DNA from: Verrucomicrobiota bacterium
GTDB taxonomy: Bacteria > Verrucomicrobiota > Verrucomicrobiia > Limisphaerales > UBA9464
Assembly: GCA_016871615.1 (NCBI GenBank)
Contig: VHCX01000024.1
Coordinates: 1 to 45,588, forward strand
Reading direction: 5' to 3'
Length of the DNA stretch: 45,588 bases
This document shows positions 1 through 45,588 of the stretch, in pieces. Below the pieces are notes generated by a model. The model had not been told where the DNA came from and did not search any database. It was given only the letters and a program-made list of their open reading frames with translations. Each line of letters starts with the position of its first letter. Within the stretch, counting starts at the first letter, position 1. Both the position numbers and the translations under genes were made by a program.

Positions 1-148
1 CCACCTCGAACGATTTGCGCAGGTTCGCCGCCGGTTTGCTGCCGGGGCCGTCGGCCCAGATCCACGAGGTTTCGGCCTTCAGGGAAGCGGACGCGAGGGC
101 CAGGACGGCCACCAGGGAACGCCACAGGAACGGACGGGCTAAGTGCAT
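1..148 (-). CDS. N-terminal fragment of a secreted protein, family uncertain
   Basis: The frame opens at an ATG at 148 and runs off the left edge, so only about 49 residues are visible. They start with a basic, hydrophobic signal peptide (MHLARPFLWRSLVAVLALAS) that ends near an Ala-rich cleavage region. The mature start reads SWIWADGPGSKPA followed by LRKSFEV. A WIW...RKSF opening is seen at the N-terminus of several secreted planctomycete and verrucomicrobial proteins, including rhamnosidase-like and haem-binding dehydrogenase proteins, but it does not decide the family. The gene lies 77 bp downstream of batE on the same strand. It could be the next operon member or start from its own promoter. 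Function cannot be assigned from this fragment. Confidence 0.6.
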   Translation of the reverse strand, partial: MHLARPFLWRSLVAVLALASASLKAETSWIWADGPGSKPAANLRKSFEV

Positions 149-225
149 GTCCTAATCAACCCCAAGCCGACGGAGCGTTCAAGCCCCCAAGGCCCGCCGA
201 CGGCGAAAAAAAATTCCGGCGGGGT

Positions 226-987
226 TCAGGGGATCGACAGGTGATACCTGGCCACCTGGAAGCCTTGGACCCAGCCGCCCCGACCCTCCGCGTCGACCAC
301 GCGCAGCCACCCGTTGCGATGCTGCTCGACACGCACCTCGGTCCCGTCGGCGAGGTTGACGGCGATGTCGGATTCCTCGAGCGGCCCGAACCGCGCCGGC
401 ACCTCGCGGGCCGCGATGGCGGCATTGGGGCCCCGGACGACCGACACCCAGGCCGTGAGCCATCCGGCCGCGACCAGCGCCGCCATCCCACCCAGCACGG
501 CACGCACCCCGGAGCCGGTGCTGGCCCAACCGGGCCGCAGCCGGGCCAATCCCATCCACCCGGACCAGACCCACGCCAGCACCACCGCGCCGGAGGCCCA
601 CTCGTCGAGGGTCAGCCAAGCGGTCCAGCGCCGCCAGGGCGGGGGCGCAGGGTGGCCCAGGCGCCGCCGGATCAGGTCGAGGTTGTGCCGCAGGGCCGGA
701 TCACGGGGGGTGACCCATTCGGCCTGCCGCCATGCGGCCAGGGCCCGCCCCATCTCCCCTTGGCGGAACCGGGCATTCCCGAGGTTGTAGAGCACGCCGA
801 CGCCGCCCGGCGCCCCCTGCAGCGCCCGCTCGAATCCGGCCACGGCCGCCGGAAGGTCGCCCCGTTCGTAGGCCTGGCGCGCCTGGTCGAAGTCGGAGGC
901 CGCCCTCAGGACGGGGACGGCGAGCCACAGGAGCCAGGCGACCAGGCCGGTCACCCGCTTGAAAACCTTCGTGCCTCGATGGATCAC
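226..987 (-). CDS. batE: BatE-like TPR and SH3b protein of the Bat operon
   Basis: This is a 253-residue predicted membrane or periplasmic protein. A signal/anchor segment (VTGLVAWLLWLAVPVLRA) is followed by two TPR-like helical repeats (ARQAYERGDLPAAVAGFERAL; VLYNLGNARFRQGEMGRALAAWRQA), one or two membrane segments, and a C-terminal SH3b-like domain with GTEVRVEQHRNGWLRV. This layout fits BatE. The start is a GTG at 987 whose GTGA overlaps the batD stop by 4 nt, with GGGGAAG a few bases upstream. The frame stays open further upstream only as a shadow of batD. The stop lies in a CCCCTGAACCCC context that matches the 8-bp repeat at the batA/batB junction. Family identity is strong. The role in stress or oxygen tolerance is known only for distant relatives. 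Confidence 0.85.
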   Translation of the reverse strand: MIHRGTKVFKRVTGLVAWLLWLAVPVLRAASDFDQARQAYERGDLPAAVAGFERALQGAPGGVGVLYNLGNARFRQGEMGRALAAWRQAEWVTPRDPALRHNLDLIRRRLGHPAPPPWRRWTAWLTLDEWASGAVVLAWVWSGWMGLARLRPGWASTGSGVRAVLGGMAALVAAGWLTAWVSVVRGPNAAIAAREVPARFGPLEESDIAVNLADGTEVRVEQHRNGWLRVVDAEGRGGWVQGFQVARYHLSIP

Positions 988-2753
988 GGGCTTCCCCTTT
1001 CCAGCGCCGTCAGCGCGTCCATGGCCGACTCGGCACGCTGCCGCAGCCCGGACAACGCCACCGGACCGCCCTCGGGGGCGAACTTGGCGGCATCGACGGC
1101 CGCGAAGAGTTCCCGGAGGTTCGCCGCCTGTGCCGGGTCGAGCCCCCGGGGCACGAGGTCGGCGTCGACGACCCCGGCGGTGATGGCATCGCCCGAGGCC
1201 CCTCCGAGGGCCAGCGCGCACTGGAGTCGCAAGAGTGCATCGAGCGCCGCGAAGAACTCGCCGGATCGTCCGGCCTCGGCCGCGGCACCGAGGGCGGCCC
1301 GATGGGCGGCGACGGCATCGCGCATGAGCGAGGCCTGTGTGGGCCGGAGAAGGCGCTGGCGCCGCTCCCGCCACCGTTGCCAGCCCACGAGGCCCGCCAG
1401 GGCCAGCAGGGGCGCAGTCCCGAGCGCAAGCCACATCGGCTGCCGGGCCCACGGGGGTCCGGCTGGCACCCGGCGCCCTCCCCGGATCGACAGCGACATG
1501 AGGTCTTCACGATGATTGGCGGGTCTCGTGCCGGCGACCGGGGCGGGGGTCGCGGGGGACGACGAGATGGCGGTCCTGCCCGACTCGGACCGGACGGTCA
1601 CGGCGATGGGCCGCGGACGGACCGTGGTGTACCGGCCGGTGTCGGGGTCGAAGTACGAAAAGGGCTCGAAGGCCAGCGCCCGGATCTCCGGAGATTCCAG
1701 GACCACCATCGACTCGAAGGTCTTGGTGCCCGCGAGTCCCAGCGGATCGTCGGACTTGAAGCCGTTGGTGCCCGGATAGCTCTTGAGACCGTCGACTGGC
1801 GTGAGTTGGGGCGAGGGCACCGACGGGAAGCTGCCCCGCCCCGACACCAGCCACTTCACGGTGATGGCCTCGCCGACCGCGACGTTGGTCCGGGAGGCGA
1901 CCGGACGGACGGTGAAGCGCCCGATCGCCCCGGAGAACCCCGGGGGGCGCCCTTCGGTGGGCAGGGCCTTGACCCGGATCGTCCGTGCCGGCGCCTCGGC
2001 CGTGCCCCGCTCCAGTTCGGCGCCCCCCCCGATGAAGTCGTCGAGCAGGCTGCGCGGCCGGCGGCCCCGGTTGACCTCCAGCACGTACTCCTGGGTGGCC
2101 GGCCCGAGCGAGAGCACCCCCTCCTTGGTCGGCGTTGCCGTGTGGCGGTAGCTCAGCACGATGAACGCCTGGCCGTCGCGGACGGTCTGGGTGTTCGAGG
2201 CTGGCATCTCCTGGCCGGTGACGAAGCCGTCGAAGCTCATCTTGGGCGGGGCGATCTGGTTCAGGTTGACCGACGAATACAGCTGCAGGTCGTAGGGCAG
2301 GGTCTGGCCCACGTAGCACTCGTCGCGCGGGGTCACGATCTTGAGGGTCACCCGGTCGTTTTTGGGTTCGCGCGGCGTGATGCGGCAGCTCACCGGCTCG
2401 GTCTGCAGCGAACCCGCCCGCGTGGCCACCGTGAGCGCCGGGACCGTGAGGTCGCCCTCCCCCCGGGTCTGCAACTGGAACTGGAAGACCACCTGGAAGG
2501 ACGAGACCCCGTTGACAATCTGGGTCATCTGGCGGGGACCCAGGTACTGGATCGACTGGACCAGCGGGAGGTTCGGTAGGCGCGGCACGGCGGTGGGCTG
2601 CTCGCCCTCCAGCGTGACGTTCAGACGCAGGGTCTCGCCGGATTCGGCGATGGCCCGGTCAAGTGAGGCCGACACCGAGGCGCCGAGGCATGGGAGGAGC
2701 GCCCCCACCAGCATCAGGCAGGCGCCAAGCAGGCTGAGGAGTAGCCTCACCAT
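984..2753 (-). CDS. batD: BatD-like membrane protein
   Basis: The protein has 589 residues. It has an N-terminal signal peptide (MVRLLLSLLGACLMLVGALL), a long beta-rich extracytoplasmic region starting VSASLDRAIAESGETLRL as is typical of BatD, a membrane helix near residues 440-460 (PMWLALGTAPLLALAGLVGW) and a basic, Ala-rich cytoplasmic helical tail. BatD proteins are thought to act with the VWA proteins BatA and BatB at the membrane, but their biochemical role is unresolved. The ATG at 2753 overlaps the end of the batB-batC gene by 7 nt and is preceded by a good ribosome binding site (GGAGGAAGG). It is coupled downstream to batE by a 4-nt overlap. The length is typical of the family. Confidence 0.92.
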   Translation of the reverse strand: MVRLLLSLLGACLMLVGALLPCLGASVSASLDRAIAESGETLRLNVTLEGEQPTAVPRLPNLPLVQSIQYLGPRQMTQIVNGVSSFQVVFQFQLQTRGEGDLTVPALTVATRAGSLQTEPVSCRITPREPKNDRVTLKIVTPRDECYVGQTLPYDLQLYSSVNLNQIAPPKMSFDGFVTGQEMPASNTQTVRDGQAFIVLSYRHTATPTKEGVLSLGPATQEYVLEVNRGRRPRSLLDDFIGGGAELERGTAEAPARTIRVKALPTEGRPPGFSGAIGRFTVRPVASRTNVAVGEAITVKWLVSGRGSFPSVPSPQLTPVDGLKSYPGTNGFKSDDPLGLAGTKTFESMVVLESPEIRALAFEPFSYFDPDTGRYTTVRPRPIAVTVRSESGRTAISSSPATPAPVAGTRPANHREDLMSLSIRGGRRVPAGPPWARQPMWLALGTAPLLALAGLVGWQRWRERRQRLLRPTQASLMRDAVAAHRAALGAAAEAGRSGEFFAALDALLRLQCALALGGASGDAITAGVVDADLVPRGLDPAQAANLRELFAAVDAAKFAPEGGPVALSGLRQRAESAMDALTALERGSP

Positions 2754-4792
2754 GCCTTCCTCCGCGCCGCCTGCCCGGCGCCCTCGCCGAGATCGCCGAC
2801 CACGCCGCGACGCCGACGCAGGACGAGGGCCTTCTCCGAGCCCTTCTGGCCATCCAGCACCTTTTCGGCCTCGCGGATCGTCATGAGTTCACCCCTTCGG
2901 GCATCCTTGTCGGGCTCGCCTACGGAACCCTCCACACCCGCCTGCGCCTCGTCTCCGCGGCGATCCCCGGAGGACTGGGCGGGCTTGGCTCCGGAGGCCG
3001 ACGAGGCGTTGGAGCGGCCCTCGCCGGGCTTGCGGTCCTGCGGCTCACCGCGCCCTCCCTGGGAGGGGTTTTTGCCTTGGGAAGAATCCTTGGCCTGGGA
3101 GTTGGGCGAACCCTTGGACGACTCGGCATCGCCGCCGGACGAGTTCCCCTCCTTGCCTTCCTTGCCTTCCTTGCGGTCGTCCTTGGACGGGTCGCCGCCC
3201 TTCGGGTCCTTGGAATCCTGTCCGGCATCCTTGGAACCCTCGGAATTCTGCCGGGGGTCGTTCTTGGAGTTCTCCTTGCCCCTGCCGCCCTGTTGGGGAG
3301 GCGGGGGTTGCAGGATCGCCTCGATGGCCTGCTGGGTGGCCCGGTGGTTGGCCTGCGCGGCCGTGTCGCCCGGGTTCAGCTTGAGCGCCCCGGTGAAGCT
3401 CGAAAGCGCCTGTTGCCACTGGGCCCGTTTCTTCTCTGGATCCTGTTCCGACTCGCCGGCCCGGAATCTCGCGTTGCCGAGGTTGTACCAGGCCTTCTGC
3501 TGCAGATCGAGGTCGGGTGAGCGCAGGACCTGCTCGAAGAGCCCGGCTGCGCCCTCAAAGTCATCCATCTTGTAGGCGGCAGCCCCGGCATTGAAGCGCA
3601 GGCGGAACTCGTCCGGGTTCTCCCGGGCCAGCCGCTCGTATTCCTGCCGCGAGGTGGCGTACTCCCCCTTCCGGTAGCGTTCCAGGGCCTCGTCGGACGC
3701 GGCTCGGGCGGGCGATGGCAGACCCAGGCAGGCGACCCACAGGGCCAGGGCGGCGGCAGTCCGGACCGGCAGGCCCCACGGCGGACGGCCGGCTGCCGTC
3801 GAGGCCCCGGGGAGGAGCAACTCGGCCAGCAGCAGCAGCAGACCCAGTCCCAGCGGCCACTGGAACCGCTCAATCCGGGACCTGACGGTGGCCGACGAGA
3901 ACCGCACGGCTTCCATCGGGGCGATGCCGCGCTCGTACAGCGTGGCCATGGTACGCGAGGACTGCAGCGGGAGGTAGAAGCCCCGGGCGGCCTCGGCGAG
4001 CCGCTGGAGCAGGGGCTCGTTGAGCTGGGACTTGACGGGGTTGCCATCCTCGTCCTTCACGAAGACCGCGTTGCCGTAGGGATCGCTGCCCTTGAGCAGC
4101 TCGCCCTTTGGGGTGCCCACCCCGACGGTGAACAGGCTGATGCCGGCCGCCGCCAGGCGCCTTGCCGCCGGTTCGGCCAATTCCTCGTGGTCCTCGCCGT
4201 CGGTGATCAGGATGACCGCCTTGCGCGTGCCCGAGTCGGCGCTGAAGGCTTCGGCCGCCTCGTCGAGCGCCGCGGCCAGCGCGGTGCCCTGCTCGGGGAT
4301 GAGATCGGTGTCGAGGGCGGCGACATTCTGCCGGAAGGCCTCGCCGTCGAGCGCCAGCGGACACTGGAGAAAGGCCGAACCGGCGAAGGCCACGAGCCCG
4401 ATGCGGTCGGTCTTGGCCACCGACAGCAGGTCGTAGCAGGCCAGCTTGGCGCGGGCGAGCCGGCTTGGGGCGGTGTCGGTCGCCATCATGGAGCGCGACA
4501 CGTCCACGCAGACCACCAGATCCCGGCCGGTGGCCTGGGCGACCGCCTCGCCATAGCCCCAGAGCGGACGACCGAGGGCCACCAGCACGCAGGCCAGCCC
4601 GACGACCCGGAGCACGGCCTTGATCCGCTGGCGGACTGCCGACACCCCGATGGTCAGCTCGTCCATCCACCGGGCCCGGATGAACCGGGCCAACGCCACC
4701 CGGCGCAGCCCGGCGGCCCGGGCAAGAAACACCGCCATGAGCGGGGTGAGCACCGCCGCCAACTGCATCCACTGGGGTTCCGCGAAGTCCAT
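2747..4792 (-). CDS. batB: BatB-BatC fusion: VWA domain, TPRs and charged tail
   Basis: This 681-residue protein joins what are often two genes. Residues 1-80 hold two membrane helices. A von Willebrand A domain follows, with the MIDAS motif D97-V-S99-R-S101 and LITDGEDHEE further on. A membrane segment near residues 300-345 leads to TPR repeats (around 350-480: LERYRKGEYATSRQEYERLA; AWYNLGNARFRAGE). A long low-complexity tail rich in Lys, Asp, Ser, Gly and Gln (about 490-625) is typical of BatC. It ends with a conserved-looking patch (TIREAEKVLDGQKGSEKAL). The MIDAS is intact, so metal-dependent ligand binding is possible. The start ATG is 43 bp after the batA stop, across a tandem repeat. 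The stop overlaps batD by 7 nt. The fusion is seen directly; that it replaces separate BatB and BatC is inferred. Confidence 0.9.
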   Translation of the reverse strand: MDFAEPQWMQLAAVLTPLMAVFLARAAGLRRVALARFIRARWMDELTIGVSAVRQRIKAVLRVVGLACVLVALGRPLWGYGEAVAQATGRDLVVCVDVSRSMMATDTAPSRLARAKLACYDLLSVAKTDRIGLVAFAGSAFLQCPLALDGEAFRQNVAALDTDLIPEQGTALAAALDEAAEAFSADSGTRKAVILITDGEDHEELAEPAARRLAAAGISLFTVGVGTPKGELLKGSDPYGNAVFVKDEDGNPVKSQLNEPLLQRLAEAARGFYLPLQSSRTMATLYERGIAPMEAVRFSSATVRSRIERFQWPLGLGLLLLLAELLLPGASTAAGRPPWGLPVRTAAALALWVACLGLPSPARAASDEALERYRKGEYATSRQEYERLARENPDEFRLRFNAGAAAYKMDDFEGAAGLFEQVLRSPDLDLQQKAWYNLGNARFRAGESEQDPEKKRAQWQQALSSFTGALKLNPGDTAAQANHRATQQAIEAILQPPPPQQGGRGKENSKNDPRQNSEGSKDAGQDSKDPKGGDPSKDDRKEGKEGKEGNSSGGDAESSKGSPNSQAKDSSQGKNPSQGGRGEPQDRKPGEGRSNASSASGAKPAQSSGDRRGDEAQAGVEGSVGEPDKDARRGELMTIREAEKVLDGQKGSEKALVLRRRRGVVGDLGEGAGQAARRKAW

Positions 4793-4807
4793 GGGTTGCG
4801 TGTCGAT

Positions 4808-4841
4808 GGGTTCAGGGGTTCAGGGGTTCAGGGGTTCAGGG
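4808..4841. repeat. 8-bp tandem repeat at the batA/batB junction
   Basis: Four copies of GGGGTTCA (TGAACCCC on the coding strand) fill most of the 43-bp spacer between batA and the batB-batC gene. The first TGA is the batA stop. Because the unit is 8 nt long, the repeated TGA triplets fall in all three frames, so any ribosome that reads through or slips is stopped before the next ATG. Confidence 0.9.
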
Positions 4842-5846
4842 CAGCCGGCGCCAGACCGTGTTGCCGACGATCAACTCGAGCAGCAACAGGGCCGCACCCG
4901 GGGCCACGCACCACGCCATCCACTCGGCGTAGAGCACGTTTTGCCGGGTCTCGACTTCGGTCTTCTCGAGGCGGTCGATCTCCTCGTAGATCGAGCGCAG
5001 CGTCTTCGTGCTGTCCGCCCGAAAGTATTTGCCACCGGTGCGCTCGGCAATCCGGGTCAGGGTGTCCTCGTCGATGTCGACGGGCACCTCGCGGTACACC
5101 TTGCGCCCGAAGGCGTCCCGGCCAACGGGCATGGGGGCCTTGCCCCGGATGCCCACGCCGATGGTGTAGACCTTGACCCCCAGCGACTGGGCGGCCTCGG
5201 CGGCCGTCAGGGGAGGCACATTGCCGGCGTTGTTCTGGCCGTCGGTCATGAGGATGACGACGCGGCTCTTGGACTTCAGGTCGCGCAGGCGGTTCACGGC
5301 CGCGCTCAGGCCGGAGCCGATGGCCGTGCCCTGCTCGCCCAGCACCTCCATGCGGTCGATGTGCCGCCGGAGGAACTCGTGGTCGAGGGTGGGCGGTGCG
5401 GCGATGTAGGCCTGCGAGGAGAACACGGCCAGTCCGATGCGGTCGTTGGGCCGGTTCTCGAGGAAGGCCTTGAGCGTGTCCTTGGCCACCGTGACGCGGT
5501 CGACCCGCTCGCCCTTCAATTCGAAGTCCTCGCTGAGCATGGACATCGACAGGTCGAGGGCCACGGCGATGTCGATGCCGCTGGCCTTCCTCGGCGCCTT
5601 GCCCATGGCCCACTGGGGGCGGGCCAGGCCGACGATCAGCAGGGCAAGGCCAAGCCACCGGGCCGCCAGGAGCAGGCGGCTGGCGAGGGTGCGGTCCATC
5701 TGCAGGATGCCCTTCACCAGGCTCAGGCTCGAATAGATGAACACGGCCTCGCGCGCCGTCCGCCGGCGCCACACCTCGAGCAGCGGCAGCGCCAGGAGGG
5801 CCAGCAGCCACAGGGGCGATTCGAACCGGAATTCCCCGAGGTTCAT
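4836..5846 (-). CDS. batA: BatA-like VWA-domain membrane protein
   Basis: The protein has 336 residues. It has an N-terminal membrane helix (PLWLLALLALPLLEV), a second near residues 58-76, a VWA domain with MIDAS D98-L-S100-M-S102 and VILMTDGQNN, and a C-terminal membrane helix (WMAWCVAPGAALLLLELIVG). This two-helix, VWA, one-helix plan is the usual BatA layout. The start ATG at 5846 has a strong ribosome binding site (GGGAGGAGG) and overlaps the DUF4381-like stop as ATGA. The frame is open for another 140 codons upstream, but that stretch is antisense to real coding and should not be included. The TGA stop is the first unit of an 8-bp tandem repeat (TGAACCCC). The aerotolerance role is inferred from the family. 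Confidence 0.92.
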   Translation of the reverse strand: MNLGEFRFESPLWLLALLALPLLEVWRRRTAREAVFIYSSLSLVKGILQMDRTLASRLLLAARWLGLALLIVGLARPQWAMGKAPRKASGIDIAVALDLSMSMLSEDFELKGERVDRVTVAKDTLKAFLENRPNDRIGLAVFSSQAYIAAPPTLDHEFLRRHIDRMEVLGEQGTAIGSGLSAAVNRLRDLKSKSRVVILMTDGQNNAGNVPPLTAAEAAQSLGVKVYTIGVGIRGKAPMPVGRDAFGRKVYREVPVDIDEDTLTRIAERTGGKYFRADSTKTLRSIYEEIDRLEKTEVETRQNVLYAEWMAWCVAPGAALLLLELIVGNTVWRRLP

Positions 5847-6502
5847 GGCGCCTCCTCCCGACTGGACTGCTTCGCCGGCCCCGACGCCGCGCCGGACACC
5901 ACGCCCGTGCGGTCGATCAGGCCCGAGGCCATCTGGTGCAACCGCTCGCATTCGGTGCGCCCCGGGTCCCCCTGGGCGAACTTGACCCAGTCGCACTGGG
6001 TCAGGAACTCGCCCAGCAACCGCTGGAGTTCCGGGTCGAGGTCGGGGCTTGCCGGCAGCGCCGCCAGGAATTCCTCGGTGGTCTGCTCCGGCGCCCTCAG
6101 GCCAAAACGCTCCTCGAGGTAGGTCCGGACCACCTCCGAGAGGCGCGTGCAGAACGGTTCGGGCTGGTCGATCCAGGCCCAGGTCTCGGCGAGGCGGCCC
6201 CGGGCGCGCGCGGCGGCGGACTGGCGGAACTCGGCCCGCCGGCGGGCCTGGCGGCGCAGGGCCCACCAGATCAGCCCCAGCACCGCCAGGACCGCGAGGG
6301 TCAGCAGCAGGCGGTGGACCCAGGGCGTGACCGTCGGGATTTCAAGGGGCCCCCGGATGTCCTGGAGGGCGACCGTGCCGTCGGCCGCCGGCGGGACCGA
6401 CCGGACCGCCTGGCCCCGGGACGCGGCGTTGGTGGCGGCCGCCCGCCCCGGGAAGCCGGGCAGGAACCCGACCGTCGCGATGGACCACGGGCCCCACCTC
6501 AT
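5843..6502 (-). CDS. DUF4381-like single-pass membrane protein of the Bat operon
   Basis: This 219-residue protein has a signal-like N-terminus, one membrane helix (LLLTLAVLAVLGLIWWALR, about residues 84-104), a run of Arg and Ala, and a cytoplasmic helical domain with LSEVVRTYLEERFGLRAPEQTTEEFL. The last motif is characteristic of DUF4381-type proteins encoded between DUF58 and BatA genes. No function has been firmly shown for this family; a role in assembling the VWA proteins is guesswork from synteny. The start ATG at 6502 has an upstream ACGGAGGCG and overlaps the DUF58 stop. The stop overlaps the batA ATG as ATGA. This tight coupling argues for co-expression in fixed ratio. Confidence 0.85.
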   Translation of the reverse strand: MRWGPWSIATVGFLPGFPGRAAATNAASRGQAVRSVPPAADGTVALQDIRGPLEIPTVTPWVHRLLLTLAVLAVLGLIWWALRRQARRRAEFRQSAAARARGRLAETWAWIDQPEPFCTRLSEVVRTYLEERFGLRAPEQTTEEFLAALPASPDLDPELQRLLGEFLTQCDWVKFAQGDPGRTECERLHQMASGLIDRTGVVSGAASGPAKQSSREEAP

Positions 6503-7572
6503 CGACGCCTCCGTTTCTGCCGGCCCTCGAAGAAGGCCACCAACTCAGGCATGTAGGCGTCCTCGGGCACCCCGGCCGCCGGGGTCAGGATCTTCAGGTG
6601 GTCGACCCGGGCACCCCGGAAGAGGCGGTCGAGTTCCTTCTGGGCCTTGCGGGCGCGGGTCTCGAAGGCCTCGCGACGCCGGGCGTCCGAGGTGTTGATC
6701 TCCACCACCTCGCCGGTCTCGGCATCCTGCAGCAGCAGGCGTCCCACTTCGGGCAGGGTCAACTCGCGGGGATCGCCCACCTGGAGGGCGATGACGTCAT
6801 GCCGGCGACCGACCTGGTTCAGGGTGTTCTGCGAGAGGCGCCCAAGGGTCTCCGAATGGAGCACCTTGCGCTTGAGGTGGGCATGCACCGCCGCCCGACC
6901 GGGGTTGGTCTCGCCGAGGAAATCCGAGATCAGGATCACCACCGCCCGGTGCGGCAGCACCTTGCTCAGGAAGTCGAGGGCGCCGTTGGTGTTGGTCCCC
7001 GGGAACCCGGGCCGGAAGAACAGCACGTCGCGCACGACGCGCAGCACATGCCGGCGACCCTTGGCCGGCGGCACGAACTTCTCGACCGTCTCGGTGAAGA
7101 GCAGCAGACCCACCTTGTCCTGGTTGCGGATCGCCGAGAAGGCCAGCACCGCGGCCAACTCGGCCATCAGGGCACGCTTGGACTGCTGGCCCGAGCCGAA
7201 CCGCCCGGACCCGCTCAGGTCCACCACCAGCATCACGGTCAGTTCCCGCTCCTCGCGGAACTTCTTCACGAAGGGGTGGTTCATGCGCGCCGTGACGTTC
7301 CAGTCGATGGTGCGGACCTCGTCGCCGGGCTGGTATTCGCGGACCTCGTCGAAGTCCATCCCCTGCCCCTTGAAGGCCGAGTGGTACTGCCCGGCCAGCG
7401 TCTCGGCCACCAGCCGGCGGGTGCGGATCTCGATCTGGCGCACCTTGCGCAGCAACTCGGGCGGGACGCCCGAGTCGGACGACGACGTCGACGACGTCGT
7501 CGTCCCGGGCGCCGGGGCCCCGGAGACCCAGCGGCGCAGGCTCCGGAAGGGGCTGGACCACCAGGAACTCAT
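6499..7572 (-). CDS. DUF58 protein with a VWA-like fold
   Basis: The protein has 357 residues from the chosen ATG at 7572 (MSSWWSSPFRSL). A short linker of Thr and Ser (residues 24-34) precedes the DUF58 core, which shows GMDFDEVREYQPGDEVRTID, WNVTARMNHPFVKKF and a MIDAS-like D118-L-S120-G-S122. The frame is open upstream to 7728, but no good start or family similarity is visible there. DUF58 proteins are usually encoded next to MoxR AAA+ ATPases, which are thought to act on them as chaperones. Here it is the first gene of the operon and the neighbour upstream is a divergent ABC-F gene, so no moxR lies next to it. The Ser/Thr linker codons form a near-perfect 29-bp palindrome. Confidence 0.9.
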   Translation of the reverse strand: MSSWWSSPFRSLRRWVSGAPAPGTTTSSTSSSDSGVPPELLRKVRQIEIRTRRLVAETLAGQYHSAFKGQGMDFDEVREYQPGDEVRTIDWNVTARMNHPFVKKFREERELTVMLVVDLSGSGRFGSGQQSKRALMAELAAVLAFSAIRNQDKVGLLLFTETVEKFVPPAKGRRHVLRVVRDVLFFRPGFPGTNTNGALDFLSKVLPHRAVVILISDFLGETNPGRAAVHAHLKRKVLHSETLGRLSQNTLNQVGRRHDVIALQVGDPRELTLPEVGRLLLQDAETGEVVEINTSDARRREAFETRARKAQKELDRLFRGARVDHLKILTPAAGVPEDAYMPELVAFFEGRQKRRRR

Positions 7573-7883
7573 GGAACCAAGGCGGAGCGCCCCCCGGTGC
7601 GGGGATTTGAGACGGTGGGTTCGCGGTGACAGTCGCCCATGGCGTGTTGGACACCGTAGTCCGCAGCCGGTTCGATCGGCAAGGAGGCCGATGGAGCGGA
7701 AGGAAACCCACCCACCGGGTGCCTGCACGGCTCCCCGGCGCAGGGTTCGCCCACGGGATTGACCCGGGCCCCCGGGCCCCGCGACCCTCTGGAACGTCGT
7801 GGCGGACCCGGAACCGCCGCCCGAGGCGCCCTCCCGGAATTCTCCGGGATCCGAACCGCGACGACCCGACCCCTCCCGATTCC
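7573..7883. other. Divergent intergenic region between DUF58 and ABC-F genes
   Basis: These 311 bp separate two divergently transcribed genes and must hold both promoters. No frame here has the codon pattern of the neighbouring genes, and I see no convincing RNA structure. TTGGAC near 7650 could serve as a -35 for the plus strand, but no good -10 follows at 16-18 bp. Neither flanking start codon has a clear Shine-Dalgarno sequence. Confidence 0.5.
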
Positions 7884-9494
7884 ATGCTGTCCATCGGTCA
7901 CTTGAAGATGTCCGTCGCCGGACGGATCCTGTTCGAAAACGCCTCCCTCCAGGTCAATTACGGAGACCGGGTGGCGTTGGTCGGCCCCAACGGCGCGGGC
8001 AAGTCCACGCTCTTCTCCATCATCCTCGGCCGGCGCTCGCCCGACGAGGGCTCCGTCGAAAGGGATCCGTGGACCATGGTGGGCTACCTGCCGCAGGAGG
8101 GCGAGGCCGTGGGCGACGAGACCGTGCTCGAGGTCGCCACCGGGCGGGCCGGCGAGCTGCCGCGCCTTGAGAAGCGTCTGAAGGAACTCGAGGCGGAGGG
8201 TACGGTGGACAGCCCGGAGTACCTGGAGACCCATGCCAAGTTCGACGCGCTCAACGACCCCCAGGTCGAGGCCAAGGCCAAGAAGATGCTCAAGGGCCTG
8301 GGCTACAAGGAGGCCGACTTCGAGCGCTTGGCCAAGGAGATGAGCGGGGGTTGGGTCATGAGGGCCCACCTGGCCCGACTGCTGGTGATGGAGCCCGACC
8401 TGCTGCTATTGGACGAGCCGACCAACCACCTCGACCTGCTGTCGCTGCTCTGGCTCCAGGACTACCTGGCGCATTACCCCGGCGCGATCCTGCTCATCTC
8501 GCACGACCGTCAGTTCATGGACGAGATCATCACGCAGGTGCATGAGATCGCCGACCGCAAGCTCATCGCCTACACGGGCAACTACTCCGACTACCTCCGC
8601 CAGCGCGAGGAGCGCTACGAGCAGCAGGTCTCGGCCTACAAGAACCAGCAGAAGGAGATCCAGGCCCTCCAGGAGTTCGCCGACCGGTTCCGCTCCGTGG
8701 CCTCGAAGGCCTCGCAGGCGATGTCGAAGCTCAAGCAGATCGAGCGGATGGAGCTCATCGAGAAGCCCACGCCACCACGCAAGCCCTTCCGCATCCAGAT
8801 CCCGACGCCCCCGCGCGGCGGCCAGCGGGCCATCTCGCTGGAGGGCATCCACTTCGCCTACGGGTCCCACCCGGTCTACTCCCGGCTCGACCTCACGGTG
8901 GAACGCGGCGAGCGCACGGTGCTGGTGGGCCCGAATGGCGCCGGCAAGTCCACGCTGCTCAAGATCATCGCCGGCGTGCTCGAGCCTCAACAGGGCGTCC
9001 GGGACCTCGGCCACAACGCCAAGCTGGGCTATTTCAGCCAGCACCGGGCCGACAGCCTCGACCCCAACAAGAACGTGATCGAGGAGGTCCTGGCCAGCGC
9101 GCCCGCCCTGCGCGAGGACGAAGCCCGGGCCGTGCTGGGCTCGTTCATGTTCCGCAAGGAGGAGATCTACAAGCCGACCACCGTGCTGAGCGGCGGCGAG
9201 AAGAGCCGCCTGAACCTCATCAAGTTCCTGGTCGATCCGCCCAACCTGCTGCTGATGGACGAGCCCACCACCCACCTCGACATCACCACCGTGGAATCCC
9301 TCACGATGGCGCTCGAGCGCTACGAGGGCACGCTGCTCTTCATCTCGCACGACGTGCACTTCATCCGCCGCCTGGCGACCAAGGTGCTGCACGTGAACCA
9401 CGGCCGGGTGCTGCCCTATGCCGGTGGCTATGACTACTTCCTCGAGAAGATCGGGGCCGGCAACGATCCCAGGGCGGCCCTGACCAGCGCCTGA
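7884..9494 (+). CDS. ABC-F family ATPase
   Basis: This 536-residue protein has two ABC domains and no membrane part. The first Walker A is GPNGAGKST at residues 34-42, and the second GPNGAGKST is near 348. The signature motifs are MSGGWVMRA and LSGGEKSRL. The Walker B motifs are LLLLDEPTNHLD (about 172-184) and LLLMDEPTTHLD (about 454-465). Between the domains lies the charged P-site tRNA interaction linker, with many Lys, Glu and Gln residues (YEQQVSAYKNQQKEIQALQE). ABC-F proteins bind the ribosomal E site and modulate translation; some confer antibiotic resistance. The layout resembles housekeeping members such as Uup or YbiT, but the subfamily cannot be fixed by eye. The ATG at 7884 begins at the conserved MLSIGHL; the longer upstream frame is unlikely to be coding. 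No Shine-Dalgarno is evident. Confidence 0.93.
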   Translation: MLSIGHLKMSVAGRILFENASLQVNYGDRVALVGPNGAGKSTLFSIILGRRSPDEGSVERDPWTMVGYLPQEGEAVGDETVLEVATGRAGELPRLEKRLKELEAEGTVDSPEYLETHAKFDALNDPQVEAKAKKMLKGLGYKEADFERLAKEMSGGWVMRAHLARLLVMEPDLLLLDEPTNHLDLLSLLWLQDYLAHYPGAILLISHDRQFMDEIITQVHEIADRKLIAYTGNYSDYLRQREERYEQQVSAYKNQQKEIQALQEFADRFRSVASKASQAMSKLKQIERMELIEKPTPPRKPFRIQIPTPPRGGQRAISLEGIHFAYGSHPVYSRLDLTVERGERTVLVGPNGAGKSTLLKIIAGVLEPQQGVRDLGHNAKLGYFSQHRADSLDPNKNVIEEVLASAPALREDEARAVLGSFMFRKEEIYKPTTVLSGGEKSRLNLIKFLVDPPNLLLMDEPTTHLDITTVESLTMALERYEGTLLFISHDVHFIRRLATKVLHVNHGRVLPYAGGYDYFLEKIGAGNDPRAALTSA

Positions 9495-9679
9495 GAGCCG
9501 GAAACTGCAGAGGGGTCCTGCGGGGAGGGATTCCGGGGATGGCCAAGGCGTAGGAGGCCAACGCCGGGCTTGCCAAAGCCCGTCCGGCGACGGAGGAGTT
9601 GGGGGCGGCCCGACCCGACCGCATGAAGCGCCTCCGGAGGCGTCCTGCACCTGCGGCCCGACCACCCCAACCTCCCACG

Positions 9680-10681
9680 ATGCCCCCGTTCCTTGCCCGC
9701 AACTGGTTCGCCCTCAGCCTGCCCCTCGCCGTGGGACTCGCGTGGATCCTCCCCGACCTCGGCTGGTCCGAGGGCCCGCTCAAGACCTCCGTGACCACCA
9801 AGGCGGGCGTGGCGCTGATCTTCCTGATCCAGGGCCTGACCCTGCCCTCGACCGCCCTGCGGCAGGGAGTCTCCCAATGGCGTCTGCACGTCCTGGTCCA
9901 GTCGATCACCTTCCTCGGCTTCCCCGCGCTGGGCATCGTGCTGGACCGGTTGGCCGGCGGATGGCTGGCCCCGGATTTGCGCCTGGGCTTCCTTTATCTG
10001 GCGGTGCTGCCCTCGACCATCACCACGTCGGTGATCCTCACGGGCATGGCCGGGGGCAACACGGTCGGAGCCCTCTTCAACGCGGTGCTTTCCAGCCTGC
10101 TGGGGGTGTTCGTCACCCCGCTGTGGGTGGCGTGGCTCATGAAGGCCAGCGGACAGCAGCAACCGATCGGGCCGGTGATCCTGGAGATCGTCACGCTGCT
10201 GCTGGTCCCGCTGGCCGTCGGCCAGGGATTGCGCCCGCGCCTGTCGCGATGGGCCGACCGGAACAAGAAGCCGATGGGCAACCTGTCGAGCGGCATCGTC
10301 CTCTTCATCGTCTATGCCGCCTTCTGCAATTCGGTGAAACAGCGCCTCTGGACCCGCCACGGCGTGGAGGTGCTGCTGCCGGCGGCCGCCGGGGTGATCC
10401 TGCTCTTCGTGCTGGCCGTCGCGCTCACCGAGGCGTTGGCCAGGGCATTGGCGCTGGGCAGACCCGACCTCATCGCCGCTCGCTGCTGCGGTCCCCAGAA
10501 GACCCTGGCCTCGGGGGTGCCCATGGCCAAGATCATCTTCGGTGCCCACCCTGGCCTCGGCCTCATCCTGCTGCCCGTGCTGCTGTACCACCCGCTGCAA
10601 CTGGTCGTTTGCGGGGCGCTGGCAAGCCGCTGGGGTCGCGAGGCGGAGGCGACGAGGGCCCCGTCCGGTCCCGCTCAGTAG
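9680..10681 (+). CDS. SBF-like (bile acid:sodium symporter family) transporter
   Basis: The protein has 333 residues with about nine or ten hydrophobic helices and no signal peptide. Typical patches of the SBF-like family (PF13593, YfeH type) are visible: GVALIFLIQGLTLP, FLYLAVLPSTITTSVILTGMAGGN and CCGPQKTLASGVPMAKIIF. The conserved Gly/Thr/Ser-rich stretches in the fourth and ninth helices form the sodium-binding core in relatives. The substrate is unknown. The start at 9680 (MPPFLARNWF) gives the usual length for the family. An ATG at 9623 would add a Pro/Arg-rich leader that is not expected. The 3' end overlaps the convergent apt gene by 7 bp. Confidence 0.88.
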   Translation: MPPFLARNWFALSLPLAVGLAWILPDLGWSEGPLKTSVTTKAGVALIFLIQGLTLPSTALRQGVSQWRLHVLVQSITFLGFPALGIVLDRLAGGWLAPDLRLGFLYLAVLPSTITTSVILTGMAGGNTVGALFNAVLSSLLGVFVTPLWVAWLMKASGQQQPIGPVILEIVTLLLVPLAVGQGLRPRLSRWADRNKKPMGNLSSGIVLFIVYAAFCNSVKQRLWTRHGVEVLLPAAAGVILLFVLAVALTEALARALALGRPDLIAARCCGPQKTLASGVPMAKIIFGAHPGLGLILLPVLLYHPLQLVVCGALASRWGREAEATRAPSGPAQ

Positions 10682-11208
10682 GTGACCAACGATCGGACGT
10701 CGAAGGCCCCGAGGTGCTGCCGTCCGCCGAGGAAGGCGAGCTCGATCACGAACCGGACGCCGACCACCTGCGCCCCCAGGCGGCTGAGCAGCTGGAGGGC
10801 CGCCGCCGCGGTACCGCCGGTCGCCAGCAGGTCATCCACCAGCAGGATCCGCTCGCCGGAGGCCACCGCGTCGGTGTGCACGGCCACCGTGCTCGAGCCG
10901 TACTCCAGCTCGTAGCTCTGCTCGTGGGTCTGCCAGGGAAGCTTGCCTTTCTTGCGCACCGGCACGAATCCCGCCCCGAGGCGGTGGGCGACCGCCGCCC
11001 CGAAGATGAAGCCGCGCGCGTCGATGCCCACGATCTTGTCCACCGAACCGTCGGGAATCCCGTCAAGGAGGTGCCGGATCGTCGAGTCGAACAGTCGCCC
11101 GTCGGCCAGCACCGGGGTGATGTCCTTGAACTGGATGCCGCGCTGGGGGAAGTCCGGCACGTTGCGGATCGACTGGGCGAGTTCGCTCAGGGAGGCGAGG
11201 TTGGTCAC
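10675..11208 (-). CDS. apt: Adenine phosphoribosyltransferase
   Basis: This 177-residue cytoplasmic enzyme converts adenine and PRPP to AMP and pyrophosphate in purine salvage. The type I PRTase fold is supported by VPDFPQRGIQFKDITPVLAD, KIVGIDARGFIFGAAVA and the PRPP-binding loop ILLVDDLLATGGTAAAA (residues 121-137). The length is normal for Apt. The start ATG at 11208 fits the conserved N-terminus. The gene is monocistronic here: its 3' end overlaps the SBF transporter by 7 bp in convergent orientation, and upstream lies a decayed Rpn-family remnant on the other strand. Identification is secure. Confidence 0.95.
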   Translation of the reverse strand: MTNLASLSELAQSIRNVPDFPQRGIQFKDITPVLADGRLFDSTIRHLLDGIPDGSVDKIVGIDARGFIFGAAVAHRLGAGFVPVRKKGKLPWQTHEQSYELEYGSSTVAVHTDAVASGERILLVDDLLATGGTAAAALQLLSRLGAQVVGVRFVIELAFLGGRQHLGAFDVRSLVTY

Positions 11209-11249
11209 GGGCCGGTTTTGTGGACCAAGGCGGCGGCGGCGTCAAAGCT

Positions 11250-11714
11250 CCATCGGGCATCGGGCGTTCTCTCCTCCGCCACGAGGCCCCCAAAGGCCAC
11301 CGACGGCAACCCAAGCGCCTCTACGTCCTGCGCTTGGAACGGACGGTGCACCTGCTCGACGCCGGGTACGCGGAAGACGAGATCTGGAAACTCCTGCGCC
11401 TGATCGACGGGTTGATGCCCCTGCCCGACGAGCTTATGGCCCCCTTCCGAGAGAACCTCCACCAACTCCACCACCCCGACCGCATGCCCTACGTCACCAG
11501 CTTCGAACGCCTCAGCCGACAGGAAGGTCTCCAAGAGGGCCTCCGAGCCGGCGTTCTGCGCACCTCGCGCGAATCGATCCTCGATGTGCTCGAGACTCGC
11601 TTTGCCGGGAATCCTTCCGGGCTGGCGGCACAAGTCAACGCCGTCGATGACGAGCGAATCCTCAAGGAATGGCTCCGACGGGCCAACTTGATCCCGCATC
11701 TGGACCAATTCTGA
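11250..11714 (+). pseudogene. C-terminal remnant of an Rpn/PD-(D/E)XK nuclease family protein
   Basis: The readable part matches the C-terminal half of the Rpn family (recombination-promoting nuclease, formerly putative transposase). It shows GYAEDEIWKLLRLIDGLMPLP, an RMPYVTSFERL motif, a Gln/Gly-rich QEGLQEGLRAG segment and LDVLETRFAG. The N-terminal PD-(D/E)XK catalytic domain is missing: upstream there are only about 70 codons of unrelated sequence before apt, with a GTG at 11220 as the only start. Full-length relatives are usually around 280-320 residues. I read it as a 5'-truncated relic, though a small expressed protein cannot be excluded. It lies between apt (divergent) and an EamA transporter. 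The 5' limit given is approximate. Confidence 0.7.
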
Positions 11715-11900
11715 GAGGTGATCCTTGCCGGTAAACGCGTCGCTCCGGGCTCCTGTTCCCACGGGCGGCGCCCGGGACCGGATCGGGAGACGCTTGCCCG
11801 GGCCCCGGTCCGCGGCCAGTCTCGCCGCTCCGTCCGGGCACCCGGTCGCTGCGGCCGATCCGTTCGACCGGCGCGAGCCGCCCGGTGGCCCGCGTTCGGC

Positions 11901-12908
11901 ATGAATCCCCGCCTCATCGCCTCGATCGTCCTCATCGCGACCTGCGCGCTGTGGGCCTTCAGCTTTCCCCTGCTCAAATCCATCGAGCAATTGGGGCGTC
12001 GAAATGCCCCGGGCAGTTCGAGCCTCTTCGTCTCCACCCTGCTGGTGGCGATGCGCTTCTCCTTCGCGGCCGCCCTGTTCCTGGTGGGATTGTGGATGCG
12101 GAAGGCCTGGCAGGGCCGTCGGGGTGGGGCCGACCGGCATGCCACCCGGGTCCGACCGACGGCCCTCGAATGGAAACAGGGCCTGGGGATCGGCGTCTTC
12201 GGATCCCTGGGGCTCATCCTCCAGATGGACGGGTTGGCCTACACCGACGGGTCCATCTCGGCCTTCCTGACGCAGGGGTACGCGGTGCTGATCCCGATCT
12301 GGGTAACCGTCACGGGGCGGAGGCCGCCGGGATGGCCGGTCGTCGGCGCCTGCATGCTGGTGGGCTTCGGTGCGGCGCTGCTGGCAGGCGTCCGGCCCGA
12401 CCATCTCCACCTCGGGCGGGGAGAACTCGAGACCCTCGTCGGATCGGTGCTCTTCGCCGGCCAGATCCTCTGGCTGGAGCGGCCGGAGTTCTCGGCCAAC
12501 GACTCGGTCCGCGCCACCACCGTCATGTTCGGGGCGATGGCCGCGACCGCCTGGCCGCTGGCGCTGGGCCTGGCCGGGGAACTGCAGGATACGGTGCGGG
12601 CGGCCGCCTCGGCCGACATCGCCGGGCTCTTCGTCCTGCTGCTGGTGGGCTGCACCCTGTTGACCTTCCCGCTGGCCAACCACTGGCAACCGAAGGTGAC
12701 GGCCACCCAAGCCGGGCTGCTCTACTGCACCGAGCCGGTGTTCACGAGCGTGGTCTGCCTGTTCGTCCCGGGCTGGATCTCCCGGGCGACCGGACTGGAG
12801 TACCCCGACGAGTCGATCCACGCCCGGCTGGTGCTCGGTGGCGCCTGCATCCTGGCGGCCAACGTGTGGATCCTGCTGCGGCCGCCGCCAAGGCCTGGGG
12901 CGGCCTAA
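11901..12908 (+). CDS. EamA/DMT-family transporter
   Basis: The protein has 335 residues with about ten predicted membrane helices arranged as two EamA repeats. The first repeat begins IASIVLIATCALWAFSFPLL and the second covers ETLVGSVLFAGQILWLE onward. The motif YTDGSISAFLTQGYAVLIPI fits the fourth to fifth helices of drug/metabolite transporters. The substrate is unknown. Members export amino acids, metabolites or drugs. The ATG at 11901 (MNPRLIAS) places the first helix near the N-terminus as expected. The frame extends upstream to 11718 but with an Arg/Pro-rich composition that looks non-coding. It ends 12 bp before the convergent endonuclease/phosphatase gene. Confidence 0.88.
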   Translation: MNPRLIASIVLIATCALWAFSFPLLKSIEQLGRRNAPGSSSLFVSTLLVAMRFSFAAALFLVGLWMRKAWQGRRGGADRHATRVRPTALEWKQGLGIGVFGSLGLILQMDGLAYTDGSISAFLTQGYAVLIPIWVTVTGRRPPGWPVVGACMLVGFGAALLAGVRPDHLHLGRGELETLVGSVLFAGQILWLERPEFSANDSVRATTVMFGAMAATAWPLALGLAGELQDTVRAAASADIAGLFVLLLVGCTLLTFPLANHWQPKVTATQAGLLYCTEPVFTSVVCLFVPGWISRATGLEYPDESIHARLVLGGACILAANVWILLRPPPRPGAA

Positions 12909-12920
12909 AACGGGGAGGGC

Positions 12921-13796
12921 CTAGGTCCAGCGCAGGCGGGCCACGACCGGGAAGTGGTCGCTGGGCTGGCGTCCGCCCGGGGCCAGGTCGACCACCTCGG
13001 CCAGGGACACCTCGGCCGCGCCCCGGTAGAGGATCCAGTCGATGCGGGCGCTGTTGAAGGTGGATTTGCCGAACCCGTTGAAGGAGTTGAGCGTCTCATT
13101 GCGCCGCCGGGCGGCCGAGAACCAGGAGTCGGTGAACCCGATCTCACGCGTCAACGCCTCGTACACCACGTTCCGGGTCGCCACCGCGTTGAAGTCGCCC
13201 ATCAGGATCACCCGGTCCGACGACGGCAGCCTGGCCAGACGGGTGCGGATGAGCGCGGCGCCCTTCTCGCGGGCCGGCTGGAGGGCGTGGTCGAGGTGCG
13301 TGTTCCAGAGGTGGAATTCAAGGCCGGTCCGACGGTCCCGGAACTGCACCGAGGTGACCATGCGGCGGTTGGGATTGCCCCACGTCGAGGAACCGATGAC
13401 CTCCGGCGTGTCGCTCAGCCAGAAGTGGTCGTAGGCCAGGGGCTCGAATCGGTCGCGGCGATAGAACACCGCCATGAACTCGCCCCGGCTGCCGCCATCG
13501 CGCCCCGTGCCGATCCAATCGTGGGCGGGGAGATCCGAGGCGAGATCGCGCAGTTGGCCGTACACACCCTCCTGCGTGCCCATGAGGTCCGGGGCCTGCT
13601 CCTCGAGCAGCGCCTTCATCGCCGGCCGGCGCAGGGGCCACGCCTCGGGCCCCTGGGGGCTGGCGTAGCGCAGGTTGTAGGTCATCAGGCGCAACTCCGG
13701 TCCGTCCCCGGAAGCCGCAGGCCGGTCGGCGGCGATGGCGGGGGCGGCGGCGGCGGCGACCGGCAGGGCCGCGAGGAATCGACGTCGGGAGTTCAT
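12921..13796 (-). CDS. Tat-exported endonuclease/exonuclease/phosphatase family protein
   Basis: This 291-residue protein has a twin-arginine signal (NSRRRFLAALPVAAAAAP) and so is probably exported folded. The EEP-fold motifs appear in order: MTYNLRY with N41, TQEG with metal ligand E76, WNTHLDH, GDFNA and a final SDHFPV. These residues form the catalytic site in DNase I-like phosphodiesterases. Substrate is open: secreted members cleave nucleic acids, sphingolipids or inositol phosphates. The ATG at 13796 is preferred because it starts directly at the Tat motif; a start 11 codons further upstream would add an uncharacteristic leader. It lies 84 bp downstream of the TPR gene on the same strand and may be co-transcribed. 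Confidence 0.9.
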   Translation of the reverse strand: MNSRRRFLAALPVAAAAAPAIAADRPAASGDGPELRLMTYNLRYASPQGPEAWPLRRPAMKALLEEQAPDLMGTQEGVYGQLRDLASDLPAHDWIGTGRDGGSRGEFMAVFYRRDRFEPLAYDHFWLSDTPEVIGSSTWGNPNRRMVTSVQFRDRRTGLEFHLWNTHLDHALQPAREKGAALIRTRLARLPSSDRVILMGDFNAVATRNVVYEALTREIGFTDSWFSAARRRNETLNSFNGFGKSTFNSARIDWILYRGAAEVSLAEVVDLAPGGRQPSDHFPVVARLRWT

Positions 13797-13880
13797 GCGT
13801 GCCGTTCCAGAGACACCGGCCCGTCCCAAAGCTCAAGCAAAACACCGGCAATCGGGGGAATCGGCCGGCCGACCGGACGA

Positions 13881-16526
13881 TCAGCGCGGCCTCTCGAGAA
13901 GGCTTTCGCGGATCCTCCGGGCGCGCTGGCCCCAGGTCGCGGCCACCGCGGGAAGTTCCCGGGCGACATGCTCGTACAAACCGGCCGCCTCGCCGACACG
14001 GCCGAGGCGCTCGAGGGTCTCGCCCGTGACCCGCGCGGCCTCGGCGACGATCTCCGGCGGCACCGTTTCACCGGGGCGCAGGATCCGTCCGAGGGCCACG
14101 TCGAGGCCGGACCGGATCGACCGCTCGACGAACTCCCCGGACTCGGTGCCGGACCTCAGTTCGGCCATCCTCCGGTTGACGGCCGCATGGCCCAGCCAGG
14201 CCCGGCAGCGGGTCTCGATCCCGGCCCCGGGCAGCGTGGCCGCACGCTGGTAGAGCTCGGCCGCCTTCGCATAGTCGGCCGGATTGAGCGTGCTCAACTG
14301 GAAATGGCAGTTGGCCATCATGCCCAGCGCCGGGGCGAGGTAGGGGCTGTTGGTGAACTCCAGGACCCTCCCGAAGGCCTCCAGCGCCAGCCGGTGCCGC
14401 GACAGCGGGTCGGCCCCCGGCTCGACGGGCCGGGCCTGGAGGAGTTCCCCGTAGTGGAAGAGCGCCGCCGACTGCACCTCGGCCGGCGCGGACTTGTCGT
14501 TGATGAGATCCCGGAAATGCTCGGCCGACGACTCGAAGTTCTGGAGCTTCCGCCCTGCCTCGGCCGCCCACAGCTTGGCCCGGTACCAGGTCTGCCCTCC
14601 GGCGGCACGCACGGCGGCGTTGGTGAGCAGCGATGCGCTGGCCTGGCCGGCCTGGAGGAAATCCTGCAGCTCGAAGAACCGGCCTGCCAGCCAGAGCTGG
14701 GCGGAGATCGCCCCGGGGTCGGACGGGTTCCTGGCCGCCAGCTCGGAGAAGAGTCGCATGGCCGCCGCCGGGTCGCCCGAGCGGGCGAGGGCATAGGCGA
14801 GATGGAACCCCGCGCGCACGGACCCCGGGTGTTGCGGATGGTCCGCCAGCCAGCGGCGCAGCCCGGCCACCGCCTCGGACCAGTCTCCATCGTGGATCCC
14901 GAGCATGGCCAACTCCAGCTCCACGTCGGCCTTGAGACCGCTCGCCGGGAACCGGGCGAGGTATTCCTTCAACAGGCCGCGACCCAGCTCGCCGGCCCCC
15001 TGCCGGGCCATCGCCGAGCCCAGCCAGAGGGCCCCGCGACCGGCGCGTTCGGACGCCTGGGGCAGGTCCAGCAGTCGCCGCAGGACCGCCTCGCCGGCCG
15101 GGGCGTTGGTGGTGGCGATGGCGGCGACCAGCGCCTGCTCGAGGGCCGGCGCCAGCCAGGCCTCGCGGTCGGCTGGCCGCGCCGATGCCGCCTCGGCGAC
15201 CGCGAGATACCCTTGGAGGGCGCTCGCGGCATCACCCAGCCAGGCGGACACGTCGGCCGCCTTGTAACGGGCCACTAGGCCCTCGGTCGTGGTGGCCGGA
15301 AGCAGGTCGATCGCCGAGCGGAACCCCGACAGCGCCTGGGTCATCACCGGACGGGATTCGCCGGCGATGGCCTCCTCCCAACGGCACCAGGCCAGCCCGA
15401 GGGCCAGGGGGCCCCGCAGCTCGGGCGGCGGGTTGAGGGCCGAGGCGCGCTCGAACTCGGCCTGGGCACGCGTGAGCCCGACGCCGGAACCGGCCGGCGG
15501 GTCGGTGGCGCGCTGGGCGGCGCGCCGGGCGAGGTGCTCCCGGAGGTGGATCTGCCCGAGGCGGAGGCGCAGCGGGGCGGCCGCCGCATCCTCCCCGAGC
15601 CCGGCGACCACCGCCTCGAGCCGCTCGCGGGCCTGGCTCAGGCGGCCCTGCGCAACCCAAACGTCGGCCAACCGGCCGGCCGCGTCGACCCGGAACACGG
15701 CGGGCACCGACGGGGCGAGGTTCTCCTCGAGCGGAGCCACGGCCCGATCGGCCTGGCCGGCGGCGATCAACAGCCTGCCGAGCAGCGCTGCCGACTCGGG
15801 CCGGCGCTGGGCCAGGTCGGCGTCCCGGGCGACGGTGCGGAGGCGCCCGGCGGCATCGATCGCCGCACCGATGTCCCGGGGCTCGCCCGACGCCTCGAGG
15901 ATCCGCACCTCCAGCCTCAGTCGGTCCCACTCTTCCGGGGGGGTGGTCGTGAAGGGGGCGGCGGCCGCCACCGCCGACCGGGCGCGGACAGAGTCTCCGG
16001 CGGCGAGGTGCGCCTCGGCGGCGAGCAGGATGCCGGCCCTCAGCAGGTCGGCGGGCCGACCCTCGGCACGGGCACGGGCCAGGGGGCCATCGGGCTGGTC
16101 GAGCACGGCGGCCGCCGGCCCGGGCTGCCCGGAACGCAGGAGGCATTCGACGAGCCGAACCGAGGCGCGGAGCACCAGGTCCGATCCCGGATGCCGCGTC
16201 AGGTATTCCCCGAAGGACCTGCCGGCCGCCGCGAAGTCCTTCCGGACGGCCTCGGCCTCGGCCCGGGCGTACAGCGCCCGACGGGCCGCCTCGGCCAGGA
16301 GCGGGGAGTCGGGGAACCGGGTGGTGAAGGTGGCGAACTCCTCGGCGGCCCGCGGATAGGCGCCGATCGAGAAGGACCGCAACGCGGCGTCGAAGGCCAT
16401 CCGGTCGGGCCCCGGATCACCGCCGGGCCCGTCGGCTCCCGGGAGCCGGACCGACAGGAGGACGCCGAGCAGCAGGGCCATCGCCCCAAGCCCAGCCCGC
16501 CCCCACCGGTCGCTCAGCCATCGCAT
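13881..16526 (-). CDS. Large secreted or membrane-anchored TPR protein
   Basis: The protein has 881 residues and starts with a hydrophobic segment (GAMALLLGVLLSVRLPG) after a short basic N-terminus, so it is exported or anchored. The rest is Ala-rich helical repeats of the TPR type, for example DSPLLAEAARRALYARAEAEAV, ERASALNPPPELRGPLALGLAWCRWEEA and GSVRAGFHLAYALARSGDPAAAMRLFSELA. No enzyme motif is visible. Such proteins act as scaffolds in envelope complexes. It resembles outer-membrane TPR proteins of the BamD/YbgF type only in general plan and is far longer. The ATG at 16526 is chosen for the signal sequence; the frame continues upstream without a better start. It is divergent from the FIST gene. 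Confidence 0.82.
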   Translation of the reverse strand: MRWLSDRWGRAGLGAMALLLGVLLSVRLPGADGPGGDPGPDRMAFDAALRSFSIGAYPRAAEEFATFTTRFPDSPLLAEAARRALYARAEAEAVRKDFAAAGRSFGEYLTRHPGSDLVLRASVRLVECLLRSGQPGPAAAVLDQPDGPLARARAEGRPADLLRAGILLAAEAHLAAGDSVRARSAVAAAAPFTTTPPEEWDRLRLEVRILEASGEPRDIGAAIDAAGRLRTVARDADLAQRRPESAALLGRLLIAAGQADRAVAPLEENLAPSVPAVFRVDAAGRLADVWVAQGRLSQARERLEAVVAGLGEDAAAAPLRLRLGQIHLREHLARRAAQRATDPPAGSGVGLTRAQAEFERASALNPPPELRGPLALGLAWCRWEEAIAGESRPVMTQALSGFRSAIDLLPATTTEGLVARYKAADVSAWLGDAASALQGYLAVAEAASARPADREAWLAPALEQALVAAIATTNAPAGEAVLRRLLDLPQASERAGRGALWLGSAMARQGAGELGRGLLKEYLARFPASGLKADVELELAMLGIHDGDWSEAVAGLRRWLADHPQHPGSVRAGFHLAYALARSGDPAAAMRLFSELAARNPSDPGAISAQLWLAGRFFELQDFLQAGQASASLLTNAAVRAAGGQTWYRAKLWAAEAGRKLQNFESSAEHFRDLINDKSAPAEVQSAALFHYGELLQARPVEPGADPLSRHRLALEAFGRVLEFTNSPYLAPALGMMANCHFQLSTLNPADYAKAAELYQRAATLPGAGIETRCRAWLGHAAVNRRMAELRSGTESGEFVERSIRSGLDVALGRILRPGETVPPEIVAEAARVTGETLERLGRVGEAAGLYEHVARELPAVAATWGQRARRIRESLLERPR

Positions 16527-16632
16527 CGACCCACTTTCCGGAGCCCGCGCCGCCCCGGCAAGCGGAGAAGACCGCGTGAGCCCCAACGAGGCCCGCCCGA
16601 AGACGCCACTTCCCGATTCCCGGCGGCCCACT

Positions 16633-17862
16633 ATGCTCGGGCGCATGCAGGGCCGACATGGGGTGAGCGGGGTCTGGAAGGGCGGCTGGAACGAGGCCGG
16701 CCTGGCCCGATGGGCGGCCTCGTTGCGCCGCCAGCTCGACGCGCCGGGCGTGACCCTGGGGCTCGCCTTCCTGGGCCCCTCCCTCTTCGCGCACGCGGAG
16801 GAGGTGCTCGAGGTGCTGCGGGTCCACGGGCGGATCCCGCGCCTGGCCGGCTGCTCCGGCGTGGGCCTCGTCAGCGGTGGGGACGAATTCGAGCAGGGAG
16901 CCGACCTCGTCCTCGGGCTGCATCACCTGCCCGGGGCCTCGGTCACCGGACTCCACCTCAGCCGCGAGACCATCGAGGCCACCGACGACGCCCCGTCCTG
17001 GGTCCGCCGGACCGGCCTGGGCCCGGAGCAGGTGAACGGGTGGCTGGTCTTCGCCAGCCCCTTCGACCTGAACGGCGAGGCCTGGCTGCGCCAATGGAAC
17101 GAGGCCTACCCCGGCATTCCCGCCGTCGGGGGGCTGGCCAGCGGCGACTTCCGGGCGGAGCGATGCCAGGTGTACCTCGACGGCGGGGTGCACGAACACG
17201 GGGTGGTGGTGGTGGCGATCCGGGGCGAGATCGGCCTCGAGACGGTCGTGTCGCAGGGATGCACCCCGATCGGCCAGAGCTGGACCATCACCCGTGCCGA
17301 GCGGAACTTCATCCTCGGTATCGGCAACCGGCCCGCCTACTCGGTGCTGATGGAGACCTTCGAGGGTCTCAGCGAGGAGGAGCGTCGCAGGAGCCAGAAC
17401 AACCTCTTCGTCGGGCTGGCGATCGACGAATACCGGGAGGAGCTGCACTGCGGCGATTTCCTCGTCCGCAACCTGCTGGGAGGCGATCCCAAGAACGGGG
17501 CGCTGGCCGTCGGCGCCTTCCCCCGCGCCGGGCAGACCCTCCAGTTCCAGCGGCGCGACTCCGAGACCGCCGCCGCCGAGCTGTCCGCGCTCCTCGCACG
17601 GGCGAGGACCCGCCTGGGACACCGGCCGGTCTACGGCGGATGTCTGGTCGTGTGCAACGGACGCGGCGAGAAGCTCTTCGGTTCACCCAACCACGACGCC
17701 GGCCTGGTGCAGGAACAACTGGGCCCGGTGGCGGTGAGCGGGTTCTTCGGCCACGGCGAGCTCGGGCCGGTGGCCCGGCGAAACTTCCTCCACGGGTACA
17801 CGGCGGCCCTCGGGCTGTTCGTCCCGAAGACCGCCCCGGCCGGGAAACCGGATCCTGCCTGA
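16633..17862 (+). CDS. FIST N and FIST C domain protein
   Basis: The protein has about 409 residues from the ATG at 16633. Alternatives are ATG 16645 and GTG 16576; none has a clear ribosome binding site. The FIST N domain shows GCSGVGLVSGG, VFASPFDLNGEAWL and AVGGLASGDF. The FIST C domain shows DEYREELHCGDFLVRNLLG and ends with GFFGHGELGPV. FIST domains are proposed small-ligand (probably amino acid) sensors, often fused to signalling domains. Here the protein stands alone without kinase, cyclase or receptor modules, and the neighbours (a TPR gene and thrS) give no clear partner. Cytoplasmic location is likely because there is no signal peptide or membrane helix. Confidence 0.88.
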   Translation: MLGRMQGRHGVSGVWKGGWNEAGLARWAASLRRQLDAPGVTLGLAFLGPSLFAHAEEVLEVLRVHGRIPRLAGCSGVGLVSGGDEFEQGADLVLGLHHLPGASVTGLHLSRETIEATDDAPSWVRRTGLGPEQVNGWLVFASPFDLNGEAWLRQWNEAYPGIPAVGGLASGDFRAERCQVYLDGGVHEHGVVVVAIRGEIGLETVVSQGCTPIGQSWTITRAERNFILGIGNRPAYSVLMETFEGLSEEERRRSQNNLFVGLAIDEYREELHCGDFLVRNLLGGDPKNGALAVGAFPRAGQTLQFQRRDSETAAAELSALLARARTRLGHRPVYGGCLVVCNGRGEKLFGSPNHDAGLVQEQLGPVAVSGFFGHGELGPVARRNFLHGYTAALGLFVPKTAPAGKPDPA

Positions 17863-17961
17863 GCCCCACGGGCCCAGAACGTCCGAGCCGGCCAAAGGGT
17901 TGCCACACCCACCCCCTTATGCCTTCATCTGCCCTCGTCCGACGCCGGTCGGTCCCCACGA

Positions 17962-19959
17962 ATGAACGAAGAACCACAGCCCCAGTTCGAGTCCGCCAAG
18001 TCCGAGGTGCAGCGCAAGACGCTCGACCAGCGGGAACAGGTGACCGAACTGATGCGCCTGCGCCACTCCTGCGCGCACATCCTGGCGTCGGCGGTCCTGC
18101 GGCTCTGGCCCGATGCCCTGCTCGACATCGGCCCGCCCACCGAGGAGGGCTTCTACTACGACTTCGACCTGAAGCACCGCTTCACCCCCGACGACTTCCC
18201 CAGGATCGAGGAGGAGATGCGCAAGATCACCAAGGAGAACCAGGTCTTCGAGAAATCCATCAAGACCCGCGCCGAGGCGCTGGCGTGCTTCGAGGGCAAG
18301 GGACAGACCTTCAAGGTGCAACGTCTGGGCGACATCCCCGAGGGCGAGCCCATCAGCTTCTTCCAGAACGGCGAGTTCGTGGACCTGTGCGCCGGGCCGC
18401 ACGTGATGCGCACGGGCAACGTCAAGCCCGGCGGCATCAAGCTGCTCAAGGTCGCCAGCGCATATTTCCGGGGCAACGAGAAGAACCCCCAGCTCCAGCG
18501 CCTCTACGGCACGGCCTTCAAGAACAAGGAGGAGCTGGACAACTGGCTCAAGATGCAGGAGGAGGCCCGCAAGCGCGACCACCGCAAGATCGGCGCCGAG
18601 ATGGGTCTCTTCGCCATGGACGCCGAGTACGTCGGGCCCGGCCTGCCGCTGTGGTTGCCCAAGGGCACGGTGCTCGTCGAGGAGCTCGAGCGCCTGGCCA
18701 AGGAGACCGAGTTCCAGGCCGGCTACGTGCGCGTCAAGACGCCGCACCTCGCCAAGGAGAAGATGTACAAGACCTCCGGCCACCTGCCGTACTACGCCGA
18801 GTCGATGTTCCCGCCGATGGAGATGCTCGAGGAAGATGAGCGCCAGAAGCGCGACGCACTGATGGAGCGCCGGGCCGACCTCATCCAACTGGCCGAGGGC
18901 CTGGGCAAGGCCATCGCCCCCAACCCCAGCGGGTACACCCTGGAGCAGGTGCGCCACGACATCCAGAAACTGGAGACCGAGATCACCCTCTTGGGCGGCC
19001 GGTACTACCTCAAGGCGATGAACTGCCCGCACCACCACCGCATCTTCGCGGCGGAACCGCGCAGCTACCGCGACCTGCCCCTGCGCCTGGCCGAATACGG
19101 CACCTGCTACCGCTACGAGCAGTCGGGCGAGCTCTTCGGGCTCATGCGCGTGCGGAGCATGAACATGAACGACGCCCACCTCTACTGCACGGCCGAGCAG
19201 TTTGCCGACGAGTTCCGGGCGGTGAACGACATGTACCTGAAGTACTTCAGGATCTTCGGGCTCGACCGCTACCAGATGCGCTTCAGCACCCACGACCCGT
19301 CCCGGCTGGGGCAGAAGTTCGTCAACGAGCCCGAGCTCTGGAAGAAGACCGAGGACATGGTGCGCCAGGTGCTCATCGAGTCGGGCATCAACCACGTGGA
19401 GGTGCCCAACGAGGCCGCCTTCTACGGCCCGAAGATCGACGTGCAGGTCTGGAGCGCCATCGGCCGCGAGTTCACCATCGCCACCAACCAGGTCGACTTC
19501 GCGGTGCCCGCCCGCTTCGGGCTCACCTACCGCGACCGCGACAACACCGAGAAGACCCCGCTGTGCATCCACCGGGCCCCGCTGGGCACGCACGAGCGGT
19601 TCATCGGGTTCCTCATCGAGCACTACGCCGGCAACTTCCCTCTCTGGCTGGCGCCGGAGCAGGTCCGCGTGCTGACGCTCAACGACGAGGCGCCCCTGGT
19701 GGACTACGCCAAGTCGATCACCGCCGAGTTGCGCGCGCAGTTCGTCCGCGTGGAGGGCGACTGGAGCGCCAACCCGGTGAAGGCGAAGATCGCCGACGCC
19801 GAGACCGCCAAGGTCCACACCATGCTGGTCGTGGGACAGCGCGACCTGGAGGCCGGGGCCATCAGCGTGCGGTTGCACGGCAAGGGCAACGTGGGCGCCA
19901 AGCCCCGCGCCGAGGTCGTCGCCGACCTGCTGGCCTCCATCCGCGAGCGCCGTCCCTGA
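17962..19959 (+). CDS. thrS: Threonine-tRNA ligase without a TGS domain
   Basis: This 665-residue class II synthetase charges tRNA-Thr. Only about 34 residues precede the editing domain, so the N-terminal TGS domain of typical ThrRS is absent. The editing site is present (H35-S-C-A-H39 and DLCAGPHV). The catalytic domain shows LKAMNCPHHH with zinc ligand C355, motif 2 in SGELFGLMRVRSMNMNDAH, and motif 3 in IHRAPLGTHERFIGFLIEH. The C-terminal anticodon-binding domain follows (WLAPEQVRVLTLNDEA). A charged, helical insertion occupies about residues 290-345, just before the zinc motif, where most bacterial enzymes go straight on. Identity is secure. The start at 17962 has no Shine-Dalgarno, and no T-box leader is visible in the 99-bp upstream gap. 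Confidence 0.95.
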   Translation: MNEEPQPQFESAKSEVQRKTLDQREQVTELMRLRHSCAHILASAVLRLWPDALLDIGPPTEEGFYYDFDLKHRFTPDDFPRIEEEMRKITKENQVFEKSIKTRAEALACFEGKGQTFKVQRLGDIPEGEPISFFQNGEFVDLCAGPHVMRTGNVKPGGIKLLKVASAYFRGNEKNPQLQRLYGTAFKNKEELDNWLKMQEEARKRDHRKIGAEMGLFAMDAEYVGPGLPLWLPKGTVLVEELERLAKETEFQAGYVRVKTPHLAKEKMYKTSGHLPYYAESMFPPMEMLEEDERQKRDALMERRADLIQLAEGLGKAIAPNPSGYTLEQVRHDIQKLETEITLLGGRYYLKAMNCPHHHRIFAAEPRSYRDLPLRLAEYGTCYRYEQSGELFGLMRVRSMNMNDAHLYCTAEQFADEFRAVNDMYLKYFRIFGLDRYQMRFSTHDPSRLGQKFVNEPELWKKTEDMVRQVLIESGINHVEVPNEAAFYGPKIDVQVWSAIGREFTIATNQVDFAVPARFGLTYRDRDNTEKTPLCIHRAPLGTHERFIGFLIEHYAGNFPLWLAPEQVRVLTLNDEAPLVDYAKSITAELRAQFVRVEGDWSANPVKAKIADAETAKVHTMLVVGQRDLEAGAISVRLHGKGNVGAKPRAEVVADLLASIRERRP

Positions 19960-20036
19960 GCGCCGGAGGGATTGTCCACCGGTTTCCCGGGAGCGTCCCT
20001 TGACCCCGCCCGGCCGCGCCCCATCCTCCCGTCCCC

Positions 20037-22232
<2,196 letters not shown>

Positions 22233-22265
22233 GGCCCGAACCCGTGGCAACCTCCCGCGCAGATC

Positions 22266-23180
22266 GTGTTCTCCAGAGTCGTTGAATGGTGCCTGACCGC
22301 CCTGCTGGGCCTGATCCGTTGCCTGCCCCTGGTGACGGTGGCCCGACTCGGGCGCCTGCTCGGCGGCTGGGCCTTTCGCATCGATCGGCGCCACCGACGC
22401 GTGGCCGAGGACAACCTCCGGCAGGCCTTCCCCGAACTCGATGCCGCGGCGGTGAGGGCCCTGGCCCTGGAGAACTTCCGGCGCATCGGCGAGGCCTACG
22501 CCTGCGCGATCAAGACCCCGGGCATGGACCCGGCCGAACTGCTGGCGCGCATCGACATCGTGGGCCTCGAGGAGGTGCTCCGGGCCGGACCGGAGCGGGT
22601 GGTCGTGGCGACCGGCCACTTCGGCAGCTTCGACCTGCTGGCCCAGGGGCAACACCGCCGGCCCGACTGGCGCGTGGCCACCACCTACCGCAGCCAGCGA
22701 TTCGCCCCGCTCGACCGGGCGCTCCAGCGGATCCGGAACCTCACCGGTGTCCGGTTCATCGAACGCCACGGGGCGGCCGAGGCCATCACGGGACTCTTCC
22801 AGCGGGGCCGTGCCATCCTCGCGTTGTTCTCCGACCAGCACGGCGGGGGCAAGGGACTGTGGCTGCCGTTCCTGGGCCGGCCGTGCTCCTGCAGCAACGC
22901 GCCGGCGGTCCTCGCGCTCCGCTACAAAGCCACCCTGGCCATGGCCATCTGCTACCGGACGGACCTTGCACGGTGGAGGATCGAGGTGGGACCTGTGATT
23001 CCCACGCAGGGAGCCGATGGCAGGGACCGACCGGTGGATGACATCGCCCGGGAGGTCCACGGGCATTTTGAGGCGGCCATCCGGAGGGACCCGGCCAACT
23101 GGTTCTGGGTCCACCGGCGCTGGAAGCCGCCGTCGACCCGTCAACGGTCCGTTCCTGGGGAGGAGGAGGACATCGGGTGA
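22266..23180 (+). CDS. Lipid A biosynthesis acyltransferase (LpxL/HtrB family)
   Basis: This 304-residue protein has an N-terminal membrane anchor (WCLTALLGLIRCLPLVTVARL) and the acyltransferase catalytic motif H118-FGSF-D123. Further conserved patches are VAEDNLRQAFPE and ALFSDQHGGGKGLWLPFLGR. Members transfer a secondary acyl chain onto Kdo-lipid A at the inner face of the cytoplasmic membrane. The start is a GTG at 22266, 33 bp after the helicase gene. Its 3' end overlaps the next glycosyltransferase gene by 4 nt (GTGA), so these two LPS genes are translationally coupled. Which acyl chain or position is used cannot be read from the sequence. Confidence 0.9.
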   Translation: MFSRVVEWCLTALLGLIRCLPLVTVARLGRLLGGWAFRIDRRHRRVAEDNLRQAFPELDAAAVRALALENFRRIGEAYACAIKTPGMDPAELLARIDIVGLEEVLRAGPERVVVATGHFGSFDLLAQGQHRRPDWRVATTYRSQRFAPLDRALQRIRNLTGVRFIERHGAAEAITGLFQRGRAILALFSDQHGGGKGLWLPFLGRPCSCSNAPAVLALRYKATLAMAICYRTDLARWRIEVGPVIPTQGADGRDRPVDDIAREVHGHFEAAIRRDPANWFWVHRRWKPPSTRQRSVPGEEEDIG

Positions 23181-24301
23181 GATCACGACCTGTCCGCCAA
23201 CTGGTCCTCCGGGGCGTGAACTGGCTGGGGGACGCAGTGATGACCACCCCGGCGGTCCTGCGCCTGCGCGAGCGCTTCCCGGACGCCCGGATCACGATGC
23301 TCTGCCCGGAAAAGCTCCGGGACCTGTGGACCACCCACCCGGCGGTGGACGCGGTGCTTTCGTTCGCGCCCGACGAGGGCGTCCTGACGGTGGCCCGACG
23401 CCTCCGGGCGGCCGGGGCAGACACCGCGGTGGTCCTGCCCAACTCGTTCCGCTCGGCCCTCGAGGTATGGGCCTCGGGCATCCCGCGACGGGTGGGTGCG
23501 GGACGCTTCCCGAGGAACCTGCTCCTGACCGACCGGGTCGCGGCGGATCCGGACACCGTGCGCATGCGCAAGCGGACGGAGCGCGAGGTGAGGCGTCTGG
23601 TGGCCGCGTCGGCGGATGGCGGTGGACCCGGCTCCCGGACCGCCTATCCGGTCGCCTCGCACCAGGGGCACCATTACCTCCGTCTGGCCGGGCACCTCGG
23701 GGCCGATCCGGGCCCGCTGCCGCCGAGGCTGCAGGCGGGATCCGAGGCCATCCGGACGCTGACGACGCGCCTGGCGGAGCCGCTCGCCGGGGGCCGGCCG
23801 CTGGTCGGGATCAACCCCGGGGCCGAGTACGGACCGGCCAAGCGCTGGCCCGTCGAGCGCTTCGCCGAGGCCGCCAGGTCGCTGGCCGGTCGGACCGGCG
23901 CGCATCTGGTGGTCTTCGGGGGCAAGGCGGACCTCCCGCTGGCGGACGGGCTGGCCGGCCGACTCGGGGGGATTCCGCTCACGGTCCTGGCAGGCCGGAC
24001 CACCCTTGCCGAACTGCTGGCCGCGCTGTCGCTCTGCCGGGTGCTGATCACCAACGACACCGGCCCGATGCACCTCGCTGGCGCGCTGGGCGTGCCGGTG
24101 GTCGTGCCCTTCGGCAGCACCTCGCCCGAATTGACCGGCCCGGGCCTGCCCGGCGATCCGCGGCACCGGCTCCTCCTCGGGCAGGCTCCCTGCGCGCCCT
24201 GCTTCCTGCGCACCTGCCCGGTGGACCTGCGCTGCCTGCATTCGATCCCGCCGGAGGCCGTCGTGGCGGCGGCCCTCGCGGCGATGGGCCCGGGTTCCTG
24301 A
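23177..24301 (+). CDS. Glycosyltransferase family 9 (heptosyltransferase-like)
   Basis: The protein has 374 residues and a GT-B fold. The N-terminal signature is VNWLGDAVMTTPAVLRLRE. The C-terminal donor-binding part shows VGINPGAEYGPAKRWPVERF and LITNDTGPMHLAGALGVPVV, followed by a PELTGP motif and a Cys-rich CAPCFLRTCPVDLRC segment typical of WaaF/RfaF. It probably adds heptose, or a related sugar, to the LPS inner core at the cytoplasmic membrane. The GTG start at 23177 has a strong ribosome binding site (AGGAGGAGGA) and a 4-nt overlap with the acyltransferase stop. Heptose specificity is inferred. Confidence 0.9.
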   Translation: MRSRPVRQLVLRGVNWLGDAVMTTPAVLRLRERFPDARITMLCPEKLRDLWTTHPAVDAVLSFAPDEGVLTVARRLRAAGADTAVVLPNSFRSALEVWASGIPRRVGAGRFPRNLLLTDRVAADPDTVRMRKRTEREVRRLVAASADGGGPGSRTAYPVASHQGHHYLRLAGHLGADPGPLPPRLQAGSEAIRTLTTRLAEPLAGGRPLVGINPGAEYGPAKRWPVERFAEAARSLAGRTGAHLVVFGGKADLPLADGLAGRLGGIPLTVLAGRTTLAELLAALSLCRVLITNDTGPMHLAGALGVPVVVPFGSTSPELTGPGLPGDPRHRLLLGQAPCAPCFLRTCPVDLRCLHSIPPEAVVAAALAAMGPGS

Positions 24302-24630
24302 CGGGCGAACCCGACCGGGGAGGGGCACGCAGGCGGAAGGGCTGCCCGACGATGGCCCCCGGCGCAGCGGGACGGCCCAAGTCCACGCGTAAGAAACGAT
24401 GGGGTTCTCCTCCGGCCCGCTGGGTTGAGACCTCAAGCCCTGTGCCAACTCTTCGATGTAACGCACGGCGCTTCGTAGGAGGTTCGGACGCCATTCGGAC
24501 GCCAACCCGCTCTCTTCCGGCTCGGAGTGCCCGACCGAGGTCTCCAAAAAAGTGTTTACGCGTGGTTCATGGGACGGACTCCGGGCTTCCTCCGGGCGGT
24601 GCACCCTGATACGCCTCCCGGGCACATCCC
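24302..24630. other. Non-coding region with lower-GC composition
   Basis: These 329 bp lie between the glycosyltransferase gene and the CRTAC1 gene. From about 24400 to 24560 the sequence is less GC-rich than its surroundings. It contains a short duplication (TTCGGACGCC twice, near 24483) and an A6 run followed by TTTACGCG near 24550. On the minus strand a stretch of about 70 codons is open (with EESGLASEWRPNLLRSAV) but lacks a suitable start and the GC-rich third positions of local genes. It could be a promoter region, a small dispersed repeat or a gene relic. Confidence 0.4.
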
Positions 24631-27600
24631 ATGCACGGGTCCCGGAGCTTGCGGCGCGCGGCAAGGGCGCTCGGACTGGTCGCCCTGGCCGCATTGGCCG
24701 GATCGGCCCCGGCCGACGCCCCCTGGCGGGACCTTCCCGGCGGTCGGATCCGCCCGTTGACGCCGGCCAGGCCGGGTTCCAGGGGAGACCGCGGCGGCTT
24801 CACCCGGATGCCCCACGGGGACACCGGCATCACCCACACCAACACCGTCGACGAGGGTGCCCTGGCCGACAACCGCATCCTCGAGAACGGCTCGGGCGTC
24901 GCCCTCGGGGACGTGGACGGAGACGGTCTCTGCGACCTGTATTTCGCCCGCCTCGAGGGCCCCAACGTGCTCTACCTGAACCGCGGCGGCTGGCGCTTCG
25001 AGGCCCAGCCGGAGGCCGGGGGCGCCGCCTGCCCGGACCAGCCGAGCACCGGCACCGTCCTGGCCGACGTGGATGGCGACGGCGACCTCGACCTGCTGGT
25101 CAACGGGCTCGGCCACGGCACCCGGCTCTTCCTCAACGACGGCCGGGGGCGGTTCGCCGAATCGGCGCGGCACCGGCTGGCCCGCCGCCTCGGGGCCACC
25201 TCGCTGGCGCTGGCCGACATCGACGGAGACGGCGACCTCGACCTCTACGTCACCAACTACCGGACCACCACCTTCAAGGACCACCCGCCCGGACTGCGGG
25301 TCGAGGCGCGCCGCGAGGCCGACGGCACCGTGCGGATCAGCCCCGAGGACCGGTTCCTGGTGGTCGGCGAGCGCGATGGCGGGGCCGAGATCCTCGAGCG
25401 GGGTGAGCGCGATTTCCTCTACCTCAACCAGGGCGGCGGCGATTTTGCCCCGGTCTCCTGGACGCAGGGCACCTTCCTCGACGAGGACGGCCGGAAGCTC
25501 GAAGCCCCACCGATGGATTGGGGTTTGAGCGTGCTCTTCCGGGACCTCGACGGCGACGGCTGGCCCGACCTGTACGTGTGCAACGACTTCGTCCACTGGA
25601 AGGACCGGGTCTGGCTGAACCAGTCGGGCAACGGGTTCCGCGCCGCCCCGCGCACGCTCTTCCGCAACCAGAGCCTCAGCTCGATGGCGGCGGACACGGC
25701 CGACATCAACCGCGACGGACTCGTGGACCTCATCGTGGTGGACATGCTGAGCCGGGACCCCGGGCGCCGGGCCTGGCAGCGCCCCAACACGATGGCGGCG
25801 GCGCTCCGGCCGCCTGTGCACGACCCTCAGTACCGGCCCGAGGTGACCCGCAACACCCTGCACGTGGCCCGGGAGGGCGGCCCCTTCGCCGAGATCGCCC
25901 AGTTCGCGGGGGTGGCCGCGACGGAATGGTCATGGAGCGCAGTCTTCCTCGACGTGGACCTAGATGGCTGGGAGGACCTGCTGGTGGCCAACGGCAACGC
26001 CCACGACGTCCAGCACGCCGACGTGCTCGCCGATCTGGCCCTCCGGCGGGAGGCCCCGGGCGCCGCACAGCGCCGGAGGGATCTCGCGCGGTTTCCCCGC
26101 CTCGACACCGCCAACCTCGCCTTCCGGAACCGGCGGGACCTCCGCTTCGAAGACCGTAGCCGCGAATGGGGCTTCGACGACCGCGGGGTCACCACGGCCC
26201 TCGCGCTGGCCGATCTCGACAACGACGGCGACCTCGACGTGGTGGCCTGCCAGCTGGGCGACCGGCCCGTGCTGTACCGGAACGAGGCCGAGGCTCCACG
26301 GGTGTCGGTGAGCCTGCGGGGCCGGGCAGGCAACCGTCAGGGCATCGGCGCCCGGATCCTCGTCGAGGGCGGGCCGGTCGCCCAGGGCCAGGAGATGGTC
26401 TCCGGCGGCCGGTACCTGTCCGGCGACCAGGCGATCCGGTCCTTCGCCGCATTGGCCGGCCGGCCGGTGACCGTGGAGGTGCGATGGCCCGGGGGGCACC
26501 GCAGCCGCGTGGCCGGCGTGCCCCCCGACTCGCAGGTGGAGGTCTCCGAGGAGTCGTCCGTGCCGCCGGCGCCCGCCGCGACGGCCGGAGACGGCCCGGC
26601 CAGGCAGGCCCTCTTCGAGGAGATCTCCACGGCCCTGAACCACCGGGACATTCCACGGGACGACGGGGAAACCGCCCGGCAACCGCTCCTGCCCCGCCGG
26701 CTGTCCTCGGAGGGGCCCGGCGTGGCCTTCGTCGACGTCGACACCGACGGCTTCGACGACCTTCTCCTGGCCGGACGCGGCGAGTGGCTGGTCTTCCACA
26801 ACGACCGGGCCGGCGGCTTCCAGCCGAGGCCCGACCTGGGCCTGAAGACGGGGCAGGCGCACTCGGTGACGAGCATCGCCGCGGCGGTGGATCCGCTCGG
26901 CCTGCTGGTGGCCACCGGGCATCAGGCCGGCCCGTCGGGCGCAACGACGGCTCCTGCGGGTCCCGCGACGCCGGCGTCCTCCCCGCTCGGGTCGCTGCTG
27001 CGGACCAACGGCCACCAGAGCCTCGGGGACTCGGCCACGGTCTCCGGCGGCGTGGTGCTGGCCGACTGGGATGGCGACGGGCAACTCGATCTCGCCGTGG
27101 GCGGTCGCCACGTGCCGGGCCGGTGGCCGGAGTCGGCCGACACCCGCCTTTTCAGGGGACGTGACGGACGGTTCCTGCCCTGGCTCACGCTGACCAACAC
27201 CGGTCTGGCCACCGGGATCCTCGGCACCGACCTCACCGGCGACGGCCGGCCCGAGCTGGTGCTGGCGGCCGAGTTCGGGCCGTTGCGTTTCTTCCGGACC
27301 GACGGCGGGGGGCCCGGAGAGGCCGCCCCGCGTCCATGGACTCCGGGCCTGGTCGACGCCTCGGGCCGGGCGGCCGACTGGATCGACTTCCAGGGACGCT
27401 GGACCGGACTGGCCTCGGCCGACGTCGACAACGACGGCCGGCTCGACCTGGTGGCCGGGAACTGGGGCTGGAACTTCGGCGAGGGCCGCATCGGCCCCTC
27501 GAGGGACGCCGTGAGGATCACCCACGCCGAGTTCGTGCCCGGGACCGTCACGCCGTTGATCCACGCATGGGATCCGGTGCACCGGCGCGAGGTGCCGTGG

Positions 27601-28380
27601 CGGGAACTGGGCGCGGTGCGCGAGGCCCTGCCGTTCGCGGCCGAGACGGTTCCCACCCATGAGGCCTACGGGCGCGGCGGCCTCCCGGCCCTGCTCGGCG
27701 ACCGCGCCCGCACGGCCCGCCGGGTCGAGTCGCGCTGGCACGCCTCCACGGTCTTCCTCAACCGGGGGGACCGCTTCGAGGTCCGCGCCCTGCCCGACGA
27801 GGCGCAGTGGGCGCCGGTCTTCGGGATCACGGCCGCCGATTTCGACGGCGACGGCCACCAGGACCTCTTCCTCGCCCAGAACTTCTTCGGGGTGGACATC
27901 GAGACCTCGCGACACGACGCCGGGCTCGGCCTGCTGCTGGCCGGCGACGGGCGCGGAGGGTTCCGACCGCTCTCACCGGCCGCCTCCGGCATCGTCCTGG
28001 CCGGCGAGGGACGCGGCAGCGCGGCCGCAGACTACGACCTCGACGGACGGACCGACCTGGTGGTGACCCAGCATGGCGGTCCCACGGCGCTCTTGCACAA
28101 CCGGCGGGCCCGACCCGGCTGGGGGCTCCGGCTCGAGCAGCCGGGCCCGAACCCGCTGGCCATCGGCGCGGTGGTCCGGGCCGAGTTCGGGGCGTCGAGC
28201 GGTCCGGCCATCGAGATCCGGGCCGGGTCGGGCTGGTGGTCCCAGGACTCCTCCCGGGTGCTGATCACCGGCACCGGCCCGCCCACGGCCGTGCACATCC
28301 GGTGGCCCGGGGGCGGGCAGCAGCGCCACCCCTGGAGCCCGGGAGTGCGCGAGATGCGCGTGCGGCGCATGCCGCCCTGA
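24631..28380 (+). CDS. Secreted tandem CRTAC1-like protein with FG-GAP and ASPIC/UnbV domains
   Basis: The protein has 1249 residues with a signal peptide (ALGLVALAALAGSAPADA). It holds two similar halves. The first (about 55-640) has seven calcium-binding FG-GAP/VCBS motifs such as DVDGDGDLDLLVNG and DLDGDGWPDLYVCND, and ends in an ASPIC/UnbV domain (about 557-640: SGGRYLSGDQ; VEVRWPGGHRS). The second (about 665-1249) has six more (for example DVDNDGRLDLVAGNWG; DFDGDGHQDLFLAQ) and a second ASPIC domain at the C-terminus. Such proteins are abundant in Verrucomicrobiota, Planctomycetota and Bacteroidota and form beta-propellers outside the cell. Their ligands are unknown. No SusC/SusD-like partner is adjacent. 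The start ATG precedes a clear signal; no Shine-Dalgarno is evident. Confidence 0.9.
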   Translation: MHGSRSLRRAARALGLVALAALAGSAPADAPWRDLPGGRIRPLTPARPGSRGDRGGFTRMPHGDTGITHTNTVDEGALADNRILENGSGVALGDVDGDGLCDLYFARLEGPNVLYLNRGGWRFEAQPEAGGAACPDQPSTGTVLADVDGDGDLDLLVNGLGHGTRLFLNDGRGRFAESARHRLARRLGATSLALADIDGDGDLDLYVTNYRTTTFKDHPPGLRVEARREADGTVRISPEDRFLVVGERDGGAEILERGERDFLYLNQGGGDFAPVSWTQGTFLDEDGRKLEAPPMDWGLSVLFRDLDGDGWPDLYVCNDFVHWKDRVWLNQSGNGFRAAPRTLFRNQSLSSMAADTADINRDGLVDLIVVDMLSRDPGRRAWQRPNTMAAALRPPVHDPQYRPEVTRNTLHVAREGGPFAEIAQFAGVAATEWSWSAVFLDVDLDGWEDLLVANGNAHDVQHADVLADLALRREAPGAAQRRRDLARFPRLDTANLAFRNRRDLRFEDRSREWGFDDRGVTTALALADLDNDGDLDVVACQLGDRPVLYRNEAEAPRVSVSLRGRAGNRQGIGARILVEGGPVAQGQEMVSGGRYLSGDQAIRSFAALAGRPVTVEVRWPGGHRSRVAGVPPDSQVEVSEESSVPPAPAATAGDGPARQALFEEISTALNHRDIPRDDGETARQPLLPRRLSSEGPGVAFVDVDTDGFDDLLLAGRGEWLVFHNDRAGGFQPRPDLGLKTGQAHSVTSIAAAVDPLGLLVATGHQAGPSGATTAPAGPATPASSPLGSLLRTNGHQSLGDSATVSGGVVLADWDGDGQLDLAVGGRHVPGRWPESADTRLFRGRDGRFLPWLTLTNTGLATGILGTDLTGDGRPELVLAAEFGPLRFFRTDGGGPGEAAPRPWTPGLVDASGRAADWIDFQGRWTGLASADVDNDGRLDLVAGNWGWNFGEGRIGPSRDAVRITHAEFVPGTVTPLIHAWDPVHRREVPWRELGAVREALPFAAETVPTHEAYGRGGLPALLGDRARTARRVESRWHASTVFLNRGDRFEVRALPDEAQWAPVFGITAADFDGDGHQDLFLAQNFFGVDIETSRHDAGLGLLLAGDGRGGFRPLSPAASGIVLAGEGRGSAAADYDLDGRTDLVVTQHGGPTALLHNRRARPGWGLRLEQPGPNPLAIGAVVRAEFGASSGPAIEIRAGSGWWSQDSSRVLITGTGPPTAVHIRWPGGGQQRHPWSPGVREMRVRRMPP

Positions 28381-28438
28381 GAGCCGGCGCCCGGCCCGGG
28401 ACGTCGCTGGGGGTTTCCTGTTTGCCGCGCACGGTCCG

Positions 28439-28993
28439 ATGCGGGATCGTCCCTCTCGGATGTCCTTCTCCGAGGAACTGCTCGCACGGGCCCGCCGGGT
28501 CCGTCTCTTCGTCTGCGATGTGGACGGGGTGCTCACCGACGCCACGGTCATCATGGGCGGCGGCGCCGAGACCAAGGTCTTCAACATCCGCGACGGCCTG
28601 GGACTGCGCCTGCTCCAGTCCGAGGCATCGATCCGCGTGGGCTGGGTCTCGGCCCGGCCGAGCGAGGCCACGATCCAGCGGGCCCAGGACCTGAAGATCG
28701 ATTTTCTGCACCAGTCGTCCGGGCCGAAGGTGGCCGCCATCGAGTCCTGGCTGGCCGAGACCCGGGTGACCTGGGACGAGGTGCTCTACATGGGGGACGA
28801 CTGGGTCGACCTGGCCGCGCTCAAGCGTGCCGGGCTGGCCATCGCCCCCGCAGACGCCATCGAGGAGGCCCGGCGGATCGCCCACTGGGTGACCCCGCAA
28901 CCCGGAGGCCATGGAGCCGTCCGAGAGGCCGTGGACCTGCTGCTGCGGGCCCAGGGCCATTGGGATCGACTGGTCCGCAAATACGCTTCCTAA
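28439..28993 (+). CDS. kdsC: 3-deoxy-D-manno-octulosonate 8-phosphate phosphatase (KdsC)
   Basis: The protein has 184 residues from ATG 28439; ATG 28460 would give 177 and fits the family equally well. The HAD motif I is FVCDVDGVLTD with the nucleophile Asp and acid Asp, and motif III is YMGDDWVDLAAL. NIRDGLGLRLL is typical of KdsC, a compact C0-type HAD phosphatase that acts as a tetramer. It removes phosphate from Kdo-8-phosphate in the cytoplasm, which supplies Kdo for lipid A. It heads the cluster kdsC, lptC-like, lptA, lptB, hprK, a gene order also seen in Proteobacteria. Identity is strong. Confidence 0.92.
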   Translation: MRDRPSRMSFSEELLARARRVRLFVCDVDGVLTDATVIMGGGAETKVFNIRDGLGLRLLQSEASIRVGWVSARPSEATIQRAQDLKIDFLHQSSGPKVAAIESWLAETRVTWDEVLYMGDDWVDLAALKRAGLAIAPADAIEEARRIAHWVTPQPGGHGAVREAVDLLLRAQGHWDRLVRKYAS

Positions 28994-29062
28994 GCCCCCG
29001 CCCTCCTCCCAAGACTTCCCGCAATCCAGGGGCCGACAGGACACCCCGGGGAACCCGCCGCC

Positions 29063-29623
29063 ATGCGACCGCCGAACCGAACCAGCCCCCGCCCGCACGC
29101 ACGCCGCGTTCCGCGGGCCCGCGCCGCCGCCGTGGCCGGCGCCCTGGGATGGGCGCTGGCATCCCACGACCTGTGGTCCCAGCCGCCCACCCCCGCAGGC
29201 GGCACCACCCCGGCCACCAATGCTGCGGCGGCCGCGACGATTCGCCAATGGGGCATCAGCCTGCGCGACAACCTCACCGGCCGGGTGCAGCTGCGCTTCT
29301 CCTCGACGGAGGCGGTTCCGGCGGTTTCCGGCAAGGGGGCCCTGGTGCCCGCCCTGTGGGACGTCACGGGCCTCCGGCTCGAGTCCTTCCGGGCCGACGA
29401 GACCTCCGACTTCGTGATCGAGTCGCCCTCCTGCCGCGTCAACGTCACCACGCGGGACGCCGCCTCCCCCGGGGTGTTCACCGCCCGCCGTGAATCCGAC
29501 GGCATCGCCATCCAGGGGTACGGGTTCCAGTTCGACGGCACGGAGCGCCGCCTGAGCGTGACCAACTCGGTCGCCATCGAGCTGCGGACCCGCCTCTTCC
29601 AGCCCAAACCCGCCTCCCCATGA
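29063..29623 (+). CDS. lptC: LptC-like exported protein of the LPS transport cluster
   Basis: This 186-residue protein has a basic N-terminus and a hydrophobic segment (AAAVAGALGWALASHDLW) that could be a signal or an anchor. The mature part is beta-rich, with LRDNLTGRVQLRFSSTEAVP, VTGLRLESFRADETSDFVIESPSCRV and GFQFDGTERRLSVTNSVAIELRT. It ends in an ATGA overlap with the lptA-like gene. LptC bridges the LptBFG transporter to periplasmic LptA. The assignment rests on position between kdsC and lptA and on general fold expectations, because sequence similarity in this family is low. An alternative is a lineage-specific second LptA-like protein. Confidence 0.65.
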   Translation: MRPPNRTSPRPHARRVPRARAAAVAGALGWALASHDLWSQPPTPAGGTTPATNAAAAATIRQWGISLRDNLTGRVQLRFSSTEAVPAVSGKGALVPALWDVTGLRLESFRADETSDFVIESPSCRVNVTTRDAASPGVFTARRESDGIAIQGYGFQFDGTERRLSVTNSVAIELRTRLFQPKPASP

Positions 29624-30219
29624 TCCGCAGCGTCCCCGCCCTCCCCGCCAAACCCCTCCTGCTGACGCTGTTGCTGCTGGCCCTGCCGGCCTTCCTCCTG
29701 CCGGGCGCGGCACTGGCCCAGCAGGACACCATCCTCCTGTCGGCCACCAACTGCGTGCTGGAGCTGGAGAAGGGCGTGTACCACCTCTGGGACCATGTGC
29801 GGGTGGAATCGCCCGGCGTCCTCCAGATCACCTGCGACGACCTGCGCGCGGCCCTGCCGCAGGACAAGGCGGCCGCGGGTGCCGGCCCGGTGCCGACCGG
29901 CGGCAAGCTCCAGTCCCTCGTCGCCTCGGGCCGCGTGATGATCGAGCTGTACCAGGCCGGGGCGGGAGGCTCGACCAACGTGGTCCGGGCCTTCGGCCGC
30001 CAGGCCGAGTACGGGTCCCGGGAAGAGGAGCTCATCCTCACCGGCGAGCCCCGCATCGAGACGGCCTCGGGCACGATGATCGGGACCGACGCCCTGGTGT
30101 ACGACCTCAAGTCCCGCACCATGCGCAACCGCGGCCCCTACCGGATCGAACTGAAGGCCGACATCCTCAAGGGCTCGAGCCTCTTCAACCGGGCCACCAA
30201 CGCCCCGAAGCCGCGCTGA
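29620..30219 (+). CDS. lptA: LptA/OstA-like periplasmic LPS transport protein
   Basis: The protein has 199 residues with a clear signal peptide (PLLLTLLLLALPAFLLPGAALA). The mature part shows the OstA-type beta-jellyroll pattern, with LLSATNCVLELEKGVYHLW, VRVESPGVLQITCDDLRA, LVASGRVMIEL, FGRQAEYGSREEELILTGEPRIE and ALVYDLKSRT. LptA filaments carry LPS across the periplasm. It overlaps the LptC-like gene by 4 nt and is followed 2 nt later by lptB, so the three genes are one translational unit. The family call is good. The exact division of labour with the preceding gene is inferred. Confidence 0.85.
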   Translation: MIRSVPALPAKPLLLTLLLLALPAFLLPGAALAQQDTILLSATNCVLELEKGVYHLWDHVRVESPGVLQITCDDLRAALPQDKAAAGAGPVPTGGKLQSLVASGRVMIELYQAGAGGSTNVVRAFGRQAEYGSREEELILTGEPRIETASGTMIGTDALVYDLKSRTMRNRGPYRIELKADILKGSSLFNRATNAPKPR

Positions 30220-30221
30220 CC

Positions 30222-30995
30222 ATGGCCGCCACCGCCGCCCCGACCGCCGCCAAGGCGCCAGCGAAGGACACCGGAGCCCTGCTCTCGGTGCAGGGCCTCG
30301 CCAAGTCCTACTCCGGCCGCCGCGTGGTGGACGGCGTGTCGATCCACGTTGGCGCGGGCGAGATCGTGGGTCTTCTCGGGCCGAACGGGGCGGGCAAGAC
30401 CACCTCGTTCAACATGACCGTCGGGCTGGTGCGCCCCGACGCCGGCACGGTGCAATTCGACGGCATCGACATCACCCGGCTGCCGATGCACCGCAGGGCG
30501 CGACTGGGCATCGGCTACCTGACGCAGGAACCCAGCGTGTTCCGCAAGCTGACGGTCGAAGAGAACCTCCTGGCGATCCTGGAGACCTGCGAGGGATCCG
30601 CCGCCGAGCGCCGGTCCCGCCTGGCCCACCTGCTCGACGAACTCGACCTCGCCCGGCTCGCCAAGAGCCGCGCCTACCAGCTCAGCGGCGGCGAGAAGCG
30701 GCGTCTGGAGATCACCCGGGCGCTGGTCACCTCGCCGCGGCTCCTGCTGTTGGACGAGCCCTTTGCCGGCATCGATCCCATCGCGGTGTACGAGGTCCAG
30801 AAGATCGTCCGCCGCCTGCGCGACCGCGGGCTGGGCATCCTGATCACCGACCACAACGTGCGCGAGACCCTGCGCCTCGTGGACCGCGCCTACGTGATCC
30901 ACCAGGGCCGCGTGCTCGTGGAGGGCAAGGCCGAGTTCCTCGTCAACGATCCCAAGGCCCGGGACATCTACCTCGGGCCCGACTTCAACATGTGA
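30222..30995 (+). CDS. lptB: LPS export ABC transporter ATPase LptB
   Basis: This 257-residue cytoplasmic ATPase has Walker A GPNGAGKTT (residues 53-61), signature LSGGEKRRLEI, Walker B LLLLDEPFAGIDPIAV and the switch His in ITDHNVRETL. LTQEPSVFRKLTVEENL is characteristic of LptB. It powers extraction of LPS from the inner membrane with LptF and LptG, which are not encoded in this window. About 20 extra Ala/Lys-rich residues precede the family start (LSVQGLAKSYSGRRVV). It is separated by 2 nt from lptA and overlaps hprK if that gene starts at its GTG. Confidence 0.95.
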   Translation: MAATAAPTAAKAPAKDTGALLSVQGLAKSYSGRRVVDGVSIHVGAGEIVGLLGPNGAGKTTSFNMTVGLVRPDAGTVQFDGIDITRLPMHRRARLGIGYLTQEPSVFRKLTVEENLLAILETCEGSAAERRSRLAHLLDELDLARLAKSRAYQLSGGEKRRLEITRALVTSPRLLLLDEPFAGIDPIAVYEVQKIVRRLRDRGLGILITDHNVRETLRLVDRAYVIHQGRVLVEGKAEFLVNDPKARDIYLGPDFNM

Positions 30996-31027
30996 GCCGA
31001 CCCCGCCCCGCCCCGGACATGCCTCCC

Positions 31028-31969
31028 ATGAAGCCCTCCAACGTCACCGTCGAGAAGTTCTACACGGACCACGCCGGGCCCCTGGGGCTGAAGCTGCTGA
31101 CCGGCGGCAACCACCTCGACCGGCTCATCCTCGAACCCACGGTGAACCGCCCGGGTCTGGCCCTGGCCGGTTTCCGCAGGTATTTCGCCAACAAGCGCCT
31201 GCAGGTGCTCGGTGCGGTCGAGACGTCCTACCTGAGGTCGATCGATCCCGGGTTGCGCCGCCAGCGTTACGCCGAGCTCTTCCGCCACAAGATCCCCTGC
31301 CTAGTGCTGTGCCGGGGCATCCGCCCGGAGCCGGAACTGCTCTCGGCCGCCGACGGGCGGGGCGTGCCAGTGTTCCAGAGCGGATTGGTGACCATGAAGT
31401 TCATCAACCTTGCGACCCTGGCCCTCGAGCAACTATTCGCCCCGAGGACCCAGATCCACGGCTGCATGGTCGACATCCAGGGCATCGGCGTGGTCATCCA
31501 GGGCGAGAGCGGGATCGGCAAGAGCGAGGCGGTGCTGGGGCTGCTCGAGCGCGGGCACAGCCTCGTCTGCGACGACGTGGTCTGCCTGACACTGGCCGAC
31601 GGCCGGGAGCTTTTCGGCACCGGCAAGGCCCTGACCCGCAACCTGATGGAGGTCCGCGGGATCGGCATCATCGACGTGGCCGCCCTCTTCGGCGTCTCGG
31701 CCATCCGCGCCGAGAAGCGCGTGGACCTCGTCGTCACGCTCAAGACCTGGGAGAAGGCCGGCGAGATCGACCGCCTGGGCATCGACCAGGCCCACGTCAA
31801 CCTCCTCGGCATCGACATCCCGCACATGGACCTGCCCGTTCGCCCCGGCCGAGACATCGCCCGCGTCATCGAGGTCGCCGCCCTGCACACCAAGCTCAAG
31901 CTCAGCGGCATCAACCCGGCCGAGGACCTCCAGCGCCGCCTGCTGATGCAGATGAACCCGCGGCTGTAG
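31028..31969 (+). CDS. hprK: HPr kinase/phosphorylase
   Basis: The protein has 313 residues from ATG 31028. In-frame GTG 30992 would give 325 and overlap the lptB stop by 4 nt; ATG 31019 is a third option. The chosen start leads straight into VTVEKFYTDHAG, as in homologues. The kinase domain has the P-loop GESGIGKSE, DDVVCL, and the HprK signature LMEVRGIGIIDVAALFG. The enzyme phosphorylates HPr on Ser and reverses this, which links sugar uptake to gene regulation. Its place behind lptB is the same as in many Proteobacteria, where rpoN, hpf and ptsN lie in between; those are missing here. No PTS genes are in the window. Confidence 0.93.
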   Translation: MKPSNVTVEKFYTDHAGPLGLKLLTGGNHLDRLILEPTVNRPGLALAGFRRYFANKRLQVLGAVETSYLRSIDPGLRRQRYAELFRHKIPCLVLCRGIRPEPELLSAADGRGVPVFQSGLVTMKFINLATLALEQLFAPRTQIHGCMVDIQGIGVVIQGESGIGKSEAVLGLLERGHSLVCDDVVCLTLADGRELFGTGKALTRNLMEVRGIGIIDVAALFGVSAIRAEKRVDLVVTLKTWEKAGEIDRLGIDQAHVNLLGIDIPHMDLPVRPGRDIARVIEVAALHTKLKLSGINPAEDLQRRLLMQMNPRL

Positions 31970-31977
31970 AAACCAAA

Positions 31978-32079
31978 GGGGTCGGTCCTCACTATTGACA
32001 CAAACACACCCCGGGGCACACCCCGGGGGTCAGTCCTCACTATTGACACAATTTGTGTCAATAGTGAGGACTGACCCCC
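31978..32079. repeat. REP-like palindrome with a third copy of its arm
   Basis: The sequence has three copies of a 26-27-bp element beginning GGGGTCAGTCCTCACTATTG. Copy 1 (31978-32003) has one visible change (TCGG for TCAG). Copy 2 (32025-32051) and inverted copy 3 (32053-32079) form a perfect 27-bp inverted repeat around a single base. Between copies 1 and 2 lies a doubled ACACCCCGGGG. It sits between the convergent ends of hprK and the GlcD-type gene. The motif resembles long REP elements spread by RAYT-type transposases. It could also stop transcription from both sides. Confidence 0.85.
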
Positions 32080-32125
32080 TTGCTGGCTGCCGCTGACCCC
32101 CTCGCCGCATGCCGCACCTCGCCGT

Positions 32126-33502
32126 TCAGCCGAGGAACTTGCCCGGGTTGAGGATGCGGGCGGGGTCGAGGGCGGTCTTCACGCGGCGGTGGAGCGTGTC
32201 GGACTCTGGTGACACGGCGAGGGACCACCAGGGCTGCTTGGCCAGGCCGACGCCGTGCTCGCCGGTGATGCTGCCGCCGAGGGCCACGATGCCCTGGAAC
32301 AGTTCGTCGAGGGCCCGGTCGCTGGCGGCCCGTTGCGCAGGCACCGACTCGTCGAGCATCAGGTTGACATGGATGTTCCCGTCGCCGGCGTGCCCGAAGC
32401 AGGCCACCTGGATGCCGTGCTTCTTCTGCAGCGAGGCCCCCAAGCGGAACAGCGCCTCGAGCGATCCCCGGGGCACCACGACATCCTCGTTGAGCTTGGT
32501 GAGGCCGGTGTCGCGCAGGGAGTAGCTGAACTCCCGGCGCAACCTCCAGAACCGCTCGCACCCCTCCGGTCCCAGCCCGCGCTGGACGAAGGTCGGCCGG
32601 AAGTCCGCCAGCAGGCGGGCCAACTCGGCGATCTCCGAGCGGACACCCCGCTCGCGGCCGTCCAACTCCACGATCATCAGGGCCCCGGCCCCACGGAGCA
32701 GTTTCGAGCCGGTCCGACGCCGGGCCGCGTCGACCGTGAAGCCGTCGGCCAGCTCGAGCGCGCTCGGCAGGAACCGGGCCGCGAACAGGGCCCGGATCGC
32801 CCGGGCCGCGGTCTTCATGTCGGGGAACCCGACCCCCAGGCAGGCTCGATAGGCCGGGAGCGGCAGCAGCTTGAGGGTCGCCTCGGTGACCACGCCCAGC
32901 ATCCCCTCGCTGCCCACGAAGAGCCGGTGCAGGTCGAGGCCGGTCTTGTTCTTGTGGGTCCGGGCGCCCAGCCGGGTGATCGTGCCGTCGGCGAGCACCA
33001 CCTCCAGGCCGAGCACATAATCCCGAGTGACACCGTACTTCAGGCAGCGCGGACCGCCGGCGTTGGTGGCGATGTTGCCCCCGATGGAACACTCGGTGCG
33101 GCTGGCCGGATCCGGTGGATAGTACAGGTCCCGTCGCTCGACGGCCTCCTGCAGCCGGGCCGTCTTCACGCCGGGCTGCACCACCGCCACGAAGTCACGC
33201 GGGTTGATCTCGAGGATCCGGTCCATGCCGGCCATCGACAGGGCGATGCCGCCCCGCACGGGCACGCAGCCCCCGACATAGCCGTGACCGGCCCCGCGCG
33301 GGGTGACGGGAATGCCATGCCGCGTGGCGAAGGCGAGGATCCGGGAGACGGAATCCACCGAGTTCGGCAGCGCCACCGCCTCGGGCGGGTGCGAGGCGAA
33401 CCATTTGTCCCCAGCATGGGCCGCCAGGGCTTCAGGAGTGAAGACCAGTTCGCCGGGTGGCAATCGCCGCGCCAGGCGACCGAGGAGGGACTGTCGAGTC
33501 AC
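32126..33502 (-). CDS. GlcD-type FAD-binding oxidase/dehydrogenase
   Basis: This 458-residue protein has an FAD-binding PCMH domain with VTPRGAGHGYVGGCVPV and SIGGNIATNAGGPRCLKYG, followed by a C-terminal FAD-linked oxidase domain that ends in CFGHAGDGNIHVNLM, GSITGEHGVGLAKQPW and LDPARILNPGKFL. This is the plan of glycolate oxidase subunit GlcD and D-lactate dehydrogenases. GlcE and GlcF partners are not adjacent, so it may work alone on a 2-hydroxy acid. The substrate is not readable from the sequence. The start is a GTG at 33502 with no clear ribosome binding site. Its 3' end faces hprK across the palindromic repeat. Confidence 0.9.
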   Translation of the reverse strand: MTRQSLLGRLARRLPPGELVFTPEALAAHAGDKWFASHPPEAVALPNSVDSVSRILAFATRHGIPVTPRGAGHGYVGGCVPVRGGIALSMAGMDRILEINPRDFVAVVQPGVKTARLQEAVERRDLYYPPDPASRTECSIGGNIATNAGGPRCLKYGVTRDYVLGLEVVLADGTITRLGARTHKNKTGLDLHRLFVGSEGMLGVVTEATLKLLPLPAYRACLGVGFPDMKTAARAIRALFAARFLPSALELADGFTVDAARRRTGSKLLRGAGALMIVELDGRERGVRSEIAELARLLADFRPTFVQRGLGPEGCERFWRLRREFSYSLRDTGLTKLNEDVVVPRGSLEALFRLGASLQKKHGIQVACFGHAGDGNIHVNLMLDESVPAQRAASDRALDELFQGIVALGGSITGEHGVGLAKQPWWSLAVSPESDTLHRRVKTALDPARILNPGKFLG

Positions 33503-33646
33503 GCGGGCGATACTGCGCCCGGGGAGGCCCGGAGGGAACCGGGAAAGCCGGCAGTCCGTGGATCAGGGTGAGGGCAGCAACGGCTTACAGTTCGTTCTGG
33601 CGCACGGCGATGCAGGTGCCCCGTGTCCGGGAGGCTCTGACCTCGG

Positions 33647-34243
33647 TCACTTGGCCTTCAGTTCCTTGACCCGGATCCGGCGGTACTCCATCTGACCGCG
33701 GTCGGCCTCCAGCCCGATCGGGCCGGTGTCGGGCAGCTTGAGCGCCGACTCGAGCACCTCGCCATTGCAGGTGCAGTGGGCGACGTTGTTCGTCACCACC
33801 ACCTCGATCCGGTTCCAGTCCTGCGGCTTGTACTTCTTGAGGGCCTTGTACGGACCGGCCACGAGGTAGTCGCGGCACTGCAGCTGCGGCCCGCGCAGGA
33901 AGATGCCGCTGTCGGCATTGGTCGAGGCCCGGAACTCCAGGCGCAGGATGAAGTCTCCAGGGAACTCCCGCTGGGTCCACAACTGGCGCAGGTGCGGGCC
34001 CTTGGAGGGCACGTGGTCGTTCACCACGATCTGGCCGTCCTTGGCCGTGTAGCGCCCGTCGCTGGCCTCGGTCCTGCCGTCGAAATTCTCGGCCGGCTTG
34101 TACTTCCATCCGCTTAGGTCCTTGCCGGGCACCAGGGAGACGAATCCCGGCTCGGGCCGGAAGGAGTCGGCGGCGGAGGTTGGCAGCGTTCCGGGCTTCA
34201 GCGCGGCACCGAGGAAGATCAAGGACAGAAGCATCCGCATCAT
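33647..34243 (-). CDS. Secreted DUF1080 (3-keto-disaccharide hydrolase family) protein
   Basis: The protein has 198 residues with a signal peptide ([18 protein letters not shown]). The concanavalin-like DUF1080 fold (PF06439) is supported by [46 protein letters not shown], the helix-strand [10 protein letters not shown], and the closing [24 protein letters not shown]. Relatives hydrolyse 3-keto sugars or bind glycans and are numerous in Verrucomicrobiota and Planctomycetota. ATG 34243 is preferred; an upstream GTG at 34261 would lengthen the leader. It is divergent from aroC across 98 bp, and 144 bp separate it from the oxidase gene downstream. Confidence 0.88.
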
Positions 34244-34341
34244 GGTTTCCCACCCCACCAAGCCGACGGACCGATGTCAACCGGCTGCGGCGCGTTTGCC
34301 CTTCCTCAAGGACGGGGTTCGGCGCAGGATTCCAGACGGTC

Positions 34342-35442
34342 ATGGGCAACACGTTCGGGCATCTCTTCCGCATCACCACCTGGGGCGAATCGCACGGCGG
34401 CGGCGTCGGGGTGGTCGTCGACGGGTGCCCGCCCCGGCTGCCGCTCACCGAGGCGGACATCCAGCCCGACCTCGACCGTCGCCGCCCCGGGCAGTCGTCC
34501 ATCACGACGCCGCGGAAGGAGACCGACACGGTGAAGATCCTGTCCGGAACCTTCGAGGGGCTGACCCTCGGCACCCCCATCTCGATGTGGGTCAAGAACG
34601 AGGACTTCCGTTCCGAGGCCTACAACGAGATGGCCGAGAAGTTCCGCCCGTCCCACGCCGACTACACCTACCAGGCCAAGTACGGCCACCGGGCCTGGCC
34701 CGGCGGCGGTCGCACCTCGGCCCGCGAGACCATCGGCCGGGTGGCCGCCGGGGCGATCGCCAGGAAGCTCCTGCGGGAGTTCTGGGGCGTCGAGGTCCTC
34801 GCCTGTGTGACCCAGGTGCAGCACCTCAAGGCGGTCGTCGACCCCGAGACCCTCACGGCCGCCGCGATCGAGTCGAACATCCTGCGCTGCCCCGACGCCG
34901 AGGCGGCGCCGGCAATGATCCGCCTCATCGAAGAGCGTCGTGGCGAGGGCGACAGCGTGGGCGGGATCATCCTGGGCGTGGCCCGCAACGTTCCGGTGGG
35001 CTGGGGCGACCCTGTCTTCGACCGACTCGAGGCCGACCTCGCCAAGGGCATGCTCTCGCTGCCGGCGACCAAGGGCTTCGAGATCGGCTCGGGCTTCGAG
35101 GGCGTGCTGCTCACCGGCCGGGAGCACAACGACGCCTTCCGCAACGCCGACGGCCGCATCGTCACGCCCACCAACCGCTCGGGCGGCATCCAGGGAGGCA
35201 TCTCCAACGGAGCCACGATCCACTTCCGGGTGGCCTTCAAGCCCGTCGCCACCGTGATGCACCCGCAGGACACGATCGACATCCACCTCCAGAACACCAC
35301 GCTGCGCGGAAGGGGTCGCCACGACCCCTGCGTGCTGCCCCGGGCGGTCCCGCTGGTCGAGTCGATGACGGCCCTGACGCTCATCGACCACGCGCTCCGG
35401 CACGAGGCCCAGTGCGGCCACCGCGAGCGCCGGGCTTCCTGA
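34342..35442 (+). CDS. aroC: Chorismate synthase
   Basis: This 366-residue enzyme converts 5-enolpyruvylshikimate-3-phosphate to chorismate, the last step of the shikimate pathway, using reduced FMN. Conserved motifs are [20 protein letters not shown] at the N-terminus, [24 protein letters not shown] and the C-terminal [15 protein letters not shown] with the catalytic Asp region. [12 protein letters not shown] is the FMN-site loop. The ATG at 34342 begins the conserved N-terminus; the longer upstream frame is antisense to the DUF1080 gene. No other aro genes are nearby. The length is normal. Confidence 0.96.
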
Positions 35443-35564
35443 GGGCTTGGCCGGCCGAACTGGCTCGAGAGCCCCGCATGCCACCCGGTGCGGGCGAACG
35501 GGCGGGACCGGGGCCTGCAAAAAAGGATGCCTCGGCGGCGGGACTCCGGTTGACTTGGCCCCTG

Positions 35565-37166
35565 ATGTCCCAAGCCCTGTCCCAAGCCCTGTCCCAAGCC
35601 CTGTCCCAAGTTCTGTCCCAAGTCCTGTCCCAAGCCCTCCAGGTGCTGCGTCGCCTGGCCTTCCTCGCCCGGGCCGCGGCCCTGGCACTCGTCGCCCTCA
35701 GTGCCTGCCCGCCCTCCCTCGGCGCCGACCTGAAACCCAACCCGAAGCCGTCGGGCCCGCAGACCGACGGTGCCTTCCACAAGGTCATCCTCGACACCGA
35801 CCGCGACCAGGATGGCGACGGTCAGCCCGAGGACACGGTGGTCAACCCCATGGAGATCGCCGTCGCCCCCGACGGGCGGGTCTTCTTCATCGAGCGGGCC
35901 GGCCTGCTCAAGGTCTGGGACCCCAAGACCCGGGCCACCACGGTTGCCGGAACCCTCAAGGTCTACACCGAGCTGGAGGACGGCCTGCTCGGCATCGCCC
36001 TCGATCCGAAGTTCGCCCGCACCTCGTGGATCTACCTCTTCTACTCCATGCCGGAGACGCCGGTCGACCCGGACGGGCACAAGACCGGCGTAAACCGTGT
36101 GTCGCGGTTCACCCTGCGCGGTGGAACCCTCGACCTCGCCAGCGAGAAGATCCTGCTGAGCATCCCCACGCAGCGCGACCAGTGCTGCCACTCGGCCGGA
36201 TCCCTGGCCTTCGACGCCGCCGGCAACCTGTACGCCGCGACGGGCGACAACACGCATCCCGGCGAATCCGACGGCTACAGCCCGATCGACGAGCGCCCCG
36301 GGCGCGAGCCGTGGAACGCCCAGAAGTCGGCCTCCAACGCCAACGACCTGCGCGGCAAGATCCTGCGCATCCACCCCGAGCCCGATGGCACGGCCACGAT
36401 CCCGGCCGGCAACCTCTTTCCCAAGGGCTCGCCCGGGACGCGGCCGGAGATCTACGTGATGGGCAACCGCAACCCCTTCCGCATCAGCGTGGACCACGCG
36501 ACCGGACACCTCTACTGGGGCGAGGTCGGGCCCGACGCCGGCGGCCCCAACGACCAACGGGGCCCGGCGGGCTTCGACGAGATCAACCAGGCCCGGGCCG
36601 CCGGCAACTTCGGCTGGCCCTACTTCGGCGGCGACAACCGGCCCTACCACCGCTACGACTTCGCCTCCCGACAGAGCGGCGAGGCCTGGGATGCGGCCCA
36701 CCCGGTCAACCCCTCGCGCCTCAACACCGGCCGGGCTGAACTGCCGCCCGCCCAGCCCGCCTTCCTCTGGTATCCCTACGGCGCCTCCACCCGCTTCCCC
36801 GCGGTGGGCAACGGCGGTCGCACCGCCTGCGCCGGTCCGGTCTACCGCTACGACGGGCGATCGACCTCCCCGAACCGCCTGCCGCGCGAGTACGACCGCA
36901 CGCTGTTCATCTACGAATGGTCGCGCAACTCGATCATCGCCGTGCACCTCGACAAGGATCACCGCATCGCCAAGGGGCCGGATGGCCGCCTGCTCATGGA
37001 ACGCTTTTGCCCGGGCATGACCTTCATGCGCCCGATGGACCTGGAGATCGGCCCGGACGGCTGCCTGTACGTGCTGGAGAACGGCTCCGCTTGGGTCGGC
37101 AACCGGGACACTCAGCTGGTCCGCATCGAGCACCGGCCCGACGCAGGACGCCCCGCGAGGCCCTGA
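35565..37166 (+). CDS. PQQ-type sugar dehydrogenase-like protein with repetitive lipoprotein leader
   Basis: The protein has 533 residues from ATG 35565. The six-bladed soluble glucose dehydrogenase fold (GSDH) is indicated by [78 protein letters not shown] and [20 protein letters not shown]. Relatives oxidise sugars in the periplasm with PQQ, though many members bind no cofactor. The N-terminus is odd: residues 2-25 are six copies of a 4-residue unit (SQAL or SQVL) encoded by a 12-bp tandem repeat. A membrane segment and a lipobox LSAC (Cys48) follow. A non-ATG start inside or after the repeat is possible. It lies 122 bp after aroC. Confidence 0.85.
35568..35639. repeat. 12-bp tandem repeat at the start of the sugar dehydrogenase gene
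   Basis: Six copies of TCCCAAGCCCTG follow the ATG directly; copies four and five carry single changes (GTTCTG, GTCCTG) and the sixth ends in CTC. Being a multiple of three, changes in copy number would alter only the length of the signal-peptide n-region and not the frame. Confidence 0.9.
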
Positions 37167-37225
37167 ACCACGGCACCCGCGACGCGACCGGCACGGGCCG
37201 CCCGACCTTTTTCTCAAAAAACGTA

Positions 37226-37253
37226 TTGCACGGACCCGCTCGGTTGGTAAGTT
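37226..37253 (+). promoter_or_regulatory. Candidate promoter of the str operon
   Basis: TTGCAC at 37226-37231 and TAAGTT at 37248-37253 are separated by 16 bp, about 50 bp before the rpsL ATG. It follows an A/T-rich stretch (TTTTTCTCAAAAAACG), the only one in this spacer. The -10 match is modest, so this is a guess based on position and spacing. Confidence 0.35.
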
Positions 37254-37305
37254 CCGCGTCCCCGTTTCCGTCGCTGCAGACGGAGGCGATAACCTTTCGG
37301 CGTCG

Positions 37306-37701
37306 ATGCCTACGATTAACCAGCTGGTCCGCAAGGGCCGCACCAAGATCAACTACAAGTCCAAGTCTCCGGCCTTGGAGAACGCCCCCTTCCGTCGCGG
37401 GGTCTGCCTCCAGGTGATGACCCGTACGCCGAAGAAGCCGAACTCGGCGATGCGCAAGGTGGCCAAGGTGCGCCTGACCAACGGGTACGAGGTGATCGCC
37501 TACATCCCTGACGAGGGCCACAACCTCCAGGAGCACTCGATCGTCCTGGTCCGCGGCGGCCGCGTGAAGGACCTTCCCGGTGTCCGCTACCACATCGTCC
37601 GCGGCACCCTGGACGCCGCCGGCGTCGAGAAGCGGCGCGTCAGCCGCTCCAAGTACGGCGTCAAGCGGCCCAAGGCCGGCGCCGCCGCGAAAAAGAAGTA
37701 A
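37306..37701 (+). CDS. rpsL: 30S ribosomal protein S12
   Basis: This 131-residue protein of the 30S decoding centre starts [11 protein letters not shown] and contains [19 protein letters not shown] and [16 protein letters not shown]. The lysines at the sites known for streptomycin resistance changes look wild type. A short Lys/Ala tail (KAGAAAKKK) extends the C-terminus. It is the first gene of the str operon. No Shine-Dalgarno precedes the ATG (AACCTTTCGGCGTCG). The spacer to rpsG is 93 bp and is repetitive. Confidence 0.97.
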
Positions 37702-37790
37702 CGCGTCGAACCAACAACGCGTCAAACCACAACGCCCCGTCCCGCGCTTTCCACCGATCGCCCTTTCACCGATCCCCTTTCCACCGATCC
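37702..37790. repeat. Imperfect tandem repeats in the rpsL-rpsG spacer
   Basis: The spacer has two repeat sets. CGCGTCGAACCAACAA is followed by CGCGTCAAACCACAA. Then come three copies of a 14-15-bp unit, CTTTCCACCGATC (37747, 37762 and 37776). The last unit ends 4 bp before the rpsG ATG, leaving a pyrimidine-rich upstream region without a Shine-Dalgarno sequence. Confidence 0.8.
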
Positions 37791-37794
37791 CCGT

Positions 37795-38268
37795 ATGTCC
37801 CGTCGCCGTCAAGCCATCAAGCGTTCCGTCATCGCGGACGCCAAGTACAACAGCGTCCTGGTCGGACGCCTGGTGAACACCGTCATGTACGGCGGCCAGA
37901 AGAACGTGGCCCGCCGCATCGTCTACGGTGCCATCGAGGCCCTGGCCGAGAAGACCCCGGGTGTGGACCCGCTGGAGATCGTGCAGCGCGCGGTCGACAA
38001 CGCCAAGCCGCGCATCGAAACCAAGGCCCGCCGCGTCGGTGGCGCCACCTATCAGGTGCCCATGGAGGTCAATCCCGACCGCCAGACCTCGCTGGCCATG
38101 CGGTGGATCGTCAAGTTCGCCGACGACCGCAAGGGCCTCCCCATGAAGCAGGCGCTCGCCACCGAGCTGCTCGAGGCCTACCAAGGCCAGGGCAGCGCCA
38201 TCCGCAAGCGCGACGACGTGCACAAGATGGCCCAGGCCAACAAGGCGTTCGCCCATTTCCGTTGGTGA
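37795..38268 (+). CDS. rpsG: 30S ribosomal protein S7
   Basis: The protein has 157 residues, the normal length. SRRRQAIKRSVIADAKYNSV, LVNTVMYGGQKNVARRI, ALEKTPG-like EKTPGVDPLEIVQRAVDN, KARRVGGATYQVPMEV and the C-terminal HKMAQANKAFAHFRW are all characteristic. S7 nucleates assembly of the 30S head and can repress its own operon in E. coli. The ATG is preceded by CCGATCCCCGT, with no purine-rich ribosome binding site. An intrinsic terminator follows 16 bp after the stop. Confidence 0.97.
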   Translation: MSRRRQAIKRSVIADAKYNSVLVGRLVNTVMYGGQKNVARRIVYGAIEALAEKTPGVDPLEIVQRAVDNAKPRIETKARRVGGATYQVPMEVNPDRQTSLAMRWIVKFADDRKGLPMKQALATELLEAYQGQGSAIRKRDDVHKMAQANKAFAHFRW

Positions 38269-38284
38269 TATCGCACCTTTCCTG

Positions 38285-38313
38285 ACGCCCCGATGCCCAT
38301 TCGGGGCGTTTTT
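38285..38313 (+). terminator. Intrinsic terminator between rpsG and fusA
   Basis: A 9-bp perfect stem (ACGCCCCGA with TCGGGGCGT) closes a 7-nt loop (TGCCCAT) and runs into a T5 tract at 38309-38313. Only about 30 bp remain before the fusA ATG, too little for a normal promoter plus leader. Partial termination within the str operon is therefore likely. Confidence 0.85.
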
Positions 38314-38342
38314 CATCTGCACCCAAGACGATCTTTCCCATC

Positions 38343-40529
38343 ATGAGCGACCCCGCGGCCATCAACGCGTCCGTCAATTCCCCGTTGCGCCAGTATCCCC
38401 TGGAGCGCACCCGCAATTTCGGCATCTGCGCCCACATCGACGCGGGCAAGACGACGACCACCGAGCGGATCCTCTTCTACACCGGCCTGATCCACAAGAT
38501 CGGCGACGTGGATGACGGCAACACGGTGACCGACTGGATGGAGCAGGAGAAGGAGCGCGGCATCACCATCACCTCCGCGGCCGTCACCTCGTTCTGGACC
38601 CAGAAGAAGGAGGCCGGGCTCCACAAGAACTTCGAGGGCATCGCCCACCGCATCAACATCATCGACACCCCCGGACACGTGGACTTCACGGCCGAGGTCG
38701 AGCGCTCCATGCGCGTGCTGGACGGTGCGGTCGCCGTGTTCTGCGGCGTGGCCGGCGTGCAGCCCCAGTCCGAGACGGTCTGGCGCCAGGCCACCAAGTA
38801 CAAGGTGCCCCGCATCGCGTTCGTCAACAAGATGGACCGCACCGGCGCGAACTTCGACAACGCGCTGAACGACATGCGCAAGAAGCTCGGGGCCTACGCC
38901 TTCCCGATCTACCTGAACATCGGGGCCGAGGACAAGTTCGCCGGCGTCATCGACGTGGTGAACCAGAAGGCCATCGTCTGGGGCGAGGGCGACATCACCA
39001 ACGAAGGTCTCAAGTACGAGATCACCGAGATTCCCGAGGCCCATCAGGATCGGGCCCAGGCCGCCCTGGCCGAGCTGATCGACGCGGTCTCCAACAAGGA
39101 CGACTCCATCGCCGAGCTGGTGCTGGAGGAGAAGCCCATCACCGTGCCGGCGCTCAAGGCCGCCATCCGCCGCCTCACCTGCAAGATCGAGCTCATCCCG
39201 GTGCTCTGCGGCACCGCCTTCAAGAAGAAGGGCATCCAGGTGCTGATCGACGCCGTCGTCGACTACCTGCCCTCCCCGCTGGACATCCCTCCGGCCACGG
39301 GCCACGTGCCGGGCACCGAGGACTCGCTGGAGGTGCCGCCGAACGACGGCGCCAAGTTCTGCTCGCTGGCCTTCAAGCTCTGGACCGACCCCTACGCCGG
39401 CAAGCTGGTGTTCTTCCGCGTCTATTCCGGGCAGCTCAAGAAGGGCGACTCCATCTACAATCCCCGCACCCGCAAGCGCGAGCGCGTCAGCCGCCTCATG
39501 GTCATCCAGGGCAGCGAGCGCAAGGACGTCGACTCCGTGTACTCCGGCGACATCGCGGCCCTGGTGGGTCTGCGCAACATCACGACCGGTGACACCCTGT
39601 GCAACGAGGACTTCGACATCGCCCTCGAGCCCCCGACCTTCCCCGAGCCGGTCATCAGCATGGCCATCGAGCCGAAGTCGAAGGCCGACCAGGACAAGAT
39701 GTCCCAGGGCCTCCAGCGTCTGGCCGAAGAAGATCCCACCTTCCGCTGCTTCACCAACGAGGAGACCGGCCAGCTCATCATCGCGGGCATGGGCGAGCTG
39801 CACCTCGAGATCATCCGCGACCGCCTCAAGCGCGAGTTCTCGGTCGAGGCCGACGCCGGCGCGCCGCAGATCGCCTACCGTGAGACCATCACCAAGGGCG
39901 CCGAGGGCGAGGGCAAGTTCATCCGCCAGTCCGGTGGCCGCGGCCAGTACGGTCACGCCATCATCGACGTGGAGCCCAACGAGAAGGGCAAGGGCGTGGA
40001 GATCCTCAACAAGGTCGTCGGCGGCACCATCCCGAAGGAGTACATCCCCGCGGTGCATGCAGGCATCGAGGAGGCCATCAAGTCCGGCGTGTACGCCGGC
40101 TTCCAGGTCATCGACATCAAGGTGTCCATCAAGGACGGTTCCTTCCACGAGGTCGACTCCAACGAGTTGGCCTTCAAGATGGCGGGCATCTTCGCCCTCA
40201 AGGACGCCTTCGCCCAGGCCAGCCCGATTCTGCTCGAGCCGATCATGAAGGTCGAGGCCACCACGCCTGACGAGTACCAGGGCGACATCCTCGGCGACAT
40301 CAACCGCCGCCGCGGCATGATCCAGGGCGTGGACGCCAAAAACGGCCAGACCGTGCTCACCGCGCAGGTGCCCCTGGCCGAGATGTTCGGCTACGCCACC
40401 GCCATCCGCTCCCTTTCCAAGGGCCGCGCCTCCTACAGCATGGAACCGTTCAGCTTCGAGCAGGTTCCCAACAGCGTGCTCACCACCGTGATGGACGCCG
40501 CCAAGAAGCGCCCCGCCGCCCGCAGCTGA
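38343..40529 (+). CDS. fusA: Elongation factor G
   Basis: This 728-residue translational GTPase drives tRNA-mRNA translocation. The G motifs are seen: G1 AHIDAGKTTTTERIL, G2 RGITITSAA, G3 DTPGHVDF and G4 NKMDRTGA. Domain IV has SGGRGQYGHAIIDVEP. The C-terminal domain includes LAEMFGYATAIRSLSKGRASYSME, typical of canonical EF-G. The protein is slightly longer than the E. coli one (704), mainly through a short insertion near SFWTQKKEAGLHKNFEGIAHR. It follows rpsG across a terminator and precedes rpsJ by 36 bp; tuf is absent. The ATG has no clear Shine-Dalgarno (GATCTTTCCCATC). Confidence 0.97.
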   Translation: MSDPAAINASVNSPLRQYPLERTRNFGICAHIDAGKTTTTERILFYTGLIHKIGDVDDGNTVTDWMEQEKERGITITSAAVTSFWTQKKEAGLHKNFEGIAHRINIIDTPGHVDFTAEVERSMRVLDGAVAVFCGVAGVQPQSETVWRQATKYKVPRIAFVNKMDRTGANFDNALNDMRKKLGAYAFPIYLNIGAEDKFAGVIDVVNQKAIVWGEGDITNEGLKYEITEIPEAHQDRAQAALAELIDAVSNKDDSIAELVLEEKPITVPALKAAIRRLTCKIELIPVLCGTAFKKKGIQVLIDAVVDYLPSPLDIPPATGHVPGTEDSLEVPPNDGAKFCSLAFKLWTDPYAGKLVFFRVYSGQLKKGDSIYNPRTRKRERVSRLMVIQGSERKDVDSVYSGDIAALVGLRNITTGDTLCNEDFDIALEPPTFPEPVISMAIEPKSKADQDKMSQGLQRLAEEDPTFRCFTNEETGQLIIAGMGELHLEIIRDRLKREFSVEADAGAPQIAYRETITKGAEGEGKFIRQSGGRGQYGHAIIDVEPNEKGKGVEILNKVVGGTIPKEYIPAVHAGIEEAIKSGVYAGFQVIDIKVSIKDGSFHEVDSNELAFKMAGIFALKDAFAQASPILLEPIMKVEATTPDEYQGDILGDINRRRGMIQGVDAKNGQTVLTAQVPLAEMFGYATAIRSLSKGRASYSMEPFSFEQVPNSVLTTVMDAAKKRPAARS

Positions 40530-40565
40530 TCTTTCCCTCCAACAAACCCAAACCTGTTCTTTGCA

Positions 40566-40874
40566 ATGGCTGGACAACGCATCCGCATCCGACTCAAAGC
40601 CTACGACCACCGGGTCATCGACGCCTCCGCGAGCGAAATCGTGGAGACCGTCAAGCGCTCCGGTGCCCGTGTGGCGGGCCCCATCCCCCTCCCGACCAAG
40701 ATCGAGAGGCTGACCGTGCTCCGCTCGCCCCACGCCGACAAGAAGTCGCAGGAATCCTTCGAGCAGCGCACGCACAAGCGCCTGCTCGACATCCTCGATC
40801 CCACCGCCAAGACCGTGGACGAGCTCAAGAAGCTCAACCTTCCGGCCGGCGTCGACATCCAAATCAAGATCTAA
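40566..40874 (+). CDS. rpsJ: 30S ribosomal protein S10
   Basis: The protein has 102 residues, the standard length. [53 protein letters not shown] and the closing [11 protein letters not shown] are diagnostic. S10 is also the NusE subunit of antitermination complexes. It is the first gene of the S10 group and sits directly behind fusA, with no terminator or obvious promoter in the 36-bp spacer. The upstream sequence CCTGTTCTTTGCA lacks a Shine-Dalgarno. Confidence 0.97.
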
Positions 40875-40886
40875 CGTTTTCCAGCC

Positions 40887-41672
40887 ATGCCTCTCGGACT
40901 CATCGGACTCAAGGTGGGTCATACCCGTGTGTATGACTCCAATGGCGTACTCGTGCCCGTCACGGTCGTCCATGTCGGCCCCAACCGCGTGCTCCAGGTC
41001 AAGACCAAGGCCTCCAAGGACGGCTACAACGCCGTCCAGCTCGGCTACGGCGACCAGAAGCTCGGCCGCCTCAGCAAGGCGGTCGTCGGCCACCTCGCCA
41101 AGCAGGGCGTCAAGGTCGACGCTCCCGGCCAGAACGGCGAACAGCCGGTGCTCGCCGGCGTCAAGCGCATCCGCGAATTCCGCGACTTCACCAAGGACGT
41201 GAAGTCGGGCGACACCGTCGGCGCCGACCTCTTCCAGGTCGGCCAGTTTGTCGACGCCATTGGCACCACCAAGGGCCGCGGCTTCGAGGGCGTCGTCGGA
41301 CGCTGGAGCTTCCGTGGCGGTGACGCCACCCACGGCGCCAAGGGCTGGCACCGCCGCTCGGGCGCCATCGGTCAGCGCCTCTTCCCCGGCACCGTCATGC
41401 GCGGCATGAAGATGCCCGGCCACATGGGCGTGGTCCGCCGGACTTCCCAGAACCTGGAGATCATCCAGGTGCGTCCCGACGACAACGTCCTGCTCATCAA
41501 GGGCAACTTCCCCGGCAGCGAGGGCGACTATTGCATCATCCGCGAGGCCAAGAAGATCTCCATCAACTCGGCCCGCCTGAAGCAGATCACCGACGCCCGC
41601 AAGAAGGCCAAGGACGGCGCCGCCGCCAAGAAGGACGACAAGAAGGCCGCCGCCGCCGCCAAGAAGAAATAA
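40887..41672 (+). CDS. rplC: 50S ribosomal protein L3 with Lys/Ala tail
   Basis: The protein has 261 residues, longer than the usual 205-215. The core is typical: GLIGLKVGHTRVYDSNG, VGPNRVLQVKTK, IGTTKGRGFEGVVGRW, THGAKGWHRRSG and the loop GTVMRGMKMPGHMG that reaches toward the peptidyl transferase centre. The extra length is a C-terminal tail of Lys, Ala and Asp (about the last 30 residues), likely disordered and RNA-binding. The ATG follows rpsJ by 12 bp with no purine-rich site (GTTTTCCAGCC). Confidence 0.96.
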   Translation: MPLGLIGLKVGHTRVYDSNGVLVPVTVVHVGPNRVLQVKTKASKDGYNAVQLGYGDQKLGRLSKAVVGHLAKQGVKVDAPGQNGEQPVLAGVKRIREFRDFTKDVKSGDTVGADLFQVGQFVDAIGTTKGRGFEGVVGRWSFRGGDATHGAKGWHRRSGAIGQRLFPGTVMRGMKMPGHMGVVRRTSQNLEIIQVRPDDNVLLIKGNFPGSEGDYCIIREAKKISINSARLKQITDARKKAKDGAAAKKDDKKAAAAAKKK

Positions 41673-41726
41673 CCCCAGGGAACCCATGGGGCATCCCCCA
41701 TGGCGACCCGCAGAGTAAACGACTCC

Positions 41727-42353
41727 ATGAAACTCTCGATCAAAGATTCCAAGGGAAATGCCGCCGGCGAACTCGACGTTCGCTTCGAGCTCATCGCCGA
41801 CGGCCGTGGCACCCAGGCCGTCCACGACACCGTCGTGGCCTATAACGCAGCCCAGCGCACCGGAACCGCCTGCACCAAGACCATGGGAGACGTGGCCGGC
41901 ACCGGCAAGAAGCCGTGGCGCCAGAAGGGCACCGGCCGCGCCCGCGCCGGCTCCTTCGCCAGCCCGCTGTGGCGTGGCGGTGGTGTCGTCTTCGGCCCCA
42001 AGCCCCGCGACTTCGACAAGAAGGTCAACAAGAAGGTCCGCGACCTCGCCCTGCGCAAGGCCCTCAGCGAGCGCCTCAAGGCCGGTGACGTGGTGATCAT
42101 CGACGACCTGAAGCTCGCCGCCCCGAAGACCAAGGACTTCGTGGCCGTGCTGCAGGCCCTCGGCCTCGACGGCAACACCAACCTGGTGGTCCTGGGCGCG
42201 GCCGACAAGTCCGCCTACCTCGCCAGCCGCAACGTGGCCGGCGTGCAGCTCAAGACCGCCGACCTGATCAACACCTACGACCTGCTCAAGTTCGACAAGC
42301 TGGTTTTCACCAAGGCCGGCTTCGAGGCGGTCGAGGCCCGCATCGCCAAGTAA
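41727..42353 (+). CDS. rplD: 50S ribosomal protein L4
   Basis: This 208-residue protein begins at ATG 41727 ([16 protein letters not shown]), which matches the normal N-terminus. An in-frame ATG at 41700 would add nine residues (MATRRVNDS). Diagnostic parts are the extended loop [20 protein letters not shown], the following [16 protein letters not shown] and [20 protein letters not shown]4 lines the exit tunnel and can repress the S10 operon in E. coli. It lies between rplC and rplW in the standard order. Confidence 0.95.
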
Positions 42354-42371
42354 CCAGAAAGGGCAATCACC

Positions 42372-42653
42372 ATGACCATTTTCGACACCATCAAGACGGT
42401 CCGCATCACCGAGAAGGCGGCCCTCCAGTCCGAGAAACTCAACAAGTACACCCTCCTGACCGACCGGCGCGCCACCGCGCCGCAGATCAAGAAGGCCGTC
42501 GAGCAGCTCTTCAACGTCAAGGTCACCAAGGTCAACACGGCGAACTACGAGGGCAAGGCCCGCCGCCAGATGACCAAGGCCGCCGGCAAGAGCAGCGACT
42601 ACAAGAAGGCCGTCGTCACCCTCAAGAAGGGCGACAAGATCTCCCTGGTCTGA
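42372..42653 (+). CDS. rplW: 50S ribosomal protein L23
   Basis: The protein has 93 residues, normal for L23. [39 protein letters not shown] and the loop [14 protein letters not shown] are typical. L23 sits at the tunnel exit and binds trigger factor and SRP. Unlike the preceding ribosomal genes it has a plausible ribosome binding site (GAAAGGG, about 9 nt upstream). It is the last gene of the operon here, because a strong terminator follows instead of rplB. Confidence 0.96.
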
Positions 42654-42688
42654 GTCCTCGCCGAGGTCCCGCACGTCGATCTCTCCAT

Positions 42689-42726
42689 GCCGCAGGTTCT
42701 CCGGAACCTGCGGCGTTTTCATTTTT
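42689..42726 (+). terminator. Strong intrinsic terminator after rplW
   Basis: An 11-bp perfect stem (GCCGCAGGTTC with GAACCTGCGGC) closes a 4-nt loop (TCCG). It is followed by TTTT, CA and TTTTT. This ends the ribosomal protein operon before the usual rplB position. Confidence 0.9.
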
Positions 42727-43042
42727 GGCCCGGGCCCCTCGCCAAATCCGGCTCGTCTCCACCCAGCCCACGCGCCCAATCCAGACGAACTCCGGACCAA
42801 CTCCGGACCAAGGACGTGCCGAGGGCTCCCAGAGGACACCCAGGACACCCTTCAAGGAAGCGGCTCCAACGACCTGCCTTGCCTCGGCGGCCTCTCACGC
42901 TTGCCCGGGGCCCCCTCTGGCCCCAAGACCACAAGACCACAAGACCACAGGACCACGGCACCGATCGCGTTCGTCGGTGCGGAACGGCTCCACCGCAACG
43001 GGTTCTTCCCCCCGGAGGAGCCTGTCCCTACCGTTTCCCCCT
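42727..43042. other. Non-coding spacer between rplW terminator and rarA
   Basis: These 316 bp hold no gene that I can support. They contain the doubled ACTCCGGACCA near 42790 and an 8-bp tandem repeat at 42925-42956. The promoter of rarA must be here, but no clear -35/-10 pair is visible. Confidence 0.5.
42925..42956. repeat. 8-bp tandem repeat upstream of rarA
   Basis: Three copies of AAGACCAC are followed by one AGGACCAC. The array lies about 85 bp before the rarA start and is not in a coding frame of any supported gene. Confidence 0.85.
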
Positions 43043-44488
43043 GTGTCGCAGTCGAACCTCTTCGAGCTGGGGGATCCGGGCGCGGACGCCGCCGGTGACC
43101 GGGGACGCTCCCCGGCTCCGGCGGCCGAGCCCGGGCATCCGCACGCGGCGGCCCCGCTGGCCTCGCGCATGCGCCCGCGCACGCTCGACGAGTACGCCGG
43201 CCAGCGGCACCTGCTGGGCCCGGGCCTGCTGCTGCGACGGGCCATCGAGGCCGACCGCATCCAGTCGCTGCTCTTCTTCGGCCCGCCCGGGACCGGCAAG
43301 ACCACCCTCGCCCGCATCATCGCCTCGCGGTCCCGCGCCCGCTTCGAACCCCTCAACGCGGTCGAGTCGAACCTGGCCGAGATGCGACGGGTGCTTCAGG
43401 GGGCCAACCACCGCCTGCGCAACACCGGCGAGCCCACCCTGCTCTTCATCGACGAGATCCACCGCTTCAACCGGGCGCAACAGGACGTCCTGCTGCCCGA
43501 CGTGGAGAGCGGCGCGGTCAAGCTCATTGGTGCCACCACCCACAACCCGTTCTTCTTCGTCAACTCGCCGCTGGTTTCCCGGTCCCAGGTCTTCGAGCTG
43601 AAACCGCTCGACGAGACCGACCTGCTGGCATTGCTCCGGCGGGCCCTGGCCGACGGCGAGCGCGGCCTCGGCCACCTGCGGATCGAACCCGGCCCCGGCG
43701 CGCTGGAGCACCTGGCCCGGGTGTCCGACGGCGACGCCCGCAAGGCGCTCAATTCCCTCGAGATCGCCGCCATCACCACCGCGCCCGGGCCCGACGGGGT
43801 CCTGCGCATCCCCCTGTCGGTGGCCGAGGAGTGCATCCAGCGCAAGGCGATCGTCTATGACGGCGACGGCGACGCCCACTACGACACCATCAGCGCCTTC
43901 ATCAAGTCGATGCGGGGGAGCGATCCCGACGCCACGCTGTACTGGCTGGCCAAGATGATCCATGCCGGCGAGGACCCACGCTTCATCGCCCGGCGCATCA
44001 TGATCCACGCCGCCGAGGATGTCGGCCTGGCCGACCCGATGGCCCTCGTCCTGGCCACGGCCGCCTGCCAGGCCGCCGAGGTGATCGGCTGGCCCGAGGC
44101 CCGGATTCCGATCGCCGAGGCGGCCCTGTACATCGCCACCGCGCACAAGAGCAACTCCGTGGTCCGGTCCATCGACGCGGCGCTCGAGGACGTGCGGACC
44201 GGGCGCACCCTGGCGGTGCCCAACCACCTGCGCGACGGCCACTATGCCGGCTCCAAGGTCCTCGGTCATGGCCAGGGCTACCGGTACCCCCACGACCATC
44301 CCGGCCACCACGTGGCCCAGGACCACTTGGGCGCCTTCCGCCGCTTCTACGAGCCGTCTGCACAAGGCGTCGAGCGCAAGATCGCCGAGCGCCTGGAGCT
44401 GTGGCGTCGCACCCAGGCGACAGCGGCAGTGCCACCGACATCCGGCCCACCAACGCCCCCGACGGCAGTGCCCCCGCAACGGCCCTGA
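43043..44488 (+). CDS. rarA: Replication-associated recombination protein RarA (MgsA)
   Basis: This 481-residue AAA+ ATPase starts at GTG 43043 (SQSNLFELGDPG). After a Pro/Ala-rich stretch comes PLASRMRPRTLDEYAGQRHLLG, the usual start of the family. Walker A is GPPGTGKTT (residues 80-88), Walker B LLFIDEIHRFNRAQQD, sensor 1 GATTHNPFFF, and the C-terminal tetramerisation region contains DPDATLYWLAKMIHAGEDPRFIARR and DHPGHHVAQD. RarA acts at stalled forks and single-strand gaps. It has its own spacer after the rplW terminator and ends 51 bp before the convergent S4-domain gene. The short Pro-rich tail is not conserved. Confidence 0.93.
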   Translation: MSQSNLFELGDPGADAAGDRGRSPAPAAEPGHPHAAAPLASRMRPRTLDEYAGQRHLLGPGLLLRRAIEADRIQSLLFFGPPGTGKTTLARIIASRSRARFEPLNAVESNLAEMRRVLQGANHRLRNTGEPTLLFIDEIHRFNRAQQDVLLPDVESGAVKLIGATTHNPFFFVNSPLVSRSQVFELKPLDETDLLALLRRALADGERGLGHLRIEPGPGALEHLARVSDGDARKALNSLEIAAITTAPGPDGVLRIPLSVAEECIQRKAIVYDGDGDAHYDTISAFIKSMRGSDPDATLYWLAKMIHAGEDPRFIARRIMIHAAEDVGLADPMALVLATAACQAAEVIGWPEARIPIAEAALYIATAHKSNSVVRSIDAALEDVRTGRTLAVPNHLRDGHYAGSKVLGHGQGYRYPHDHPGHHVAQDHLGAFRRFYEPSAQGVERKIAERLELWRRTQATAAVPPTSGPPTPPTAVPPQRP

Positions 44489-44518
44489 TGCCCCGGGGCG
44501 TCGACCGCCTCGCCACCG

Positions 44519-44546
44519 AGGCCTCCCAACCCAGGCCTCTCAACCC
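44519..44546. repeat. 14-bp tandem duplication across the Hsp15 stop codon
   Basis: AGGCCTCCCAACCC is followed directly by AGGCCTCTCAACCC. The second copy contains the stop codon of the minus-strand S4-domain gene (TCA at 44540-44542). The single difference between copies is the base that makes the stop. Confidence 0.8.
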
Positions 44547-44905
44547 AGGTCGCCCCACCGCTCGATCTGCCGGCGTTCGCGTTTGGTCGGCCGCCCGGCA
44601 CCGCGGGGGCGGAACCCCGGCTCGAGGGCCTTCTGGCGCGCCTCCTCGCGGGCTTCCGGCGGGGTCAGGTCCGCGGCGAACGCCGCCACCTCCGGCGCGG
44701 ACACCCGGCGCGGCGGGAACCCCAGCACCTTGTAGACCCGCGTCAGGTCGCCGGTGCGTGCCGCCACCGTCTCACCCGCGCGCGCCTCCCGGGCCGGCTT
44801 GATCGCCACGCCATCCACCAGCACCCGCCCGTCCTTGATCGCCGCCTGCGCCAACGACCGCGACCGGTACAACCGGATGTTCCAGAGCCACTGATCCCAC
44901 CGCAT
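44540..44905 (-). CDS. Hsp15-like S4-domain RNA-binding protein
   Basis: This 121-residue protein starts at ATG 44905. The S4 domain is seen in MRWDQWLWNIRLYRSRSLAQ, AIKDGRVLVDGVAIKPA and VYKVLGFPPRRV. The C-terminus is basic (RPRGAGRPTKRERRQIERW), as in Hsp15, which recycles 50S subunits carrying blocked nascent chains. Twelve more codons upstream are open (from 44941) but are not conserved in type. It is convergent with rarA. Its stop lies in a duplicated 14-bp segment. Confidence 0.9.
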   Translation of the reverse strand: MRWDQWLWNIRLYRSRSLAQAAIKDGRVLVDGVAIKPAREARAGETVAARTGDLTRVYKVLGFPPRRVSAPEVAAFAADLTPPEAREEARQKALEPGFRPRGAGRPTKRERRQIERWGDLG

Positions 44906-45431
44906 GCACCCAGCATGGTCCCAACCGCTGCCCAGCGCCACCGCTTCCCCACCCCCGAACGACGGCCGGACAACACCGCAGCCAGTCCCGCAGGAACGGG
45001 GGCAGGCCCCAGGTTTAGGCGCGAAGCTTGGCCTGACCGCGCGACGAATTCGGACCCATCACCGAGAAAAACAACTTTCCGAAGAAAAACCACCTGCGGC
45101 CAGCGAACCCTTATGGAGAAGGAACCACTCGAACCCGGAACCGCCCGCCCAACACCGCCCATATTTTGACGTTCTGCCGCCCATTTTTTTTGACACCGCC
45201 TTGGCCGAGGAGTTTCAGTGAATAATACCCAGACCGTAAGCCGACCCGGCAGGCACCAAGCGACCGTTGACATGCCCACCGCAACGCCTCTCATGGCCAA
45301 CATCGAGTTCCAAGATCCGATATCCGAGGCCCGAGCTGCCCCGCCCCGGCCGCAGCCTACCCTGACGACCTTCCCGCCTCAGGGTCTCCACCAGTCTCCT
45401 CCCATCACCCCTCGACCATGTCGGCCCTCTC
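44906..45431. other. Lower-GC region without a supported gene
   Basis: The GC content falls clearly after about 45050, with A- and T-runs (GAGAAAAACAACTTTCCGAAG; ATTTTTTTTGACA). A TTGACA at 45190 and a GAGGAG at 45207 precede a GTG at 45218 at good spacing. The frame that follows runs to the IS66 end and beyond, but its Pro/Arg-rich product resembles nothing I know. It may be the 5' part of a gene broken by the insertion, or chance. Confidence 0.4.
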
Positions 45432-45588
45432 GTAAGCGTGCGCCCCACCCCATGGTTCCTAATCCGGTCTGAACCAGGCGATGGTCGGGGATGCATGACA
45501 TCCAACGCCGTCGCCGACGCAACCAATCCGAGATCGATCAACTCGTCTTGGAGTTCCAGAAGTCCGACCTCAGCCCGCAGGAGTTTGC
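45432..45588 (+). mobile_element. Left end of an IS66-family insertion sequence (truncated by the window)
   Basis: The sequence GTAAGCGTGCGCCCC at 45432 matches the GTAAGCG-type terminal inverted repeat of the IS66 family. 59 bp later begins a frame that reads like the small accessory gene tnpA. The remaining genes (tnpB, tnpC) and right end would lie outside. The predicted 8-bp target duplication would be GCCCTCTC (45424-45431). Confidence 0.72.
45491..45588 (+). CDS. N-terminus of an IS66 TnpA-like accessory protein (partial)
   Basis: About 32 residues are visible from ATG 45491. They read IQRRRRRNQSEIDQLVLEF, then QKSDLSPQEF. IS66 TnpA proteins open with such an Arg-rich patch, then a helix, then the S-x-x-x-F start of a helix-turn-helix. 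The gene is cut by the right edge. Position 59 bp inside a GTAAGCG end supports the call. TnpA is needed for IS66 transposition, but its role is poorly known. Confidence 0.68.
   Translation, partial: MHDIQRRRRRNQSEIDQLVLEFQKSDLSPQEF

Follow-up and report, generated by a model that had tools for sequence, protein, structure and literature searches.

A probable three-copy cluster of a TIRYT-type terminal inverted repeat, in unusually tight mirror-image form, between hprK and an oxidase gene of a Verrucomicrobiota genome

The window analysed here, a stretch of 45,588 nucleotides from a Verrucomicrobiota bacterium, carries a convergent spacer of 156 bp between hprK and a gene for an FAD-linked oxidase (Table 1), and the convergent setting given in the original prediction was upheld, and both gene families were confirmed with Pfam. 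A repeat search of the window recovered the predicted 55-bp palindrome at 32025-32079, whose two 27-bp arms are perfectly complementary, as had been claimed. The third, direct copy of the arm is also present, 25 of 26 bases being identical between 31978-32003 and 32026-32051; its distance had been put at 47 bp, and the start-to-start spacing is 48. The 22-bp arm was found three times in the window, every match being exact although up to three mismatches were allowed, and not once in 100 shuffles; the 24-mer of arm 1 is identical to the genome consensus. Folded as single-stranded DNA the palindrome reached -31.7 kcal/mol, as compared with -6.4 +/- 1.9 in shuffles (z -13.2), and the RNA fold of 116 nt around it reached -74.4 kcal/mol (z -10.1). 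An Rfam scan of the window gave no match above threshold. The terminal motif (GGGGTCA or GTGTCAGTCCC) was noticed in at least two successive partial copies at one edge in the transposase units L106, L188, L090 and L175, and at 32071-32101 of the window. Elsewhere in the window, at 35566-35638, a 12-bp unit is repeated six times inside a long open frame.

Table 1. Features of the hprK-oxidase spacer and its neighbouring genes (window positions)
Feature	Position	Strand	Source
hprK, HPr kinase/phosphorylase, left neighbour, start codon uncertain	30992..31969	+	Pfam
Arm 1, common G form (AAA-GGGGTCGGTCCTCACTATTGACACAA), GGGG end adjoins hprK stop	31975..32003	+	Repeat search
12-bp unit CACACCCCGGGG, present twice in direct order, lying between arms 1 and 2	32005..32028	.	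Repeat search
Arm 2 (A form, GGGGGTCAGTCC...), left-hand half of tight palindrome	32025..32051	+	Repeat search
Arm 3 (A form), right-hand half of tight palindrome; 27/27 bases pair with arm 2, 1 base apart	32053..32079	-	Repeat search and fold
Partial extra end CTGACCCCC, in second unit of 22-bp imperfect tandem repeat 32071-32115	32093..32101	-	
FAD-linked oxidase (GlcD-like), right neighbour, convergent	32126..33502	-	Pfam

The arm is a multi-copy repeat and is not confined to this spacer, as its 15-bp core occurs 64 times in the genome at two mismatches or fewer (49 copies exact; reversed control, 0). A recognisable 24-mer is kept in 63 of the 64 copies, the exception being C40:12283, with 37 copies exact and 19 bearing one mismatch, and the reversed 24-mer found nothing in the same DNA with up to seven mismatches. 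Fifty-two of the 63 arms lie outside predicted genes, though the loci are 79% coding, the genes having been called by a rough home-made finder which makes the in-gene count a rough one and did not class all the window arms as convergent. Spacers of every gene orientation are occupied. Single arms number 32, two of them belonging to the transposase gene described below, and the remaining 31 are grouped within 300 bp. No second end was noticed for the single arms, in that no 9-mer within 300 bp downstream was common to more than five of the 32, and viral contigs held no exact match to the 22-bp arm.

PF01797, the Y1 transposase family, has eight matches in this genome, and all of them are on other contigs, in agreement with the predicted absence of a RAYT gene from the window. 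A Y1 gene flanked by the same arms, which the original prediction had suggested looking for, exists on contig C6 of the same genome. It is bounded by inverted exact arms, one just upstream and one just after the stop, which are alike in 33 of 33 bases, and the whole arm-transposase-arm unit measures about 1.04 kb. The gene spans 328 codons if it starts at a TTG that lies inside the arm and about 316 if it starts at an ATG, which is likelier, and its product scores 47.5 bits with PF01797 (cut-off 23). The motifs NHFH and YVHLNP were invariant in 42 of 42 aligned transposase sequences, and the catalytic tyrosine is presumed to be Y119 of P0001. The AlphaFold2 model of the protein has a mean pLDDT of 86.5, and over residues 1-173, which the fold matches cover, its best match among solved structures was 4er8, the TnpA-REP on REP hairpin (Z 16.0, rmsd 2.3, 156 aligned), the IS200/IS605 structures 2a6m and 2xma scoring well below it (Z 8.1-10.5). 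Helices are predicted over residues 234-308, in the C-terminal part; an HTH there (Bac_DnaA_C, HTH_23, HTH_28) gave no Pfam match in six of six members at E up to 10 with HMMER filters on. Searching solved structures by sequence profile gave no match with A2 (E to 0.01) or A3 (E to 10), and the two proteins scanned with NCBIfam NF047646 (REP-associated tyrosine transposase) scored 51.8 and 49.3 bits, the curated cut-off being 80. The genome has two further relatives of this transposase, on C103 and (partial) on C14, with a different arm, GGGGTCAGTTCTTGATATTG, of which there are 14 copies at three mismatches or fewer, 11 of them exact. The A-form arm was considered as the arm of this second transposase and was ruled out, since the C103 arm reads otherwise. 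Four other PF01797 genes (L034-L037; C21, C47, C76 and C1) match the first half only or in two pieces, and their fetched flanks contained no arm copy at four core mismatches or fewer.

Canonical REPs are self-hairpins that carry a GTAG-type tag. The single arm was found to have no self-hairpin on either strand (z +0.79 and +0.78) and carries no GTAG. The REP/RAYT guess of the original prediction thus stands as regards a multi-copy, mostly extragenic repeat with a same-genome Y1 gene bearing the same arms, and falls as regards the folded, tagged arm. Because the single arm does not fold, we reject a canonical REP and classify the arm as a terminal inverted repeat (TIR) of the TIRYT kind. In the portion of Di Nocera et al. 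2013 (PMC3733652) used here, TIRYT genes are described as RAYT-like and flanked by long inverted repeats with the motif GGGGWSAS, and their TIRs as dispersed in some genomes as single, dimeric and grouped copies. The present system is alike in its Y1 gene, in its long inverted repeats, in the motif, read here as GGGGTCAG or GGGGTCGG, and in the occurrence of singles, dimers and groups; GGGGTCAG of the window palindrome fits the motif and GGGGTCGG of the C6 arms is one base off. It is unlike the TIRYT/TIRtron elements of that account in its Verrucomicrobiota host, in a common form that has G for the motif A, and in the tight dimer with a loop of 4-5 nt. TnpA-Y1 subclass 2.1 of Quentin et al. 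2018 (PMC6006769) takes 20 of 26 TIRYT examples, and the passages of that paper dealing with it report no adjoining REP-like sequence. We noticed the same long Y1 protein, HUH and Y motifs and extra C-terminal domain; on the other hand, the C-terminal HTH given for the subclass there is without Pfam match here, where only helices are predicted, and here the arm is a dispersed family of 64 copies. IS200/IS605 elements have the same HUH/Y1 fold and a unit bounded by recognised ends, but their hairpins are described as subterminal (PMC6006769, in part), whereas here the inverted repeats are linear and singly unfolded, and the protein is longer.

A further comparison is with the REPIN/RAYT system as set out in the relevant part of Bertels and Rainey 2011 (PMC3116915), in which each arm would be a tagged hairpin and doublets the only replicating unit. 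The likeness is real, as there is a Y1 transposase, many extragenic short copies, inverted doublets that fold and a matching gene, and 4er8 is the best structure match. The single arm, however, is no palindrome and is unfolded on both strands (z +0.8), GTAG is absent, the protein exceeds 310 aa with a helical C-terminal part, and the score with the NCBI REP_Tyr_transpos model is under its cut-off. Moreover, the mean number of mismatches was 0.60 in 30 singles not flanking a transposase and 0.29 in 14 spaced-doublet arms (p 0.50), so that in this small sample singles show no measurable excess of decay, in contrast to the REPs of P. fluorescens SBW25 in that account, and a strict doublet model would not lead one to expect this. 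We therefore consider the canonical REP/REPIN explanation highly improbable. The window element is instead a mobile repeat of a kind already known, its mirror-image arrangement being unusually tight, and in all likelihood it is a three-copy cluster of the TIR of a TIRYT element, whose inward-arm units would be mobilisable by an HUH/Y1 transposase.

The arm has a lineage-specific presence. At one mismatch or fewer it was found in 17 of 96 genomes, own genome included (6 of 19 in the genus, 5 of 31 in the rest of the family and 6 of 46 in the order), while the transposase was found at 1e-40 in 34 of the 96. The three closest homologues of the transposase (86, 71 and 69% identity) bear the same arm, and a near variant of it was seen in G004 (64%). 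In G052 (65%) and most of the rest the arms are related yet distinct, or no arm was detected. G010 holds 21 arms, yet no transposase of the C6 family at 1e-40, its assembly being 88% complete. When 84,980 named genomes were scanned, the best 80 of 235 loci were retained, 74 of which are Verrucomicrobiota by title. The assemblies with L151, L175, L189, L193, L207, L212 and L222 are titled Akkermansia muciniphila, a name that looks doubtful beside Pedosphaera-like relatives. Among the 78 of these best 80 loci that had enough flank, an inverted repeat above shuffles was present in 58 (a few of them not of GGGGTC type) and absent in 20, and the motif GGG[GA][AT][CG][AG][CG] stood on both sides in 35. 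We also compared 58 anchored arms drawn from 82 loci, in which the start GTCRGT is nearly constant, the end is mostly TATTGA (44-55 of 58 per base), six middle bases vary, and the A/G position reads A in 43 and G in 15. Arm and transposase distances were correlated with a Mantel r of 0.28, a value reached in 5 of 5000 permutations, and arms would thus appear to diverge along with their transposase, weakly but beyond chance. With this modular arm in mind, another reading deserves mention, in which the Y1 transposase would recognise a linear arm with GGGGTCRGT and TATTGA ends and the lineage-specific 6-base middle as an address; the amplifying unit might then be a single arm of ~31 nt, and back-to-back landing would make the tight palindromes. 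On the whole we regard this reading as doubtful.

In the preferred reading, two inward-facing arms make up the unit. A clear orientation bias was noticed, as among neighbouring arms up to 300 bp apart 13 pairs face inward (+-), three are ++, one is -- and none faces outward (-+). Spaced doublets were read in six genomes, 23 in all with lengths of 108-241 bp, and eight doublet pairs with related spacers were compared using 250-base flanks. In five of the eight, each pair lying inside one genome (G010 C28; G044 C49, C32/C28 and C16/C39; G000 C64), both flanks were no more alike than unrelated DNA, and the G010 pair consists of two 126-bp copies with 124/126 by score. Copies in unrelated flanks within a genome show that these doublets moved, or were copied, as units. 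The doublets at G000 C64:11752 and G010 C140 have both flanks alike and those of G007 and G003 one flank alike, which points to descent and not movement; the G024 pair, which has a repeated flank, counts for neither. On 12-base flanks doublets had seemed to move from species to species, a reading that was dropped, since the 250-base flanks proved alike on both sides or on one. A 124-bp doublet occupies the same place in two species, namely G000 C64:11752 (L039) and G010 C140 (L273 291-414), and judged by this place common to G000 and G010 some doublets are old. At the C64 site, homology with relatives ends about 8 bp before the GGGG edge, and the far side is rearranged, which leaves no readable junction.

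Taken as a TIRYT element, that is an HUH/Y1 single-strand transposase gene between inverted arms of about 24-31 bp, the system could work as follows. Mobilisable units would be two inward-facing arms with their GGGG ends outside, either the transposase unit (about 1.04 kb) or short non-coding doublets. The enzyme would, judging by its fold family, act on single-stranded DNA, in which a doublet is expected to form an extended hairpin whose base is GGGG/CCCC. This hairpin should need two arms, because one arm does not fold. A C6-type transposase may then cut at the GGGG/CCCC edges and rejoin the strand elsewhere, by analogy with TnpA-REP and IS200/IS605 enzymes, and it is from this analogy that we infer mobilisation by such a transposase. 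The 55-bp palindrome would be two arms nearly back to back, a minimal doublet, which probably either landed next to an older single arm or developed out of it. Within the literature searched, the terms TIRYT and TIRtron occurred only in PMC3733652 and PMC6006769, and the parts of these covered here contain no mechanism test for TIRYT enzymes. The present genome and its relatives offer material for one, namely one transposase with exact arms and about 60 arm copies, doublet copies in unrelated flanks, a second same-genome transposase with its own arm, and arms in which the variable middle follows the transposase. The arm family is itself a non-hairpin repeat with REP-like behaviour.

Furthermore, we compared the same spacers in relatives. 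Both hprK and the oxidase gene were in the fetched flank at 13 of 19 genus loci, and 11 of these 13 syntenic loci have no arm in the spacer, up to seven mismatches being allowed. The armless spacers comprise eight of 387-454 bp with a 114-codon open frame and three short ones without it. This frame after hprK (L117-L120, L122-L124, L126) apparently encodes a membrane protein. It is missing in G000 and G010, but the three short armless spacers lack it too, and its loss therefore does not go with the arm. G010, the closest, has one arm in a spacer of 66 bp, where the window has three. The G010 arm lies in the opposite direction with CACCCCGGG next after it, as after arm 1 of the window, and the stretch may therefore have been inverted. 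Similar observations were made with the tight palindrome on C74, in the spacer between apbE and tatD, which was absent from six of six syntenic relatives (spacers of 109-125 bp, no arm); in three more distant relatives apbE and tatD abut. These comparisons bear on a further explanation, that the element is a bidirectional terminator or mRNA 3'-end stabiliser for hprK and the oxidase gene, selected as such. The convergent 156-bp spacer with its very strong RNA fold would suit such a role, and the tight palindrome of C74 also stands between convergent genes, apbE and tatD. However, among the five independent tight sites described below only these two were seen in such a setting, no T-tract follows the palindrome on either strand, the element is absent from 11 of 13 syntenic relatives, arms lie in spacers of every gene orientation, and any such role could be a by-product. 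A terminator scan gave nothing for the palindrome and, on the minus strand, a single weak site (32028-32009; 0.2 expected). We thus hold selection as a terminator or stabiliser to be distinctly unlikely. The hairpin ending both convergent transcripts, as the original prediction had it, finds no support in the sequence; termination may occur as a side effect, though the sequence lends it no support either. The tight palindromic form could be mistaken for a terminator.

The tight form of the doublet measures 52-53 bp between GGGG edges, with a loop of 4-5 nt, and was found on C19, C24 (the window), C74, C113 and twice on C91. The two C91 palindromes have flanks and loop in common, so these are five independent sites, and they have five different loops. 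Four of the six palindromes carry A for G at arm position 7. The A form is one base off the arms of the only matching transposase, and another, unseen gene may be its mobiliser. An exact pattern for the dimer matched five sites in the genome itself, of which four are tight palindromes and the fifth is a shorter palindrome of C91. Across the 95 remaining genomes it gave one unlike match, in G043, and no tight palindrome; the pattern misses two of the six tight palindromes of the window genome and may miss variants in relatives as well. The reversed control pattern matched one site in each of nine genomes, so that one match is at chance level and five are not.

In view of the near-perfect pairing of these arms, an alternative is that fold-back template switching at a single arm created the tight palindrome on the spot and that this process, rather than transposition, maintains its pairing. 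Template switching has been reported to homogenise inverted-repeat arms (PMC8794818 and PMC8604942, in the parts consulted), and loops do differ across the five independent sites while the arms pair nearly perfectly. Some departures from the consensus are common to both arms, the shared and one-sided counts being 6 and 5 in tight palindromes and 0 and 4 in spaced doublets, but this difference is not significant (Fisher p 0.10) and shrinks to 2 and 5 versus 0 and 4 without the A/G position; these counts are suggestive only of a concerted arm change in tight palindromes. Besides, fold-back copying should often enter the flank, whereas pairing beyond the arm edge extends outward by only 0-3 bp in the six tight palindromes. 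An origin by template switch is accordingly unlikely in our view, and the minimal doublet of a TIRYT-type TIR is preferred. A distance of 1256 bp separates the two tight C91 palindromes. One of them is preceded, at about 160 bp, by the shorter palindrome, which is perfect and built from the same end (GGGAGTCAGTCCTCA / TGAGGACTGACTCCC; G000 C91:10921-10942, L042 4922-4943).
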